Assembly: GCA_016235345.1 (NCBI GenBank)
Contig: JACRLG010000006.1
Location: forward strand, 1-64,000
From: Deltaproteobacteria bacterium
GTDB lineage: Bacteria; Desulfobacterota; Desulfobacteria; Desulfobacterales; Desulfatibacillaceae
Reading direction: 5' to 3'
Length of the DNA stretch: 64,000 bases
Shown here one piece after another: positions 1-64,000 of the stretch. Below the pieces are notes generated by a model. It had not been told where the DNA came from and searched no databases. It saw nothing but the letters and a program-made list of their open reading frames with translations. The position numbers were made by a program, and so were the translations under genes. Position 1 is the stretch's first letter; each line of letters starts with the position of its first letter.

Positions 1-969
1 ACCGGCGACACCGGGCCGCCGAGTCTTGTCAGCATGAGCCCGGCAAACGGGGCCATCAACGTCGATACCGCAAGCGTTCTGCGGCTCACTTTTTCGGAGC
101 CCGTTACCCAGGCCTCGCTTTCGGGCGCCCTGTCACTTACCTATGAAACCGGCGGCGGAACCGTGACCGGAACTCTCGCCCCGGTCACCGGGTTCGGCGG
201 AAGGGTCTGGGCCTTTGCGCCCGATGCGCTTCTGACCGACAGGACCTATCGGGTGGAAATTGCCGCCAGCGTCGCCGACCTCGTGGGCAACGTCACGGCC
301 GCCCCGGTAACGACGCGCTTTTCCACCACGGACACCCTTGCCCCTGAAATCTCGGGCCTTTCCACCATGGACGGCGCGAGCCTCGTGGCGGGCACCACGG
401 TTCCCGTGACTGCGGAAGCCAGCGACGGAACGGGCGTGGCCCGGGTTGAATTTTTCGTGGGGGACGCGCTGTTCGCAACGGATATTGGCACCCCCTTTGT
501 ATTCGGCTTGAACCTTCTGCCCGAATACGGCGACGAAATCATCATTTCGGCCATCGCTTACGACGCCTCCGGCAACCGTAGCGAGCGGGAGTATCTCACC
601 GTTTCCATCCTTGAAAACCAGGCTCCCACAGTAGAAATAAGCTCGCCCGAAAACGGCGGCGAGACCGGCCTTGGCCAGATCGTAAACGTCACCGTCGATG
701 TCTCCGACGACGTGGGCGCGGCATCAGTCACCCTTACGGCGGCAGGCGGCTCCCTGTTCGCAAAAACCACGGCAGTTCCATCGGGCGCTGGCTCGGTTTC
801 TTTCTCGTTCACGGTGCCGGAGGACTGGGACAGGGCGATTCCCTGCCGGAGGACTGGGACAGGGCGATTCCCGTCACCCTTCACGCCTCGGCCCTTGACG
901 GCATGGGGCTTTCAGCCGACGCGGGCGACGTGGTTCTTTCGGTGGTTGACCATCTTTCTCCTGCGGTGA
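1..969 (+). CDS. Ig-like surface protein, N-terminal part (partial, frameshifted)
   Basis: Open at the left window edge, so the true start lies outside. The visible part has an SbsA-type Ig-like domain (SPANGAINVD..., residues ~12-105) and two Big/Ig-type domains with the A-x-D-x-x-G-N pattern, typical of secreted adhesin-like proteins. From about 844 onward the reading frame is wrong: a 29-bp tandem duplication at 815-872 moves translation into a Pro/Arg-rich tail that stops at 969. Deleting one copy joins this frame to the one at 873-3539 without loss (...FTVPEDWDRAIP then VTLHASALDG...). Domain assignment is by pattern only; the exact ligand or role is unknown. Confidence 0.75.
   Translation, partial: TGDTGPPSLVSMSPANGAINVDTASVLRLTFSEPVTQASLSGALSLTYETGGGTVTGTLAPVTGFGGRVWAFAPDALLTDRTYRVEIAASVADLVGNVTAAPVTTRFSTTDTLAPEISGLSTMDGASLVAGTTVPVTAEASDGTGVARVEFFVGDALFATDIGTPFVFGLNLLPEYGDEIIISAIAYDASGNRSEREYLTVSILENQAPTVEISSPENGGETGLGQIVNVTVDVSDDVGAASVTLTAAGGSLFAKTTAVPSGAGSVSFSFTVPEDWDRAIPCRRTGTGRFPSPFTPRPLTAWGFQPTRATWFFRWLTIFLLR
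815..872 (+). repeat. 29-bp perfect tandem duplication that breaks the reading frame
   Basis: Two identical 29-base copies, 815-843 and 844-872, each starting TGCCGGAGGACTGG. 29 is not a multiple of 3, so the second copy shifts the frame by +2. Removing one copy exactly restores one open frame between 1-843 and 873-3539. It may be a recent slippage event, a contingency switch, or an assembly error. Confidence 0.95.
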
Positions 970-3539
970 ACATTCTAAGCCCCGCAAACGGAAGCCGCTT
1001 CGAGCCCGAAACCCCAATAAGCCTCACCGTCACGGCCTCGGATTCGAGCGGCATCGGCAATATCGACCTTTCGGTCACCGGAGCCACGGCCGATCACACC
1101 CAGTGGTTCAACACTCCGGGCGGCTCGCCGGTTTCTCACACCTTTACGCTTGTCATTCCCGCCGGGGCCGCGCCCACAAGCCCGGTTAACGTGACCGTAA
1201 CCGTGTCGGACGGCGCGGGCAACACCGGAACCAAAAACCTCGTCATCTGGCCCGCCGACCACGTTATTCCCAGCGCGGCCACGGTGGCCTGCCTCGGCGG
1301 CAACAACGTCGAACCCGGACGTCAGCGCTTGTTGAGGGTGATCTCGGACGACAACGTGGGGATCGCAAAAATTAAGGTGAACGTGGGCGACTTCTTCTCA
1401 CAGGTCCGGGACGTCACGCCTTCATCGCACTCGATTCAGGATTTTTACTTCACCGTGCCCGCAGGCACGCCCCTTGGGACTTCCATACCGGTGACGGCCA
1501 CTGTTTGGGACTCCTCAGAAAACGCCCTTTCAGCCGCGCCCGTAAGCCTCATCGCCGCAGACCTCACGGCCCCCTCTGTTTCGATAACGAGCCCGGCCAA
1601 CAACTCCGAGGTGATCCCCGGAACCGACGTCACCATAAGCGTAAACTCGGCTGATAATTATTCTGTTGCCAGATTGACTTGCCATGCCTGGGGATCCGCT
1701 ACCTGGAATCAGGAAATGGCCATTGATCCTGTAGTTGCAACAGCGTCCAGGCAGTTTACACTTTCTGTGCCGTCAACTGCAGCAGGCGGCAGTTATATCA
1801 GCATTAATGCCTTTGCTTATGATTCAGCCGGAAATCGAGGAGAGGCTTCCGTTATTTCTCTTAAAGTCAAAGATATTGTACCGCCATATGTTGTGAATAT
1901 GGTGCCGCCCGACGGAGCCACCATGATCGAGCCTGAAACCGCTCTAATGGTCAGCTTTAACGAGGCAGTTTTGCAGGCTTCTATAAATGAATCCACGCTT
2001 ATACTCGCAAACGCCGACGGTAGGGCCATTACTGGCGTTTTTTCAATGCCTGATGTGAATAGCGCCGTATTCACGCCGAATATATCCCTCGCTCTTGGAA
2101 AGGAATATACTTTCACGGTTAATACAGGCGTATGTGACATTGTAGGCAATCATATGATCACATCTATTGCGTCGACTTTCACAATAAGACCTCGAATCAC
2201 GCCGCTCGACACGGACGACGACGGTGATGGCTTCACGGAACTCGACGGAGATTGTGACGACAATGATCCCGACAGATATCCTGGCCATGCGGAATTTCCC
2301 GGTGACAACAAGGACAAAAATTGCAATGGGGTTATCCTTGCGCCTGGAACCGCCTGCAACATTACAAATACGGAATTTCGCATTGCGCCGCCTTTGCTTC
2401 AAAACAGCAATGCCGGATCAGGAGTGGCTGTTTCAGAAAAATATTTGGCGGTCGGAGCCAGAGGATACCAATACGGCGGACTAAGCACCGGAACAACTGT
2501 CGGGGCGCTTCTCATATATGAGCGCAGCGGGACGTCCTGGACTCAGACCCCACTTTATTTTCAAGGCCACGCCAATACGGGAAGCGACACACATAATTTA
2601 GGCGCTCCTGTTGCCTTGTCGCGTGATCGCGTTATTATCGGAGACACGACCGACGACGTGAACGGCGTAGCAAATTGCGGTTCGGCGTCCGTGTATGTGC
2701 GCACGCAGGCAGGGTGGGAACTGGAAGGCGTCCTTTATTCGGATGCGCCAAGGACAAATTCCGGGTTTGGATCGACCATAGATATTTATGGCGACAGAGC
2801 CATAGTCGGATCGTCTTCGGATATAGATGGATCAAGGGGCGCTGTCTATGTATACGAAAAAATGTCAACGGGCTGGCAGCTTGTCAAAAAGCTGTCTTTC
2901 GATCCTTCGGCGGTTTATCCCTTGTCGCACCTGGGGCAGGCGGTGTCGATCTGGGGTGACTGGGCCATGGCAAGCATGGTCTGTGATAATGGCTCGGCCG
3001 TGTTCTGCCTCCATAGGGAGTCAAACGGGCAATGGGTCATCCCGGCGAATGGCCGCATAAATCCGCCCGTGTCATCGGGCTATCAAAATTATTTCGCCTA
3101 CGCCCTGGATATGAGCGGCAATTACGTCGTCATTACCCAGTATGGGAGACTCAGCAAGGCTTATGTCTATCTGCTTACGGGTAATGCATGGCAACGGGTT
3201 CAGGACCTCCAAAGCATACCCAATCCCAACCCGCAGATTTCAGGGACACTCGGAAGTACGGTTTCCCTGTGGGGCGATTACCTTGCCGTGGCAAGTTCAG
3301 GCGTGAACTTCCAGCCAGCTATGAATTTTTATGTGAAAAATGGCAGCGGACAGTTCGTTCCCATGCTTTCGCGCCATCCTTCGGCGCCTCAAACAGTGCC
3401 CGCGCCGAATCCTTGGTATGACGCTTACGGGTCCTGCGTTTCTGTGGGACATGGATGGATAGTGGTGGGTGCTCCCGGAGATTTCAGCAATAAAGGTTCT
3501 TTCTTTACTTATAAGCAATACTGTGACGGCCCGCCATGA
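873..3539 (+). CDS. Ig-like / MopE-like / FG-GAP surface protein, C-terminal part
   Basis: This is the continuation of the gene at 1-969 in the frame restored after the 29-bp duplication; the first in-frame ATG is at 903. It encodes three or four Ig-like domains, then an SbsA-like domain (NMVPPDGATMIEPE...), then an acidic metal-binding segment near 2205-2330 (DTDDDGDGF, DGDCDDNDPDRYPGH, DKNCNG) of the MopE/thrombospondin-3 kind. About 390 residues of FG-GAP/beta-propeller-like repeats follow (VALSRDRVIIGD, IYGDRAIVGSSSD). It is probably exported and surface bound, with Ca-binding repeats. GC content falls between about 1,640 and 3,540, which suggests mosaic origin. No anchor or sorting signal is visible at the C-terminus. 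Confidence 0.7.
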   Translation, partial: VTLHASALDGMGLSADAGDVVLSVVDHLSPAVNILSPANGSRFEPETPISLTVTASDSSGIGNIDLSVTGATADHTQWFNTPGGSPVSHTFTLVIPAGAAPTSPVNVTVTVSDGAGNTGTKNLVIWPADHVIPSAATVACLGGNNVEPGRQRLLRVISDDNVGIAKIKVNVGDFFSQVRDVTPSSHSIQDFYFTVPAGTPLGTSIPVTATVWDSSENALSAAPVSLIAADLTAPSVSITSPANNSEVIPGTDVTISVNSADNYSVARLTCHAWGSATWNQEMAIDPVVATASRQFTLSVPSTAAGGSYISINAFAYDSAGNRGEASVISLKVKDIVPPYVVNMVPPDGATMIEPETALMVSFNEAVLQASINESTLILANADGRAITGVFSMPDVNSAVFTPNISLALGKEYTFTVNTGVCDIVGNHMITSIASTFTIRPRITPLDTDDDGDGFTELDGDCDDNDPDRYPGHAEFPGDNKDKNCNGVILAPGTACNITNTEFRIAPPLLQNSNAGSGVAVSEKYLAVGARGYQYGGLSTGTTVGALLIYERSGTSWTQTPLYFQGHANTGSDTHNLGAPVALSRDRVIIGDTTDDVNGVANCGSASVYVRTQAGWELEGVLYSDAPRTNSGFGSTIDIYGDRAIVGSSSDIDGSRGAVYVYEKMSTGWQLVKKLSFDPSAVYPLSHLGQAVSIWGDWAMASMVCDNGSAVFCLHRESNGQWVIPANGRINPPVSSGYQNYFAYALDMSGNYVVITQYGRLSKAYVYLLTGNAWQRVQDLQSIPNPNPQISGTLGSTVSLWGDYLAVASSGVNFQPAMNFYVKNGSGQFVPMLSRHPSAPQTVPAPNPWYDAYGSCVSVGHGWIVVGAPGDFSNKGSFFTYKQYCDGPP

Positions 3540-3644
3540 TTCGACGCGTGTTACGGCAAAACACCTAATTTTGATAGACGGCCACATGCTTGACTGTTTG
3601 CGTGGCAGGAAAGTGCTTGGGATTATAAAGGCGGATTACAAACG

Positions 3645-5225
3645 ATGCGGAGGTTGACGGTAAAATTTGTGGTGTTGACGGCGCTGATTATGCTGCTATT
3701 CATGCCGGGGCTTGCTTTGGCAGGCGGAGCGCCTCCCACGGCGAGCCTTACAGCCGCGCCCGCAACGGTTGTGGAGGGCCAGAGCGCGGTCCTTTCGTGG
3801 AGTTCCACGGGCGCGGGCCAGTGCTTCATCCATCCAGGCATCGGCCCCGTCGCCGCCAGCGGATCCATGTCCGTAAAGCCCGGCTGCACCACCGTTTACA
3901 CGCTTTGGGTCAAAAACGCCCGGGGTTTCGCAAAATCAGAGGCCAAGGTTTTTGTCAACCGTCCGCCGGTGGCCTTTTTCTCGGCCCTGCCAAAGACAAT
4001 TTTCGCGGGCCAGAAGGCGAAACTTTACTGGTCGAGCCTCGGAGCCACAAGCGTCGGCATCGACCAGGGTGTCGGCTCCGTGGGCTTTTGCGGCGTGAAG
4101 GAAGTGGCTCCGACCGCCACCACCACCTACACCCTTACCGCCACCGGCCAGAGCGGAACCGTCACGAAAACCGCCACCGTAAGCGTCACCCCCATGCCCC
4201 AGGGCGGGCTCACGATTTTTGAAAAAACATGCGCGGTTCGAATGCCGCGCTTTTACGTGGGCACGTCGGTTTTCAAGTCCAACGCCTACGGCACGGCTTA
4301 CCTCACCGTCACCAAGGCCACGCCGGACAAGAGAGTCAACTCGGGCACGATTTTTTTAAACGGCGAAAGCATAAGCCTCGATTCCTTTCTGGATGGGCCG
4401 GATACGGTCTTCAAAAAGCCGGTTTCCGTGCGTCTGTTGAATTTTTTCTCCATCGCCCTTACCGGCCAGTACAAGGCCGGGCTCGAAATAAAAATCGCCT
4501 TTGAATGCCCGGATTCCGCGCCCCAGGTGAGCCTTGCGGCAAACCCGCTGGAACTTGTGCGCGGCCAATCCACAACACTTACATGGTCTTCGGTAAACGC
4601 CGATTCCTGCGTGCTGGAACCGGGCTCGGTGGCGCTTCCCCCAAGCGGAAGCCTTACGGTGGAGCCCGCCGACACCACCACCTATATAATTACCGCCACG
4701 GGTCCCGGCGGATCGGCCATAAGCCACGTTACGGTTTCCGTCTACAACAGGCCGGAGGCGGCGTTTTCGGCCAACCCTGCCGCCATTATCCTTGGCGGAT
4801 CCAGCGTCCTTGCCTGGACCACCACCGACGCCGAAAGCGTCTCCATATCCCCCGGTGTCGGCGCTGTCGCCCCCGGCGGCTCTTCGGCGGTCACGCCGAC
4901 CGAAACCACCACCTACGTTCTGACCGCAACAGGAGCGGGCGGTTCTGTCACGGCCTCCACCACGGTTACGGTCCACGTTCCGCCCACGGCGACGCTTGCC
5001 GTCGAGCCCGCAGCCATAATAGCCGGCCAGAGCGCGTCGCTTTCTTGGACCAGCCAAAACGCCGACACCGTTTCCATCGAGCCAGGCATCGGAACCGTTG
5101 ATCCCGACGGAACCCATTCGATAGCGCCTTCCGAGACCACCACATACACCATCACCGCCACCGGCCCGGGCGGGGTCGCCAAAAAATACCCACGGCGACT
5201 CTTGCCGTCTCCCCCAATGCGATAA
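3645..5225 (+). CDS. Giant Ig-RHS surface protein, segment 1 (signal peptide and Ig repeats)
   Basis: It starts with a clear Sec signal peptide (residues 1-27, hydrophobic core VVLTALIMLLFMPGLALA, ALA-G cleavage). Near-identical ~75-residue Ig-like repeats follow, with the signature SWSS...SIEPGIG...PSETTTYTITATGPGG. A ~100-residue non-repeat insert lies at residues ~190-285. The frame ends at 5225 after GPGGVAKKYPRR, while the next repeat (PTATLAVSPNAIIEG) continues at 5189 in another frame. The break lies at an A6 run (5181-5186); one extra A would rejoin the frames, but an ~11-residue strand is also missing there compared with sibling repeats. Presumably the N-terminus of one ~14-kb gene ending at 17704. 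Confidence 0.75.
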   Translation: MRRLTVKFVVLTALIMLLFMPGLALAGGAPPTASLTAAPATVVEGQSAVLSWSSTGAGQCFIHPGIGPVAASGSMSVKPGCTTVYTLWVKNARGFAKSEAKVFVNRPPVAFFSALPKTIFAGQKAKLYWSSLGATSVGIDQGVGSVGFCGVKEVAPTATTTYTLTATGQSGTVTKTATVSVTPMPQGGLTIFEKTCAVRMPRFYVGTSVFKSNAYGTAYLTVTKATPDKRVNSGTIFLNGESISLDSFLDGPDTVFKKPVSVRLLNFFSIALTGQYKAGLEIKIAFECPDSAPQVSLAANPLELVRGQSTTLTWSSVNADSCVLEPGSVALPPSGSLTVEPADTTTYIITATGPGGSAISHVTVSVYNRPEAAFSANPAAIILGGSSVLAWTTTDAESVSISPGVGAVAPGGSSAVTPTETTTYVLTATGAGGSVTASTTVTVHVPPTATLAVEPAAIIAGQSASLSWTSQNADTVSIEPGIGTVDPDGTHSIAPSETTTYTITATGPGGVAKKYPRRLLPSPPMR

Positions 5226-7018
5226 TCGAGGGCGAAAACGCCACCCTTTCCTGGAACACGAATCACGCCGAAACCGTCTTCATCGAGCCCGAAATCGGTC
5301 AGGTCGACCCGTCGGGAAGCGTGAGTGTTTCACCTTCAGAATCAACAACTTATACCATTACGGCCACCGGCCCTGGCGGGACAACGCGGGCTCACGCGAC
5401 CCTGACGGTCTATCACGTTCCCACGGTGAGCATTTCGGTTTCGGAAGCCAGCATAATCGAAGGCCAGAAGGCCGTCTTGGCCTGGAGTTCGGCCAACGCA
5501 TACACAGTTTCCATCGAGCCGGGCATTGGCCTTGTTTCGCAGGAGGGCAACCTCGAAGTCTCGCCGTCCGAAACGACCTCCTACACCATTACAGCCACAG
5601 GCCCGGGCGGAGTCGCCAGGGCGTCGGCGACCCTCATCGTCCACCATGTTCCCACGGCAAGCCTGACCGTCTCGCCCGGAACCATCATCGAGGGCAACAC
5701 CGCAAGCCTTTCCTGGAACACGAATTTCGCGGACACGGTTGTCATCGAGCCCGGAATCGGGCAGGTTGATCAGGCGGGAAGCATGACGGTGTCGCCGTCC
5801 GAGACGACATCCTACACCATAACGGCCATTGGCCCGGGCGGAACGACCAGAGCTTACGCGACTCTCACGGTTTACCACCTTCCCACGGTCACGGTTTCGG
5901 CCTCGAGCGCGCTCATCACCCTGGGCGAAAACGTAACCATCACCTGGGCCTCGACCCACGCCAGTGCCTGTTCCATCTCCCCGGGCGAAACAGTGCTTGC
6001 GCTGTCCGGCTCCATCACCATCACCCCGACTGAATCAGCCACTTACACGATAACCGCCACCGGCCCCGGCGGACACGCCACGGCCTCCGTTTTCGTGCGC
6101 GTGAATCGCAGGCCCGTTGCCGAGGCAGGTGAAAGCCGCGTCGTCAACATGGCCTGGGACCGGGACACCATAGAAGTAAGCCTTACCGGCCTTGGCTCCA
6201 CGGATTCGGACGGGCAGGTGGCCTCGTATTTCTGGACCGGCTCCCCCAATCCCGATGACGCGGCCTCGCCAACCCTCGTTCTTTCGGAGGGGGTCCACGT
6301 CTTCACCCTTCTCGTCACGGACGATTCGGGCGCCACAAGCGAGCCGGACCAGGTGACCATTACCGTCGACAGGGCCTACAAGCCGGTGCTCACGGCCCCG
6401 GCCGTGCTCACGGCCCCGGCCACGGTGGCGGCGGCGGAGGGGGCGCCCGTAACCGTCACGGTTTCGGCAAGCGACTTGGACGGGGACAGCCTCACATTCT
6501 CGGTAAGTTCGCTTCCGCGCGGCGCGGTTTTCGATGCAGCGGGCGGAGTCCTTTACTGGACCCCGGATTTTGACCAGTCAGGCTCCTACACCATTTCATT
6601 TACTGTCTCGGACAACACCGGACTTTACGACACAGAAAACGTCACGGTCACTGTGGCCCAGACAAACAGGCCGCCGGTTTTCACGTCAGGCGCGATAACC
6701 GCCGCCGAGGCGGATTATCCGTATTCCTACCAGGCAAGGGGCGAGGACCCGGACGACGACTCCATCACCTATGCCCTGGACCACGGGCCTGCCGGCATGA
6801 GTGTAGACCTCTACACCGGGCTCGTGTCCTGGCTTCCGGGCGCATCCCAGGCCGGAGTGCAGGAAGCGGCCATAAGGGTGACGGACAGCTTGGGATCAAG
6901 CGCGGTCCAGGTTTTCCAGATCACCGTGGCCCAGGCCAGGACTTCGTGTCCGCTCCCTTCCTTTTTTCATGCACGGCTCCGGGGGTTTCAGGCAAAAACC
7001 TGGACATCCTGGCCATAG
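5189..7018 (+). CDS. Giant Ig-RHS surface protein, segment 2 (Ig, PKD and cadherin-like repeats)
   Basis: This continues segment 1 in a different frame; it has no independent start of its own and the first GTG is at 5321. It holds four more Ig-like repeats (PTATLAVS, PTVSISVS, PTASLTVS, PTVTVSAS), a PKD-like domain (GLGSTDSDGQVASYFW...) and two cadherin/He_PIG-like domains (SASDLDGDSLTFSVSSLPRGAVFD; RGEDPDDDSITYALDHGPAGM). The real frame is lost near 6935: after VFQITVAQA it reads a short nonsense tail to 7018, while an Ig-like domain (FVSAPFLFSCTAPGVSG) continues in another frame. The front strands of that next domain are missing, so this junction may be a deletion rather than a one-base error. 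Confidence 0.7.
   Translation, partial: PTATLAVSPNAIIEGENATLSWNTNHAETVFIEPEIGQVDPSGSVSVSPSESTTYTITATGPGGTTRAHATLTVYHVPTVSISVSEASIIEGQKAVLAWSSANAYTVSIEPGIGLVSQEGNLEVSPSETTSYTITATGPGGVARASATLIVHHVPTASLTVSPGTIIEGNTASLSWNTNFADTVVIEPGIGQVDQAGSMTVSPSETTSYTITAIGPGGTTRAYATLTVYHLPTVTVSASSALITLGENVTITWASTHASACSISPGETVLALSGSITITPTESATYTITATGPGGHATASVFVRVNRRPVAEAGESRVVNMAWDRDTIEVSLTGLGSTDSDGQVASYFWTGSPNPDDAASPTLVLSEGVHVFTLLVTDDSGATSEPDQVTITVDRAYKPVLTAPAVLTAPATVAAAEGAPVTVTVSASDLDGDSLTFSVSSLPRGAVFDAAGGVLYWTPDFDQSGSYTISFTVSDNTGLYDTENVTVTVAQTNRPPVFTSGAITAAEADYPYSYQARGEDPDDDSITYALDHGPAGMSVDLYTGLVSWLPGASQAGVQEAAIRVTDSLGSSAVQVFQITVAQARTSCPLPSFFHARLRGFQAKTWTSWP
6386..6421 (+). repeat. In-frame 18-bp tandem duplication
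   Basis: Two identical 18-base copies (6386-6403, 6404-6421, GTGCTCACGGCCCCGGCC) encode VLTAPA twice. It does not disturb the frame and shows that short tandem duplication is active in this gene. Confidence 0.9.
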
Positions 7019-9768
7019 CCCGCGATGCGACCGGGAACTTCACCGAGGCCCGGGCCAGCGTTGCCGTGGTCTCCGAGGCCGACTCGGTCACGCCCTCTGT
7101 TATAAAGGTTATCGCTCCCCGGTCCGCCGCGCCCGGCGAAAAGGCGCGGGTGGGGGTCATGGCCTCCGACGACCGGGGAGTGAGCCGGGTTAGGTTTATC
7201 TATAATGACCAGGCCTTCGCCGATTCCTACGCGCCGCCATTTTCCGCAGAGTTTTCGGTGCCTGCAACCCTTGCAACCGGAAGCGCCGCAACGGTTGCGG
7301 TTGAGGTAATGGACGCGGAGGGCAACACTGCAAGCGCAAGCGCCGTCATCAATATCATCGAAAACCCGGACACCACGGCTCCCAATGGCGTGGCGGTTTC
7401 TGCCCCGGCCATTGTGAAACCCGGCGAGACCATGGAGCTTTCAGCCACGGGCACGGATTCGGGCGGTCTTTTTTCCATGGAGTTTTATGCAAACGGAGCC
7501 CTGATCGGAACCGGCCTTGAAGCGCCTTACAATTTCGCCTGGACGGTTCCCCACAACGCGGCTCCGGGAAGCCGGATAAGCTTTACGGCAAGGGCCGTGG
7601 ATTTTTCGGGCAACCACGCGGATTCTGCTGAGTTTTCAGCCACCGTGGCCGCGCTCGGCAGGGGCTTTTTAATTGGCGAAGCATACGACGACGCGACATC
7701 CCTTCCTGTCACCGGAGCCGACGTCATCGTCAGCATGGCGGGCGGGCTCGGACTGATTGATCCCATAAGAACCGTGACCGACCTTGCCGGGCGGTACTCC
7801 CTGGAGCTATCCGAGGGGCTCGCGGTTTTGCGCGTGATAAAGGATGGTTACACGATTTCATACCGCTCGGTTTACGTGGCCGCCGACGCGGTCACCGAAC
7901 CCCTGGACGCGCGCCTAACCCCGATTTCGCCGTCAATCGAAATCACAGGCCTTTCCGGCGGGGCCGTGTCCCTGGATAATGGCGCGGTTACGCTCACCGT
8001 TCCAGCCGGTTCCTTCGGCGAAACCCGTCCGGTCTCCCTCACAAGGCTTTCGGCCCAGGGCCTTCCGGGGCCGCTCCCCCTTGGCTGGACCCCGGTTTCG
8101 GGCTTTGCCGCAGGTCCCTCCGGCTGGCCGGTGAACCTCGCCTTAAGCATCACGGCCACCGGGCTTTCAAACGTCGGCAATTCCCCGGAAAACCTCGTGG
8201 CCGCTTGGTGGGACGCAGCAAGCTCCCGCTGGGTGAGGGCCGAATCAAGCGCTCTGAACGGCGCGATCAGCGCCGTGATGCCGGGCTTTACCACCGTTGT
8301 TTTCGCGCGTCCCGACGCGGGCTCGTCGGCCCCTGCCCTGCCCCAGGTGGGCCAGGCCCTTTCGGGCGTCGCTCCCATCCCGATTCCCCAAGACGCCGTC
8401 GCCCAGATATCGTCATCCCCCGACATCCTTTTCATGCAGCCGGGCCAGAAATCAAGCGTAACGGTGACACTGGCCTCAAGCGCAGGCCTGCCGTCCGGCA
8501 CCGTCATAAGGGCGGACCACGACGAGTCCTACATCCTGTTGAACGGCCAGAAACTCCTCGTTGATCCCCGTGGCGAGGACATTATCATGTACCGCGCCCA
8601 GGGTGGCCTTGCCGGTGAGTTTGTCGCCACCCCATCGCGCAGCTTTGACCCGGCTCTTTTAAATGAAGGTGGCATTGAAATATCCGTCAACAGGCCCGGT
8701 GAATCACGCGGCCTTGGCGTGTTTTCTCCGGCTGGCGGATCTGTTGCAGCGCAGGGCGCAAGCCTTTCGATGGGTGCGGGGCTCCTTGACGGCCCGGTTC
8801 CGGTGAGGCTCGGCGTTTTTTCGGAATGGGACAAGGCCGTCTCCTCCGACACCCGCCTCGTGCGCCTTGGCGGTCCTGCCGGGGTGGACCTCGATCTCGG
8901 CGGAAAATCGCTCCCCGTTTCGGCAACCTTGACCGTGGACCTTGGCGTAGCACCCTCGTCAGACCTCACCGTGCTCCTGGTGCGCACCGCCGAGGCCGCC
9001 GGAACCGGGCTTCTGGAGCTTGTCGCCAAAGGCAGCGTGGCGGGCCAGGTTGTGACGTTTACGGGCGGTGACGCCAATTTCCCTGTCACCGGCATCACGG
9101 ATGGCGGTCGATACTACATCGTGGGAGTGGCGGGGCCGGTGGGCTTCATCACGGGCCGGGTCCAGAAAAACGGCGCGGACGCTCCCGGCGTTCTGGTTTC
9201 CACAAACGGGCTTCCCTTTGTTTCGTTCACCAGGGCCAGCGACGCGGCCTACGTGCTGGCGGCCCCTGCGGGAAGCGCAGGCGTCACGGCCATTGATCTC
9301 ACCGACGGCGCAGAGGCCCGGAGCGTGGCGGAGGTCAGCCAGGGCGGATCCAGCGTGGCGAACCTATATCTCATGAAGGGCGCGCCCCTTGTCACCTCGG
9401 TCACGCCCGCCCACAACGCGCGCGGGGTCGACCCGGCTTCCTCATTAACCGTGAAATTCAGCCGCCCGATGGCTCCCGCGAGCCTTTCAGCCGACACCGT
9501 GACTTTAAAAGGGCAGGGCGGCGCGGTTTTGACCGGCTCGGTTCGAGTATCCGCCGACGGAACCTCCGTCGCATTCACGCCTTTTGCGCTTCTGGCCGAG
9601 GCTTCGGCCTATACTTTAACTGTGTCTGGCACTGTTACCGATTCCTACGGAAACGCCCTTGGCGCGGATTTTTCGTCCGTCTTCCATACCATCAATAAAA
9701 TAGCACCGCCAATTGGGCGCTGCCCCGGCGAAGGTTCTGGTCATCGCCACCAACTTTATAACCGGTGA
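6946..9768 (+). CDS. Giant Ig-RHS surface protein, segment 3 (Ig, CarboxypepD_reg and ZU5-like domains)
   Basis: The first possible start codon in this frame is the GTG at 6946, but the frame is open from about 6940, and the segment is best read as a continuation of the upstream ones. Two to three Big/Ig domains with DxxGN ends come first, then a carboxypeptidase-regulatory-like domain (GFLIGEAYDDATSLPVTGAD...GRYSLEL). A ZU5-like segment follows (NGAVTLTVPAGSFGETRPVSL), then a ~250-residue beta-rich region. It ends with an SbsA-type Ig domain (VTPAHNARGVDPASSL). The frame ends at 9768 just after this domain, while a second CarboxypepD_reg domain continues one frame over near 9710. A single-base indel between about 9690 and 9715 would explain the break. 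Confidence 0.7.
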   Translation: MSAPFLFSCTAPGVSGKNLDILAIARDATGNFTEARASVAVVSEADSVTPSVIKVIAPRSAAPGEKARVGVMASDDRGVSRVRFIYNDQAFADSYAPPFSAEFSVPATLATGSAATVAVEVMDAEGNTASASAVINIIENPDTTAPNGVAVSAPAIVKPGETMELSATGTDSGGLFSMEFYANGALIGTGLEAPYNFAWTVPHNAAPGSRISFTARAVDFSGNHADSAEFSATVAALGRGFLIGEAYDDATSLPVTGADVIVSMAGGLGLIDPIRTVTDLAGRYSLELSEGLAVLRVIKDGYTISYRSVYVAADAVTEPLDARLTPISPSIEITGLSGGAVSLDNGAVTLTVPAGSFGETRPVSLTRLSAQGLPGPLPLGWTPVSGFAAGPSGWPVNLALSITATGLSNVGNSPENLVAAWWDAASSRWVRAESSALNGAISAVMPGFTTVVFARPDAGSSAPALPQVGQALSGVAPIPIPQDAVAQISSSPDILFMQPGQKSSVTVTLASSAGLPSGTVIRADHDESYILLNGQKLLVDPRGEDIIMYRAQGGLAGEFVATPSRSFDPALLNEGGIEISVNRPGESRGLGVFSPAGGSVAAQGASLSMGAGLLDGPVPVRLGVFSEWDKAVSSDTRLVRLGGPAGVDLDLGGKSLPVSATLTVDLGVAPSSDLTVLLVRTAEAAGTGLLELVAKGSVAGQVVTFTGGDANFPVTGITDGGRYYIVGVAGPVGFITGRVQKNGADAPGVLVSTNGLPFVSFTRASDAAYVLAAPAGSAGVTAIDLTDGAEARSVAEVSQGGSSVANLYLMKGAPLVTSVTPAHNARGVDPASSLTVKFSRPMAPASLSADTVTLKGQGGAVLTGSVRVSADGTSVAFTPFALLAEASAYTLTVSGTVTDSYGNALGADFSSVFHTINKIAPPIGRCPGEGSGHRHQLYNR

Positions 9769-12700
9769 AAGCGTGACGGTTACGAGCGGTGCGGACGGCT
9801 CGTATTCGCTTTCCATCGCGGCCCTTGTCACCGACAGGCTTGGCATCACCTACCGCGATCCTGACGGCAACGAGACCACCTTCTCCCCCGGCCCCTTCCG
9901 CACCGATGACGGCGCTTACATCATGGGAGAGGCGGGCGGAACCGTGCCCGGACCAAGCAATATCTACGCCATCGTCCCCGAAGGAGCCGTCCCCGAAGGC
10001 ACCAAAATCAAGCTCGCGCCCATCTCCGCAGCGGCACTGCCAAAAGCGCTTCCCCCCGATTTCGAGTTCCTGGGCGGAATCGATCTCGACATGGGCGACG
10101 TGGTGGCCACCCAGGAGTTGAAGCTCTCCATCGCAAACCCGGAGGGAAGCGGCCTCACCCCGCAAAGCCAGGTTTTCGTCTTCAAAGAGATCGAGGTGGC
10201 TGGCCAGTCCGAATACTCCCTCAACAACATCGCCCGCCTCGCCGACAACCGCCTCACCACCGCCTCGCCCCCCTTCCCGGGAGCGGAGGAAAAGGGTGAT
10301 TACTTTTTTGTAAGGCCTTTTATTCCCATGTCTGTGGCGAAATTATACATTGCGCCATTATCTCCATTTATAAAAAATCTTCAATCATTGGACTATGGTG
10401 GAGTGGTATTCGGCTGGAACGATTCTACCCGGTTGTACGTTGAAATTATGGTGCCAATGACATGCCCCCTTGTCATGGCCCCGATGGGAAGTGATTTTTT
10501 TATAGGCGGCGTTGATCCAATTGATGGTCACATACTCGACCCAATCAATTTCCCTCCGATCGACTCTCTTGATGCAATAGAGGATATCTACCTGCCTGAT
10601 GTCACTGAACAGGGGGAGCCCAACATCATTTCCCGCTCGCCTTCTGATAACCTGACCAACGTGCCTGTTGAACGCGGCATCCAGGTGTTGTTCGACAAAC
10701 CTGTCATAAGTAACACCATCAAGGTGACTGTGGCCGAGACCGGGGGAGGGGATTTTTTCGAGGACCTGGTAGGTGAGGAAAAACCAGGCACCGGGCATGC
10801 TTCAGCCATTGACTACACAGACGCACCCGTCGGCTCCCCGGTGGCCGCAGGCGTGACCTTCGTTCCAGAGCGCCGCCTAAAATACGACACGGATTACACA
10901 GTAACCCTTACGGGCGTTAACGGACAGATCGAAAAGGACGACGGAAACGGCGGAAAAACCATTGATCTGGCCCCTCTTCCTGACTGCCAGAAAACGTTCA
11001 CCTTCCATACTTTCTGCCCGCGCTTTCTGGGGGCCGTGGGTATCGCAACACCCCGTGACATTGCCGTTTTTGACGACAACAGGATTTATGTGGCCAACGG
11101 CAAGGCCGAAAATGATTCGGAGTCCCAAAACAAAGGCGTCGTTATCGTAGACACCAGTATCCCCGTAAGGCTTAAAAGAACAGGTGCGGAACATAACATT
11201 TCGGGAAACACCTTAGGAGTTGCCATCGCCAGGGGGGCGGCAGGGTATACCGGAGTGGTTGCAGTAAGCGGTGGAACTAATTACATAAGCCAGGTGCGAT
11301 TTATTCCTACGGATATGCAGTCATATCGCCGCACCCTGATTTCAATGGATTCCGTTTCTTTGTTAAATGGCATCACTCTGAATAATGTTCCTTATTATTC
11401 AGGAGTATCAATGGCTGTGTCTGTAATAGGCGGAGTTGCATGCATCGCCAACCTGGGCGTTGGAGTCCAGTTTGCCCCAATCGAAGATATGACGCCTGAT
11501 TGGAATGCGACCATAGGAAACAATGTTGAGCCCGGCCTAAATGTATTGAATGCTCAAAACGGAACGATAGATCACAATAACGGTTTTTTAAATTTGGGAT
11601 GGGAAATACCGACTCCGAAATGTATCGATGACTTGCATAGCACTGCTATAGTTGGTGATTCAGAAAATTTATATTTAATTAGTGGCAACCAAACTAATGT
11701 ACTTGCGGAAAAAATTTATCCTATTGCCATTGATGCCGTGGCCGACTTTCCTTACGCCTATACTCAGGCTGAATCAGGTCCAAGCAAAAATGTGGTGTTT
11801 GTTGCAGGGAAGAAGTATATATACTATCATGAAGAAATCATTGATACCATTTATCAGCTTTTCATTTACGAAATCACAGGAACCACTGCCAGGTTGCTTA
11901 ACGATGTTGATTACAGGCTGTCCTTTAATGGCACTTCCACCGTAAAAGCCTCAAAACGTGACCGCCTGCTATACGTTGGGGATTCCAACGGCATTCACGT
12001 CGTGGACGTCTTCGATCTCTCCAAGCCAAGGATACTTGGCCGTGTCAAAGGACCAGGGAAAACGGACTTTACAGCCAGGGTAAATGATGTCGACCTTGGC
12101 GCCTCCTTCGGTTTCGCGGCGGTGCCCAACGGCGACAACGGCTCCGTGGTCTCCTTCCCAATCCGTTCATGCATCGAGAGCATAAAGCGCGACGGCGATC
12201 ACAAGAGTCCGGGAGACAAGACTTATCACATCGGCAGCGGCGAGGCCGCCAACTTCAGGGCGGTAAAATCCCCAGGAGTCTCCAATGTCGTCTGGAGCAT
12301 CGTCGAGACCGGCCACAACGACAAGTCAGCGCCCGTGAGAAGGCAGCTTCATCCCAACGGCGATACCTGCGTTGTAAGCGTTGACAAGGAATCAGGCTCG
12401 GGCTGGATTCTCCTGCGCGCCGCCAACGCCGACATTCCCTCCTGCTATATGGACCGGCTGATCACCATAGGCTGCCAGGCGTGTACCACGGGCTGCGCCG
12501 AAAAAGTCCCCGGCAGCTGCGACGCTTCCAATTCCTGTGTCAGCGTGCGCTTCAACATGGGCAGGGCAGGGGAGGGCCTTTCCGCCGGAGAGCTTTACAT
12601 CCATTCCCTTTCGCCCGATCCGGGCATGGCGACTCCGTACGGCCTCAACTTCACCCCCATGGCCGACGGTGTCGAGGTGCTCTACGGCCAAACCGGGGAA

Positions 12701-15700
12701 ATCCGGCAGATTCTCGCGCCCGAAACCTTCGTCGAGGTGGTGGACGTCTATTATAAAGATGGCGAGGCGGTCGTCTATTATAAAGAGGCGGTGAACGGCG
12801 AGGATATTGTTAAGTTTGACCGTCATGCCTATGAGCTCCGTTTCTACTCCCCCTCCGCCGTCGGCCCCATGGGAACCGACGGCCTTTACACCGTGAATTC
12901 CGGCGCGATTCCCATCAAGTCCTGGATAGTGAGCGACCCGGACAAAGACGGCACTTCGCTTTCCATCACCGAAAACGGTACCGGAAACCGCGTTTACAGC
13001 TACGCCTGGATCGAAACCGCCCAAGACTGGACCCTAACCTCCGGCAACGGCCTTCGCGTGGATGCCAAAGCCAACTCCATTGACGCCAACGGCGACCGTA
13101 TCCTGACCGAGACGACATCCGGCGCGGCGGGAGCTCCCAGCGTCACCAAAACCTGGTTCCACAAATACCCCTGGGGCGAGGAACCCGTAAAGATCGTCAC
13201 CGATCCCGACGGCTTCGCCCTCACCGAAACCATCACCTATTACTGGGAAGACCCGTCCGCGCCCGGCTACGGCAGGATCAAAAGCCGCACCCAGCCCGAC
13301 GGAAGCTGGGTGGCCTACCAATATGACGAGCACGGCCGCGTCACCCGCGAGTTCCGGCCCTGGCTTTCGGGCGGCGTGTCCTTTGATCGTTTAACCACCC
13401 GCGCAGTTTCCTACTCCTACTCCCCCGTGGACGCAGCCGAAACCATCACGCCCGAGTCCTTCTGGGAGCCCCGTGTGATCACCGAAACCGTGCTTGGCAA
13501 GGTCACCGGCAAAACCTTCTCCGCGCGGCTTATTGCGTCCGACGGCGCGATCACCGAGATTTCCGAGCAAGCCTGGGCGGGCTATGCGGTTTACGGCGAC
13601 TCGCACAACCTGCGCACCGTCACCACCTATTACCCGGAAGCCGAGGGCGAGGCCCAAAGCGGCAAGCTGAAATCCGTGCTGTCCCCGGATGGCCGCCTCA
13701 CCACCTACGCCTACGATTACGGCTCCTTCGACGGCGTCTCCGCCTTCACCGTTGGCGGCGGCCTTTACCTGCGCACAAGTGTCACTCACGGCACGGAATC
13801 AAGCCCCGCCGGAATCGCCGGCAAGACCACCCGCGAAGTCTCCGTGGACACCCCCACCGGCGTCAGCGTCTATTCGGAAACCGAAGTCTACGACGGCAGC
13901 GCCTGCGCGCGCGTTTCGTGGACCCGCAACACCCTGGATTCCCTGGGCCGCGTGGAGCGCACCGACAGTTCCGACGGCACCTTCACCCAAACCGGCTGGA
14001 CCTGCTGCCAGAAGGAATCCGAAACCGACGCGGAAGGCGTCACCACCACCTTTATATACGACGACCTTGGCCGCGTGATCTCCCAGACCCGCGAGGGCCT
14101 TAACGGCTCCGTCGTCACCGACTTTGTTCTGGACGCGGCAGGCCGCGAGCTCTCGCGCCGGGTCACGGCGGGCGGCATCGTGCAGATGTCCTCCACCGCC
14201 TACGACACCGCAGGCCGCCAGATTTCCACCACCGACGAGGCGGGCCTCGTCACCACCTACGCCTACGCCTACGACGGCACCTTCCACATCTCCACCAACA
14301 CGGTCACCCAGCCCGGCGGGGCCACCCAGGTGACGGAATCTTTCGCCGACGGGCGCACCAAATCCGTCACCGGCACCGGATCCACGCCCCAGCATTACGA
14401 ATACGGCGTGAACGACGACGGCACCCAATGGACCAAAACGTCCATGGTGATGCCGGATTCGGCCATGTGGGAAACCACCACCACCGACCTTTTCGGGCGC
14501 ACGATAAAGACCGAAAAACCGGGCTTCGGCGGCATCGTGGAGACGGTGAACGTTTACGACACAAAAGGCCATCTGGCCCGAACCATTGCCACGGGCCGGG
14601 CTGGAACCCTCACCGTTTACGACGAGCTGGGCGAAGTCGCGTTCACCGCCCTCGACGTCAACGGAAACGACCTCATCGACATTGGCGGCCCGGACCGGGT
14701 CCAGTCCTCGGAATCCACGTTCGTGCTGGATGGCGGCGTCTGGTGGCAGAAATCCTCCCAGTCGGTCTACGTGGACCCAAGCGGCGCGGCCACCGTAACC
14801 GGACAGGCTTTGCAGCGCCTCACCGGCCTTGGCGCGGGCGGGCTCACCGGCGAGTCAAAATCCCTTGACGTCAATGGAAACGTCACGATTTCGAGAACTT
14901 ACCTTGATCGGGCGGACCACAGAAGAACCAGCGTAACCGATTACCCGGACTCCGACACCGACGAAACAAGCGTGACAAGATTCGGTTTGACCGTCTCGGC
15001 CACCGGCAAAACCAATGTAACCACCACCTTTATATATGACGCCCTGGGACGCCAGATATCCGTCACCGACCAGCGCAAGGGGACCAGCACCACCCATTAC
15101 GACCCGAAGGGCAGGGTGGATTGGGTCGCGGACGCGGCGGGGCATAAAACCACGCTCACCTACGACGAGGTCACGGGCCGCACCATCGCCCAGACCGACG
15201 CGCTCGGCCACACAACCCGCACCGGGTACGATATAAAGGGCCAGGTCATCCACGTCTGGGGAGACGCAACCTATCCTGTTTCCTACGAATACGACGTTTA
15301 CGGCCGCAAGGTGAAGATGTTCACCTACCGCACGTCAGGCGTTGACTGGAACTCGGAATCCTGGCCCTCGAACGCCGGGGCAGGGGACACAACCACCTGG
15401 ATTTACGACCCGGAGTCCGGACTTCTCACCGAAAAGCACGACAACGAGGAAAAAGGCCCGGTTTACACCTACACGTTGGACGGAAAACTTCTCACCCGCA
15501 AGTGGGCGCGCACGGATTCAAGCGGAAACGATCTCGTCACAACCTATTCATATGATTCACAAACCGGCGAATTGACGGGAGTGGACTACTCCGATTCAAC
15601 CCCGGACGTTTCCTTTTCCTACGACAGAATGGGCCGCCAGCAAGAGATCACCGACGCTGCGGGCGTGCGCACCTTTGCGTACAACGCCGATTTCTCCCTT

Positions 15701-17704
15701 GCGTCCGAGGCCGTCACGGGTATATATGATAAGGTACTTTCAAGATCATACGATTCCGTCCCCGGCGTGAAAGGCCGCTACGCGGGCATCTCGGTGGGCG
15801 CGGGTTATTCTGTCTCCTACGGCTACGACGAAAAGGGCCGCATGAATCAGGTCTCCTGGAACGTGGGCGGAACAAATGGCGTCGGCGGCGTGCCGGGAGC
15901 CACGAACTACACCTATGTCCCCGGCTCGGACCTCCTGGCCGGAATGTCCACCGTCCGCACAGACGGCGCGTACACCCCGGTCACGGCCACCTACACCTAC
16001 GAAAACAAGCGCGACGTGAAAACCCAGGTCCTCAACAAGGCCGGAGCCCGGACCATCTCGCAATATGACTACCGCTATAACTCGGTAGGAAACCGCACCT
16101 CGGTAGTCAACTCCGGCGAGGCATTCGGAAGCCAGCACCCCGCCTCATCCCCCGAAAACCGCGAAGGCTTCAACCTTTACGGTTACAACAGCCGAAGCGA
16201 AGTCACCGAATCCAAAAGATATTCCGGCACCGACGTTGACAACCCCGTGGATGTCGTCAAACCCGAATACCGTTCCTACGCCTATGATCCCATCGGCAAC
16301 CGCACGAATTCAACGGAAGGCTGCGACGCGGCGGAAAACGGCAAAACCTCCTCTTACGACACCAACGGCCTTAACCAGTACACCGGCGCGACAACCGGCA
16401 CGTCCTCGTCGTGCAGCGCGAGCGCTGGCGCAACCTCCGGCCTTGCCGACGGCTCCACCACCTTCACCTACGATGCCGACGGCAACATGACCAGCATTTC
16501 TGATGCTACCGGTTATACTATCTATTCGTTTGATTGCGAAAACAGGCTTGTTGACGTGACAATTCAAACGCAATCTTCCCTCGTCAGAAAAGTCACTTTT
16601 GCTTATGATTTCATGGGCCGCAGAATATCCAAATCAGTATCATCCTGGAATAACAACGCATGGTCACCCACATCATCCCGCACCTTTACTTGGGATGGCT
16701 GGCTCATGACGGACGAAACTGTTACAACAGGTAGCGCCCAACCTGAAACAACTTCCTATGTCTGGGGATTGGACCTCAGCCAGTCCATGCAAGGTGCAGG
16801 TGGAGTCGGTGGATTGCTTTCAATGACAAGTGAATGTGGCAATAGCTTCAATTGCTACCTCTATGATGCCAACGGCAATGTGACTCAATTAATAAATTTT
16901 AATACATGCAACGTTGCCTCACAATACGAATACAATATAAGTGGAAATATTTTGTATTATAATGGATATTCCGCTGAAAATAATCCATTTAAATTTTCTA
17001 GTAAATATTTTGACTTCGAAATTTATATGTATTATTATGGATATAGATATCTTTCAACTAACTTAGGAAGATTTACAAATAGAGATATAATTTATGAAAG
17101 AGGAGGAATTAATCTATATTCTGCTGCATTAAATAATTCTAATAAATATTTAGACTATAAAGGATTAAGACCATTTACTGCTAATGAAAAAAAGCAATTA
17201 TTTAGTTTTTTTAGACTATCACTGAATATTAATGATGTCGATGTGCAAATAGCATTCTTTGATTTTGATCCAGGACACTCATTAACTGTTAAAGATATTC
17301 GTCTACCAAAAGAGTACTTTTTTAACAACAATGATAATTGTGAGCTGCGACTTTATAGACCATTTTATTTTAGTGGTGTAGCCCATGAATTATTTCACAT
17401 ATGGCAAAGGCAGCATGGCAAACATGTTTCAATTCCAGCCGCAATATTAAAAGGAATGGAAACATTTTCTGATTATGATCCATATGATTATCCAACATTT
17501 ATCTACGATCCTGATAAATTATTAACATATTTTTTAAAAGCTAATGTTGAGCAGCAAGCTCAGATAGTTGAGGATATGGCATATTCATGGCGTCAGTCTA
17601 CTACACCTTCGAGAATTTATAGAAAAGGAAAATTCGATCATAAATTTATTAAAGTTCTGAAGTATATTAGGTCTTTGATATTATTAAATAACGAACCACC
17701 ATGA
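9713..17704 (+). CDS. Giant RHS/YD-repeat protein, segment 4, with C-terminal zincin-like toxin tip
   Basis: 2,663 residues are in one frame. Order: CarboxypepD_reg (~1-60), ZU5-like (~85-200), SbsA Ig (~300-440), LVIVD-type beta-propeller (~440-840), and a Cys-rich linker (CQACTTGCAEKVPGSC, ~920-940). RHS/YD repeats follow (~1160-2400; repeated TYDALGR/TSYDTAGR patterns), then the RHS core (GYRYLSTNLGRFTNRD, ~2440) and a ~170-residue tip. The tip has H2558-E-L-F-H2562 followed by N-V-E2613-Q-Q-A-Q-I-V-E-D, a Glu-zincin-like metallopeptidase pattern. DNA from ~16,900 on, including the core, is strikingly AT-rich compared with the GC-rich repeats, as expected for exchangeable polymorphic-toxin tips. 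RHS shells are known to encase and deliver C-terminal toxins; protease activity here is inferred. Confidence 0.8.
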   Translation: MGAAPAKVLVIATNFITGESVTVTSGADGSYSLSIAALVTDRLGITYRDPDGNETTFSPGPFRTDDGAYIMGEAGGTVPGPSNIYAIVPEGAVPEGTKIKLAPISAAALPKALPPDFEFLGGIDLDMGDVVATQELKLSIANPEGSGLTPQSQVFVFKEIEVAGQSEYSLNNIARLADNRLTTASPPFPGAEEKGDYFFVRPFIPMSVAKLYIAPLSPFIKNLQSLDYGGVVFGWNDSTRLYVEIMVPMTCPLVMAPMGSDFFIGGVDPIDGHILDPINFPPIDSLDAIEDIYLPDVTEQGEPNIISRSPSDNLTNVPVERGIQVLFDKPVISNTIKVTVAETGGGDFFEDLVGEEKPGTGHASAIDYTDAPVGSPVAAGVTFVPERRLKYDTDYTVTLTGVNGQIEKDDGNGGKTIDLAPLPDCQKTFTFHTFCPRFLGAVGIATPRDIAVFDDNRIYVANGKAENDSESQNKGVVIVDTSIPVRLKRTGAEHNISGNTLGVAIARGAAGYTGVVAVSGGTNYISQVRFIPTDMQSYRRTLISMDSVSLLNGITLNNVPYYSGVSMAVSVIGGVACIANLGVGVQFAPIEDMTPDWNATIGNNVEPGLNVLNAQNGTIDHNNGFLNLGWEIPTPKCIDDLHSTAIVGDSENLYLISGNQTNVLAEKIYPIAIDAVADFPYAYTQAESGPSKNVVFVAGKKYIYYHEEIIDTIYQLFIYEITGTTARLLNDVDYRLSFNGTSTVKASKRDRLLYVGDSNGIHVVDVFDLSKPRILGRVKGPGKTDFTARVNDVDLGASFGFAAVPNGDNGSVVSFPIRSCIESIKRDGDHKSPGDKTYHIGSGEAANFRAVKSPGVSNVVWSIVETGHNDKSAPVRRQLHPNGDTCVVSVDKESGSGWILLRAANADIPSCYMDRLITIGCQACTTGCAEKVPGSCDASNSCVSVRFNMGRAGEGLSAGELYIHSLSPDPGMATPYGLNFTPMADGVEVLYGQTGEIRQILAPETFVEVVDVYYKDGEAVVYYKEAVNGEDIVKFDRHAYELRFYSPSAVGPMGTDGLYTVNSGAIPIKSWIVSDPDKDGTSLSITENGTGNRVYSYAWIETAQDWTLTSGNGLRVDAKANSIDANGDRILTETTSGAAGAPSVTKTWFHKYPWGEEPVKIVTDPDGFALTETITYYWEDPSAPGYGRIKSRTQPDGSWVAYQYDEHGRVTREFRPWLSGGVSFDRLTTRAVSYSYSPVDAAETITPESFWEPRVITETVLGKVTGKTFSARLIASDGAITEISEQAWAGYAVYGDSHNLRTVTTYYPEAEGEAQSGKLKSVLSPDGRLTTYAYDYGSFDGVSAFTVGGGLYLRTSVTHGTESSPAGIAGKTTREVSVDTPTGVSVYSETEVYDGSACARVSWTRNTLDSLGRVERTDSSDGTFTQTGWTCCQKESETDAEGVTTTFIYDDLGRVISQTREGLNGSVVTDFVLDAAGRELSRRVTAGGIVQMSSTAYDTAGRQISTTDEAGLVTTYAYAYDGTFHISTNTVTQPGGATQVTESFADGRTKSVTGTGSTPQHYEYGVNDDGTQWTKTSMVMPDSAMWETTTTDLFGRTIKTEKPGFGGIVETVNVYDTKGHLARTIATGRAGTLTVYDELGEVAFTALDVNGNDLIDIGGPDRVQSSESTFVLDGGVWWQKSSQSVYVDPSGAATVTGQALQRLTGLGAGGLTGESKSLDVNGNVTISRTYLDRADHRRTSVTDYPDSDTDETSVTRFGLTVSATGKTNVTTTFIYDALGRQISVTDQRKGTSTTHYDPKGRVDWVADAAGHKTTLTYDEVTGRTIAQTDALGHTTRTGYDIKGQVIHVWGDATYPVSYEYDVYGRKVKMFTYRTSGVDWNSESWPSNAGAGDTTTWIYDPESGLLTEKHDNEEKGPVYTYTLDGKLLTRKWARTDSSGNDLVTTYSYDSQTGELTGVDYSDSTPDVSFSYDRMGRQQEITDAAGVRTFAYNADFSLASEAVTGIYDKVLSRSYDSVPGVKGRYAGISVGAGYSVSYGYDEKGRMNQVSWNVGGTNGVGGVPGATNYTYVPGSDLLAGMSTVRTDGAYTPVTATYTYENKRDVKTQVLNKAGARTISQYDYRYNSVGNRTSVVNSGEAFGSQHPASSPENREGFNLYGYNSRSEVTESKRYSGTDVDNPVDVVKPEYRSYAYDPIGNRTNSTEGCDAAENGKTSSYDTNGLNQYTGATTGTSSSCSASAGATSGLADGSTTFTYDADGNMTSISDATGYTIYSFDCENRLVDVTIQTQSSLVRKVTFAYDFMGRRISKSVSSWNNNAWSPTSSRTFTWDGWLMTDETVTTGSAQPETTSYVWGLDLSQSMQGAGGVGGLLSMTSECGNSFNCYLYDANGNVTQLINFNTCNVASQYEYNISGNILYYNGYSAENNPFKFSSKYFDFEIYMYYYGYRYLSTNLGRFTNRDIIYERGGINLYSAALNNSNKYLDYKGLRPFTANEKKQLFSFFRLSLNINDVDVQIAFFDFDPGHSLTVKDIRLPKEYFFNNNDNCELRLYRPFYFSGVAHELFHIWQRQHGKHVSIPAAILKGMETFSDYDPYDYPTFIYDPDKLLTYFLKANVEQQAQIVEDMAYSWRQSTTPSRIYRKGKFDHKFIKVLKYIRSLILLNNEPP

Positions 17705-17799
17705 TAGTAATATCAATATACTACTTAGCTAATAAGTTTTGCATATTCTTTCATTTCCATGCCTACATATGTATAACATCAATTACATGAGGTCGTGTT

Positions 17800-18216
17800 A
17801 TGTATATTTTAAAATATTTTATCAAACTCCAATTATTACTAATTTTAATATTTTTAATGTATTCTTGTCAAGAACAGTGGTATTTATCAATTAAAGATTC
17901 TAATATTCCATTACAGCCTGTTTTTTGTATTAGTAAATATAAACATTGTATAGGTAAAGGAAAAAAATTTTATGAATTTACTATAGACAGAATTGATAAG
18001 TATAGAATTACCCCGGTTTGGACGTTAAAACCAATTACAGATGCGAGATTAAAAATGTTTATATACGGTCAGGAGCCATTCGGATACGAACAACTTAACT
18101 CAGCAATACCTCTACAACTTGGCGCTACATACTCAGTTTGCGATAAGTATCAGTTCACAGTCAATAAGCATGGATCAAAGATAGTATATGATATTGTTTT
18201 AGGGTCCGCTAATTAG
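17800..18216 (+). CDS. Small AT-rich lipoprotein, candidate immunity protein
   Basis: 138 residues. The N-terminus has a lipoprotein-type signal (LQLLLILIFLMYSC, cysteine at ~23), so the product should be membrane-anchored and face the periplasm or surface. The C-terminal half (FIYGQEPFGYEQ...IPLQLGATYSV) resembles the layout of small periplasmic lipoproteins described as contact-dependent or T6SS toxin immunity proteins, as far as can be judged by eye. It lies 95 bp downstream of the toxin-tipped RHS gene, on the same strand, and shares its low GC. Immunity against the HELFH tip is inferred from position, size and localisation. Confidence 0.6.
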   Translation: MYILKYFIKLQLLLILIFLMYSCQEQWYLSIKDSNIPLQPVFCISKYKHCIGKGKKFYEFTIDRIDKYRITPVWTLKPITDARLKMFIYGQEPFGYEQLNSAIPLQLGATYSVCDKYQFTVNKHGSKIVYDIVLGSAN

Positions 18217-18279
18217 TTGTAAAAGTCGAGGACCTGCTGGCAGTTTAGCTGTAAAAGTCAAGGACCTGCCGGACAGTTT
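18217..18279. repeat. Pair of ~30-bp direct repeats after the lipoprotein gene
   Basis: Two near-identical copies, 18217-18247 and 18249-18279, share GTAAAAGTC(G/A)AGGACCTGC(T/C)GG followed by CAGTTT. About 180 bp further on, GGCCGGTTGACATTTCC resembles an inverted, degenerate version of the same ends. Repeated terminal motifs of this sort occur in IS21-like elements, but no transposase is present; this could be an IS scar. Confidence 0.6.
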
Positions 18280-18612
18280 GCCTCTCAGTCGCTGGCCACG
18301 ACAACTCCGACGGCTCCTTCACGCTGACCGGCGCGGAGCATTATGACCAGCGATCCGGCCAAACTTGCAGAAAGGGCCGGTCTTGGTAAGCAAGTCGGTA
18401 GCGTCAAGAATTTTTCGCACATTTGAAAATTGCATGGACCCTCAAGCTGGCCGGTTGACATTTCCAGGTTGAGGTTTTGACCTCCTTTGAGTAAAAGGCA
18501 AATACCCGCTCGGAGGATAGGGCAACGCTGGGGAGCGACCCGAGCGCCGTGGTGGGTGCATGTACGGATAGGCCGTGTGATGTTTTGCACGGCCTTTCTT
18601 TTACATCATCCG
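18280..18612. other. Degenerate non-coding stretch between the lipoprotein gene and the RHS relic
   Basis: No convincing gene. A fragment near 18,300-18,330 can be read as RHS-like residues (DNSDGSFTLTG), followed by a 27-codon open frame (18342-18425) without recognisable identity. The last ~120 bases are rich in short self-complementary segments and end in a hairpin terminator. It is probably a junction of RHS and mobile-element debris; a small structured RNA cannot be excluded. Confidence 0.4.
18571..18603 (+). terminator. Intrinsic terminator hairpin
   Basis: A perfect 7-bp stem, GGCCGTG (18571-18577) with CACGGCC (18588-18594), has a 10-base loop and is followed by TTTCTTTTT-like pyrimidines. 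It could end transcription of the RHS/lipoprotein unit or of a short RNA from the structured stretch just upstream. Confidence 0.7.
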
Positions 18613-18848
18613 GTATGTCCACCGCCCGCACGGACGGAGCCTACACCCCGGTCACGGCCAACTATACCTACGAAGACAAGCGCGACGTCAAAACCCAGGT
18701 CCTCAACAAAGCCGGAGCCCGCGTCATCTCCCAATACGACTACCGCTATAACGCCGTCGGCAACCGCACCTCGGTGGTCAACTCCGGCGAGGCATTCGGC
18801 AGCCAGCACCCCGCCGCCTCCCCCGAAAACCGCGAAGGCTTCAACCTA
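18613..18848 (+). pseudogene. Relic RHS/YD-repeat segment (orphan copy)
   Basis: About 78 codons (MSTARTDGAYTPVTANYTYED...NREGFNL) align without gaps to the intact YD-repeat region at about 15,942-16,178 of the large RHS gene, with frequent synonymous differences and a few residue changes. The similarity stops abruptly at 18,848, where the next codons are unrelated. It has no start context, no RHS core and no tip. It looks like a leftover of a displaced or tandem RHS C-terminal cassette, diverged enough to be a paralogue rather than a fresh duplication. Confidence 0.8.
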
Positions 18849-18976
18849 AAGAGAAAGCCGAAAACTTTCAAAAATCCCACACATACAAATGATATAGGGG
18901 GGGGCGTCCCATCGTCCCCAGGTTTTCGATTTCCGGTTTCGGTACGGATGGGTCAGGTCTTTTGGGCGGTTGGGTG

Positions 18977-19035
18977 CCTTGATCAAGTTTTCATCGAGCA
19001 TTGGCACATCCTCCAATTTTTCTTTGGAAAGCGTT
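18977..19035 (-). pseudogene. Relic of the 5' end of a GlcD-like flavin-oxidase gene
   Basis: Bases 18977-19001 are identical over 25 bp to 24246-24270, the first codons (MLDENLIK) of the intact flavin oxidase. The bases beyond the start, including the CCTCC ribosome-site complement, are similar but diverged. After eight codons homology ends. This shows that a second flavin-oxidase gene once followed the short-chain dehydrogenase at 19073 and was cut off at about 18,976, where the RHS-derived DNA begins. Confidence 0.7.
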
Positions 19036-19072
19036 TCACCTACCCGGCCGCATGGGCGAAAAGAACGTCAGT

Positions 19073-19879
19073 TTAAGGCATATTATTGACAATTTTTGGT
19101 GCTATCAAATACCACCAGCGCTCAGGGAGAAGCTTTGCCGCCACATAGAGCGCCTTGTTTCCAGTACCGGGGATGCAAATCACTTTATTTTTTTTATCGA
19201 GCTCTCGCAACGAGACCCGGACGACTTCCTCGGGAAGCATCCAGCGCATCATGCGCCTGTCTTCGATGGTATTCATGTCCACCCCTATGCCGCGCCCGAG
19301 ATCTGTTCGTGTAAAACCGGGGAGCACGCACTGGATCTTCACCCCGTGATCCTTGACCTCACAATGGAGGCTGATTGAAAAGTTTTTCATGAATGCTTTT
19401 ACCGAGGTGTAGCCAACACTCAATGACATGGGAGTTACGGCCTGGATGGAGGATACGTTTATGATAACGCCGTGTTGTCTCTCGATCATGCCCGGAAGGA
19501 CGGCATGAGTGAGCTTCATCATGGCGATGTTATGAACCAGAACCATTTTTTCAAGTTCCAGGATGTCCTGCCGGTGAAAGATGCCTTTTGTGGTAAAGCC
19601 GGCATTGTTCACCAACATATCGATGGGACCCGCCTTATGTATCGCATGAAGGAGCTGATCCAGATCGCCTGAGTCGGACAATTCGGCCATGACCACTCTG
19701 ACCTTGGTCTTGAACCGGTTCTCGATCTTTTCTCTGACGCCTTCGATGACCTCCCGCCTCCTGCCGGTAAGAATCAGATCATATCCCCGCTCAGCCAGGG
19801 CATGGGCGTATGCAGCCCCTATCCCGCTGGTTGCCCCGGTGATTAAAGCGTTTTTCCGGTTCGGTTTCATTATCTCCAT
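19073..19879 (-). CDS. Short-chain dehydrogenase/reductase (SDR) 1
   Basis: 268 residues, classical SDR size. It has the Rossmann cofactor motif TGATSGIG (~14-21), the NNAG motif (LVNNAG) and the catalytic Y-x-x-x-K as YTSVK, with Ser in NVSSIQ. The Arg-rich TGRRR after beta-2 suggests NADP preference. It should interconvert an alcohol and a ketone, probably on a CoA thioester or alicyclic intermediate. It is the last gene of the minus-strand catabolic cluster, 29 bp after SDR 2. The C-terminal hydrophobic WWYLIAPKIV end is shared in style with SDRs 2 and 3 and may touch membrane or lipid. Substrate unknown. Confidence 0.85.
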   Translation of the reverse strand: MEIMKPNRKNALITGATSGIGAAYAHALAERGYDLILTGRRREVIEGVREKIENRFKTKVRVVMAELSDSGDLDQLLHAIHKAGPIDMLVNNAGFTTKGIFHRQDILELEKMVLVHNIAMMKLTHAVLPGMIERQHGVIINVSSIQAVTPMSLSVGYTSVKAFMKNFSISLHCEVKDHGVKIQCVLPGFTRTDLGRGIGVDMNTIEDRRMMRWMLPEEVVRVSLRELDKKNKVICIPGTGNKALYVAAKLLPERWWYLIAPKIVNNMP

Positions 19880-19908
19880 GCTTTTTGCTCCTATTTTAAA
19901 TCAATTCA

Positions 19909-20757
19909 TTACTTTCGGGCGGATGATCGGATCCCCAGGGCGAACAATAACATACGATCGATCCAGCGCTTGGGGAGAACAGCAGCCGCAATGCTCTGCA
20001 GTATTGCATCGGTCCCGACAATATATACGGGTTTCGGGCGCTTTAGGATCAATGCTTTTTCCACTATCTTCGCTACGCCTTCTGGCGGAATCCCTTGGGA
20101 GCCCATTTCTTTTGTCAATTTTTCCATGGACCGAAGGGCGCTTCCGTAAAGGGCTTCCACTGAATGGGACGCTGGTTTGGTGCCGTCCTGTACCTTTTTC
20201 CAGATTGACGTTTTGATATTGCCGGGAATGATCAGGACGACATGAATCCCTTCCGGCAACAGCTCCCTGCGAAGAGCATGGGTAAGGGCGTGCATGGCTG
20301 CTTTGGAGGCGCTGTAAGGTGCGGTGAAAGGCGCCGGGAATATGCCGCCGATGGAGCCGAGGTTGACAATGCGTCCTTTGCGTTTTCTGATGAGAGGCAG
20401 AAACAGCTGGATCATCCGGATATGGCCCAGAAGGTTTACTTGCAGTCCTTTTTGAAGCTCATCCGGATTAAAAAATTCCAGGGGGCCGCCCATGGGAATG
20501 CCGGCATTGTTCACTAAACCTGCCAGCCCTTCCGAACCTGTAAATTTGGAAACCTGTTTAAAGGCGCTTTCCATTGAATCGGTGTCATTCATATCGATCA
20601 TGAGGGGAACCAGATTTTCGGATGCTTCCCGTTTGAGAGCTTTGGCGTCTTCATCCTTCCGAACGCCGGCAAAGACCGTGTACCCAAGTTTGTCCAGATG
20701 CAGGGCGGTTGCCCGGCCGATACCGGTTGATGTTCCCGTGATCAGTACCGATTTCAT
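19909..20757 (-). CDS. Short-chain dehydrogenase/reductase (SDR) 2
   Basis: 282 residues. Motifs: TGTSTGIG (~7-14), LVNNAG, catalytic Ser in LGSIGG, and YSASK. Sequence style resembles retinol or 17-beta-hydroxysteroid dehydrogenase-like SDRs, which often act on hydrophobic alcohols. The tail has a hydrophobic segment (LQSIAAAVLPKRWIDRMLLFALG). It is transcribed with SDR 3 upstream (15 bp gap) and SDR 1 downstream. Precise reaction not assignable. Confidence 0.85.
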   Translation of the reverse strand: MKSVLITGTSTGIGRATALHLDKLGYTVFAGVRKDEDAKALKREASENLVPLMIDMNDTDSMESAFKQVSKFTGSEGLAGLVNNAGIPMGGPLEFFNPDELQKGLQVNLLGHIRMIQLFLPLIRKRKGRIVNLGSIGGIFPAPFTAPYSASKAAMHALTHALRRELLPEGIHVVLIIPGNIKTSIWKKVQDGTKPASHSVEALYGSALRSMEKLTKEMGSQGIPPEGVAKIVEKALILKRPKPVYIVGTDAILQSIAAAVLPKRWIDRMLLFALGIRSSARK

Positions 20758-20772
20758 ATCTTTACTCCTTTG

Positions 20773-21588
20773 TTAATGCCACTTCTCCAAATCTGCAGCC
20801 ATTTTTTCTCCGATGCGGTAATACAACCATGGAAAGATTCGTTTGATACCGTAATAAAACGGGCCGACGATGCCGGTAGTGACCAGGAATTGATTTTTCT
20901 CAATAGCATCGGCAAATCGTTTTGCTGCCTTGTCCACAGGCAAGGAGTCGCCCTTTGCAAATGCCCCGGGTTTGAATTTTTTGAATCCGCGAACACGCCC
21001 TCGTTTTTCAAACTCCGCTCCAGAGCTCAGAAACCCGGGGCAGATCAAAGTTACCCGGATATTGTGCTTCTTGAGCTCCGCCCGCAATACTTCGCTGAAA
21101 CCGGTAAGACCGAATTTGGTGACATTGTACGTTCCGTTAGCCGGAACAGCAGTGAGACCGCCCATGGATCCCATATTCACGATATGTCCCTGTCGCCGTT
21201 CCAACATATGGGGAAGGATATGATGTACAGCGTATATGGCCCCCCACAAGTTGACCCCCATGATCCATTCCCAGTCCTTAAGAGGCACATCCCTGATTTC
21301 ACCGATGATGGTAACACCGGCATTGTTTATCAAGATGTCAACTTGACCCATGCGATCAATTGCATCATCAATCATCTCTTTGACCTGGTCTTTTTGGGAG
21401 ATGTCGGTTTGCGTGATATGGCACTTTCGCCCCATGGATTCAATTTGATGGCGTATCTGATTGAGACCGTCATCATTGATATCCGACAGGAAAAGCTCGG
21501 CTCCTCGAGCGGCCAATTCCATCGCCAGGGCTTTGCCGATACCGCCTGCCGCACCGGTTATGAGAACTTTTTTTCCTCTGATTTCCAT
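20773..21588 (-). CDS. Short-chain dehydrogenase/reductase (SDR) 3
   Basis: 271 residues. TGAAGGIG (~12-19), an Asp after beta-2 (LSDIND) favouring NAD, INNAG, NMGSMGG and YNVTK as the catalytic Tyr/Lys pair. A hydrophobic, aromatic stretch near the C-terminus (YYGIKRIFPWLYYRIG) resembles SDR 1. It lies 2 bp after the CCG-type Fe-S protein gene, so it is probably co-translated with the oxidase pair and may supply or use its 2-hydroxy or keto intermediate. Confidence 0.85.
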   Translation of the reverse strand: MEIRGKKVLITGAAGGIGKALAMELAARGAELFLSDINDDGLNQIRHQIESMGRKCHITQTDISQKDQVKEMIDDAIDRMGQVDILINNAGVTIIGEIRDVPLKDWEWIMGVNLWGAIYAVHHILPHMLERRQGHIVNMGSMGGLTAVPANGTYNVTKFGLTGFSEVLRAELKKHNIRVTLICPGFLSSGAEFEKRGRVRGFKKFKPGAFAKGDSLPVDKAAKRFADAIEKNQFLVTTGIVGPFYYGIKRIFPWLYYRIGEKMAADLEKWH

Positions 21589-21590
21589 AA

Positions 21591-22805
21591 TCAGTAGCTA
21601 AGCTCCATGGTTGTTGCAACAAGCATCGACAGATCAACAATTTCGATGTCAATGCCTTCTGTCTCCGCTGTTTTTTTCAAATGGGCCAAACAGGTGGGAC
21701 AACTGGTTACCAAGGTATCGGCCACGGCCTTGGCTTCCAGCAGACGCTCCTTTGCGGTTTCCTTGGCCATTTCCGGAAACGCGTTCAAGGTTACTTTGCC
21801 GCCTGCGCCGCAGCAGTAGGACCATTTACCGTGCCTATCCATCTCTTTAAGCCTGAGGCCTGGAACAGCCTCCAGTATTTCCCTGGGTTGCGCATAAACG
21901 CCGCCCTGTCTCCCCAGAAAGCAGGGATCATGATAGGTAACTGTTTTGTTCAAGTTTTTGGAAAACCGGACGCGTCCTTTTTTTAATAAGGATGCAATCA
22001 TCTCGGTGATGTGAATCACTTCAAACGGCAAGGTCCCCACCACATGGGGGTTAGTATAGTCGTTTTTAAATGTTGAATACCCGTGGGCACATGAGATAAT
22101 CACGCGTTTGGCGCCTGCTTGCGTTAATTTGTCCACATTGGCAACGGCCGTCTCTTTAAACAGCTTCATGTTGCCGGACTGTTTCAACATCTCGCCGCAG
22201 CAACCCTCTTTTTTCCCGAGGTGTGCGACGTCGATCCCGGCTGATTTCAAAATTTTCACGCTTGCCAGGGCCGTTTCCGGCTGCAGATAGGTCCCATAGC
22301 ATCCTGAATAAAAGATAGCCTCACCTGTTTCAGGAAGCGACAAATCTTCAAGGGTTTTGGGATGTTCCTTTCTGCCGAAAATATTTCCGCTGCTTTTTAT
22401 GTTGTCCGTCATCTTTTTTAAGCGACCGGGGATTGCAAACCCTTTTTCCACGATCTCCTGCCGCATGGCCAACACTGTATATAAAGGTTGGTAGGGAATG
22501 CATATTTCGTTGCACATGGCGCAGGAAGTGCACGAAAAAAAGGATCGGATCACCTCCTCATCGATTTCATATCTATCGTTGAAGATCAGTGATGCCAGTA
22601 TCTGTCTGCCCTGGGGAGAGTAGTTTTTAAATTTGAAATATTCAAAGGGCGGACATTTCTTATGGGGAGCGGCATATTCATGAGGCGGCAGTTCCCTCCA
22701 GTTATGGGGAACAATGGGGCCTCTTGCATAACATGCGCCGCAGTGCAGGCACATATCAATCCAATTCTTAAATTGATCCAGGTTCCAGGTTTTAAATTCC
22801 GGCAT
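21591..22805 (-). CDS. Fe-S oxidoreductase with CCG domains (GlcF/HdrD-like)
   Basis: 404 residues. Two 4Fe-4S clusters lie at the N-terminus: CLHCGAC with a distant KKCPP (~18-52), and CTSCAMCNEICIP (~93-105). Two CCG domains follow: GCYGTYL...EGCCGEML, and PCFLGRQGG...YCCGAGG. This is the layout of the electron-transfer subunit partnering flavin 2-hydroxyacid or glycolate oxidases, and of heterodisulfide-reductase HdrD relatives. The flavin subunit is encoded just upstream (13 bp gap). It would pass electrons from substrate oxidation to quinone or another carrier at the membrane; no membrane helix is in the protein itself. A strong AAGGAGG site precedes the ATG. Confidence 0.85.
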   Translation of the reverse strand: MPEFKTWNLDQFKNWIDMCLHCGACYARGPIVPHNWRELPPHEYAAPHKKCPPFEYFKFKNYSPQGRQILASLIFNDRYEIDEEVIRSFFSCTSCAMCNEICIPYQPLYTVLAMRQEIVEKGFAIPGRLKKMTDNIKSSGNIFGRKEHPKTLEDLSLPETGEAIFYSGCYGTYLQPETALASVKILKSAGIDVAHLGKKEGCCGEMLKQSGNMKLFKETAVANVDKLTQAGAKRVIISCAHGYSTFKNDYTNPHVVGTLPFEVIHITEMIASLLKKGRVRFSKNLNKTVTYHDPCFLGRQGGVYAQPREILEAVPGLRLKEMDRHGKWSYCCGAGGKVTLNAFPEMAKETAKERLLEAKAVADTLVTSCPTCLAHLKKTAETEGIDIEIVDLSMLVATTMELSY

Positions 22806-22818
22806 AATCCCTCCTTTT

Positions 22819-24270
22819 TTAAAACGTTCCCGGGCTCAGAATATTGTTGGGGTCCAGAAATTGTTTAAAGCGCTTCATAAGTGTATGGGCGGATTTCTGG
22901 TTGGTCCATGTAAAATCCGGCACTACCGGCGGAAAGCATTGCTGATAAGTGCCGCCTCTTTTCCCGAACCACTCCCTTAGCTCCTCTTTGGATTCATGAA
23001 TGGCCTGCATCCATTCCGGATCTTTCCGGTTAACAAAGGCCCAGGTCTGAGAGCACATCACCTGGGATTTCATAGGGAAGCCGTCAAAGACCGTCAGCCT
23101 GGGGGGGCCGTGAATTTTGTGTTTTTGTGCGATCTCCATGATTTTTTCATACACCTGGGGAAACCAGGAGAGGGGATAATTCATGCTGTCGTACATATAC
23201 ATGTATCCGCCATTGGTGGCCTTATATCCGGCATCCGCCAGCTGTGCCGCCACAGGATGTGTGGGGGGACAAAAAAAGGTGGGCCAGGCATCAAAAAAGG
23301 TTTCTGCAATGCCGGGCAGTTCCTTTCCTTCAAGGTCGGAGCAAAGGGCCTCGACCGTTTTTCGTTTCTCCTCCAGTTCCTGTTGGCTGAATCCGTTAAT
23401 GGAAAAAATCACGCAAAAATAGCAATCGTCCGGAACCAGTGAAACTCCGGTCAGCATTTTGAATCCTTCAAATTTCCATTTATCGTTGATATGCACATCA
23501 AACAGCTCCATTGCCGTAGTTTCCTGCAAAACTTCGGCACACTTCTGGATCTTTTCCAAAGGCCAATAGTAGGTGAAGAAGGACCAATAGGGCGGTCTTT
23601 TCAGGCATCGGTAGGCAATTTTAGTGACAATGCCATAGGCGCCGTTGGACTGGGCAAAAAGGCCGATAAGATCGGGGCCTGTAATATATCTGAAGAACGG
23701 GCCGAAATCGGTTTCCGCATAGGCCATGGAGCCGATATGTACGATTTCGCCAGTGGGGAGCACCACCTCAAACCCTTCCACCAGATCGATATTTCTTCCG
23801 TACCGCGTTTTTCCGAATCCATTGACCGGTGTAATTGCGGAAGCAGCCACATTGGGGCCTGGGCCGTATTCGGCTGTGGGCAGGATCATCCCTTTTTTGA
23901 ACAATTCCTGGGCCAGTTTGAAAAAACTGCATCCCGGCTCAGTTACTGCTTTCATGTTTTTATCGTCAATGAGGAGAATTTTGTCCATATGGATAAAATC
24001 CAGAAGAATGCCGCCATGGAGAGGGCCGCCATGGCCGGTCATTCCAGCTGCCCCTTTGGGGGTGATGGGCACCTTGTACCGGTTGGCCAGCTTGACGATT
24101 TCCGACACATGCCGGGTTGTGACAGGCATCACGACAATTTCCGGCCGGGTCACCCAGTCGATACTCAGTGAAAAGCTGTAAGCGTAGGATTCGCACACTG
24201 TGGGAGCTGTGGAAACCATTTTGGGGCCTACGATGGCCTTGAGTTCCTTGATCAAGTTTTCATCGAGCAT
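22819..24270 (-). CDS. FAD-linked oxidase (GlcD/VAO family)
   Basis: 483 residues. It has the PCMH/VAO-type FAD-binding core: VVMPVTTRHVSEIVKLANRY, PKGAAGMTGHGGPLHGG (pyrophosphate loop, ~86-105), and the AITPVNGFGKTRYG...VEGFEVVLPTGE segment. It ends in the usual family tail (FLDPNNILSPG). Such enzymes oxidise 2-hydroxy acids or phenolic alcohols; with the CCG protein downstream it forms a GlcDF-like pair. The start at 24270 has a GGAGG site. A relic of the first eight codons of a near-identical gene is found at 18,977. Substrate not determined; a clustered role in oxidising a hydroxylated intermediate is inferred. Confidence 0.85.
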   Translation of the reverse strand: MLDENLIKELKAIVGPKMVSTAPTVCESYAYSFSLSIDWVTRPEIVVMPVTTRHVSEIVKLANRYKVPITPKGAAGMTGHGGPLHGGILLDFIHMDKILLIDDKNMKAVTEPGCSFFKLAQELFKKGMILPTAEYGPGPNVAASAITPVNGFGKTRYGRNIDLVEGFEVVLPTGEIVHIGSMAYAETDFGPFFRYITGPDLIGLFAQSNGAYGIVTKIAYRCLKRPPYWSFFTYYWPLEKIQKCAEVLQETTAMELFDVHINDKWKFEGFKMLTGVSLVPDDCYFCVIFSINGFSQQELEEKRKTVEALCSDLEGKELPGIAETFFDAWPTFFCPPTHPVAAQLADAGYKATNGGYMYMYDSMNYPLSWFPQVYEKIMEIAQKHKIHGPPRLTVFDGFPMKSQVMCSQTWAFVNRKDPEWMQAIHESKEELREWFGKRGGTYQQCFPPVVPDFTWTNQKSAHTLMKRFKQFLDPNNILSPGTF

Positions 24271-24387
24271 CGTTCATTCCTCCAACTTTCATTTTGGGAA
24301 GTGTTTTATTCATCTCTTATAATTACCGGAATTTCCAAGTCACAGTCCGCAAAATGCACAATGCTTTCTGCAATTTTATCGTAGCAT

Positions 24388-25248
24388 TCATATCCTGCAT
24401 CTCTTCAACAATCCTCGAATCTCTTTCGTCACAAGCCAGTCCGTCAGGACGTCGGGCAAAAACTTCACAAGCCTGTGTTTAACCGGGTGATTGGTCACCA
24501 GATATCGCGGTTTGGGATTCGGCGATTTAAGAGCACGGACCACCGCATTCGCCACCACACGGGGACGGACGCCGTTCCGTTTGGCCTCTTCCGCCTCGGC
24601 AGCCAGCTTTTTCCTGTTGGCCTCATAAAATATGCTGCCCTGGTACTTCGATATCCTTCCTTCAGGGTCCTTGTCCCAGAGGGGCGTGTTGATAAGGGCC
24701 GGCTCAATGACGATGACTTTGACATCAAGCGGCGATAGTTCGCAGCGCAAGGCATCCGACCAACCTTCAAGGGCATGCTTGCTGGAGGCGTAGGATCCGG
24801 AAAATGGGGTGGCCACAAATCCGGCGACACTGGACATGTTCACGATCCTGCCCTTTTTTGACAGAAGCAGGGGAAAGAAAGCCCTTGTCACCCGATGAGT
24901 GCCGAAAACGTTTACATCATATTGTTCAACGAGCCTTTCAATATCCATCTCCATCAGGGGGCCTGGGCTGAAGATGCCTGCATTGTTGACCAGGGCGAAA
25001 AGCCCCGTCCCCTTCCCGGAGATAAAATCGAAAGCCCGGTCCACCTCAACTTGGTCCGTGATGTCAAGCCTTATGGGCCTGATACTTTCTTCCCGTTTAA
25101 AAGCATCCGGTATTTCCGGCGAGATATCTGCGGCATACACGCCGAACCGGTTTTGGGCGAGCAACTCGGCGGCGGCTTTTCCTATTCCCGATGCCGCCCC
25201 GGTAACAAGCACCCACTTCTTTTCATTCATCAAAACAGATTGGTTCAT
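24388..25248 (-). CDS. Short-chain dehydrogenase/reductase (SDR) 4
   Basis: 286 residues from the ATG at 25248, chosen because GGGAGG lies 9 bp upstream; a longer open frame upstream to 25371 lacks SDR features. Motifs: TGAASGIG, Asp after beta-2 (AADIS, NAD type), LVNNAG, MSSVAG and YASSK. The C-terminal part (VVRALKSPNPKPRYLVTNHPVK) is like SDR 2, suggesting related, hydrophobic substrates. A ~245-bp gap separates it from the CoA-transferase genes upstream, so a second promoter may lie there. Confidence 0.85.
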   Translation of the reverse strand: MNQSVLMNEKKWVLVTGAASGIGKAAAELLAQNRFGVYAADISPEIPDAFKREESIRPIRLDITDQVEVDRAFDFISGKGTGLFALVNNAGIFSPGPLMEMDIERLVEQYDVNVFGTHRVTRAFFPLLLSKKGRIVNMSSVAGFVATPFSGSYASSKHALEGWSDALRCELSPLDVKVIVIEPALINTPLWDKDPEGRISKYQGSIFYEANRKKLAAEAEEAKRNGVRPRVVANAVVRALKSPNPKPRYLVTNHPVKHRLVKFLPDVLTDWLVTKEIRGLLKRCRI

Positions 25249-25495
25249 GGCAACAAGCCTCCCTGCAAAACACAGCGGCCCTTGTATCCAATCATAAACA
25301 TGCGCCCGCTTTTGAGCAGGCGGGAGTGGGAACCAGTAAAAGGACAAGGGGGTATCCCAAACGGTTCCCACCTGGAATTGAAGGGCGAATTTAGCGGAAT
25401 GGTACTACGCAGCTCTTTGCAGCGACTCCACATTCTTCTCATCCATAAAGAGCGGATTCGGAAATCAGGATAAAGGAGTGTATTTTCGGGAGAAT

Positions 25496-26272
25496 TCACG
25501 ACCTGCCAATCAAGTACCTGTGCGGGTCCACATCATCCCTCAATATCCTAAGCTCCTCTTCCGTCGGCGGTTCGGTTTCGGTTATCTTAGGGGCTTTTAA
25601 AAGCTCGAACCCGCAGTTGTCCTCCACGTCTTTGATGGTGTAGCCCGGATTTACGGAGATCACCCGCATTCGCCTCGTTTCGGAATCGAAATCCATGACG
25701 GCCATGTTGGTGAAAACCTTGTAAGGCCCGGTTCCTTCGGGCAGACCGGCCTCATACCGGCTGTTGCCTCCCTTAAGCCAACCGGGAGTCGTGATGAAAT
25801 CGCATTTTTCGACAAAGCGCCTCTTATCCTGAACGGTAAGGACCATCATCTTCCAGCAGAAGCTGCCGAAGTCGTTCGCTCCGCCGCTGCCCGGAAATCG
25901 CACCTTCGGCTTCTGGTGGGTTCCGCCGATGTAGGTGGAATTAAGGTTGCCGTACATGTCGATCTGTGCGCCCCCCAAAAAGGTATAATCGACATATCCT
26001 CTGGCACAGGTTTCCATGACGGCTCCCATGGTGGTAACCATGACCGCCTTGTGCCCTGCCCGCGAATCGCCGACTGATATGGGCATTTCGGGAAGAAGCG
26101 GGCACAGGCTTCCGGCCTCGAATATCACCGACAGGTTGGGCGAATAGGCTTTTTGGGCCAGCATGGCCGCCGCGCACGGGGCTCCGGTCCCAACCGCCAC
26201 GGTGGAGCCGTCCAGAAGCTCCCTGGCTGCGACACAGATCATAAGCTCCATGGGATTATAGGCATCCGTCAT
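25496..26272 (-). CDS. CoA-transferase family protein, beta subunit (GctB/IpdB-like)
   Basis: 258 residues, the size of glutaconate-CoA-transferase beta subunits. The N-terminal LMICVAARELLDGSTVAVGTG and the central FLGGAQIDMYGNLNSTYIG, KVRFPGSGGANDFGS are typical of the family. In this branch (e.g. IpdAB of steroid ring degradation) some members are hydrolases or ring-opening enzymes rather than transferases; which applies here cannot be told. The ATG overlaps the alpha-subunit stop by 4 bp, indicating translational coupling. Confidence 0.85.
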   Translation of the reverse strand: MTDAYNPMELMICVAARELLDGSTVAVGTGAPCAAAMLAQKAYSPNLSVIFEAGSLCPLLPEMPISVGDSRAGHKAVMVTTMGAVMETCARGYVDYTFLGGAQIDMYGNLNSTYIGGTHQKPKVRFPGSGGANDFGSFCWKMMVLTVQDKRRFVEKCDFITTPGWLKGGNSRYEAGLPEGTGPYKVFTNMAVMDFDSETRRMRVISVNPGYTIKDVEDNCGFELLKAPKITETEPPTEEELRILRDDVDPHRYLIGRS

Positions 26273-27309
26273 CGGGCCGCCTCTTTGTACAACAGGTGTT
26301 CCATGGCTCTTAATTTGAGCATTTTATCCATCCCGCCGTTTTTGTTGATGTAATCATGATGATCCTTACAGCCGTATATGTTCTTCTGCAGGAATTCCGT
26401 AAAAGTTTCGGGGTCAGCCTCGACCTTCAGCCATTCCTTCAGGTGCTCTTCATCCGAGAAGTATTCATAGACCATGTTGCCCGGGTAGTTGCCGAACGGC
26501 ACCTCGCATACCGCGTCCACCAGGAAATAGGGTATGGTGGTTTCCGAGGGGCTTTGGCGTATCTCCTCATTGGTTATGAGGCGCTCGCATGTGATAATCA
26601 CCCGCTTTGCGGCGCAGGCCAGGTCATTGTCCGATTTCAGGATGCCCCGAATCCGGCAGTTCCCGAAAACATCCGCTTCGTGAACGTGGATGACCGCCAC
26701 ATCGGGGTACAGCGCCGGTTGAAGGGAAAGCTTCTTTCCCGTATAGGGGCACTCCATGATGATGCAGGCGCTTTGTTCAAAGGTGTCGGTGCCTAAAAGA
26801 GTGCGAGTGGGGACGAATGGGATCCCCATGGCCGCAGCCTTGAGCCTTGCGGAGATGGCGTAGTTGCTCCACTCGGTAACCTTCACCCTGCCGCTTTGCA
26901 TGTATCTTCTGGCGCACGGCGACAGCCCACGAGCCTCAAGGCCCACGATATAGCTTACGTCCACCCGGTCGAAGACTTCCCCCGCGCTTAAAATCTGGAA
27001 CTCGTGGGTGGTCGTGTGCCCGGCAAGCCCCATGCGCTTCCTGCCCTGCCTCAGTATCTCGTGGCAGGCCGCAATGGGCGCGCGGTTTCCGCCGAAGCCG
27101 CCCAGGGCCAGGTAATCGCCGTCATGGACAAAGGCTTCGACAGCCTTTGAAAGCGGCATGGTCTTGTCTTTCATCAGCCTGCTCTTTTGACGAAAGAACT
27201 TCCTGGCACGGTCAGGATCGGGATCCGTAAACAGCTCCCCCTTTCCCCGCTGTATTTCACTTGATACCCCGCCATCCATGCAAAACTGTCCAATCCAGTT
27301 CAAATGCAT
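26269..27309 (-). CDS. CoA-transferase family protein, alpha subunit (GctA/IpdA-like)
   Basis: 346 residues from the ATG at 27309, which has AAGGAG 7 bp upstream and avoids overlap with the gene before it. It shows the CoA-transferase family I fold pattern: MPLSKAVEAFVHDGDYLALGGFGGNRAPIAACHEI at the start, VSYIVGLEARGLSP, ALYPDVAVIHVHEADVFGNCRI, and CERLITNEEIRQSP. With the overlapping beta gene it should form an alpha/beta enzyme acting on a CoA thioester of the degraded acid. It is slightly longer than usual at the N-terminus. Confidence 0.85.
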   Translation of the reverse strand: MHLNWIGQFCMDGGVSSEIQRGKGELFTDPDPDRARKFFRQKSRLMKDKTMPLSKAVEAFVHDGDYLALGGFGGNRAPIAACHEILRQGRKRMGLAGHTTTHEFQILSAGEVFDRVDVSYIVGLEARGLSPCARRYMQSGRVKVTEWSNYAISARLKAAAMGIPFVPTRTLLGTDTFEQSACIIMECPYTGKKLSLQPALYPDVAVIHVHEADVFGNCRIRGILKSDNDLACAAKRVIITCERLITNEEIRQSPSETTIPYFLVDAVCEVPFGNYPGNMVYEYFSDEEHLKEWLKVEADPETFTEFLQKNIYGCKDHHDYINKNGGMDKMLKLRAMEHLLYKEAAR

Positions 27310-27337
27310 CCATACGCTCCTTGTACCCTGAACCTTT

Positions 27338-28366
27338 CTATCCGCTTTTTCTGGAAGAGCGGTATTGGGCCAGATTCTCTTTGATTTCATTCAGAAGTTC
27401 GCGGGAATAGAGTTTTCCCGAAAGCTCGTCCCAGAGGGGAAGGGTTTTTTCGCGGATATCCCTGATCTCCCCCGGAGACGAATTGACTATTTGCAGCCCG
27501 TACTGCTTCATGGCCTTGACGGCTTTTGCGGTGTCATCGCGGGTCAGTGCGCAGAAATCCTTTGACCATTTTTCGCGCCCTTCCGAAATGGCCTTTTGAT
27601 ATTGCGGCGGCAATTGGTCCCAGGCTTTGTTGCTGCATACGGTAAAGGCCGGAAAATAGCGGACCTTCGTGGTGTTTATGTATTTGAACGTCGAATAAAG
27701 CTGGGCTCCCACCACAAAGATGGCCGGCGAGATTGCCGCATCGGCGACACCGGACTTTATGGACGAAGGAATTTCCGTGACTCCCGATATCACGGGCTGC
27801 GTGCCAAGCCGCTCCAGGAATTTCCCCTCCAGAACGCCCGGCCAGATTATGAAGCGCGCCCTGGAAAAATCAGCCAGCTTGGTTACGGGAAATTTCGTTG
27901 AATATATCTGGTCGAAATCCTGGTCCAGCCACATGAGGAGCCTGAAACCGTCTGCGGCTATGAGGCCGTCGAAGCGTGAGAGCATCCTTTTCTTGATGTA
28001 GTCGACCTCTTCATAATTGTTGAAGAGAAAGGGCAGGCTCAATACTCCGACAGGCTTTGACATGTTCAGGGTTCCCTGGGCGGACAGGCCCGCGCCCTGA
28101 AGCTGCCCCACCCGCATTTTATCAAGGTACTGGCGGTCGTCTCCCATGACTCCGCCCCAGTAAACCTTTACCGCAAGGTCGCCGTCGGTGGCCCTGGAAA
28201 GGGCCGGAAGGAGGATCGCCTTGAATTCCTTGGCGTATCCGATTTCCTGGGGAGCCAGGGTGGCCACTTTCCAGCTGATTTTTTGAGCCGCCGAACATTC
28301 CCCCGTTATCGTTAGAGCCATAAGTACAGCCGCACATGAGCTCATGATCCTGTAAAAGATTGTCAT
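27338..28366 (-). CDS. TRAP-type transporter solute-binding protein (DctP family)
   Basis: 342 residues with a Sec signal peptide (CAAVLMALTITGECSAA, cleavage near 27). DctP-type features include WKVATLAPQEIGYAKEFK, WGGVMGDDRQYLDKMRVGQLQGAGLS, and a central segment with the conserved Arg (FSRARFIIWPG). It would bind an organic acid in the periplasm. No DctQ/DctM membrane genes are in the cluster, so it is either served by a TRAP permease elsewhere or has another role. AGGAGG precedes the ATG by 8 bp. Confidence 0.85.
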   Translation of the reverse strand: MTIFYRIMSSCAAVLMALTITGECSAAQKISWKVATLAPQEIGYAKEFKAILLPALSRATDGDLAVKVYWGGVMGDDRQYLDKMRVGQLQGAGLSAQGTLNMSKPVGVLSLPFLFNNYEEVDYIKKRMLSRFDGLIAADGFRLLMWLDQDFDQIYSTKFPVTKLADFSRARFIIWPGVLEGKFLERLGTQPVISGVTEIPSSIKSGVADAAISPAIFVVGAQLYSTFKYINTTKVRYFPAFTVCSNKAWDQLPPQYQKAISEGREKWSKDFCALTRDDTAKAVKAMKQYGLQIVNSSPGEIRDIREKTLPLWDELSGKLYSRELLNEIKENLAQYRSSRKSG

Positions 28367-28391
28367 GGCGTGTTCCTCCTTTCAGCGCTGA

Positions 28392-29186
28392 TTAAATGAG
28401 ACTTCTTCTGGCCGCTCTTAAAAAATCCCGGCAATAGGGATCTTTACCCAAGAGCATCCAAGTCGTTTTCAAAACCGAGCAAACCTTTTCACCCAACGGA
28501 TCGAGAATGGCGGCGTCCAGGCCGGCCCCCATGAGAAGGGATAAAAAGGCGCGGTTCACGGCATGTCTTTGGGGCAACCCAAAGCTTATGTTGGAAAGCC
28601 CGCATAAAATATGAACCGAAGAATGGCTCTGCCTTATCTGCCTGACGGCTTCCAAAACCATGGCTCCCGAGGAAACGTTCGTGCTGATGGGTTGGATCAG
28701 GGGATCCACGTAAATCCGATCACTTGCAATCCCGGCGTCCTCCAGGATCTGAATAAGTCTTCCCGCTCTTTCTATTACGTCCTTTGCGGTTTTCGGTATT
28801 CCGCTGTCATCCATGCACAGGGCCACCACGCCGCAGTCATTATGCCTTAAAAACGAGAGCATCGGTTTCAGCCTGTTTTTCTCAAGGCTTATGGAGTTTA
28901 CGATGGGTGGCTTATTTGCAAGAACCAGAGCATCTTCCAGCACTTTGGGGTTGGGGCTGTCTATGCACAAAGGCAGATCCACCGCCCGCTGTACGATATC
29001 CATAACCCAGGCCAGGTCAGCCGCTTCATTTTCAGCCACTAACCCTACATTCACCTCTATATGGGTCGCACCTGCGGCTTCCTGCTTCTTGGCTTCCTCA
29101 CTGATAAATGCCTCATCCTTATCAACTACGGCGCGAAGGATGCTTGGCCGTGACGAGTTGAGCCTTTCTCCTATGACGGTGAACAT
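28392..29186 (-). CDS. Pterin-dependent methyltransferase (MeTr/AcsE-like, DHPS fold)
   Basis: 264 residues, the usual size of methyltetrahydrofolate:corrinoid methyltransferases. The start (FTVIGERLNSSRP) is diagnostic, followed by the TIM-barrel motifs GATHIEVNVG, LCIDSPNPKVLEDAL, IVNSISLEK and YVDPLIQPIST. It should move a methyl group between the corrinoid protein (30309-30971) and tetrahydrofolate. With the next two genes it makes a complete methyl-transfer set of the kind used for O-demethylation of methoxylated compounds; the direction cannot be read from the sequence but demethylation is likely in a catabolic cluster. Confidence 0.85.
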   Translation of the reverse strand: MFTVIGERLNSSRPSILRAVVDKDEAFISEEAKKQEAAGATHIEVNVGLVAENEAADLAWVMDIVQRAVDLPLCIDSPNPKVLEDALVLANKPPIVNSISLEKNRLKPMLSFLRHNDCGVVALCMDDSGIPKTAKDVIERAGRLIQILEDAGIASDRIYVDPLIQPISTNVSSGAMVLEAVRQIRQSHSSVHILCGLSNISFGLPQRHAVNRAFLSLLMGAGLDAAILDPLGEKVCSVLKTTWMLLGKDPYCRDFLRAARRSLI

Positions 29187-29196
29187 GGCAATCTCC

Positions 29197-30312
29197 CTAA
29201 TAGTATCCCCACTCGAATACGGCGTCCGTCATGGCCTGGATATTTTCCGTCTTTGCGTTGGCAGGTATCGAGCAGCCCGAACCAAGAATGAAACCTCCCC
29301 CTTTTCCCACTTCCTCGATCAGACGCTTACAGTAAGCCATTACCTCGTTCTTCGTCCCCATGGCCGTAAGGGATGCCGGGACGTCGCCCTTGATTACGGC
29401 CACGCCACCAAGAATTTTTTTCGCCTCGAAGATGTCGGTTGCGCCGTCCAACTCGACGACGCAACGTCCCTTCGGGATGTCCCTGAAATAATGGAGATAC
29501 CTGGTCCAGTCCGTATCCATGTGCAGCCATGGCGTCAGCCCGGAGTCGACAAACCCGTGAATATAGGCCATAAGGTCGGGCAGGATGAACTCCTCGAAGA
29601 GCTTTGGGGAGACGAAGGTGGGAGAGCACCTGGAGCACCCCAGGAATACGCGTTTGACACCATTTGCCTTGGCGCCCTCCACGGCCATTGGAAGGAAAAA
29701 GTCCCTCAGCAGGTTCGCCGCCGTTTTCACCTCGTTGGGATATCTTCTAAGGTCGATCAGCGCATTTGAAATTCCTCGCGTGAAGCTGAGCATTTCCATG
29801 GCCGGGCCAATCAGTACGAACCCCACGGCAGGCTCGATTCCGGCCTCCCGGACCCGCTCTATATGACCGGCGATGGTAGCTCCGAGGGCAGCCAACTCCA
29901 TCAGCGAGGACTCCATGCTCATGCCGGGATAGATGCGGTTCATGATGCGTTCGAGAAAAGGCATTACGCCTTCATTTTCGAGGAAGGCGTAGTCCTCAAC
30001 ACCCATGACCTCTTTTTCGTCGAACTGATGCACCTGGTTTGCGGGCAATTCCACGCCGGGTATCAACAGCCTGGCCGGGACTCCCAGCCTCAGTATGTCC
30101 GCATTGGCTGTGTCCGCAATGTAGGTTAGGTCCCATTTGAAATCGGAGGCTGTTTTCAATACGGACCTTATCCGTTTTTCCGGATCGGTCATGAGTTCCG
30201 CATTGGATATCCCGGTATATGTCGCGGCCCAGTGATCCAAAAGAGGCCCCAAAGGAACCCTGTCCGGAACTTCCAGGGCTATGGCCGCTTCAATTCGCTC
30301 GAAGGAATTCAT
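29197..30312 (-). CDS. Uroporphyrinogen-decarboxylase-family methyltransferase (MtaA-like fold)
   Basis: 371 residues with UroD/MtaA-family hallmarks: MNSFERIEAAIALEVPDRVPLGP at the start and a C-terminal GSGCSIPANAKTENI. In MtaA/MtbA-type enzymes zinc is bound by His-x-Cys and a distal Cys; here the first site reads LHMDTDW, keeping His but with Asp in place of Cys, while the distal Cys is kept. Its place between the pterin methyltransferase and the corrinoid protein makes it the likely substrate:corrinoid methyltransferase (MT-I role) rather than a haem-pathway enzyme. It overlaps the corrinoid-protein gene by 4 bp. Confidence 0.8.
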   Translation of the reverse strand: MNSFERIEAAIALEVPDRVPLGPLLDHWAATYTGISNAELMTDPEKRIRSVLKTASDFKWDLTYIADTANADILRLGVPARLLIPGVELPANQVHQFDEKEVMGVEDYAFLENEGVMPFLERIMNRIYPGMSMESSLMELAALGATIAGHIERVREAGIEPAVGFVLIGPAMEMLSFTRGISNALIDLRRYPNEVKTAANLLRDFFLPMAVEGAKANGVKRVFLGCSRCSPTFVSPKLFEEFILPDLMAYIHGFVDSGLTPWLHMDTDWTRYLHYFRDIPKGRCVVELDGATDIFEAKKILGGVAVIKGDVPASLTAMGTKNEVMAYCKRLIEEVGKGGGFILGSGCSIPANAKTENIQAMTDAVFEWGYY

Positions 30313-30971
30313 TTTTCCGATACCTCCGAATAAACTTTTCGAGCTATGTCAACCGCCTGGATGGCGTCGGCCCCGAAATAGTCCGCGCCCATTTTTTTCC
30401 TTATGTCCTCGTTTACCACCGCGCCGCCTATGACGGTTTTCACCCTTTCGCCCAAGCCCGCCTCCTTTACGGCGTCAATGGTTGATTGAAGCGACCCGAA
30501 GGCGGTGGTGAGTAAAACACTCATGCCCACAAGCCTTGCTCCGCTGCGTTTCAGGGCCTCCACAAATTTTTCGGGCTCTGCGTCAACACCCACGTCATGG
30601 ACCGTAAAACCCGAGCATTCCAACATGGTGACAACAATATTCTTGCCCAGGTCGTGGACATCGTTTTTGACGGTGCCCATCACCACCATGCCAGAGCTCC
30701 TTACCCCGGCAGCACCCTTCGGGATCAGGGGCTTTACCCGGCCCATCGCCTTGTTGAAAATGTCGCCCGAATATACCAGCTCGGAAAGGTAATATTCCCC
30801 TTGCCGGTAAAGGTTTCCCACCTCTTCCATACCTTTGGACAAGCCGTCGATAATCGTCAGGGGAGGGATATCATTCTCAATACATTTTTCGAGAACGGAC
30901 TCGACGCTGTTTTCCTCCAGACCGGCCAGGGCGGATGCAAGCTGTATGGTCAGGATATGGCTCGGTTCCAT
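30309..30971 (-). CDS. Corrinoid (B12-binding) methyl-carrier protein
   Basis: 220 residues. The N-terminal helical cap is residues ~1-85 (ILTIQLASALAGLEEN...). The Rossmann-type B12 domain carries D-V-H-D-L-G (lower-ligand His, ~103-108), SVLLTT and VIGGAVVNE, i.e. the D-x-H-x-x-G...S-x-L...GG signature of MtaC/MtvC-type proteins. It shuttles the methyl group between the two neighbouring methyltransferases. No corrinoid-reactivating (RamA-like) gene is in the window, so this must be encoded elsewhere. Confidence 0.9.
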   Translation of the reverse strand: MEPSHILTIQLASALAGLEENSVESVLEKCIENDIPPLTIIDGLSKGMEEVGNLYRQGEYYLSELVYSGDIFNKAMGRVKPLIPKGAAGVRSSGMVVMGTVKNDVHDLGKNIVVTMLECSGFTVHDVGVDAEPEKFVEALKRSGARLVGMSVLLTTAFGSLQSTIDAVKEAGLGERVKTVIGGAVVNEDIRKKMGADYFGADAIQAVDIARKVYSEVSEK

Positions 30972-31037
30972 GTTTGATCTCCGGTTGGATCTATCGATAA
31001 AAGGGCAAATTCATCTTCCCATGAAACGTCTTATCGG

Positions 31038-32051
31038 TTATTTGACGCGCCGCTTAGTGGTATCCATTCCCAAAAGCCTGCCCAGGTTTTCGCCGAAGAT
31101 CTTCTTGCGGTCCTCTTCGGTAATGGCTGGGTATCCGTAGCCTTTCTGCATATCCTCTGGAATCTGGAACTCCCGCATACCCTTGACCGCTGCTGCCATC
31201 TGGAACCCGAAGCCCGCGAAGTCCGTCCCCCAGATGATCTTGTCCGGTCCCACCCACCGGAGGGCCTCGCCTATTATCTTGCCGAACTTCCGGGGTGCGC
31301 ATAAGGCCCAGGGCACAAGGAGGGACAGGCAGACGTAAACATTGGGATGCCCCATTGCCACCATGTTGAGGTCGTCGCAGTAGGGATAGCCCATGTGGAA
31401 GGCCACGATTTTAAGGTCCGGGAAATCGCGGGCCACATCGTCAATGAGAACGGGCAGGGCGTACTTGGATTTTCCGGGCGGCACCCAGCAGAAGCCGGTG
31501 TGGATGTCCAGCACGATGTCGAGTTCCTCCGCCTTTTTGTAGAAGGGCCAGAGATCGGGATCGTTGATATAGGTGTCTTCGGGTGGGTAGAATTTGAAGA
31601 TTTTGGCCCCCTTCTCCTTCACCCAGTACTCCATCTCCCAGATGGTGTTTTTAACCCCCTTGTGTTTGATGGGGGAGATGTTGGGCTGGTACATGAACCG
31701 GTCAGGGTTGGATTCCACCACCTTCGCCATTTCCCCGTTGGTGCACCACCGGCTGGTGTAGCCCGTTGTGTCCATCATGGATTCCGGCAGAAGGCAGGCC
31801 ACGTCCACCCCGTGCTTGTCCATCGCCCGCAGGATTGCGCCGGGGTCGGCGGTCTTGATCATCTCCCATTCCTCAAGGCTTAAGAGGAACGAGTCCGGCA
31901 TGCCTGTGACCATGGGCCGGGAAATGTTTTCTATTGCCTTCCACCACATCCTAACGCCAGGGAAATGGTTGACCGCCTCCATGTCGCCGATGAGATGGGC
32001 TTCCGGGTCTATCTTGAAGAAATCGTCTTTTACGTTCGTTTCCGTTGTCAT
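31038..32051 (-). CDS. Amidohydrolase-2 family metal-dependent hydrolase
   Basis: 337 residues, ACMSD/amidohydrolase_2 TIM-barrel type. Metal and catalytic landmarks: KFYPPED, DIHTGF, VAFHMGYPYCDD (His in the strand-6 position) and IIWGTDFAG with the conserved Asp. The N-terminal metal motif, normally D-x-H-x-H, reads DPEAHL, with Glu in the first His position. Enzymes of this family decarboxylate or hydrolyse ring-derived acids. In this cluster it may open or trim a cyclic intermediate; this is inference. Confidence 0.8.
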   Translation of the reverse strand: MTTETNVKDDFFKIDPEAHLIGDMEAVNHFPGVRMWWKAIENISRPMVTGMPDSFLLSLEEWEMIKTADPGAILRAMDKHGVDVACLLPESMMDTTGYTSRWCTNGEMAKVVESNPDRFMYQPNISPIKHKGVKNTIWEMEYWVKEKGAKIFKFYPPEDTYINDPDLWPFYKKAEELDIVLDIHTGFCWVPPGKSKYALPVLIDDVARDFPDLKIVAFHMGYPYCDDLNMVAMGHPNVYVCLSLLVPWALCAPRKFGKIIGEALRWVGPDKIIWGTDFAGFGFQMAAAVKGMREFQIPEDMQKGYGYPAITEEDRKKIFGENLGRLLGMDTTKRRVK

Positions 32052-32082
32052 GGCGGCGGTCTCCTCGACTGGTGCGTTATTG

Positions 32083-33477
32083 TCATATCTGGGGCAGGCC
32101 GTGGGCCTTGTTCATGAACTTGTCCACCTTGGCTTTCAGCCCCGGAGTGTCCAGCCAGAACTGAGGATAAAGCTTTTCCTTTCCCGCCAGGGGATTTACC
32201 GTGCAGCCCAGCCAGTGGGCGGTCATGAGGTCGGCGTAGCACCTGCCGCAGCGGGCGCACTTCACTATGTCCTTTTCCCTGCCTTCTTTTACTTTGGCGG
32301 GCCAGAAGGGGTCGGCGATTGACTGGCGTCCCAGGGAGATGATGTCGGTCTTGCCGCTTGAAATTGCGGCAGCGGCGGTTTCCGGGTTGATGAAGCTGGG
32401 GGTTATGACAGGCAGGCCCTTCGACGCCTCCTTGAAACCCGGAGCCCAGCGGGTGTAGTCGTTCTCGCCGTCGGGCGCAAAGGCCGCGCCTGGATTTTCG
32501 TATGAGCCCTGGGACACGTCGAAGAAGTTGGCCCCTGCGGCAGTGCACATGGCCACCACCTGCTTCACCTCCTCGTGGGTGATGCCTCCCGGCATCAGCT
32601 CGTCTCCCGAAAGGCGGACCCCCAGGGGTTTGTTGGGGCCGACGGCCTCACGAGTCTTCCCGACGATGTTGACCAGAAAACGCGCCCGGTTTTCCAGGCT
32701 TCCGCCATAGATATCGTGGCGCTGGTTGCTCCGGGGGGACAGGAACTGGTGGATGAGATAACCGTGGGGGGCGTGAACCTCCAGGGCGTCGTAACCCAGC
32801 AGGAAGGCGGCGCGGGCCTGGGCTGCGAAACGGTCTTCCAGGTCAACGATTTCGGCTATGGTCAGGGCCCTCGGGGTATCTCCGAAGATTATATGGGCCA
32901 TGTCCGGCATGTGCTTAACCAGGACCTCGTAGACCAGCATCCTGAAGGCTGAGTACTCCTCATCGTTCATGTTTTGCAGGGTTTCCAGGTCGGGCAGAAG
33001 AGGGGCGACTTCCGGGGGCGCAAGGCGCTTCAACTGCTTGTGCCAGCCCTTGTTCAATTTGCGCATGTCGGTTTCCATGGGAATGGCCGAAGGGGCTCCC
33101 GCCGGGCAGTCGCGGCTTTCGGCGTGGGGGTGGCCCTGGCGGCCCCAGCCCGGGGAAAGCTGAATGCAGACCTTGACGCCGTTATAGTGGTGAAGCACAT
33201 CCAGCATCTCGCTGTGAAACCGATAATAGCGCTCGTCGATCAATAGCGATGTGTTCAGGGACTCCTGCCCGCCCCAGCGGTGGGGGTTCATCACCACGCA
33301 TTCGGTGATGATGAGCCCGAACCCGCCGCGTGCGCGCATGGCGTACCATGCCGTGCTCTGGTCGCTGTGGTATCCAAGGGGTCCGGTGTAGCCGGGGTTC
33401 ATGGGGGCCATGGCTATGCGGTTCTTAAGCTCCATGTCTCCAATGGCGATGGGTTCGAATAGCGCGTTGATGCTCAT
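32083..33477 (-). CDS. Old-Yellow-Enzyme-family Fe-S flavoprotein (dienoyl reductase-like, short form)
   Basis: 464 residues from the ATG at 33477 (AAGGAG 7 bp upstream). It has the FMN TIM-barrel with LKNRIAMAPMN, the catalytic-site string DALEVHAPHGYLIHQFLSPRSN, YGGSLENRARF, and a C-terminal CARCGRCYADLMTAHWLGC 4Fe-4S motif. Unlike 2,4-dienoyl-CoA reductase or trimethylamine dehydrogenase (~650-730 residues) it stops shortly after the cluster and lacks the FAD/NAD(P)H domain, so it must get electrons from another protein. It probably reduces an enoyl or enone intermediate. Confidence 0.85.
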   Translation of the reverse strand: MSINALFEPIAIGDMELKNRIAMAPMNPGYTGPLGYHSDQSTAWYAMRARGGFGLIITECVVMNPHRWGGQESLNTSLLIDERYYRFHSEMLDVLHHYNGVKVCIQLSPGWGRQGHPHAESRDCPAGAPSAIPMETDMRKLNKGWHKQLKRLAPPEVAPLLPDLETLQNMNDEEYSAFRMLVYEVLVKHMPDMAHIIFGDTPRALTIAEIVDLEDRFAAQARAAFLLGYDALEVHAPHGYLIHQFLSPRSNQRHDIYGGSLENRARFLVNIVGKTREAVGPNKPLGVRLSGDELMPGGITHEEVKQVVAMCTAAGANFFDVSQGSYENPGAAFAPDGENDYTRWAPGFKEASKGLPVITPSFINPETAAAAISSGKTDIISLGRQSIADPFWPAKVKEGREKDIVKCARCGRCYADLMTAHWLGCTVNPLAGKEKLYPQFWLDTPGLKAKVDKFMNKAHGLPQI

Positions 33478-33513
33478 GACTTTCTCCTTCAATGTATAGG
33501 ATTACCGGTTTGT

Positions 33514-35067
33514 CTATCCGATCGAGCGGTTATGGCCTTTCCAGAATTCCTGCTTGAGTTCCTTTCGGAGGATCTTTCCTATCGGCGTCTTGGGGAGAGT
33601 CTCCTGAAAAACGATGCTTTTGGGGCATTTGTAACCGGCAAGTTTCGCCTTGCAATGGGCGATGAGTTCCTCTTCGGAAGCCTTTGCTTCATTCTTCAGA
33701 ACCACCACGGCCTGGACTCTCTCGCCCCACCTGTCGTCCGGGGCCGATACCACTGCGCACTCCAGGACCGCCTCGTGCTGGTAAAGAACGTTTTCGGTCT
33801 CCTGGGGGTATACGTTCTCGCCTCCGGTGACTATCATGTCCGCCTTTCGATCAAGCAGAAACAGGTAGCCGTCATGGTCCAATAAGCCCATGTCGCCCAT
33901 GTGGAGCCAGCCGTCCCGCAGGGTTTTTTCGGTGAGTTCCGGGTTTTTCCAGTAACCCATCATCACGTGTCGGCCCTTCACGGCCACTTCGCCGATCTGG
34001 CCCGCTGGCAGGGGCGTGCCGTCCTCATCCAGAATCCTCACCTCCGAGCACACGGAGGGCTTTCCGGCGCTGGCCAAGAGGCGCGAGTTCGGCCCGGAAA
34101 CATGGTGATCCTCCATGGAAAGAAAGCTGACCGGGCCGCCTGCGGTTTCCGTGCTGCCGTAGCCCTGGGCGAAAAGGGGGCCGAAACGGCGGATGCACCT
34201 GGAAAGGTTTTCCGGCGGAAAGGGGCTCCCCGCGTATGAAAGCATTTGCAGGCTCGACAGGTCGTATTGGTCGGCCTGCGGGTACTCCATGAGCCAGGTG
34301 TAAACCGTGGGCACCAGGTTCATGTGGGTGCATTGTTCATCCTGTATGAGCCGCAGAATTTCCCCAAGGTCCATCTTCCTGTTGATGACCACCTTGCCGC
34401 CCGCCAGCAAAAGCAGGAACACCGGCCAGATGGAAACGTGAAACAGGGGCAGCACGAAACAGGTGGAATCTGTGGGGCGGACCCCGGCAATCACCGCCAT
34501 AGCTGTGACCGCGGTCATGAGGTTGCGGTGGGAGAGCATGACCCCCTTGGGCTGGCCGGTGGTTCCGCCGGTGTACATCAAAACCGCCAGATCATCCTCG
34601 TGCACGTATGCATCCGGCTCGCGGTCCGGCCTGTCCCGGATCAGGTCCTCCAGGAACACCATGCCGCTTGCGGCCTTTTCCAGAGCGATGACCGGACCCA
34701 GGGAAGGTACCTGTTTGGCGATTGTGGCCGCCCTTTGCTCGTAACCCTCTCCGGCGAACAGGAGCCCCGCTTCAGAATCTTCGAGAATGTGCTTAAGTTC
34801 GTTGTCGGAGAGCCTGAAGTTGAGAGGCACCACGCATGCCCCCAGCTTGGCGGCTGCAAAATAGGCGGTCAGATATCGGTCGCTGTTTTCGCCAAGAATG
34901 GCGATCCTGACGCCCTTTTCAATGCCCCATGCGGCCAGGGCGCCCGCTAGCCGGTTCACCCGGCTGTTCAACTCCCGGTGTGTCAGCCGGACATCCTCAA
35001 ACACCACCGCCGTCCGGTCTCCGTGAAAGAGCGCGCTCTTGCGGGGAATGTCACCCAGTGTATACAT
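33514..35067 (-). CDS. Acyl-CoA synthetase (AMP-forming ligase)
   Basis: 517 residues, full-length ANL superfamily. Motifs: P-loop LMYTGGTTGQPKGVMLSHRN (~170-190), QGYGSTETAG (A5), MGYWKNPELTEKTLRDGWLHMGDMGLLD (A7/A8 hinge) and a C-terminal PKTPIGKILRKEL with the catalytic Lys. It should activate the free acid to its CoA thioester at the entry of the pathway. AGGAGG precedes the ATG. It is encoded between the acyl-CoA dehydrogenase and the OYE gene. Confidence 0.9.
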   Translation of the reverse strand: MYTLGDIPRKSALFHGDRTAVVFEDVRLTHRELNSRVNRLAGALAAWGIEKGVRIAILGENSDRYLTAYFAAAKLGACVVPLNFRLSDNELKHILEDSEAGLLFAGEGYEQRAATIAKQVPSLGPVIALEKAASGMVFLEDLIRDRPDREPDAYVHEDDLAVLMYTGGTTGQPKGVMLSHRNLMTAVTAMAVIAGVRPTDSTCFVLPLFHVSIWPVFLLLLAGGKVVINRKMDLGEILRLIQDEQCTHMNLVPTVYTWLMEYPQADQYDLSSLQMLSYAGSPFPPENLSRCIRRFGPLFAQGYGSTETAGGPVSFLSMEDHHVSGPNSRLLASAGKPSVCSEVRILDEDGTPLPAGQIGEVAVKGRHVMMGYWKNPELTEKTLRDGWLHMGDMGLLDHDGYLFLLDRKADMIVTGGENVYPQETENVLYQHEAVLECAVVSAPDDRWGERVQAVVVLKNEAKASEEELIAHCKAKLAGYKCPKSIVFQETLPKTPIGKILRKELKQEFWKGHNRSIG

Positions 35068-35088
35068 GGAAGCCTCCTAATGCTCCTT

Positions 35089-36252
35089 CTAAGCCCAGGA
35101 CTTGGGCAGCCCCTGAAACTGCATAAGCATATTGCGGCTCATCTCGTTGGATATGGGCGAAAACTGAATCTGGAAGGCGTCCCTAAGATACATCTGCATG
35201 GGAAACTCCTTGCAGATGCCGTAGCCCCCCATGATTTCCGCTCCGTGCACCGCCGCGTGCAGCGCGCCCTCTGCGGCCACCAGCTTTGCCATGGTTGCCT
35301 CCACGTGATAGGGCTTTCCATTGTCGTGCAGCCACGCGGCCTTATAGGTGATGTTCCGGGCGTTCTCCAGGTTGATGAACATGTCGGCCAGGTACTTCTG
35401 GAGTATCTGGAACCGGCTGATGGGGCCGCCGAAAGCCTGGCGCTGCTGGGCGTAATTGAAGGCATACTCGTAGCAGGCCGCGATGATGCCAACGCCCATC
35501 ATCGCCACCCCGATGCGCTCCGGGTTCAAGACCGCCAGCATCTCGTACCAGCCGTTGCCCCGTGTTCCCAGGATGTTTTCCCTGGGGATTTCCACGTTGT
35601 CGAAGAACACCTCAACCGAGTCGCAGTGATGGAAGCTGATCTTGGGCACCCGCCCTATGCGGATGCCCTTGGATTTTCCCGGAACCAGGAAAACCGAAAG
35701 CGACCTGCTGGGCTTCTCGTTAGGATCGGTTTTTGCTATCACGATCATGTAATCCGCCACGTGGGCCCCGGTGATGAATATCTTCTGGCCGGAGAGCACC
35801 CACGAGTCACCCTTTTCCTCTGCGGTGGTGGAAATAGAGCCCAGAATGTCGGTGCCTCCCGCCGGTTCCGTAAGGGCCATGCACATTTTTAGCTCGCCTC
35901 TGCCGAGCCTGGGCAGGAGATCGGCCTTCTGGGCCTCGCTTCCAAGCTCCGCAATGAAGCGGGTTCCGAAACCTATGGTTGCGCCCACCGCGTTGGCCAC
36001 GGAAAGGGAGGCCTTGCAGATTTCCTCGAACCCGATCATTAGGTCCATCATGGGAAGGCCGTCCCCGCCGTACTGCTCAGGAATGCCCGCACTGAACATT
36101 CCGAGATCCGCGAACTTCTTCCAAAGCTCGTCCGGCACGAAATCCACGTTGTCGTCCATCCAAAGGACGTATTCGTGGGAAAGCTCCTTTTTGCAGAACC
36201 GCTGCATCTCCTGACGGAACATTTCCTGCTGTTTGGAAAGAGAAAAATCCAT
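35089..36252 (-). CDS. Acyl-CoA dehydrogenase
   Basis: 387 residues from the ATG at 36252 (AAGGAGG 5 bp upstream); the longer open frame upstream runs into a repeat and is not coding. FAD-binding signatures MCMALTEPAGGTDILGS and ITGAHVADYMIV are clear. The usual catalytic Glu segment (YEGTS) reads FSPIS, so it is absent there. A Glu in LNPERIG at the helix-G position could serve instead, as in isovaleryl-CoA dehydrogenase. It probably introduces an alpha,beta double bond in the CoA intermediate, feeding the hydratase at 36468. Confidence 0.85.
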   Translation of the reverse strand: MDFSLSKQQEMFRQEMQRFCKKELSHEYVLWMDDNVDFVPDELWKKFADLGMFSAGIPEQYGGDGLPMMDLMIGFEEICKASLSVANAVGATIGFGTRFIAELGSEAQKADLLPRLGRGELKMCMALTEPAGGTDILGSISTTAEEKGDSWVLSGQKIFITGAHVADYMIVIAKTDPNEKPSRSLSVFLVPGKSKGIRIGRVPKISFHHCDSVEVFFDNVEIPRENILGTRGNGWYEMLAVLNPERIGVAMMGVGIIAACYEYAFNYAQQRQAFGGPISRFQILQKYLADMFINLENARNITYKAAWLHDNGKPYHVEATMAKLVAAEGALHAAVHGAEIMGGYGICKEFPMQMYLRDAFQIQFSPISNEMSRNMLMQFQGLPKSWA

Positions 36253-36318
36253 GTTGCCTCCTTGGAACTGTCTGGAGCCCGAAGCCCGGTTACGGCTCTT
36301 ATGCTCCCGAATGTGCTG

Positions 36319-36470
36319 CCAGCCGGTTAAAAAAGGCACGATACGAAGCCTGGATAAAAACGATGAAATGCAAGGAGCGCGAGGAGCCAATGAGCAAGCG
36401 TACTGAAAGTACGTGGCGGAATTGGCTTTGAAGCGCGACACCGCAGTTCGCGTTTTTAGACAGGCTGCTA
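36319..36470 (+). repeat. Structured dispersed repeat, copy 1
   Basis: About 150 bp with long nested inverted repeats: outer arms CCTGGATAAAAACG / CGTTTTTAGACAGG, inner arms AGCCAAT / ATTGGCT, and a tip GCGTAC-tgaaa-GTACGT. Related sequences lie at 63294-63480 (longer tip) and 51217-51302 (outer stem only, reversed). It fills the gap between the acyl-CoA dehydrogenase and enoyl-CoA hydratase genes and ends exactly at the hydratase stop codon. It could be a REP/MITE-like element or act at the RNA level on mRNA ends. Confidence 0.8.
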
Positions 36471-37256
36471 CACGGGAGTCTGCCGGTAAGCATCCAGCAG
36501 GGCCTGGATATCGGGAGCGTGCACCAGCCAGGTTATGCCGTTCCGCTCCACAGCAAGGGCCGTTTCCATGGGCGCTCCGTCGGCGGAGCAGGCCATGACC
36601 TCCTTTGCCATGCGAAGCGCTATGGGCTTCTTGGATGCGATGAGGGCCACCGTTTTCTCGAACTTCGCGTCAAACTCATCGTCCGGAAAAACCCTTGTCA
36701 AAAGGCCCATTTCATACATCTCCCGCGCCGTGTAGTCCTTGCGCCCGGCGTATATGATCTCCCTGGCGCGAAAGAGAGGCATGCTGCGCACGATACGGGT
36801 GGTGCCGCCCCAGCCGGGGAGAATCCCCATGTTGATTTCGGTGAAGCCCATCTTGGCGGAAGCCCGCGCATACAGAAGATCGCAGCAAAGGGCCAGTTCC
36901 AGGCCGCCTGCAAGGCAGTGGCCGTTGATCCTGCCCATGATGACCTTGCCGCAAAGGGCCATGGCCCGGCCCACGTCCGCGCCCTGGTGGGCCATCCAGT
37001 CGAGGCATCTTTGATGTTCGGCAAGGGAGGGGAACACGGAAAGGTCGCCGCCCGAACAGAAGGCTTTTTCCCCCGCCCCGGTCAAAACCACGACGCCGAC
37101 GGAATTTTCATCCCGCACCCGCCGGAAAGCCGAGACAAGTTCCTCGGCCATGGCCCGGTCAATGGCGTTGTGCTTGTCCGGGCGGTTCAAGGTGATGCGG
37201 CAGACAGCGGCATTGGCTTCATCAATTTCGTAACGGACGGTAGTGTAGTCGCTCAT
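36468..37256 (-). CDS. Enoyl-CoA hydratase/isomerase family protein
   Basis: 262 residues, crotonase fold. Oxyanion-hole residues lie in AFCSGGDLS and GHCLAGGLELAL. Both catalytic Glu positions seem kept (GGLELAL and FTEINMGILPGWGG). It would hydrate the enoyl-CoA made by the dehydrogenase, or hydrolyse a ring in a ring-opening variant. It sits upstream of the dispersed repeat and 7 bp after the DUF35 gene. Confidence 0.9.
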   Translation of the reverse strand: MSDYTTVRYEIDEANAAVCRITLNRPDKHNAIDRAMAEELVSAFRRVRDENSVGVVVLTGAGEKAFCSGGDLSVFPSLAEHQRCLDWMAHQGADVGRAMALCGKVIMGRINGHCLAGGLELALCCDLLYARASAKMGFTEINMGILPGWGGTTRIVRSMPLFRAREIIYAGRKDYTAREMYEMGLLTRVFPDDEFDAKFEKTVALIASKKPIALRMAKEVMACSADGAPMETALAVERNGITWLVHAPDIQALLDAYRQTPV

Positions 37257-37263
37257 GTCGCAC

Positions 37264-37704
37264 CTATTTCGTAACCGGCCGGAAATACGGCAGGAAGAAT
37301 TTGTCGTCCAGTTTGGAGAAAACCACCTCCACCTCCATGCCGATTTTGATGTCCTCCGGCGCGCATTCCACGATCCGGGTCATCATTCGGGGGCCTTCCA
37401 AAAGGTCCACGTAGGCGATGGTGTAGGGGATGTCGGCCCAGAAGCGGGGCTCCACCATGTCGTAGGCGGTGGAAAAGGTGTAAACGACGGCCTTGCCCGA
37501 AGCCTGCCTCCATTCGATCTCCGCGCTCCAGCATTCGGGGCAGAACTTGCGGGGATAGAAAATTACCGCCTTGCAGGCCTTGCAGTGCTGCAAGAGGAGT
37601 TTCCCTTCCCTTGCTCCTTCCCAGAAGGCTTCGCTCCAGGGCTGGACAACGGGCAAGGGGCGCGTCATGTCGAACTGGTTTGCTTGGGTGTCTTGGGTGG
37701 TCAT
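37264..37704 (-). CDS. DUF35 OB-fold/Zn-ribbon protein, partner of the thiolase-fold enzyme
   Basis: 146 residues. A rubredoxin-like Zn ribbon (CKACKAVIFYPRKFCPEC, ~38-55) is followed by an acyl-CoA-binding OB fold (GKAVVYTFSTAYD...PYTIAYVDLLEGPRMMTRI). DUF35 proteins form complexes with thiolase-fold proteins; in steroid side-chain degradation the pair acts as an aldolase (Ltp2 with the ChsH2 DUF35 domain). The 4-bp overlap with the thiolase-fold gene supports a stable complex. Confidence 0.88.
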   Translation of the reverse strand: MTTQDTQANQFDMTRPLPVVQPWSEAFWEGAREGKLLLQHCKACKAVIFYPRKFCPECWSAEIEWRQASGKAVVYTFSTAYDMVEPRFWADIPYTIAYVDLLEGPRMMTRIVECAPEDIKIGMEVEVVFSKLDDKFFLPYFRPVTK

Positions 37705-38885
37705 TTGGGCTCCCTCCCCCAGATGGTGGAAATGTTGTTGAATCCCGAACCGCCGGAGGTATTCTGATACACGTAGGAGCAGCCCGGAACCTGGCGTTCG
37801 CCGGCACGCCCCATGAGCTGGCGGGCCGTTTCCACGTAAACGGCGGAAGAAACCCCCGAGCCTGTGTGGCCCCGGCCCGGTGCGTCGCCGATGGTGGACC
37901 AGGGGATGTCTCCGCCGAAGGACATACGGCCTTCCAGGAAGTACTGGCCGCCCTGGCCGAAGGGCGCCACTTCGAGGGCCTCGGCCATGAGGGGATGGGC
38001 CAGGGGATAGGCCAGATAGACGTTCCAGATGCTGACGTCGTCCCTGGAAATGCCGGCCTGGGCAATGGCCTCATTGGCGGTGTCCCGCATTCCGTAGGCC
38101 ATCTTTTCAAAGTTCCGCATCATGGGCGTGGCCGAGAAGTACCGGACCGACTCGCCCAGCTTGTAAGCCGCAGGTTTGCCCATCTTCCTGGCTCTCTCCG
38201 CCGAGACCACCACCATCGCGCAGCCGCCGTCCGCCAGGATGTTGGATTCCCTCTTATGCAGCGGGGTATTGAGTATTCCTGATTCAAGGACTTTCTCCGG
38301 GCTGGGAACGGCCTTGCCGAAAAAGATGGAATTGGGATCCCGTGAGGCCCAGCTCCTAAGCGCCGTGACCACCGACGCCATTTGAATGGGCGTACATCCG
38401 GTTTCGTGCATGTAGCGGTTGGCCATGAGCCCCATGATGATGTTGTAGGTGGAGCCGAACGGGTATTCCCACTGGAGGTCCACCCCGGCGATGGCGAAAA
38501 AGGCGATGAGGTCGGGAACGGCAATAGTTGAATGGACGGTCACATGATGGACCAAAACAGCGTCGGCCACTCCCGAATTGATGTACTGCTCGGCAAGGCG
38601 AAGGCAGTTGCTGGTTCCGGCGCCCCCGGCGTTCACCACGCAGGTGTCCCGGCAGTTTTCGAAGCCGAGTTCCTCCGGGAGCTTCCCGAAGGACAGTTCC
38701 GCCGTAAGCTGCGGCTGGGCCTGGGGACTCGTGGAGATGACGGCCCCGATGTCGCTTTTGGTGAGGCCCGAATCCCGCACAGCCTCCATGCAGGTGTCGT
38801 AGATGATGTCCCAGCGGCTCCGTTCCGGCATGGTTCGCGTGGGAACTTCCCCAATTCCTATGATTGCGATTTTATCGCTCTTCAT
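37701..38885 (-). CDS. Thiolase-fold protein (Ltp2/SCP-x-like) without the usual nucleophilic Cys
   Basis: 394 residues from the ATG at 38885 (AGGAGG 4 bp upstream). Thiolase fold: IAIIGIGEVPTRTMPE at the start, SGLTKSDIGAVIST, and a C-terminal GRGHTGSG with the His. Where thiolases carry the acylated Cys (CASG motif) this protein reads VVNAGGAGTSN, with no Cys. This matches lipid-transfer-type thiolase homologues such as Ltp2, which catalyse retro-aldol cleavage with a DUF35 partner. It is the first gene of the minus-strand cluster, facing the divergent regulator. Confidence 0.85.
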   Translation of the reverse strand: MKSDKIAIIGIGEVPTRTMPERSRWDIIYDTCMEAVRDSGLTKSDIGAVISTSPQAQPQLTAELSFGKLPEELGFENCRDTCVVNAGGAGTSNCLRLAEQYINSGVADAVLVHHVTVHSTIAVPDLIAFFAIAGVDLQWEYPFGSTYNIIMGLMANRYMHETGCTPIQMASVVTALRSWASRDPNSIFFGKAVPSPEKVLESGILNTPLHKRESNILADGGCAMVVVSAERARKMGKPAAYKLGESVRYFSATPMMRNFEKMAYGMRDTANEAIAQAGISRDDVSIWNVYLAYPLAHPLMAEALEVAPFGQGGQYFLEGRMSFGGDIPWSTIGDAPGRGHTGSGVSSAVYVETARQLMGRAGERQVPGCSYVYQNTSGGSGFNNISTIWGREPK

Positions 38886-39232
38886 GCTCCCTCCTTTTTC
38901 GCCCTGTGGCATGACCCTCCGGCGGACTTGCCGTTTTTGGTTTTCCCTCGAAAAGCTGTCATTTTCAGTCTCCCCGGCCACATATATAGTTTAGAATGAA
39001 TCTTCGTTTTCACTCTATAGATTTAGAACGTCCATGTCAAGCCGAATTTTTAAAATTTTTTCGCCCCGGATTTATTATATTATAAATATATAAAATAATT
39101 ATAAAAATATTCAAACTTCAAGACAGCGGAATCTGCTTGATTTTATGAAGGCATAACTATATAAAACATCTATAGTTTAGCACTGCTCACGCTTGTGACA
39201 GGGTGGGTGCTTCCGGGGAGAGGTGAAAAGTC
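38886..39232. promoter_or_regulatory. Divergent AT-rich promoter region with TATAGTTTAG-type repeats
   Basis: This 347-bp gap separates the catabolic cluster and the regulator. It is very AT-rich (39031-39180) in an otherwise GC-rich neighbourhood. A short motif recurs: TATATAGTTTAGAA (38983-38996), CTATAGATTTAGAA (39015-39028) and CTATAGTTTAGCA (39170-39182). The last forms an inverted repeat with AACTATA (39155-39161), AACTATA-n9-TATAGTT. These are candidate operators for the MerR-TetR regulator, controlling both directions. Promoter boxes cannot be placed with confidence. Confidence 0.6.
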
Positions 39233-40141
39233 GTGGATAAAAACAAAAAATACATGCGCATCGGCGAATTGGAAAAGGTTGCGGGCATACCCCGCACCAC
39301 CATTCATTATTATACGAGGGAGGGCCTCCTTCCGCCGCCCTTCAAGACCGGCCAGACCATGGCGTATTACGATGAGAGGCATCTGGAGCGATTGAGGGAG
39401 ATAGAAAGGCTGAAAAAGGAAACTGATCTTCCCCTAAGCTTTCTGCAGGAGCAAAATCGAGCCATTTCACGCACAAAACGCAAAGCAGGGAGCGCCGGGA
39501 AGTTGCCGTTCAAAGAGGAATCGCCGGACACTCCGCGCGATCAGCGTCGGCAGGAGATCGCAAAGGCCGCAATCGAAATTTTTTCCCGAAAAGGGTTCCA
39601 TGAAACGACGGTGGCCGAGATCACACAGGGGCTGGGCATCTCAACAGGCACCTTCTATGTATACTTTAAGGACAAAAGGGAGCTTTTTCTGGAGGTGGTG
39701 GACGAGGTTGTGCGTGCTATAGTTGGCGGCATGGCCGTCGAGATAAAGGGCGAGGGCAACCTGTGGCGCAGGTGGGTGATAAGGGCCCGGACCTTTTTTG
39801 AAAATTTCGAGCGATATAACGAAATCCTCCACCAGCTCCGGGCGGAGATGACGCACGGAGGATGGCCTAAAGGAAGGGTTGAAGAGGTTTTCCAAAAAAT
39901 CACAAGCCCTTTGGTGCAGGAAATCAAGCAGGCAGTCAATCAGGGGCTCATCCGGAACGTGGACCCTGAACTTCTGGCCTTTTCCTTGATGGGACTCATA
40001 GAGGGCGTGACCTTAAGGTCCAGGTTGGACAACAGGTACACCTTTAACCACCTGATAACTTTCGTTGGCGATATCCTCTTTGTCGGCCTCGATCCCTCTA
40101 AAGAAAAAGGGTTCGACATGGAGGGGTCTTCCCAGGAATAG
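39233..40141 (+). CDS. Transcriptional regulator fusing a MerR-type and a TetR-type DNA-binding domain
   Basis: 302 residues, GTG start at 39233 with GAGAGGTG upstream. Residues ~7-75 are a MerR winged helix (MRIGELEKVAGIPRTTIHYY, REGLLPPP, YDERHLERL). After a ~30-residue basic linker, residues ~100-150 are a TetR helix-turn-helix (IAKAAIEIFSRKGFHETTV, GISTGTFYVYFKDKREL), followed by a ~145-residue all-helical ligand domain like TetR_C. Having two HTH domains of different families in one chain is unusual. It sits divergent to the CoA-dependent degradation cluster and most likely controls it, perhaps sensing an acyl-CoA as FadR-like TetR proteins do. Confidence 0.88.
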   Translation: MDKNKKYMRIGELEKVAGIPRTTIHYYTREGLLPPPFKTGQTMAYYDERHLERLREIERLKKETDLPLSFLQEQNRAISRTKRKAGSAGKLPFKEESPDTPRDQRRQEIAKAAIEIFSRKGFHETTVAEITQGLGISTGTFYVYFKDKRELFLEVVDEVVRAIVGGMAVEIKGEGNLWRRWVIRARTFFENFERYNEILHQLRAEMTHGGWPKGRVEEVFQKITSPLVQEIKQAVNQGLIRNVDPELLAFSLMGLIEGVTLRSRLDNRYTFNHLITFVGDILFVGLDPSKEKGFDMEGSSQE

Positions 40142-40378
40142 CCTGCAGATAAGTAAAGTCCTGTCATTAAGCGGGGCATGGTTTTTTAAGGGAGCCCGGC
40201 AAAGAAAGGAAAGACCGGTTTTCATCCCCGGCCTTTTCGGAAATGCGGAAAATGGAAGCAAGTTGCGCTCCCTGTAATATGGAGAAAACCCTGATGGCAG
40301 GCGGGATGGATGATTTCGGCCTTCCGAAAATGGCCGCAATGGGCCTTGGGTGGAGCCTCAGATGAAGCGGATTTCCGA

Positions 40379-40828
40379 ATGATCGAGGCCGTCGTGCAAA
40401 ATCTCGGCTACGCAGGGCTGTTTCTGGCGAGCTTTCTCTCAGCCACGCTCATCCCTTTAAGCTCCGAGGGGGCGGTGGCCCTAATGGCCGGAGGAAAATT
40501 CAACCCCGTCATGATTCTGACGGTGGCCACCATTGGCAATTCACTGGGTGCGCTGGTAAACTACCTGGTAGGGATTTGGGGAGGGCGCTTTCTTTTTTCA
40601 AGATACATCAAAATTAAAGACAGCGCCCGGATCAGGGCTGAAAGAACCTACGGCAGATGGGGCGCGCCTATTCTGTTTTTCTCGTGGCTGCCCGTTGTGG
40701 GCGATCCGCTCACGCTGGCGGCGGGGGTCTTACGGGTCAACCCAGTTTCCTTTCTCCTTTGGGTTGTGGCGGGAAAAGCCTTCCGCTATTGGGCAATCCT
40801 CTGGGGTGTCGGGATATTGGCACCCTGA
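40379..40828 (+). CDS. DedA/YqaA-family membrane protein
   Basis: 149 residues from the ATG at 40379; the open frame further upstream has no homology-like content. Three to four hydrophobic segments are visible (FLASFLSATLIPL, MILTVATIGNSLGALVNYLVGIW, APILFFSWLPVVGDPLTLAAG, FLLWVVAGKAFRYWAILWG). The glycine-rich G-x-x-LGALVNY-x-x-G and SWLPVVGDPL are typical of the short YqaA branch of the DedA/SNARE-associated family, which is linked to membrane lipid or proton homeostasis. The preceding 237 bp contains no gene that I can see. Confidence 0.8.
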   Translation: MIEAVVQNLGYAGLFLASFLSATLIPLSSEGAVALMAGGKFNPVMILTVATIGNSLGALVNYLVGIWGGRFLFSRYIKIKDSARIRAERTYGRWGAPILFFSWLPVVGDPLTLAAGVLRVNPVSFLLWVVAGKAFRYWAILWGVGILAP

Positions 40829-40918
40829 TGCCTGCGGCAGAAATGCCATCGGCCAGGCAGCTTCGGTTTCAAGATGGGCAAAACCCGGACAAGTCATATT
40901 AGGATAAGGAAATATCCC

Positions 40919-41926
40919 ATGCACACCGAATCCATCGAACAATGGGCGCACGACCACACCTTCGGGCAGGACGCGAAAAAGTCCGGCGAAAGGCGCACCC
41001 TGATGGTCATCTTCATCACCTTGGCCACAATGGCGGTGGAGATAACGGCGGGCATATGGTTCGACTCGATGGCCCTTTTGGCCGACGGCCTCCACATGGG
41101 CTCCCACGCCTCGGCTCTTTCCATTTCAGCTTTCGCTTACTACTACACCCGCCGTCACGCCAGTGATGCGAGGTTCAATTTCGGCACCGGCAAGGTCAAC
41201 TCACTGGCGGCCTTCGCCAGCGCTGTCATGCTGGTCATCTTTGCGATGGTCATGGCCGGTGAGAGCGTGCGGCGTCTTATTTCGCCGGTATCCATCGGAT
41301 TCGATCAGGCGATCCTGGTGGCTGTCATCGGTCTGATGGTCAACGGCGTCTGCCTTGTCATACTGGGCGGCAGGGGACACTCCCATGACGAGGCCGGAAA
41401 AGACGCCGATCATGAAAATGGTCGCGAAAACCGGCAGGAGGCGTGTTCGCACGACCATCACCATCAAAGGCCCAGGGACCACAACCTATGGTCGGCATAC
41501 CTGCATGTGCTGGCAGACGCCCTTACGTCGGTTTTGGCCATACTGGCGCTTCTGGGCGGAAAATACCTCGGCTTAAACTGGCTTGATCCATTTATGGGCA
41601 TAGTGGGCGCGGTTCTTGTGGCCCGCTGGTCCTGGGGGCTTTTGCTTTCCTCCGCGCACGTTCTGCTGGATATGGAGGCTCCCGCCCCGATAAGCGGAGA
41701 AGTGAAAAACGCCCTCGAGGCCGTTGGCGACAACCGGGTGTCGGACCTTCACGTCTGGGCCGTGGGGCCGGAAATATTCGCGGCGGAAATAGTTCTTGTC
41801 TCATCCGAGCCCCAAAGCATTGACGATTACTACGCGCTGTTGCCGAAATCGCTCGGCATCGTCCATTTGACGGTTGAAATCCGCCGGTGCGGCGCCAGCG
41901 GCTGCAAGGCCCGTTGGACCCCTTGA
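40919..41926 (+). CDS. dmeF: Cation diffusion facilitator, DmeF-type Co/Ni exporter
   Basis: 335 residues from the ATG at 40919. Six membrane spans, with the metal site residues in DGLHMGSH (span 2) and HVLADALTS (span 5), and a His-rich cytoplasmic loop (HSHDEAGKDADHEN...SHDHHHQRPRDHN, ~150-195) between spans 4 and 5. The N-terminal HTFGQD preceding span 1 is characteristic of DmeF. It exports Co2+/Ni2+ or similar ions in exchange for protons; export fits the heavy cobalt (corrinoid) use nearby only circumstantially. No DmeR-type regulator is seen beside it. Confidence 0.85.
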   Translation: MHTESIEQWAHDHTFGQDAKKSGERRTLMVIFITLATMAVEITAGIWFDSMALLADGLHMGSHASALSISAFAYYYTRRHASDARFNFGTGKVNSLAAFASAVMLVIFAMVMAGESVRRLISPVSIGFDQAILVAVIGLMVNGVCLVILGGRGHSHDEAGKDADHENGRENRQEACSHDHHHQRPRDHNLWSAYLHVLADALTSVLAILALLGGKYLGLNWLDPFMGIVGAVLVARWSWGLLLSSAHVLLDMEAPAPISGEVKNALEAVGDNRVSDLHVWAVGPEIFAAEIVLVSSEPQSIDDYYALLPKSLGIVHLTVEIRRCGASGCKARWTP

Positions 41927-42059
41927 CGGCGATGAATCCTTGCGGGCAGGCCCTTGTGCAAAAGGCGATAAAAGCCCGTTGCCCCGGCGTCCAGGATACC
42001 TTATAAGACAACCACGAGGTTTCAGACATCTTACTTTTCAGGGCAAACGGATACTTCCC

Positions 42060-42860
42060 ATGCAACGGATATTATTAGCTTTTTCATTTCTTTCCTTCTT
42101 TCTCCTCACCTTGACTGCAACAGCCTTGGCCGACCAGTTTGAAGAGGCGAAAGCGGCATACAAACGTGGCCAATACGCCAGGGCGCTGGAACTGTTCCGG
42201 CCCCTGGCGAAAACAGGTGACGCAGCAGCTCAAAACAACCTCGGCGTGATGTACGCCAACGGCCAGGGCGTCGCAACGGACTACGCCGAAGCGATGAAAT
42301 GGCTGCGGAAGGCTGCCGAACAGGATGTCGCAGAGGCCCAAAGCAATATCGGGGCGATGTATTATAACGGCCAGGGTGTGGACAAAGACTATGCCGAAGC
42401 GGCGGAATGGTATCGCAAGGCCGCTTTGCAGGGGGATACTTCGGGCCAGGTAAGGCTGGGTGAAATGTATGCCACGGGTCAGGGACTCGCCCAAAGCATC
42501 ACCGAGGCTCAAAACTGGCTCTTAAGGGCTCTTGAAGGCCGTGAGGCGGCTCTTTACCATGACAGGTCCCCAATAAATCTTGGAAACGCGTCTTACTCCA
42601 GCCTTTTGACCGGACGGTTCATCCAGGCGGTGGAGACGGCAAGGGAAGGTCTGGCCCTGGATTCCGGGCAGGCATGGATACGTATCAACCTGGCCCATGC
42701 TTTGCTCTTGCAGGGCCAGCGTGACGAGGCCATGCGCGAATATGGCCAGTGCAGGACTGGCCATGAAAAAGCCTTGCTGATCGATTTCGAGATACTGAAA
42801 GCGCTTTTTCCGGAAAAGGCCGGGCTCATAGCCACTGCGGCACTGGAAATGGGCTTGTAG
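42060..42860 (+). CDS. Secreted Sel1-repeat protein
   Basis: 266 residues from the ATG at 42060, which opens a Sec signal peptide (LLAFSFLSFFLLTLTATALA-D). Three Sel1-like repeats (AAAQNNLGVMYANGQGV..., AEAQSNIGAMYYNGQGV..., SGQVRLGEMYATGQGL...) are followed by a TPR-like helical C-terminus (AWIRINLAHALLLQGQRDEA). It is a periplasmic protein-interaction scaffold of unknown partner. The gene stands alone, downstream of the cation exporter. Confidence 0.85.
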   Translation: MQRILLAFSFLSFFLLTLTATALADQFEEAKAAYKRGQYARALELFRPLAKTGDAAAQNNLGVMYANGQGVATDYAEAMKWLRKAAEQDVAEAQSNIGAMYYNGQGVDKDYAEAAEWYRKAALQGDTSGQVRLGEMYATGQGLAQSITEAQNWLLRALEGREAALYHDRSPINLGNASYSSLLTGRFIQAVETAREGLALDSGQAWIRINLAHALLLQGQRDEAMREYGQCRTGHEKALLIDFEILKALFPEKAGLIATAALEMGL

Positions 42861-43013
42861 GCAGGACTCAAAACCGGCGGACGGTTCTTCCTTTTTGGTT
42901 TTGTTGAAGGTCGGCTTTCCCCATTGCCGGAAAGGCGAAAATATTATCCCTGCGGCCTCGGCTGCCAATGTAACCTACTGTTTTTCGCAGACTAATCATT
43001 GGAAGCGGATGAC

Positions 43014-44219
43014 ATGGAAATTGAAAAACGCCTTAAAGGCACGAGGGCGGGGGCGATTTCCCAGGAGCTGTTCACTAACAGCATCCATTTCCCGCTTGCG
43101 AACATTTTCCTGGAACTGCTGCTAAAGGGGCCCCTGGCATATTTCAGGGAGCCCGATCCTTACACGATAATATTTTCCTGCTGTGTTCAGGCCATGTTTA
43201 TCGGGACCTGGAAATATCATGGAAAACCCAGCCGCCGCTTGTTGGGCAACCTTATCGCTCCCGCGCTTTATACGGGCATTGAATTTTTTTTCGAGGGCCC
43301 GATTTTTTTCACGGGACCCAACCACGTTGCTTTTCTTGGTTTCGCCTTTACCATAGGGTTGCTTCAGGAAATCGAAGAAAGGGCATCGGGCAAGTCGCAT
43401 GACGTAATAACGATTTTCATTCATCTTGTGCGTACTTGCATACTGTTGGTCATGTACGGTATTTTCGAGGCCATTACCGAGCCAAAATACAACAGTATCG
43501 GAAAATTTCTTTCCAATGACAGCCATCTTTTCGTAGCAATAGTCATACCTTTATTGGGCGTTGTTTTGGGAATGGCCAATGTTACCGCCAATCGTTATTT
43601 GAGTCTTTTGCAATACACTGCCGGTCAGCTTAAAAAATATTCCGAATGGCTGTTGGGAAGGCAGCTTTTATCGGCGGCAATCACTGATTCAGAATCATTG
43701 AATCTTCAAAGAAAGAGGCGGACCGTTTTTTTCATGGATATACGGGGTTTCACGAAATGGAGCGAAGACAAGTCGCCAGAAACCGTTGTAAACATGTTGA
43801 ACAACTATTTTGAAAAGGCTGAACAGATATGGAAAATATCTGATGTGATAAAGGTAAAGCATACTGCAGATGAAATAATGGCGGTTTTTCCTGATGAAAA
43901 GAGCGCGTTGAAGATAGCCATGACCATCAGCCATGAAATAAACAATTTTTTGAAACAATACGGGCTCTCGTCAGGTGCAGGGGTCCACGCTGGCCATTTG
44001 GTGGAAGGCCTGGTCGGGAGCAGGGAGGTAAAGGTTTATGACGTAATCGGGGACACCGTCAACACAGCCAAAAGAATATGCGACCACGCGCTTGGAGGCG
44101 AGGTTCTGATCTCTGAGGAAATCCATGACAAGGTAAAGGATATTGAAGTCAATCCCGAACCCAGGTTTTTACAGGCCAAGGGGAAGAGCAAGCCTTTGAA
44201 GGTTTTTTCCCTGCAATGA
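43014..44219 (+). CDS. Membrane-anchored class III adenylate/guanylate cyclase
   Basis: 401 residues from the ATG at 43014 (a TTG at 42999 is also possible). The N-terminal ~210 residues contain several hydrophobic spans (FIGTWKYHG, FFTGPNHVAFLGFAFTIGLL, LVRTCILLVMYGIF, FVAIVIPLLGVVLGMANV). The C-terminal catalytic domain (~240-400) has metal Asp residues in FFMDIRGFTKWS and HTADEIMAVF, and the DVIGDTVNTAKRIC segment with transition-state Asn and Arg. The second metal motif reads A-D instead of G-D. It should make cAMP (Lys in IKVKH points to ATP). No partner gene is adjacent. Confidence 0.85.
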   Translation: MEIEKRLKGTRAGAISQELFTNSIHFPLANIFLELLLKGPLAYFREPDPYTIIFSCCVQAMFIGTWKYHGKPSRRLLGNLIAPALYTGIEFFFEGPIFFTGPNHVAFLGFAFTIGLLQEIEERASGKSHDVITIFIHLVRTCILLVMYGIFEAITEPKYNSIGKFLSNDSHLFVAIVIPLLGVVLGMANVTANRYLSLLQYTAGQLKKYSEWLLGRQLLSAAITDSESLNLQRKRRTVFFMDIRGFTKWSEDKSPETVVNMLNNYFEKAEQIWKISDVIKVKHTADEIMAVFPDEKSALKIAMTISHEINNFLKQYGLSSGAGVHAGHLVEGLVGSREVKVYDVIGDTVNTAKRICDHALGGEVLISEEIHDKVKDIEVNPEPRFLQAKGKSKPLKVFSLQ

Positions 44220-44472
44220 AAATTTGGGCTCTTTCCAGAAAAGTTCATCACGCATAAGGTTACGTGTTCGCGCCGCCTTCGGGTAGCCCGGCCCGCCCCC
44301 GAAGCGTTGGCCGCTCAAGGCTTGGATTTTGGTTGAGGGATCATCCTTTTCGTTAGCCAAGCCTCGGACATCTCCGCGATTTTTTCAAGGGTGCTCTCCT
44401 TCATGAGAACGCTTCTTGATGCGGGATTTTCCGCCCGTGAGAAAAACGGCTTGGAGGCTTTTTAACGGCGTT

Positions 44473-44808
44473 TCAGGCGAGGGCGTTGAGGGCGGCTTCC
44501 ACCGACTCGTCTAGCTGGAAGATGGAGTCGAAACCGGAGACTTCGAACACTTCCTTTATTGCGCCGGTCACGTTGGCGAAACGCACCTGTTTCCCCTTGG
44601 CCGAGAGGAGCTTGGCGGTCACCAGAAGGCCCCGCAGGCCGGCGCTGGATATGTACTCCAGGCCCGTGAAATCCGCCACGAAATGGCAGTCGTCCCCTTC
44701 GATCAGAACCCGCACGTTTTTTTCGTACTGCGGAGCGGTGACGGCGTCCAGCCTGCCGGTAAGGGTCATGACGGTCGCGCCGCCTGCTTTTTGCGTAAGA
44801 ATCTCCAT
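44473..44808 (-). CDS. STAS-domain anti-sigma-factor antagonist (RsbV/SpoIIAA-like)
   Basis: 111 residues, a single STAS domain: ATVMTLTGRLDAVTAPQYEK, FTGLEYISSAGLRGLL with the phosphorylatable Ser, and a C-terminal FEVSGFDSIFQ. Such proteins are switched by an RsbW-type kinase and a PP2C phosphatase. It is the last gene of the ABC-transporter operon, 26 bp after the ATPase gene, whose product has an RsbW-like C-terminal domain. A direct interaction between the two is therefore likely. The 253 bp beyond its stop hold no recognisable gene. Confidence 0.9.
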   Translation of the reverse strand: MEILTQKAGGATVMTLTGRLDAVTAPQYEKNVRVLIEGDDCHFVADFTGLEYISSAGLRGLLVTAKLLSAKGKQVRFANVTGAIKEVFEVSGFDSIFQLDESVEAALNALA

Positions 44809-44834
44809 TTATGGTTCTCCCTGAATGGTATTCG

Positions 44835-45926
44835 TCAGCTTTTTTTCATGGTAAGCACTATACGGTTCCGGTCATTGATCCTGTGATATTCGATATTTTC
44901 GGTAAGGTTGCGGATGATGGAAAGCCCCATCTCGTCGGGCAGCCCCCCGCTTTCAAGCGGATTGGCGGACGGGCCTCCGCTTTCCCATGTCAGCTCCAGT
45001 TTTTCGGTCTTTTCGGAAAAGGCGATGGTTATGTTCAAAGTCGCTGAACCCAGGATCGGCGCGTGGACCTGCAGCATCTCCTCGACAAGCAGAAGCAGGC
45101 CGTGCCTGGTCTTTTTCGGCAAAATGTGCTTTTCGCAGAAGGCCTCTATCTCGGCGTTCATGGCATAGAGGTCGTAATCGGGCGAAGTTATGGTCCAGCC
45201 GAGGCTCCGTATCCTGTGGATGAAGGCCTTCGTCTTCTCGCGCCTGGGGTTTTCGAAAATCTCCTCCGGCGTCCCTTCCTCGTAAATGCCCCCCTCGTCC
45301 ATGTAGAGAACCCGGCTCGCCACGTCCCGGGCGAAATCCATCTCGTGGGTTACTATGGCCATGGTCATGCCGTCCTCCGCCAGACGCCGGATGACCGAGA
45401 GCACCTCGCTTACCATTGTTGGGTCAAGGGCGGACGTGGGCTCGTCAAAGAGTATTATCTCAGGCTCCATGGCCATGCACCGGGCTATGGCCACCCGCTG
45501 TTTCTGGCCGCCGGAAAGCTCGTCGGGATAGCTTTGCGCCTTTTCGGCGAGCCCCACAAGCCGCAGAAGCTCCATGGATTTGCGCTCCGCGTCCCGCCGG
45601 TTGAGGCCCTTGAGCTTCATGGGGGCTACGGTCAGGTTTTCCAGGGTGGTCAGGTGATCGAAAAGGTTGAAGGACTGGAAGACCATGTTCATTTTTCGGC
45701 GGATTTTGGGCACGTCCGTTTTTTTGTCTAAAATGTCCACTCCGTCTATGTGTATGGAGCCTGCGCTCGGTCGTTCCAGCAGGTTGAGGCAGCGCAGGAA
45801 GGTGCTCTTGCCGCTGCCGGAAGGACCGATTATGGCGATGACCTCCCCCTTGTTTATCTCGATGGAGATGTCTTTGAGCACCTCGGTATCGCCGAAGTTC
45901 TTGGAAAGGCCCTCAACCGTTATCAT
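44835..45926 (-). CDS. Amino-acid ABC transporter ATPase fused to an RsbW-like HATPase domain
   Basis: 363 residues. Residues 1-~243 are a complete GlnQ/HisP-type ATPase: Walker [18 protein letters not shown] signature, Walker [14 protein letters not shown], and IVTHEM. Normal family members end near 245. Here ~115 residues follow ([20 protein letters not shown]...[26 protein letters not shown]), with the shape of an anti-sigma-factor serine kinase (HATPase_c_2). The N-box ([12 protein letters not shown]) lacks the Asn and the D-x-G box reads ESGGP, so ATP binding or kinase activity may be weakened. The gene overlaps the permease gene by 4 bp and precedes the STAS gene. Confidence 0.88.
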
Positions 45927-48178
45927 GCCGCCCCTCCGTTTCTACGCCTGAGCCTCGGATTGGTCCTCTTGTCCAGGTAGTCAAGCGACAGCATCAGAAA
46001 CCAGGAAATGGAAAAATAAAGCACCGCCACCATCACAAGCGGAAAAAACGCGTCAAAGGTCCGGCTGCGGATTATGTCGCTGGCCTTGGTGAGGTCCTGC
46101 ACCGCTATATACCCCACGATGGAGGTCATCTTCACGAGGGTGATGAAATCCCCCTTGTAAACCGGGATTATGCGCCGCACTGTCTGGGGCAGGATGATGG
46201 TGACGAAGGTTCCGGCCCTGGTGAAACCCATGGCGATGCCCGCCTCGGCCTGCCCCTTGTCCACTCCCTCTATGCCTGATCGGAATATCTCGGCCACGTA
46301 GGCGGCGAAGTTGAGCCCGAAGGCTATAACCGAGACCAGCACAGGGCTTATGTTGACCGAGGCGAAGACGACGTAATAGATCAGCATCAGCAGGACCAGC
46401 ACCGGAATGCCGCGCAGAACGGAGATATAGACCTGGGCTGGCAGGTTCAGCAGGCGTTTTTTCGACATTCGCATGAAACAGACCAGCCCGCCCAGAAGCG
46501 TTCCCAGTATGGTGGAAAACACAGAGATCACCATGGTGGTTTTGAGCCCGTCCCAAATCAGCAGGTATCGGTTTTCCAGTATGATGTTGCTGTGAAAGCT
46601 CTCTCCGAGCCCCTTGAAAAACGCGGAGAACGCCCCTTTTTTTTCGGGCGGGGTCGGTTTTTGATATTGGGCTATGTTTTTCTTCAGGGCAAAGGCCACG
46701 GAGTGCAGCTCGTGATAGGGATCGGAAAAGGCGATCCGCTTTTTCCTTTCCTCGGTTATGGCTATGGTTGCGCCGACCATGTCTATTTTTTTGGTGGCCG
46801 CCGCAGCTATGATGCTGCCGAACTCCATGTCGTCGTACTTGATCCTTTTGCCGATGAACGCGCCGAACCTGTCCAGAAGCTCCACGTTGAAGCCGATCAG
46901 CTTTCCGTCCTTCACGATGGCGAAGGGAAGCCCGTTGTCGCCCAGGATTCCCACCGTCAGCACTTCATCGGTGGAAGCGGGGGGGATGACCGGCATGACG
47001 GTGTCGCCTTTTTCCATCCAGCGTTTCACCATGTCGTCATACTGGCCGTTTTCCCTTATGTGCTTCAGAAAACGGTTGAACGCGGCCAGAAGCTCCACGC
47101 TTTCCTTGTTGAAACCGATGGCAGCCTGGCTGGACCAGAGGGGCTCGCCAAGGACCGCAAGCTCCTTGGCCTCCCTAAGGAAAATGGCCACCTCGTCGTA
47201 GGTGTAGACCGCCGCGTCGGCCTTCCCGGATTTGAGGGCCAGTATCATGTCAAAGGGCGTCTTGAAATGAAGCACTGTGGCCTTGGGAAAGGTCTTCGTG
47301 GCCCACTTGTCGTGGGTGGTGCCCAAAATGACCGCTATTCGCTTGTCGTATAAATCGTTCACGGAGTACAAAAGCCCGGCGGCGTTTTTATCCCCGACAG
47401 GCTTTTTTACGATCATCACCTGCTTGTTGGCGAAATATGGCTCGGAGAAATCCACCGATTTTCTGCGCTCGCCGGTGGCCGTCATGCCGCTTATGATGCA
47501 ATCGATTTTACCCGATTGAAGGGCCGGAATAAGGGCCATGAATTTCATGTTGAAAAACTCAACGGGCCTTTTTAGCCTTGCCGCAATTATTCTGGCCAGT
47601 TCCGCGTCATGGCCCGAAACCTTTCCGTTTTTGTCCACAAAGGAAACCGGCTCGCGGGTGGCGGTAACTCCCACTTTAAAAACCGGCCCCTCGGTGGAGG
47701 CCTGGGGGCTTTTGTCCTCGTAGGGCGAAAGATCAGCCTTGAGCCAGCGCCTTTTCATGTCAGAAAGGGTGCCGTCGCTTTTAAGCTCCGCAATGATCCT
47801 GTTCAAGGCGGCCAGCATTTCCGGGTCGCCTTTTTTAAGGGCGATGGCCGTGTCCTCGTTGGTAAGGGGTTCGGGAATGATCGTAAATTCGCGGTTCAGC
47901 TTCAGAAGATGGATGGCGGTGGGCTCGGAGATCACCACAGCGTCCAGTTGACCCGAACTCATGGCGGCGATTCCGTCCATTACATCGTCAAAGCTCTGAA
48001 GGTCGGCTTCGGGAAACCTGGCCTTTGCCACGGCTTCCCCGGTTGAGCCCACCATTACGCCGATTCTGGCGTGTTCGGCGTCCTTGAGCGTCGACAAGGC
48101 TGTCTCTTGCCCATTGCAGCCTGCTGTGAAAACGGCGGAAAAAACCGCCAGCAATATTGCTGAAACAAACCTCGCCAT
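45923..48178 (-). CDS. Fused periplasmic binding protein and amino-acid ABC permease
   Basis: 751 residues. Lipoprotein signal ([13 protein letters not shown]). Residues ~30-150 match only the second half of an SBP_bac_3 domain ([22 protein letters not shown]...[13 protein letters not shown]). Residues ~165-395 are a complete SBP_bac_3 ([12 protein letters not shown]...[12 protein letters not shown]). Residues ~408-510 match only the first half ([23 protein letters not shown]...[12 protein letters not shown]). The two halves could pair around the complete domain. Residues ~545-740 are the HisM/GlnP permease with the EAA loop ([20 protein letters not shown]). It would import polar amino acids or similar solutes with the ATPase encoded downstream. 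Confidence 0.88.
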
Positions 48179-48293
48179 GCGAACTTTCCTTACTCTCCTG
48201 CCTGGCCGGAAAAATGGCTGGTAAAAAGCGCCTGATGGAACCCGTCACCAAAAACGTTTCGGGACGGGTTCCGATGACAGAAAGACCGATCCT

Positions 48294-49091
48294 TTATTTC
48301 TGCTTGGGCTCGCGCACGAGGGCCGCTATTCCGCCCGTGTAGTAAGGCTCGGAGAAAAGGACTTTTTGGGCCCGCTCCTCAGTGACCGTTATGCAGGCTG
48401 CGATCATATCAACCTTGCCTGAGATCAGGGCGGGAATCATCGCACCGAAATCCATGTTGACGATCTCCAGCTTCTTTCCGAGCTTCCGGGCCACGTGCTG
48501 CGCCAGCTCGATGTCGAAACCCACCACTTTCCGGGAGGCGTCCATGAATGAAAAAGGCTCGGTGATGGCTGCTGTGCCGAGCCTCAGCACTCCCGCCTCG
48601 CCGGTTAAGGGCAGGTCGGGCATGTTCGCCGGAGCGCCGGATTTGGGAAACCACCTCAGCATCATGGAGTCGTATGCGCCGCTTGCCTTGAGTTCGGCCA
48701 GAACGCCGTCGATGGCCGTTTTCAGTTCCTTGTTGTCGATGCCCACTGCCACCGCGTAGTTGTCCACGGTTATCATTTCAGGCAGCACCACAAGCCCGCT
48801 GTTTTTTGCGGCGATGTTCTTCAGGATGGGCTCGTCATAGGCCGCCACATCCGCCTTGCCGGTTTTTACCGCAAGCGCTGCGTCAAGAACGCTGTTGAAG
48901 TACTGGAACTTGGCCTTGGGGAACTTCGACAGAACCAGCTTGTCGGCGGCTGTCCCGGACGGAACGGCGAACTCGCTCTCACTCAGTTGGGAAAGGCTCG
49001 TTATTTCGGCCTTGCCCTTGCAGCCCGCAGCGGCCAGCAGCAGCAGTATTGCAATTCCGCAAAAGACAGTCTTCGCTTTTTTGGTCTTCAT
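48294..49091 (-). CDS. Circularly permuted SBP_bac_3 lipoprotein
   Basis: 265 residues with a lipobox (LLLLAAAGC, Cys ~23). The first part (VPSGTAADKLVLSKFPKAKFQYFNSVLDAALAVKTGK...LKASGAYDSMMLRWF) is what normally forms the C-terminal half of a family-3 solute-binding protein. The second part (LRLGTAAITEPFSFMDASRKVVGFDIELAQHVA...VLFSEPYY) normally comes first. The order is thus swapped, giving a permuted domain. It is the first gene of the transporter operon (AAGGAG before the ATG). It may deliver ligand to, or regulate, the SBP-permease fusion 115 bp downstream. Confidence 0.85.
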   Translation of the reverse strand: MKTKKAKTVFCGIAILLLLAAAGCKGKAEITSLSQLSESEFAVPSGTAADKLVLSKFPKAKFQYFNSVLDAALAVKTGKADVAAYDEPILKNIAAKNSGLVVLPEMITVDNYAVAVGIDNKELKTAIDGVLAELKASGAYDSMMLRWFPKSGAPANMPDLPLTGEAGVLRLGTAAITEPFSFMDASRKVVGFDIELAQHVARKLGKKLEIVNMDFGAMIPALISGKVDMIAACITVTEERAQKVLFSEPYYTGGIAALVREPKQK

Positions 49092-49452
49092 GACGGTGCT
49101 TCTCCTTATTGTGGGTTGCCCGGCAAATCATGCAGCGAAACCGCCTGAAATGAATCGGGGGGGCCTGGTATCCGGGTTCCGATGACTGATCCGGGCGTTA
49201 AAATTCATCCCTCGCCATGATCGATTTTAAACCGAAGCCTTATCGTAATCCTTCCCCCATGTAAACAAAATCAGAATAAGGCGGGTCGGCATGTGCTCCC
49301 ATCCGGGCAAATTCCTTGACAGGATTTCAAAAAAGGGAAAAAAGTAACTATATGTAAAATTGTCCGTAAGGGCTCGATTGCGGCGTTCCCAAATGAATCG
49401 GGGCCGCGCCGCGAGCTTTTCCGGTGCGTCCAAAATGACTTCGGAGGCTTCA
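49092..49452. other. Divergent intergenic region (transporter operon / nicotinamidase-like gene)
   Basis: 361 bp without a convincing gene. It lies between the starts of two divergently transcribed units, so it should contain promoters for both. I see no strong palindrome or riboswitch-like structure. The only open frames are short and lack ribosome sites. Confidence 0.5.
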
Positions 49453-50007
49453 ATGCAGGCCAGGGTATTGATTGTGATCGATCTGTTAAACGATTTCCTC
49501 GACCCCAAAGGAGCCCTCTTTTGCGGGGATGAGGCCCGGAAAATAATCCTCCCCGTGAAGCAGAGAATCCTGGAATTCAGAAAGAACGGGGGGCATGTGA
49601 TCTTTCTGTGCGACGCCCACGCGCCGGACGACCTGGAGTTCGCCATGTTCGCGCCCCACGCGGTGAAGGGAACATGGGGCGCGGAGATTATCAAGGAAAT
49701 CAAGGAGCTTCTCGACGAGGGCGACTGGTACGACATTATCGAAAAGACGAGATATTCAGGATTTTACGGTACAAACCTCGAAGAAACACTCAACAGGATG
49801 GGCATTCCTCCCGGAATTCCCGGCAACCCGGTGGAGGTGGCCGGAGTCTGCACCAGCATCTGCGTAATGGACACGGTGGGCGATCTCATCAACCGTCACA
49901 TTCACAGCATCGTTCAAAAGAGCCTGGTGGCCGATTTCAACCCTGAGGCACAAAGCGCGGCGTTTTCGCGCATGAGAGACATTTACGGCGCGACGATTGC
50001 CGACTGA
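49453..50007 (+). CDS. Cysteine hydrolase of the nicotinamidase/isochorismatase family
   Basis: 184 residues from the ATG at 49453 (GGAGG 5 bp upstream, so preferred over the ATG at 49435). Catalytic triad positions are visible: Asp in VIDLLNDFLDP, Lys in IEKTRYSGF, and Cys in VAGVCTSICVMD. The Asp-x-His metal site appears as CDAHAP. It would deamidate nicotinamide to nicotinate; the nicotinate phosphoribosyltransferase gene starts 5 bp after its stop, which makes this role in NAD salvage likely. Confidence 0.88.
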   Translation: MQARVLIVIDLLNDFLDPKGALFCGDEARKIILPVKQRILEFRKNGGHVIFLCDAHAPDDLEFAMFAPHAVKGTWGAEIIKEIKELLDEGDWYDIIEKTRYSGFYGTNLEETLNRMGIPPGIPGNPVEVAGVCTSICVMDTVGDLINRHIHSIVQKSLVADFNPEAQSAAFSRMRDIYGATIAD

Positions 50008-50012
50008 GGGCC

Positions 50013-51266
50013 ATGAACGAAGAGCCCATCATAAAAAGCCTTCTGGACACGGACCTCTACAAGTACACCATGAGCCAGGCCGTGTGGGGCAGGTACCCGG
50101 AGGCGCACGCGGGATACCGCTACCGCTGCCGTAAGGGGAAAGACCTCCCGGAAGGCAGGGAAAGGGAATTCCTTCATGACCTGGAACGCGAGGTGGCGCA
50201 TTTCTGTTCGCTTGGGCACACCGGCGCGGAACTTGATTATCTGTTCGGGCTCGGCTTTTTCAAGCCGGGATTTCTTGAGTTCCTTCGCCTTTTCAGGCCC
50301 AACCCGGACTTTGTGAAATGGGAGATGAACGCGTCGGGCGGGCTTTCGCTCACCGTGGAAGGCTCCTGGTACGCGTCCATTTTTTTCGAGGTGCCGCTTC
50401 TGGCCATCATCAGCGAGCTTCATACCCGGTATGAATCGTCTGGCCCGCCTGATTTCACCGAGGCCCGGAAAAGGCTTTCGGGGAAGATCGAAACCCTTAA
50501 ATCTTACAACTGCTCAGTAAAGGGCAGCCCATGCCGCTTCGTGGACTTCGGCACCCGGCGCAGAGCGTGCTTCGCCTGGGAGAACGAGCTGACGGCCATT
50601 ATCAAGCGTGAAATTCCGGAGTGTTTCGCGGGCACCTCCAACCTGCATCTGGCCATGATCCATGAGCTGCCGGCGGCGGGCACCATGGCCCACGAGTGGC
50701 TCCAGGCCCACCAGCAGCTTGACGTGCATCCAAGGGAGAGCCAGAAGGAGGCCCTCATGGCCTGGGCCAGCGAGTACCGGGGAAAACTCGGAATCGCCCT
50801 TTCGGACGTACTGGGTTTTGACGCCTTTCTGGCCGATTTCGATCCGTTTCTGGCAAAGCTCTACGACGGCTGCCGCCACGACTCCGGGGACCCGGTGGCA
50901 TGGTGCGAAAAGCTCATCGCCCATTACGAGAGCCTCGGCATCGACCCCGCCTCCAAGACGGCGGTGTTCTCGGACAGCCTCACGTTTCCTGTAATGATCG
51001 AGCTTCACAGGCGATTTTCGGGCCGGATCAAAACCGCCTTCGGCATAGGTACCAACCTCACCAACGACACGGGAATAGCGCCCCTGGACATCGTGATCAA
51101 GATGGTGAGCGTTAACGGTCGCCCCGTCGCCAAGATTTCCGACTCCCCCGGAAAGGGCATGTGCGATGACGGGGCTTATCTGGCGTGGCTCAAGGGCCTT
51201 TTCGGGATAACCGGCACCAGCCCGTCTAAAAACGCGAACTGCGGCGTTGCACTTCATCGTTTTTAG
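50013..51266 (+). CDS. pncB: Nicotinate phosphoribosyltransferase
   Basis: 417 residues. Family motifs: LLDTDLYKYTMSQAVW at the N-terminus, FVDFGTRRRACFAWE, GTSNLHLA, HDSGDPVAWCEK, VFSDSLTF and GIGTNLTND. It makes nicotinate mononucleotide from nicotinate, PRPP and ATP. It is coupled to the nicotinamidase-like gene 5 bp upstream. The last ~15 codons (TSPSKNANCGVALHRF) and the stop are made from the dispersed repeat at 51217-51302, so the natural C-terminus has been replaced or extended. Confidence 0.92.
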   Translation: MNEEPIIKSLLDTDLYKYTMSQAVWGRYPEAHAGYRYRCRKGKDLPEGREREFLHDLEREVAHFCSLGHTGAELDYLFGLGFFKPGFLEFLRLFRPNPDFVKWEMNASGGLSLTVEGSWYASIFFEVPLLAIISELHTRYESSGPPDFTEARKRLSGKIETLKSYNCSVKGSPCRFVDFGTRRRACFAWENELTAIIKREIPECFAGTSNLHLAMIHELPAAGTMAHEWLQAHQQLDVHPRESQKEALMAWASEYRGKLGIALSDVLGFDAFLADFDPFLAKLYDGCRHDSGDPVAWCEKLIAHYESLGIDPASKTAVFSDSLTFPVMIELHRRFSGRIKTAFGIGTNLTNDTGIAPLDIVIKMVSVNGRPVAKISDSPGKGMCDDGAYLAWLKGLFGITGTSPSKNANCGVALHRF

Positions 51267-51302
51267 ACGGGCTTTGCATCTTGCCTTTTTCAATAGGCTG
51301 TT
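51217..51302 (-). repeat. Structured dispersed repeat, copy 2 (short form, reversed)
   Basis: It contains a perfect 15-bp inverted repeat, GCCCGTCTAAAAACG (51220-51234) and its complement (51258-51272), with the loop bases GAACTGCGGCGTTGCACTTCAT shared (reversed) with the copies at 36319 and 63294. The inner hairpin of those copies is missing. It overlaps the 3' end of pncB and may work as a terminator-like structure. Confidence 0.8.
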
Positions 51303-51378
51303 ACGGAGTGAAATCGACTCCTCTGAATTACATTTCCTCCAGGGCGGTTTTATGGCCGCCGGTATCAAGGAATCCGAC

Positions 51379-52485
51379 ATGACAAGCATAACCCTGTTTC
51401 CGGGCCGCTACATCCAGGGCAAGGGGGCACTCGCCGGTTTGGGAAGCGAATGCGCAAGGCTTGGAGGCAGGGCCTTTCTCATCGCCTCGCCCAGTGCGCA
51501 AAAAAATCTTGCGCCTTCGGTTTTGACGGGCATCCGGGACAAATTAAGGGTCGTTGTGGAGCCGTTCGGGCGGGAATGCTCCGACGAGGAAATTGAAAGG
51601 CTTTCGGGCCTCTTCAAAAAAGCCGGAAGCGACCTTGTGGTGGGCATGGGCGGCGGCAAGACCCTGGACGCGGCCAAGGCCGTTGCGCATCTGGCGAAGG
51701 CTCCCTGCATCATGGTCCCCACCATCGCCTCCACGGACGCTCCGTGCAGTTCGGTCTGCGTTGTCTACACCCCGGACGGAATCTTCCTTCGGGCTGACTG
51801 CCTGCCCAACAACCCCAACGCGGTGCTGGTGGACACCAGGGTCATTGCCGGGGCTCCGGCCCGCTTCCTGGCGGCGGGCATGGGCGACGCTTTGGCCACG
51901 TGGTTCGAGGCCGAAAGCTGCCGGATAAAAGGAGCCCCGAATATCGCGGGAGCTGTGGGCTCCATGACCGCCTACGCCCTGGCCCGGCTCTGCTGGGACA
52001 CAATAAGGGAATACGGCGCATCGGCCCTTTCGGCTTGCGGGGCCGGGGTGGTCACGTCCGCCTTCGAGCGCGTGGTGGAGGCCAACACCCTTTTGAGCGG
52101 CCTTGGATTCGAGAGCGCGGGGCTCGCCTCGTCACACTCCATACACAACGGCTTTACGGTGCTTCCCCGGTCGAAGAATTACTACCACGGCGAAAAAGTC
52201 GCCTTCGGCGTTCTGGTCTCATTGTTTTTAACCGGCAGGCGCCCCTCGGAAGTTGATCAGGTTTACGGCTTCTGCGAGTCGGTGGGCCTTCCCACGACAC
52301 TTTCCGATCTCGGCCTTGCCGGGGCCACGGACCAGGACCTCTGCCGGGTTGCCGAAAAGGCCTGCGCCGAAGGGGAGAGCATGCACAACGAGCCCTTCGA
52401 GACCTCCCCGGAAGTGGTGGCCGACATGATAAAGGCCGCCGACGCGTGGGGAAAAATGAGGAAAGAGGCAAAATTGCGGGCATGA
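51379..52485 (+). CDS. gldA: Glycerol dehydrogenase
   Basis: 368 residues, the usual family length, from the ATG at 51379 (AAGGA upstream; an in-frame ATG at 51352 is possible). NAD-binding GMGGGKTLDAAKAVA and TIASTDAPCSSVCVVY, with metal-binding His in ASSHSIHNGF and YYHGEKVAFG and the Asp in GMGDALATW, define an iron-family glycerol dehydrogenase. It oxidises glycerol to dihydroxyacetone with NAD+. Transcribed after pncB but separated by the repeat, so possibly its own unit. Confidence 0.9.
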   Translation: MTSITLFPGRYIQGKGALAGLGSECARLGGRAFLIASPSAQKNLAPSVLTGIRDKLRVVVEPFGRECSDEEIERLSGLFKKAGSDLVVGMGGGKTLDAAKAVAHLAKAPCIMVPTIASTDAPCSSVCVVYTPDGIFLRADCLPNNPNAVLVDTRVIAGAPARFLAAGMGDALATWFEAESCRIKGAPNIAGAVGSMTAYALARLCWDTIREYGASALSACGAGVVTSAFERVVEANTLLSGLGFESAGLASSHSIHNGFTVLPRSKNYYHGEKVAFGVLVSLFLTGRRPSEVDQVYGFCESVGLPTTLSDLGLAGATDQDLCRVAEKACAEGESMHNEPFETSPEVVADMIKAADAWGKMRKEAKLRA

Positions 52486-52530
52486 CAACCTTGGATTCGG
52501 CGGGGAACTGACTCCGTCCCGGAGATAATC

Positions 52531-53382
52531 ATGGCTGACGATAACTGCATCGTAAGGACGATGACCCACAGGGAAGTCGATCTGGCCATCGACTGGGCCG
52601 CAAAGGAAGGCTGGAACCCCGGTCTTTACGATGCAGGCTGTTTTTATTCGGCTGATCCCACGGGCTTTTTCATCGGGCTTTTGGGAAACGAGCCGGTTGC
52701 GACCATCTCGGCGGTAAGATATGGGGATTCCTTGGGCATGATAGGCTTTTACATCGTAAAGGAGGAACATAGGGGCAGGGGCTATGGCATTGCGATATGG
52801 GAAGCGGCGCTGAAGTATCTCGAAGGAAGAAACATGGGTGGCGACGGAGTCGTGGCCCAGCAGGAAAATTACAAAAAAGCCGGTTTTTTCACGGCATGGA
52901 GGAATCTGCGGCATGAAGGGCAGGGCGGAGGGGTTTTCCCTCAAAATCCGGCAATAAAAAGCCTGTCCGATTTTCCTTTTGAAACAGTCGATGAATATGA
53001 CCGGCTGTTCTTTCCTGAGGGCCGGAGGCTATTCCTTGAAGCCTGGATCAACCAGCCCGGCTGCAAGGCAGTGGGATTTGAAAACAACGGCAAACTCATT
53101 GGCTGCGGGGTCATTCGCAAATGCCGCACGGGTTTCAAGATAGGCCCGCTTTTTGCCGACAGCAGGGAAGTGGCCGGAGAGCTTTTCAAGTCCCTGATAT
53201 CCGGGCTGGGGCCCAACGAGCCGTTCTATCTCGATACCCCGGAAGACAACCGGGACGCCTTAGCGCTGGCGGAGGGCTTCGGAATGAAGGTCATGTTCGA
53301 AACCGCAAGGATGTACTCCAGGGAAAAGCCCGATATCCCGCTCAACCGGCTTTACGGGATCACTTCCTTCGAGCTTGGCTGA
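52531..53382 (+). CDS. GNAT-family N-acetyltransferase with two tandem domains
   Basis: 283 residues. The N-terminal GNAT domain has the acetyl-CoA loop EEHRGRGYGIAIWEAA (~76-90). The second half (LFLEAWINQPGCKAVGFENNGKLIGCGVIRKC...PLFADSREVAGELFKSL) has the layout of the Acetyltransf_18 domain found in similar bacterial and animal proteins. The acceptor substrate is unknown. It is 45 bp after gldA, possibly co-transcribed. Confidence 0.85.
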   Translation: MADDNCIVRTMTHREVDLAIDWAAKEGWNPGLYDAGCFYSADPTGFFIGLLGNEPVATISAVRYGDSLGMIGFYIVKEEHRGRGYGIAIWEAALKYLEGRNMGGDGVVAQQENYKKAGFFTAWRNLRHEGQGGGVFPQNPAIKSLSDFPFETVDEYDRLFFPEGRRLFLEAWINQPGCKAVGFENNGKLIGCGVIRKCRTGFKIGPLFADSREVAGELFKSLISGLGPNEPFYLDTPEDNRDALALAEGFGMKVMFETARMYSREKPDIPLNRLYGITSFELG

Positions 53383-53395
53383 AAATGATGATATC

Positions 53396-53965
53396 TTAAC
53401 AGCGGGCATCCTCCGGGCGGTTCAGGTTGCTTGCAACCGCCTTGTCATAAACGCCTGCGAAGGCGCGGCGGCAGGAGCGCAGGACAAGGTCCAGGCGGGA
53501 GGATGCGGGGGGCATGGCGCGAATCAATGCGCAAAGCTTTGGGGAGAGGATGACCGGATGCCCTGATCTGCCGTCAAAAACCGGGCTTACGGCATCGAGT
53601 GGGGGAGAGGCCTTTTCCATGAGAAATTTTACCGTTTGAACCTGAACCGGGAAAACGTCCACCGGAAGCACGACGGCCCATCTTTCGGGGTTTATTGACA
53701 GAAGCCCTTTTACCAGCGATGAAAACTGCCCGTCCTTGAAATCCGGGTTTTCCACGATTCCGGGAAAATCGCCAAGGCCGTCCCTCACTCTTCGGGCCTC
53801 GCTTCCTATCACCGTGGCAACGCTTCCGCACCCGGCATCCATCAGAAGGTTCCGTTGAAGAAGCGCCAGCCGCGCTCCCCCGATTTCAAGAAGGGCCTTG
53901 GGAAGGCCCATGCGCCTTCCCTCCCCGGCTGCGAGGATTATTCCGTCAAAGATGATTTCGGCCAT
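53396..53965 (-). CDS. MobA/MocA-like molybdenum-cofactor nucleotidyltransferase
   Basis: 189 residues. The nucleotidyltransferase start DGIILAAGEGRRMGLPKALLE and the metal-binding VVLPVDVFPV define the MobA-like NTP transferase group. It likely attaches CMP (MocA) to molybdopterin for the molybdenum hydroxylase encoded nearby. The gene overlaps the XdhC-like gene upstream by 28 bp, so both are one minus-strand unit, divergent from the hydroxylase genes. Confidence 0.85.
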   Translation of the reverse strand: MAEIIFDGIILAAGEGRRMGLPKALLEIGGARLALLQRNLLMDAGCGSVATVIGSEARRVRDGLGDFPGIVENPDFKDGQFSSLVKGLLSINPERWAVVLPVDVFPVQVQTVKFLMEKASPPLDAVSPVFDGRSGHPVILSPKLCALIRAMPPASSRLDLVLRSCRRAFAGVYDKAVASNLNRPEDARC

Positions 53966-54750
53966 TTTGCGAGCTTTTCAGGGTCAGCTTCAAATCTTAT
54001 CAGTTGGGCCGCTATGCTCACCGCTATTTCGTTGGGGGTGACGGCCCCGATGTTAAGGCCCGCCGGCGAATTGATGCGGCCCGCCTTTTCCTGGTCTGCG
54101 CCGTTTTCAAGAAGCCTTTTCAAAAATCCCTTGCGTTTATTGACCGAGGCCATGAGTCCAAGGCTTTTGAACGGCATTTCAAGGGCTTGGCGCACAACCT
54201 CGTAATCATGGCTGTGATCCGGGGTCATGACAAGAACATGCGTTTCCGGGCTGAATCCGGCCTCGCCCGAAACCGCCCCGAAGGGTCCTTCCACCCGGCG
54301 CGCTCCTCTAAAAGCCGGAAGAGCGAGTCGTTCGGGCCTCTCGTCGTAAACCGCTATCGAAAAGCCGCAGCCTTGCAGAATCGGGCACAGGGCTTCGGCA
54401 ACGTGGCCCGCGCCGAAAACAAGCACTTGACGTGAAAAGAGGTGGGCATCGAAAAATATTTCCATGCTTCCTCCGCAGGCAAGGCCGCCTGGGTCTTTAA
54501 GCTCGAATTTTTCCTTCACGCTTGCGCCTTCCCCACCAAGGATGGCCAGGGCCTTTTGAATGGCTTGGTGTTCGGTTTGCCCGCCCCCTATGGTTCCCTT
54601 GCATTGCCCGTCCGTCGTAACTATCATTGCTGACCCCGGTTTTGCCGGGGTGGAGCCTTCGACACCCACAACAGTAAGCAGAACAAAGGGCCGATGCTCC
54701 GCGCAATATTGGGCGGCAAGGGCGAAAATTGAATTTTCGGGCGAGTCCAT
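53938..54750 (-). CDS. XdhC/CoxI-family molybdenum hydroxylase maturation factor
   Basis: 270 residues from the ATG at 54750 (GGAGG upstream; a 17-residue longer frame is less likely). The N-terminal XdhC/CoxI part has FVLLTVVGVEGSTPAKPGSAM and GTIGGGQTEH, and the C-terminal Rossmann part starts with VLVFGAGHVAEALCPIL. XdhC binds and sulfurates the Mo cofactor before insertion into xanthine-dehydrogenase-type enzymes, matching the hydroxylase genes that start 155 bp away on the other strand. Confidence 0.88.
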   Translation of the reverse strand: MDSPENSIFALAAQYCAEHRPFVLLTVVGVEGSTPAKPGSAMIVTTDGQCKGTIGGGQTEHQAIQKALAILGGEGASVKEKFELKDPGGLACGGSMEIFFDAHLFSRQVLVFGAGHVAEALCPILQGCGFSIAVYDERPERLALPAFRGARRVEGPFGAVSGEAGFSPETHVLVMTPDHSHDYEVVRQALEMPFKSLGLMASVNKRKGFLKRLLENGADQEKAGRINSPAGLNIGAVTPNEIAVSIAAQLIRFEADPEKLAKWPKSSLTE

Positions 54751-54905
54751 CCCCGTTCCTCCATTCAATAAGGCCGCCAAGGGCGGACTTTCTGCAAACA
54801 CGCTTATTGGTTGTTACGGCGCAAATTTTTTGGTATCTCAATATCATCATCATTGCCAACTATAAAGCAATCTTACGCGATATCGAAAGAGGAGTCCCAA
54901 TCCTC

Positions 54906-57206
54906 GTGAAAAACCAGGTTCCCCACATAGGCGAGTCCTTGCCAAGGGCCGACGCACTGGCCAAGGTGACAGGCCGGGAAAAATACGCCACGGATTTCTA
55001 CGACGAAGGCTTCCTCTGGGCTGCGGCCAAACGCGCGGGAATCCCACACGCCAAAATTTTGAGGATTCACACGGCGGAAGCTGCGGCGCTTCCTGGCGTA
55101 TTCAAAATCCTTACCGCGAATGACGTTCCCGGAACCAACCGCCAGGGAATAGTGGTGAAGGACCAGCCGGTTATTGCCGATGAAATTGTTCGCCATTGCG
55201 GCGATGCTGTGACCCTGGTTCTTGGGGAGGACCGCAAAACCCTGGAAAAGGCCCTGGACCTTATAAGGGTTGATTACGAGCCCCTTCCGGTTGTTTCAGG
55301 CATGGATATCGCGCTTTCAAAGGATGCGCCGGTGCTTCACCCTTCCTGCCCCGGCGGAAACGTCTACGCCGACCGCGAGCTTTCCGTGGGTGAGGCTGAA
55401 GACGCCCTTTCAAAATGCCACGCCGTGGTTGAGGGCGTGTTTGAAACCCCCATGCAGGTTCACGGATTTCTGGAAACCGAAAACGGCACTGGCAGGATGG
55501 GCCAGGACGGCGTAATCACCCTTACTGTCTCCACCCAGGCCCCTTTCCGGGACCGCATGGAGATCGGCCACGCCTTAGGGCTTCCTTTTAGCGGCATCAG
55601 GATCATAAATCCTTACCTTGGCGGCGGCTTCGGAGGCAAGGACGGGGCCACTGTCCAGTGCCTTCTGGCCCTTGGGGCCATGAAAAGCGAGGGAAGGCCC
55701 GTAAAAATGTGGTGGAGCCGGGAGGAAAGTTTTTTTTCCGGCTACAAGCGCCACCCTGCAAAAATGCATTACAGGCTTGGGGCGGACGCAGATGGAAGCC
55801 TTGTGGCGCTTGCCTGCGAGCTTGATTACGACACCGGGGCTTACGCCCACCTGGGCGGCGAGGTTTTAAACGCTGGAATCGAACACGCAGGGGGGCCCTA
55901 CCGCATTCCCCACACAAAAATCCGGGGCCGGGCAATCTACACAAATAACCCCATAGCAGGGGCCATGCGGGGCTTCGGGGCGGCACAGGCGGCCTTTGCC
56001 ATGGAATCCATGATGAACCTTATGGCGGCAAGGCTTAACATGGACCCGCTGGCCATAAGGGAGAAAAACGCCCTGGTGCGCGGCGACAGGCACCCATCCG
56101 GGGCCTTTATCACCACGTCCAACGGCCTTTCCGCCTGCCTTGAAGGCGTAAGAAACCATCCTTTGCGAAAAAGCGCGCAAATCTGGAAACAAGAGGCCGG
56201 GCCGCACAAAAAGCGGGGGATCGGGGTTTCCTCTTTTTTTCAGGCAATGGGCTACGGCAGGGGCGTGCCGGATAACGCCATAGCGAAACTTGAGATTAAA
56301 AAAGACGGCACTTTCATAGTTTATAACAGCGTATCGGATATGGGCCAGGGAAACGCGGCCACGTATCTTCAGATAGCGGGGGAAATCCTGCGCCAGAGGG
56401 CGGGCGACATGGAGCTTGTGCAGCCGGACACCTTTCGCACCCATCCTTCCGGGTCATCCTCCGCCAGCCGCACCACCTTCACCTACGGCAGGGCTCTTAT
56501 GGGCGCCTGCGAAATAATGAAGAAAAAGCTCCTCAACCGGGCGGCCCTGGTCATGTTCATCACGGACGACTCCGGCTTTGCGCTTCTGCCCGGAAAGGTG
56601 CGGCACATCCCCTCCGGAAAGGAAGTCCCCTTGAAGGTCATTGCGGGGGTTATGGGCGATGAGGACAGGGTTGTCGTGAACGAGTTCATGGTCCGCGTTC
56701 CCAAGGACCCTTTTACGGGGGACATGGCGAGCACCCACGGTTTTCCTCACAACATTTTTTCATACGCGGCCCATCTGGCCCGCATCGAAACAGACCTTTT
56801 GACCGGCGAAGTCAAGGTCTGCGATTATCTGACGGTCACGGACGCCGGGCGGGTGCTGAACCCTATGGTTTACGAGCAGCAGATTCACGGCGCGGTGGCC
56901 CAGGGGCTCGGCTACGCTCTGACAGAGGCCTGCATCGTAAAAAACGGCAAAATCGAAACCCCGGACCTTGCAACCTACATCATCCCGACCTCGCTGGATT
57001 TGCCCGACATGGAGTCGGTGTCCATAGAGACCGAGGAGGCCGAGGGGCCTTACGGCATGAAAGGCGTGGGTGAAATAGGTATGCTGCCACCCCTTCCGGC
57101 GGTGGCCTGCGCGCTAAACGATGCTTTGGGCGCGTTTCCGCACCAAGCGCCCTTTACCGGCGAAAACGTAAGCCGTTCAATGGAAAAGGCTTATAATCCA
57201 TGCTGA
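54906..57206 (+). CDS. Xanthine-dehydrogenase-type molybdenum hydroxylase, Mo-binding subunit
   Basis: 766 residues from the GTG at 54906 (AGGAG 12 bp upstream; the upstream extension looks non-coding). Mo-cofactor regions are clear: INPYLGGGFGGKDG, GGEVLNAGIEHAGGPYRI, NPIAGAMRGFGAAQAAFAME, and the catalytic Glu in GMKGVGEIGMLPP. The family hydroxylates purines, nicotinate or other N-heterocycles, or oxidises aldehydes; the substrate is not decided. Nearby NAD-salvage genes make nicotinate a weak candidate. It overlaps the Fe-S subunit gene by 7 bp. Confidence 0.88.
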   Translation: MKNQVPHIGESLPRADALAKVTGREKYATDFYDEGFLWAAAKRAGIPHAKILRIHTAEAAALPGVFKILTANDVPGTNRQGIVVKDQPVIADEIVRHCGDAVTLVLGEDRKTLEKALDLIRVDYEPLPVVSGMDIALSKDAPVLHPSCPGGNVYADRELSVGEAEDALSKCHAVVEGVFETPMQVHGFLETENGTGRMGQDGVITLTVSTQAPFRDRMEIGHALGLPFSGIRIINPYLGGGFGGKDGATVQCLLALGAMKSEGRPVKMWWSREESFFSGYKRHPAKMHYRLGADADGSLVALACELDYDTGAYAHLGGEVLNAGIEHAGGPYRIPHTKIRGRAIYTNNPIAGAMRGFGAAQAAFAMESMMNLMAARLNMDPLAIREKNALVRGDRHPSGAFITTSNGLSACLEGVRNHPLRKSAQIWKQEAGPHKKRGIGVSSFFQAMGYGRGVPDNAIAKLEIKKDGTFIVYNSVSDMGQGNAATYLQIAGEILRQRAGDMELVQPDTFRTHPSGSSSASRTTFTYGRALMGACEIMKKKLLNRAALVMFITDDSGFALLPGKVRHIPSGKEVPLKVIAGVMGDEDRVVVNEFMVRVPKDPFTGDMASTHGFPHNIFSYAAHLARIETDLLTGEVKVCDYLTVTDAGRVLNPMVYEQQIHGAVAQGLGYALTEACIVKNGKIETPDLATYIIPTSLDLPDMESVSIETEEAEGPYGMKGVGEIGMLPPLPAVACALNDALGAFPHQAPFTGENVSRSMEKAYNPC

Positions 57207-57712
57207 TAAAGTTCACTTTAAACGGAGAGCCCATTAACATTGAAGCCGCCGCCGAACGGCGGGCAGTGGACCTTCTGCGGGAGGACCTTGGTCTCACTGG
57301 GGTCAAGGAATCCTGCGGATCAGGCGAATGCGGGGCCTGCGCTGTGCTTTTTAACGGCGAAAGCAGGCTTTCCTGCCTCATGATGGCCTGCCAGCTTGAG
57401 GGAGCAATCATTACAACCGTGGAGGGCCTTGCCTGCGGCGAGGAACTGCATCCGCTCCAGGACGCCTTCATCCAAAAAGGGGCGGTGCAGTGCGGATACT
57501 GCACCCCCGGAATGCTCATTTCCGCCGCCGACCTTCTAAGGCGCAACCCCAAGCCCACCCGCCCGGAAATACGAACCGCCATTAGCGGGAACCTTTGCAG
57601 ATGCACGGGGTATCAAAAGATTGTGGATGCAGTCGAGTCAGCCGCCGAAAACATGGAAGCCTGCACCCCGGCTGTCTTCCCGGAAAAAGCGATGGGGAGC
57701 CAATTGAAATGA
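57200..57712 (+). CDS. Molybdenum hydroxylase, [2Fe-2S] subunit
   Basis: 170 residues. Plant-type 2Fe-2S cluster: CGSGECGACAV with a following Cys (SRLSC). The second cluster is in the helical domain: QCGYCTPGM and NLCRCTGYQKI. It passes electrons from the Mo site to the FAD subunit encoded next, whose ATG overlaps its stop by 4 bp. Confidence 0.92.
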   Translation: MLIKFTLNGEPINIEAAAERRAVDLLREDLGLTGVKESCGSGECGACAVLFNGESRLSCLMMACQLEGAIITTVEGLACGEELHPLQDAFIQKGAVQCGYCTPGMLISAADLLRRNPKPTRPEIRTAISGNLCRCTGYQKIVDAVESAAENMEACTPAVFPEKAMGSQLK

Positions 57713-58551
57713 CAGTGCATTTTCCCGAAGACATAAAAAGCGCCCTTGACCTTTTCGATATGTTTCCAGATTCGCTTTTGTGGGCGGGCGGAACCGATTT
57801 GATGGCGGAACTGCGTGCAAAAAAGCGCCCTGCCCCGGAATCCGTAATCTTTTTGGAAAAAGTGAAGGAACTCGCGGAAATCCGTGATGAGGGCGTCTCC
57901 ATATTCATAGGCGCGGGGGCAAGGCTCTCCGGCATAGCGGAAAATAAACTTATTCTTGATTCAGCCCCGGTTCTGACCCAGGCCCTTTGCGCCCACTCGT
58001 CCCCGCCAATAAGGAACATGGCCACCCTTGGCGGCAACATCTGTACTGCCTCCCCTGCGGCGGACGCGGTCCCGCCCCTTTACGTGCTTGGGGGCGAACT
58101 TTTGCTTCAAAAAAAGGATGCTTCCAGAAAAGTTCGCGCCGGGGATTTTTTCCTTGGCCCAAGAAAAACGGTGCTGGAAAAAGGCGAGCTATTGACCGGC
58201 GTGAGTTTCCCCAAGCCTCCCCAAGGCTCTGTACAGTATTTCGAGAAGGTGGGGCAGAGAAAGGCCCTTGCCATCGCCATAGTCAGCATGGCGGCAATAT
58301 TGACCACGGACAGCGGGGGAAGGGTCGAAAAGGCCCGCTTTGCATGGGGAAGCGTTGGGCCGACCGTGGTTCGCATCCCGGAAACCGAGGCGATATTCGA
58401 GGGCAAAAAACCAACCCATGAGCTTTTCCGGCAGGCTGCCGAACTCGTAAAAGATTCCGTGCGGCCCATTGACGACATAAGGGCAAGCGCGGCCTACCGC
58501 AGCCAGGTTGCCGGAAACCTTGTTTTGCGCCTTTTGCCGGATCAGGTTTAA
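57709..58551 (+). CDS. Molybdenum hydroxylase, FAD-binding subunit
   Basis: 280 residues from the ATG at 57709 (stop-start overlap with the Fe-S gene). FAD-binding motifs LLWAGGTDLMAELR and MATLGGNICTASPAADAVP are those of the CoxM/XdhB family, and the C-terminal CO-dehydrogenase-flavoprotein domain is present (SAAYRSQVAGNLVLRLL). It completes a large-small-medium three-subunit enzyme. It ends 10 bp before a convergent gene. Confidence 0.9.
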   Translation: MTVHFPEDIKSALDLFDMFPDSLLWAGGTDLMAELRAKKRPAPESVIFLEKVKELAEIRDEGVSIFIGAGARLSGIAENKLILDSAPVLTQALCAHSSPPIRNMATLGGNICTASPAADAVPPLYVLGGELLLQKKDASRKVRAGDFFLGPRKTVLEKGELLTGVSFPKPPQGSVQYFEKVGQRKALAIAIVSMAAILTTDSGGRVEKARFAWGSVGPTVVRIPETEAIFEGKKPTHELFRQAAELVKDSVRPIDDIRASAAYRSQVAGNLVLRLLPDQV

Positions 58552-58561
58552 AAGCCGCCTG

Positions 58562-59572
58562 TCAGCGGGTCTTTTCCCAGTCAGCGTATATAAAGTCACG
58601 GATTTTTTTCGCCCGGTCGGTGTGAAGGACAAGGCCCTCCCAGTTGGGACGCCCCATAATCTTGTTCAGCATAAATCCGTCGCTGTCGTACCACCTTGGA
58701 AAAAGCCCGCCCATAAAATACCCGCGCTTCCTCAAAGCCTCAACGATTTCGAGGTTCCATGGCTCGGCCAGCCTCACCCAAACCTGGATGATCTCAAGAC
58801 GGTTTTCCGTGGCAAGTTTTTTTTCAAACCCGTCAAAGGCCGCTTCAAAATCGCGCCCTGAGCGGTTTATGAAAATCCTGGCAACCGAAGCAAAATCGAA
58901 AACCTGCTTCGCAAATTCCGTTTTCACATCAGGAAGGGCTTCTGTTGGGGATTCAAGGGTCCGCTTATCGTCCAGGCCTTCATATAAAAACCTTAGTTCC
59001 GCATCATAAACCGGCGGCAGGAAAACAGTATGCGGTGAAGGCTTTACAGTCTTATACCCCACCACCGAGCCAACCCTTCCGGATGCGCTTTTTTCCTTGT
59101 CATAGGCGCTTGCGGGCATGAGATCAAGCTCTATGCCCGTCTCCACGAAGCCCAGCCTGCCGATGAGTTTCTGTATGCCATCGTGATTGGCAACGGCCTC
59201 CCCCCAGATGCCCTCCACGGGAAGGCCCTTTAGGCCCTCCGGCTCGAAAAAGAGCCTGCTCATAAGGCGCGTGGTTATGCCGTAGTTGCGGTACTCCGGG
59301 AAAACCAGGCCGGAGCCGGACTCGTAGATGTTTTCATAGGGCGAGTTCCTGAAAATCGCCGTCATGCCTATAACCCGGCCCTGGGGATCACGGGCGCTCA
59401 TTATTATGATTTCCCGCCTGGCGCAGCTTTCGGCAAGGGCTTTGGGATCATAGTAGGTTCTAACCGGGTACTGGTCGCCGTAAACCGCCAGAAAAAGGTC
59501 GCGGATATATGGAGCATCCTCCGGCACGAAAAGGCCCACCGTAAAGGGGCTTTCGGATTTTTCGTCACTCAT
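58562..59572 (-). CDS. GNAT-family acetyltransferase, last gene of an uncharacterised operon
   Basis: 336 residues. An N-terminal GNAT domain (DAPYIRDLFLAVYG, GMTAIFRNSPYENIYESG, LVFPEYRNYGITTRLMSRLF) is followed by a second half that ends with a GNAT-like strand pair (VEALRKRGYFMGGLFPRWYDSDGFML). The overall layout resembles the second domain of the HATPase fusion at 61945. It overlaps the MFS gene by 8 bp. Its acceptor is unknown; the operon suggests modification of a small exported metabolite. Confidence 0.75.
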   Translation of the reverse strand: MSDEKSESPFTVGLFVPEDAPYIRDLFLAVYGDQYPVRTYYDPKALAESCARREIIIMSARDPQGRVIGMTAIFRNSPYENIYESGSGLVFPEYRNYGITTRLMSRLFFEPEGLKGLPVEGIWGEAVANHDGIQKLIGRLGFVETGIELDLMPASAYDKEKSASGRVGSVVGYKTVKPSPHTVFLPPVYDAELRFLYEGLDDKRTLESPTEALPDVKTEFAKQVFDFASVARIFINRSGRDFEAAFDGFEKKLATENRLEIIQVWVRLAEPWNLEIVEALRKRGYFMGGLFPRWYDSDGFMLNKIMGRPNWEGLVLHTDRAKKIRDFIYADWEKTR

Positions 59573-60770
59573 TTTTGCGGGTCCTTTTCATAAGAAGCGG
59601 GGTGAGCAAGGCCCCCAGAAGGGAAAGAGCCGCCGCCGCCGGATAAATGGCCCCGTAGCCCGATTTTGCTAGCAGAAATCCAGCGATCCAGGGGCCCAAA
59701 ATATATCCTGCGTCAATCATCTCAAGCATCATGTTGGTGTTGTAGGTGCGAAGTTTCGGGTCTGAAAGATCGAAGATGAGAGCCCCAAGAACAGGCATCA
59801 GAAAGCCCCATCCCAGGCCAAGAAGGGCTGCGCTGAAAAAAAAGCCGTAAGCCCCGGCGGAGCGCCCCAGAAAAAAGAAGGACGCGGCAAGAAATACGAG
59901 GGAGCCGCCCGCAATGTGGGCCTTGCTTATTTTATCCATAAATTTTCCGCCGAAAAGCCGCACCGTTATCATTACAAGGGTGTAGATGGTGAAAAAAAGC
60001 CCGGCGTCCGTTATCCCTATGGATTTTGCGAATCCCTTCACGAAAAAAAAGGTCATGGTGGACCCTGTAAAGGTGGCCATGACCAGGAAAAACATGGCGA
60101 GCATGGCGGGGTCCTTGAAACCGGCCAGAATCTCGCCGCGTGAAAGCCTGGCATAAGGCGCTGGTGACGGCCCTTGCGCGGTTTTCCGGCCTTTTTCAAC
60201 CACCCAAAGCATGGGAAAAATCAATAAAAGGACCAGGGCGGAAAAGATATAGATATTTGACTGGCTTACCCCAGCCCCCAGGAGCCTTTCGCAAAGGGGC
60301 GGAAAAACCGCGTATGGAAGAAGATTGGCGAGGGTCAGGATGCTGTAGGCCTGTCCGCTTTTTCCTTTCGGGATCACGTCAACCACAAGGGCCATGAGGG
60401 ATGTTAAAAGCAGAACGAAAAACAGGCCGTGAACTATCCGCAAAATGAGCAGCCCGGTAAAACCCTGTGTAAGGGCGTAGGCCCCCATCGAGCATGATAT
60501 TCCCAAAGCCGCGAAGGCGAGCCATTTCACAGCGTTGTTCCTGTGGATATAAGGGCTTATGAAGGGCCGCACTGTTATGGGAACAAAGTTGAAGGCGGCC
60601 AGAAACATTCCAACCGTATCGGCGTCAAAGCCGATTCCGCCAAGGTACTCCAGAAAGTTGAAAAAAACCGCCTGGTTGGAAAGGGCCAGAAAATAAATGG
60701 CCATGGCGAAAACAAAGCCTTTGGTGAATAGAGGCTCGGAATCAGGCTCTGCGGGTGAGGCTTCTTGCAT
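59565..60770 (-). CDS. Major facilitator superfamily transporter
   Basis: 401 residues from the ATG at 60770 (an ATG at 60791 is possible). Twelve hydrophobic spans can be counted, with the intracellular loop motif FISPYIHRNNAVKWL after span 2 and FGGKFMDKISKAHIAGG after span 8. It is similar in style to MFS_1 drug/metabolite exporters. Between the aminotransferase and GNAT genes it could export their product. Confidence 0.85.
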   Translation of the reverse strand: MQEASPAEPDSEPLFTKGFVFAMAIYFLALSNQAVFFNFLEYLGGIGFDADTVGMFLAAFNFVPITVRPFISPYIHRNNAVKWLAFAALGISCSMGAYALTQGFTGLLILRIVHGLFFVLLLTSLMALVVDVIPKGKSGQAYSILTLANLLPYAVFPPLCERLLGAGVSQSNIYIFSALVLLLIFPMLWVVEKGRKTAQGPSPAPYARLSRGEILAGFKDPAMLAMFFLVMATFTGSTMTFFFVKGFAKSIGITDAGLFFTIYTLVMITVRLFGGKFMDKISKAHIAGGSLVFLAASFFFLGRSAGAYGFFFSAALLGLGWGFLMPVLGALIFDLSDPKLRTYNTNMMLEMIDAGYILGPWIAGFLLAKSGYGAIYPAAAALSLLGALLTPLLMKRTRKNE

Positions 60771-60812
60771 GGATCGGCCTTTTGGGAACACATACCGCTT
60801 GGGTTTGCTGTC

Positions 60813-61934
60813 TTAACGTTTGGATGGAAGGATTTCCCGCATACCTCTTACCAGTTCCTCCATGTCCTCCATTGCGCCGAACGACACCCTTATGAAGTTG
60901 GGAAACCGGAAGCCCGTCATGGTGCGGATCATGAGGCCCTTTGCCATTAGTTTCCGGTAGGCCAGGCTGTCGCTCATGGGAAGCCTTGCCATCATGTAGC
61001 AGCCCTGGCCTGAAACCAGAAAAAGGCCCATTTTGCCGAATTCCCGTGTAAGGTAGTCGCGGGCCTCCCGCACGGCCTTTCTGGTGGCAGCAACGTGATG
61101 GTCCGCGTTCACCGCCTCTATGGCCGCCACCTGGGCAAGGGTATTGACCGAATACACCACGCAGGTTTTGCGGATTATGTCCACTATTTCGGGGGCTCCG
61201 CAAAGGTAGCCTATGCGCAGCCCCGCAAGCCCGTACATCTTGGAAAAGGTTCTGAAGCTCACCACGTTGGGATAAAGCCCGATCAAATCCATTGCGTCGG
61301 GAAAATCATCCTCCTCAACGAATTCCAGGTAAGCCTCGTCCACCACCACTATGGCCCGGCGGTCAACACGGTCAAGGAAATCCGTAAGCCTCTTTTTGCT
61401 CCAGTAGGTTCCCGTGGGGTTATTCGGGTTGCACACGAAAAAAATCTTGGTTCGCTCGTCGGCTGCGGTGAGCATGGCCTCGTCATCGAAGCCGTAGTCC
61501 CTAAGCGGCACGCAGCGGGCCTCGTACCCGGAGAAGCGGGCCACCCACTCGTAAACCGCAAAGGTCTTGTCTGCGGTAACGATGTTGTCGCCCTCCTGGC
61601 AGAAGGCCTTTATGACGAAGGCTATGACCTCGTTTGCGCCGTTTCCCACCAGAAACTGGTCGGGGTCCAATTTAAAGCGCGCTGCCAGAAGCTGCCTGAG
61701 ATGAAAGGCGTCGCCGCTCGGATACACCGATGCCTTCACGGTGGGAAACTTTGTTATGGCTTCCCGTGATTCGGCAGGCGGACCAAGCGGATTTTCGTTG
61801 TTGTTCAGGCGAAGGAGCCGTTTTACGCCGTAATACTCCATCAAAACGTCGTCCGGCTTGGACGGGATATAGGCCTCGAAGCATTTGACATGGGCCGGAA
61901 CCAGCCTTTCGAGATCGGGCATACGTGAATTCAT
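60813..61934 (-). CDS. PLP aminotransferase, histidinol-phosphate aminotransferase-like
   Basis: 373 residues, fold type I. LNNNENPLGPP at the N-terminus, NGANEVIAFVIKAF, VCNPNNPTGTYW, VVVDEAYLEFVEE and the Schiff-base Lys in FRTFSKMYGLAGLRIGYLCG are HisC-like. No other his genes are here, and the operon context (MFS, GNAT, HATPase-GNAT) points to a specialised amino-acid or amine reaction rather than histidine synthesis. RBS GAGGA precedes the ATG. Confidence 0.85.
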   Translation of the reverse strand: MNSRMPDLERLVPAHVKCFEAYIPSKPDDVLMEYYGVKRLLRLNNNENPLGPPAESREAITKFPTVKASVYPSGDAFHLRQLLAARFKLDPDQFLVGNGANEVIAFVIKAFCQEGDNIVTADKTFAVYEWVARFSGYEARCVPLRDYGFDDEAMLTAADERTKIFFVCNPNNPTGTYWSKKRLTDFLDRVDRRAIVVVDEAYLEFVEEDDFPDAMDLIGLYPNVVSFRTFSKMYGLAGLRIGYLCGAPEIVDIIRKTCVVYSVNTLAQVAAIEAVNADHHVAATRKAVREARDYLTREFGKMGLFLVSGQGCYMMARLPMSDSLAYRKLMAKGLMIRTMTGFRFPNFIRVSFGAMEDMEELVRGMREILPSKR

Positions 61935-61944
61935 GGCCGCTTCC

Positions 61945-63240
61945 TCACAGGCTGAAAAGGACTATATCGCCGTGGCCGGCATAGGGCATGACAAGGCGGG
62001 GGACAAAGCCTGCGTCCATAACAGGGCTTATCCATTCGGCCTGCCAGGGTCTTCCCAGATCGAGGCTGAAATAGACGCCGCCCGTGCTTTCCGGCCCAAG
62101 GGCCGCGATATGGGCCGCCAGGTTCTCCCTTACGTCCTTTCCACGGGAAACGGGCCATAATGTGGCGGTTTTTCGGGACCGGTCAATTTTGGCGAAAAGA
62201 ACCGATGGCTGCGCCGCATGGCTTTCGGTAAGGCCGCTTTTGAGGATTTTTCGAGGAAGCGCCAAAAGCCCGTATTCCTCTTTCAAAAATGGTTCAAGCC
62301 TTTCGTCGGCCCATACCGAGCTTCCGGGGTCCTCGTGCATCTGCCGGAAATAATGGGGAATGCTCCGCAAGGCCCCGTCAAGGCCGGTTATGGGCAGCTC
62401 GCCTATGAGCTCGAAGTAATGGACCGGCAGGTCATGGTTGGGCCTGCGGTTCAAAAGGCCGAGAACCGGCAGTTTCGCAAGGCTTTCAAGGCAGCCGTTC
62501 AACAGCCCCTCGCAAAGGGCGGAATCGGCTTCCTCAGTAAGGATGTAAGGCCCAAGGCATTGCGCGGTTTTTGCTCCCGCCGTCCATTCCCACTCGATGC
62601 CCCCCAGAATCTCCCCTCCCTGGCTGACGGCGATGAGGGCGCAGCTTTGCCCGTGGCGCAGCATGTCCGCAAGCATTCCGGGATGGGCGAAAACCCTGGG
62701 TACCTCTTCGGGCGGATAAACAGCGGCCACGGATTCGGCGAGAAAAAAGGCCTCCTCCGGCTCAGGCGTCCGAACGGTGAAGGAGTCCGATGGCTTCGGT
62801 CGCTCTCTGCTATCGGCTTTTGCCTTCTCGTAGTTCTTTTCCTTGGTGAGGATGAGGGTGATTTTGTCGTCACCGCCGGTTTCCACGGAAAACCGGTCAA
62901 CCATGCGGGAGGCGATGAGAAGCCCAACCTCGTCCAGACCCTGTTCGTCGGAGATGTCAACTCTTGAAGTCAAGTTGAAACTGTGAAGCGGAAAATGCCT
63001 TGCGGAAAACCCGAACTCAATATTGACGCATGACCCTCCCCATGAAGAGCGGATGGAAAGCTCCTGGCCGGGGCTTGTGCGGCACAGGTACATGAAGATT
63101 TCCTCGGTGGCCATCCCGACCCGCATGGACTCCTTCTGGCCGAGTCCCAAGGCAGTTGAGCTTTTTTCCGTCATGGCCCTTGCCACGGGAAAAAATTCCG
63201 GGCTGGCCGGGACATCCAGGCGGATGATGGGATTTTTCAT
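61945..63240 (-). CDS. HATPase (RsbW-like) domain fused to a GNAT-like domain
   Basis: 431 residues. Residues ~1-135 look like an anti-sigma-factor kinase domain (FFPVARAMTEKSSTALGLGQKESMRVGMATEEIF...GLLIASRMVDRFSVETGGDDKITLIL), but the N-box Asn is not visible (ATEEIFMYL), so activity may be lost. Residues ~155-431 are GNAT-like (VRTPEPEEAFFLAESVAAVY...ALIAVSQGGEILGGIEWEW...), similar in order to the GNAT at 58562. It is the first gene of the operon 63240-58562, 10 bp before the aminotransferase. It could tie acetylation or sensing to partner switching. Confidence 0.75.
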   Translation of the reverse strand: MKNPIIRLDVPASPEFFPVARAMTEKSSTALGLGQKESMRVGMATEEIFMYLCRTSPGQELSIRSSWGGSCVNIEFGFSARHFPLHSFNLTSRVDISDEQGLDEVGLLIASRMVDRFSVETGGDDKITLILTKEKNYEKAKADSRERPKPSDSFTVRTPEPEEAFFLAESVAAVYPPEEVPRVFAHPGMLADMLRHGQSCALIAVSQGGEILGGIEWEWTAGAKTAQCLGPYILTEEADSALCEGLLNGCLESLAKLPVLGLLNRRPNHDLPVHYFELIGELPITGLDGALRSIPHYFRQMHEDPGSSVWADERLEPFLKEEYGLLALPRKILKSGLTESHAAQPSVLFAKIDRSRKTATLWPVSRGKDVRENLAAHIAALGPESTGGVYFSLDLGRPWQAEWISPVMDAGFVPRLVMPYAGHGDIVLFSL

Positions 63241-63293
63241 GATTCGGAATCCTCGCTAATGCAGTAAAACTGAGCCGGTTTCAATCCTGTTAG

Positions 63294-63480
63294 CAGCCCG
63301 TTTAAAAAGGCCGGATATAACGCCTGGATAAAACGATGAAGCGCAAGGAGAGCGAGAAGCCAATGAGAAGCGTACCCGCCCAAGAAATCGCAGAGTTCTT
63401 GGGCTAAATCAGGATGTTCGTACGTGACCGAAATTGGCTTCGATGCACGACACCGCGATTCGCGTTTTAGCCAGGCGTTA
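63294..63480 (+). repeat. Structured dispersed repeat, copy 3 (long form)
   Basis: 187 bp with nested inverted repeats: outer CGCCTGGATAAAACG / CGTTTTAGCCAGGCG (one mismatch), middle GAAGCCAAT / ATTGGCTTC (perfect), and an inner perfect 9-bp stem GCCCAAGAA / TTCTTGGGC. It shares both flanking arms with the copy at 36319 but has a larger tip. It ends exactly at the stop codon of the PP2C-HATPase gene and fills the gap to the next operon. Confidence 0.8.
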
Positions 63481-64000
63481 GCGTTTTTTTCTTTTCAGCA
63501 TGATCATGCGGTTGCCCGTTTCGGTGGCGGGTTCGTAATGCACGCTGTCCATCACCTTCTGCATCAGAAAAAGGCCTATCCCGCCCACGGGCTGGTTTAT
63601 GTCCGCCTTGCCGTCGTATTTTATGCGCTTGTTCTCGAAATCAAAGGGCCTGCCGAAATCGGTTACAATAACCCTGATTCCGCCCGGAAAGGCCCCAAGC
63701 GTCACCTCCATTCGGTTATCGCTCCTGCCCCCGTATGCGTGGTCAATGACGTTCACCACGGTTTCCTCGAGGGCCAGGTTCACCTGCTTCATCTCGTCTT
63801 CGGAAAGCCCTGTCTCTTCCCTTAAGGCTGCGGTGAACGCGAAAAGAGGGGCAAGGGAAGAAAGGGATGCCGGAATCTCCATCGTAAATACCGGCCCGGT
63901 CTCCTCGATGGAAAACTGCACTGTCCTGTTGAGAACCTCGGTCGGGCGGCCCACGCAAAGCACTGTTATGTCGTCGTTTTGCGCCGCGTCACCCGTGAAA
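63478..64000 (-). CDS. C-terminus of a PP2C (SpoIIE/RsbU-like) phosphatase fused to an RsbW-like HATPase (partial)
   Basis: The frame is open to the right window edge. The first visible residues (FTGDAAQNDDITVLCVGRP) are the typical end of a SpoIIE-type PP2C domain, with the conserved N-DD-I. After a short linker comes a well-preserved HATPase domain (~110 residues): N-box LALEETVVNVIDHAYGG, D-x-G in VIVTDFGRPFDFENK, and GGIGLFLMQKVMDSVHY. Combining phosphatase and kinase in one chain gives a self-contained switch for an RsbV-like partner. The N-terminal sensory part is outside the window. Confidence 0.85.
   Translation of the reverse strand, partial: FTGDAAQNDDITVLCVGRPTEVLNRTVQFSIEETGPVFTMEIPASLSSLAPLFAFTAALREETGLSEDEMKQVNLALEETVVNVIDHAYGGRSDNRMEVTLGAFPGGIRVIVTDFGRPFDFENKRIKYDGKADINQPVGGIGLFLMQKVMDSVHYEPATETGNRMIMLKRKKR

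Follow-up and report, generated by a model that had tools for sequence, protein, structure and literature searches.

Why should the ATPase of an amino-acid importer end in an extra domain and be followed by a gene for a STAS protein, components of a type of switch known mainly from gene regulation? The question is raised by a locus in a 64,000-nucleotide stretch of DNA from a Deltaproteobacteria bacterium (contig JACRLG010000006.1, hereafter the window). Four genes on the minus strand (44473-49091) code for a substrate-binding lipoprotein, a fusion of binding protein and permease, an ABC ATPase extended by a domain at its C-terminus, and a STAS protein (Table 1). An earlier note, made from the sequence alone, had described them as a same-strand operon, and every gene was found where that note had placed it. 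The start of the ATPase gene overlaps the stop of the fusion gene by 4 bp. Pfam detects SBP_bac_3 in the lipoprotein and the fusion, BPD_transp_1 in the fusion and ABC_tran in the ATPase. With a Family 3 binding protein, a BPD_transp_1 permease and a GlnQ/HisP-type ATPase with intact ABC motifs, the transporter is assigned by sequence to the polar amino acid ABC importers (PAAT). The MlaE permease and the MCE protein MlaD are absent from the window proteins by Pfam, which found BPD_transp_1 and SBP_bac_3 but neither MlaE nor MCE.

Table 1. Features of the operon, with their positions in the window and the basis of each assignment.
Feature	Size or residues	Coordinates	Strand	Basis
Lipoprotein, amino-acid type substrate-binding, circularly permuted	265 aa	48294..49091	-	SBP_bac_3; halves inverted relative to 6svf
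C-half of the permuted lipoprotein	40-149	48645..48974	-	matches 6svf residues 120-228
N-half of the permuted lipoprotein	166-261	48309..48596	-	matches 6svf residues 9-104
Fusion, two permuted binding domains and permease	751 aa	45923..48178	-	SBP_bac_3, BPD_transp_1; C-N-C-N order
Fusion, first permuted binding unit	39-257	47408..48064	-	half-domain HMMs
Fusion, second permuted binding unit	281-495	46694..47338	-	half-domain HMMs
Permease domain	540-742	45953..46561	-	BPD_transp_1 559-739
ABC ATPase with extra C-terminal domain	363 aa	44835..45926	-	ABC_tran 128.5 bits, HATPase_c_2
GlnQ-like nucleotide-binding domain	1-240	45207..45926	-	GlnQ model; motifs read from sequence
Predicted pseudo-RsbW domain, without N-box Asn or DxG Asp	243-363	44838..45200	-	AF2, Foldseek, VIA, column counts
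RsbV/SpoIIAA-type STAS protein	111 aa	44473..44808	-	STAS E 6.5e-18; ant_ant_sig above cut-off
Ser54-Ser55 of the SS-x-G motif, candidate phosphorylation site		44644..44649	-	SSxG conservation

The nucleotide-binding domain (NBD) of the ATPase matches the GlnQ model with 312 bits over residues 1-239, below the cut-off of 379, and its motifs are intact (Walker [24 protein letters not shown]). Residues 245-363 had been claimed to form an RsbW-like HATPase domain. Scanned alone, the window tail matches HATPase_c_2 with an E-value of 2.1e-5 and 25.0 bits, just below the curated 27.4; 51 of the 81 tail domains match at E ≤ 0.01, the best at 7.2e-9. Sequence searches of the PDB gave nothing relevant, whether run with the tail alone (E up to 1) or with a profile (E up to 10); its placement derives from the comparison of folds. 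The AlphaFold2 model has a pLDDT of 92.8, and the best eight Foldseek rows are all UsfX/RsbW/SpoIIAB chains. This is further supported by VIA, where the top match is 8ih8_C (Z 12.9, 113 residues, 2.6 Å) and the best 11 rows are anti-sigma or partner-switch kinases (UsfX, RsbW, SpoIIAB; Z 10.8-12.9), followed by one response regulator (Z 9.9) and then by histidine kinases (Z ≤ 7.6). Seven of the top VIA entries also contain a STAS antagonist according to their titles (8ih8, 6m36, 6m37, 1th8, 1tid, 1til and 1thn). The tail is thus predicted to have the RsbW/SpoIIAB fold, in line with the earlier note. The degeneracy of its HATPase motifs, also pointed out there, extends to all aligned relatives: the N-box Asn is replaced by Leu, Ile, Val or Met and the Asp of DxG is missing in 81/81 tails, while the N-box Glu pair (E282, E283) is retained in every one. 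Judged by these residues, the tail is very probably a pseudokinase and not a kinase.

The STAS gene begins 26 bp past the ATPase gene and, as had been proposed, its product is of the RsbV type, scoring over the cut-offs of PF01740 (64.9 bits) and of NCBIfam ant_ant_sig TIGR00377 (70.5 bits, cut-off 53.45). An SS[A/V/T/S]G motif is present in all 29 aligned STAS proteins from fused-ATPase loci, and by analogy with RsbV/SpoIIAA we take Ser54-Ser55 as the candidate phosphorylation site. No RsbW gene adjoins the STAS gene in the window; RsbW candidates are present at other places in the genome. SpoIIE-type (PP2C) matches number four in the genome, one of them in a protein ending at window position 63478 and none adjoining the operon.

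We then analysed how regularly the fused ATPase occurs together with a STAS gene. The fusion is widespread, with 80 loci kept from many phyla, and linkage was counted in the 74 that have at least 400 bp of flank. A STAS gene follows no more than 110 bp downstream in 23 loci and no more than 1.3 kb downstream in 27; the other 47, 42 of them with 1.3 kb or more of sequence there, have none within that distance. Downstream of unfused ATPase relatives STAS was found in 0/29 loci, 26 of which hold at least 1.3 kb downstream (the other three 1026, 975 and 103 bp). As the window's genome has only six STAS matches (E ≤ 0.001) in 4.0 Mb, these controls led us to reject a chance neighbour. Universal linkage was rejected as well. 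In a sample of 395 genomes from the window's phylum there are five carriers of the fused ATPase, and STAS adjoins only the window's own copy; among loci with Bacteroidota titles it is present in 2/27 and missing from 25, some with short flanks. One genome of the window's order (G156) has two fused-ATPase copies, one with adjoining STAS. The expectation that STAS would sit beside the fused ATPase in relatives therefore has a mixed outcome, holding for 27 of the 74 loci and not for the other 47: the linkage is clade-dependent. In one unfused locus (L129) a 396-aa ORF upstream has a weak STAS match of 19 bits.

Of the 27 STAS loci, 18 encode a free RsbW protein (<200 aa) no more than 1.5 kb downstream, whereas the 53 STAS-less loci (42 hold at least 1.5 kb) show none. 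The N-box Asn is retained in 19/19 of the free RsbW proteins adjoining fused-ATPase loci. This live RsbW next to the STAS gene in many relatives was not part of the earlier note, which had described a self-contained RsbW/RsbV switch. The RsbW-fold tail and the STAS protein hold, but the module, where complete, has three parts: the transporter-borne pseudo-RsbW, RsbV, and an RsbW encoded on its own that keeps its N-box. A one-protein RsbW, in which the fused domain alone would phosphorylate STAS on serine, would fit the fold and the retained glutamates; with both catalytic residues at 0/81 and a kinase with intact N-box Asn encoded nearby in 18 of the 27 STAS loci, it is extremely improbable, and we rejected it on the residue counts.

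The signature of the tail ([19 protein letters not shown]) is also kept in the 47 loci without nearby STAS, so STAS binding is not the sole role of the domain. These loci, 25 of the 27 Bacteroidota among them, and the one of two G156 copies that keeps the domain without STAS are what would be expected if the tail were a structural regulatory domain derived from RsbW, either a dimer clamp or a MetN-like small-molecule sensor, with the clustered RsbV and RsbW serving another pathway. We consider this unlikely, since free RsbW is found within 1.5 kb only where STAS is present, STAS mostly follows directly after the ATPase gene and never does so in the unfused controls, and the tail is more tightly constrained in loci with STAS. 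Without nearby STAS the tail evolves 1.4-1.9 times faster when measured against the ATPase core, in a comparison over three overlapping sets that is confounded with clade. The median terminal-branch ratio of tail to core is 1.25 for the 28 tips with STAS and 2.36 for the 43 that lack it (p 0.002), and the summed-branch ratios are 1.63 and 2.40. Excluding the Bacteroidota-like branch, the medians are 1.22 (26) and 2.19 (24; p 0.011) and the sums 1.62 and 2.21; within the Geobacter/Chlorobi group alone the medians are 1.19 (10) and 2.36 (13; p 0.03). Five STAS-less loci with a close STAS elsewhere in the genome show no tighter constraint (2.36, 3.59, 2.76, 1.18 and 3.17). Tail columns 286, 290, 316, 335, 345, 353 and 261 are better conserved with STAS and lie partly at the old nucleotide pocket, presumably near the docking place of SpoIIAA, but carry no weight because the conservation threshold was chosen by the analyst.

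An importer with a fused dead kinase domain, often with STAS and a live kinase nearby, suggests control of uptake by the switch, and the best reading of the locus is that partner switching either gates transport or reads it out. It draws on the anatomy of the operon, the predicted fold, the loss of catalytic residues, the recurrent linkage to STAS and live RsbW and the tighter constraint with STAS described above. In the form that we favour, with a probability of about 0.5, RsbV docks on the pseudokinase when unphosphorylated, its phosphorylation is under the control of a separate RsbW, and the docked STAS protein gates uptake. With only one copy of permease and of ATPase encoded, a homodimeric transporter is expected, which would bring two pseudo-RsbW domains side by side at its cytoplasmic base. 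Each could serve as docking site for the unphosphorylated RsbV-type protein. The separate RsbW with an intact N-box, adjoining in many relatives and with candidates elsewhere in the window's genome, would phosphorylate STAS at SSxG and cause its release, and a PP2C phosphatase would restore it. When docked, STAS may shift the pairing of the ATPase halves and thereby gate uptake, as MlaB on MlaF. We infer here the homodimer, the binding, the phosphorylation and the gating, including its sign. The dead anti-sigma kinase domain and live RsbW might further compete for a single STAS protein, whose phosphorylation would then set uptake without a transcription step; this we propose tentatively, at slightly less than even odds.

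The same anatomy and linkage also fit an importer that acts as a sensor. Here the pseudo-RsbW would sequester or release RsbV by transport state, and amino-acid supply would determine the amount of free RsbV that can occupy live RsbW and hence control RsbW's other target, a sigma factor or an enzyme. In locus L138 a close relative of the lipoprotein adjoins STAS and RsbW with no transporter in 3.3 kb, as if binding protein and switch formed a sensing unit, and signalling genes adjoin some STAS-less copies, encoding a GGDEF protein (L068) and, judged by eye, a large protein whose head resembles a binding protein (L033). However, no sigma factor or recurrent RsbW target is seen among the downstream genes of 28 loci, surveyed by eye with few Pfam scans, and titration of RsbV would require a sufficiently abundant transporter. 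A sensor of this kind appears somewhat unlikely to us.

Gating by a docked STAS protein can be compared with known systems. MetNI and OpuA have ABC ATPases with an extra C-terminal regulatory domain (tandem CBS domains in OpuA). The C-terminal domains of these and similar importers sense small molecules or ionic strength, whereas the predicted RsbW fold of the tail points to a protein ligand. With RsbV/RsbW and SpoIIAA/SpoIIAB the locus shares a STAS antagonist and an RsbW-fold partner, and many relatives have a free RsbW with an intact N-box; it differs in that one of the RsbW-fold copies has lost its catalytic residues and forms part of an ABC ATPase, and a recurrent sigma factor neighbour was not seen. 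MlaFEDB, too, includes a STAS-only protein, whose gene accompanies those of an ABC transporter and whose presumed role is control of the ATPase. According to the MlaFB study (PMC7367683), MlaB binds and stabilises the ABC ATPase MlaF; Thr52Glu weakened binding, and Thr52Ala is reported to be inactive though still bound, which its authors find hard to square with simple phosphoregulation. In MlaFEDB, MlaB contacts the NBD directly and the MlaF tail has only ~25 residues (PMC7367683), while here the ATPase carries a whole domain of predicted RsbW fold, belongs to an importer of the amino-acid class and often has a candidate STAS kinase encoded nearby. The study leaves open how STAS on the ABC ATPase might be regulated and suggests that other ABC transporters may be controlled in a similar way (PMC7367683).

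No fusion between an ABC ATPase and an RsbW-type domain is reported among the titles and abstract openings listed in searches of open-access literature, and the terms 'ABC transporter' and 'MlaB' do not occur in the text of a review of STAS-only proteins (PMC8256260). If our reading is correct, partner switching directly on an ABC transporter would be a widespread form of control, unreported in the literature searched. The reach of partner switching would then go beyond transcription factors to include transport, and the RsbW fold would gain a pseudokinase role. The fused-ATPase family lends itself to testing this, with neighbouring genes for kinase, STAS protein and proposed docking domain.

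The binding components of the importer have an unusual architecture of their own, and both the circular permutation of the lipoprotein and the binding-protein/permease fusion claimed previously are confirmed. Alignment to 6svf places the C-half of the lipoprotein before the N-half in one chain. Its AF2 model (pLDDT 88.1) has OpuAC 2b4m as best VIA match (Z 11.8, 206 residues, 4.3 Å), and Cys24 is invariant in 15/15 aligned sequences. The fusion, which combines SBP_bac_3 with BPD_transp_1 and begins with a lipobox-like ...FTAGC as read from its sequence, is likewise permuted, with two units, a point that adds to the earlier note. Its permease region matches the cystine permease model (541-742) and the EhuC model (540-739), both below their cut-offs. 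Natural circular permutation of ABC binding proteins is known from OpuAC and Tp0684 (MglB-2), whose ligands are betaines or glucose; here the permuted domains are of amino-acid type and occur in arrays fused to the permease. Lactococcus GlnPQ resembles the locus in having tandem binding domains fused to the permease and a GlnQ-type ATPase. It differs in that the binding domains here are circularly permuted and number up to four. To our knowledge, GlnQ of GlnPQ is without a C-terminal domain. Across the loci the binding units are strictly C-N permuted in 84/86 ORFs, and the family thus offers a natural series of permuted arrays with 1-4 units per permease.

Structural comparison of an AlphaFold2 model (81 sequences; pLDDT 92.8, pTM 0.87) indicates that the C-terminal tail of the fused ATPase, residues 243-363, is a domain of the RsbW fold, as an earlier note had proposed from the sequence. 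The eight best Foldseek rows are UsfX, RsbW and SpoIIAB chains, and VIA-align 2 superposes the tail on UsfX of the UsfX-RsfB complex (Z 12.9, 113 residues, 2.6 A); its rows 1-11 (Z 10.8-12.9) are all anti-sigma or partner-switch kinases, a single response regulator (Z 9.9) comes next, and histidine kinases (Z <= 7.6) come after it. Scanned alone, the tail matches HATPase_c_2 with E 2.1e-5, at 25.0 bits against the curated 27.4 (Pfam), and 51 of 81 family members match at E <= 0.01. The motif degeneracy described in the same note extends to the whole family: since the N-box Asn position holds L, I, V or M and the Asp of DxG is missing in 81/81 tail sequences, the domain looks dead as a kinase. 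The family has a 19-residue signature of its own, and D10, L11, Y12, F21, E40, E41 and E63 (domain numbering) are invariant in the 81 domains.

The operon is of the polar-amino-acid importer class and its STAS protein is of the RsbV type (Pfam, NCBIfam); the ATPase core, residues 1-240, reads as having the usual ABC motifs intact. A one-genome-per-species scan, in which the kept loci are selected for the fusion because the window's protein was the query, gave 117 relatives. The best 80 of these loci match the window's ATPase over almost its full length and belong, by record title, to Geobacter relatives, Chlorobiaceae, Methylococcales, Nitrosomonas, Burkholderiaceae, Bacteroidota, Gemmatimonadota and others. 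Within the window's phylum 5 of 395 sampled genomes carry the fused ATPase; an apparent sixth match, in genome G396, is actually a free RsbW adjoining a STAS gene.

Features of the window and of related loci (L numbers)
Feature	Coordinates	Strand	Description
Four-gene run	window 49091 to 44473	minus	
Lipoprotein		minus	first gene, 265 residues
Binding-domain and permease fusion		minus	second gene, 751 residues
ABC ATPase		minus	363 residues; 4-bp overlap of its start with the stop of the fusion
STAS protein		minus	111 residues; 26 bp beyond the ATPase gene
Class III nucleotide cyclase (Guanylate_cyc)	window 42999-44219		convergent with the STAS gene; judged by eye, probably has a membrane part
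Second partner-switch set	window 61945-63999; L096:479-3202		13-17 kb from the operon; 431-aa protein, 788-aa SpoIIE-HATPase protein, 107-aa STAS protein
SpoIIE-HATPase protein	ends at window 63478		alternative candidate kinase
HATPase-headed protein	L086:4927-6411		resembles the 431-aa protein of the second set (BLASTP 2e-9)
396-aa ORF	L129:154-1344		weak STAS match; upstream of an unfused ABC ATPase (control locus)
Lipoprotein-STAS-RsbW run	L138:1060-2796		close relative of the permuted lipoprotein, away from the transporter; then a gene TolC-like by eye
Second, more divergent fused ATPase	L141:228-2939		genome of L035; STAS, RsbW and window-like lipoprotein behind
573-residue open frame	L134:130-1851		headed by a close STAS relative; perhaps a fusion with a further C-terminal part
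1073-aa gene	L033:4574-7795		directly behind a STAS-less fused ATPase; binding-protein-like head by eye, signalling-like
GGDEF protein gene	L068:7574-8449		directly behind a STAS-less fused ATPase

In 74 loci the sequence extends 400 bp or more beyond the ATPase gene, and among these a STAS gene lies downstream on the same strand within 110 bp in 23 and within 1.3 kb in 27; the named deltaproteobacterial loci with STAS are L015, L023, L026, L048 and L052. No STAS gene was found downstream of the ATPase in 29 control loci of unfused relatives, collected from 30 genomes of the window's order with only the ATPase core as query. A free RsbW gene (< 200 aa) follows within 1.5 kb at 18 of the 27 STAS loci (same strand in 11, opposite strand in 7) and at none of the 53 STAS-less loci, 42 of which have at least 1.5 kb of flank. 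STAS-type matches occur elsewhere in the fetched flanks of eight of these 53 (weak in L067 and L093), together with an RsbW-type match in L047, L061, L075 and L081; that of L047 is an 807-aa protein on the opposite strand, 99 bp behind the ATPase gene. The N-box Asn is kept in 19/19 free RsbW proteins, L010 included, and the G1 Asp and GGLG each in 18/18 (L052 ends at a contig edge), with DxA in place of DxG in 8/18, counts that are not fully independent as L010 and L048 are identical in this region. The five scanned (L015, L023, L010, L044, L027) match HATPase_c_2 with E 8e-19 to 1e-29. The L129 frame may be a STAS-headed MlaE-type permease. In L086 and L088 (Bacteroidota) the ATPase gene is followed first by a 251-residue gene, then, at about 0.8 kb, by the STAS gene, and next by the gene of a 494-residue protein, which is HATPase-headed in L086.

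Since permease and ATPase are each encoded by a single gene, we propose that the importer is a homodimer whose cytoplasmic base would carry a pair of pseudo-RsbW domains; RsbW proteins, too, form dimers. Unphosphorylated STAS protein would dock on these domains and shift ATPase pairing, thereby activating or inhibiting uptake, and the amount of dockable STAS protein would be set by free RsbW and a phosphatase. The kinase in the window's genome could be a short HATPase_c_2 protein on contig C16 (151-159 residues, depending on the start), or alternatively the SpoIIE-HATPase protein near the window's end. The same parts would also serve outward signalling, with the importer as a sensor acting through RsbV, a reading that we weakly disfavour. 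For the proposed control of uptake the nearest mechanism is that of MlaB, a STAS protein, on the ABC ATPase MlaF; phosphorylation control there is proposed, not demonstrated, and MlaB Thr52 mutants are at odds with any simple scheme (PMC7367683). As to components, RsbV/RsbW and GlnPQ come closest, and among the listed titles and abstract starts of open-access papers we found no report of an ABC ATPase-RsbW-type fusion. The 431-aa protein of the second partner-switch set matches no Pfam model at E 0.01.

Further support comes from the constraint on the tail. On a single ATPase tree, core and tail were each given their own fitted branch lengths; the terminal branches have a median tail/core ratio of 1.25 with STAS (28 tips) versus 2.36 without (43; Mann-Whitney p 0.002), and the ratio of the summed branches is 1.63 versus 2.40; the STAS-less set omits loci with < 1.3 kb of flank, and identical rows were entered once. 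Excluding a Bacteroidota-like branch of 30 loci (26 Bacteroidota-titled) leaves medians of 1.22 (26) versus 2.19 (24; p 0.011) and sums of 1.62 versus 2.21, and the Geobacter/Chlorobi group alone gives 1.19 (10) versus 2.36 (13; p 0.03). Pairwise identities point the same way: where cores are 80-85% identical, the tails of STAS loci share 67% identity and those of the others 54%; where cores are 65-70% identical, the tails hardly differ (40% and 38%). As the sets overlap and STAS status tracks clade, this apparently tighter constraint is supportive rather than decisive; the lower ratio was not seen in the five STAS-less loci with a close STAS elsewhere in the genome.

The expectation that relatives would keep the STAS gene beside the fused ATPase is borne out only in part, at the 27 of 74 loci. 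Of the five carriers in the phylum sample only the window has a STAS gene within about 1.5 kb, and 2 of 27 Bacteroidota-titled loci have one within 1.3 kb, the flanks being short in part of the others. Genome G156, of the window's order, has two fused-ATPase copies, of which a single one is accompanied by STAS and RsbW. Whole-genome searches for 16 STAS-less loci found, in five genomes, a close STAS at another place (50-64% identity to that of the window), adjoined by RsbW in four, including L141, where it trails a second fused ATPase; the best STAS identity in the others is <= 44%, and one genome has none at E <= 1e-6. From these results, some clades have the switch in linkage, some have it unlinked and some perhaps lack it. 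The L138 run shares its genome with L024, whose fused ATPase is without STAS, and in L037 a 1090-aa gene occupies the position that the 1073-aa gene has in L033.

The lipoprotein is circularly permuted, since its halves match an amino-acid-binding protein of known structure, 6svf, in inverted order (residues 40-149 to 120-228, residues 166-261 to 9-104). Half-domain HMMs trained on these loci resolve the fused permeases as (C-N)n-permease with n = 1 to 4, strictly C-N in 84 of 86 ORFs not starting at a contig edge; the two exceptions, L022 and L049, carry a single additional partial half apiece, and no binding unit is present in four permease ORFs. Both complete conventional binding proteins of the control loci have N-C order. 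The best end-to-end match of the AF2 lipoprotein model (pLDDT 88.1) is OpuAC (Z 11.8, 206 residues, 4.3 A). Ranks 7, 9 and 10 are unpermuted arginine-binding proteins, which align to just one half (91-92 residues, 1.6-1.8 A, 42-52% identity). OpuAC (2B4L) is among glycine-betaine-binding proteins with reported circular permutation relations (PMC2395249), and Tp0684, which binds glucose, is also permuted (PMC4990184).
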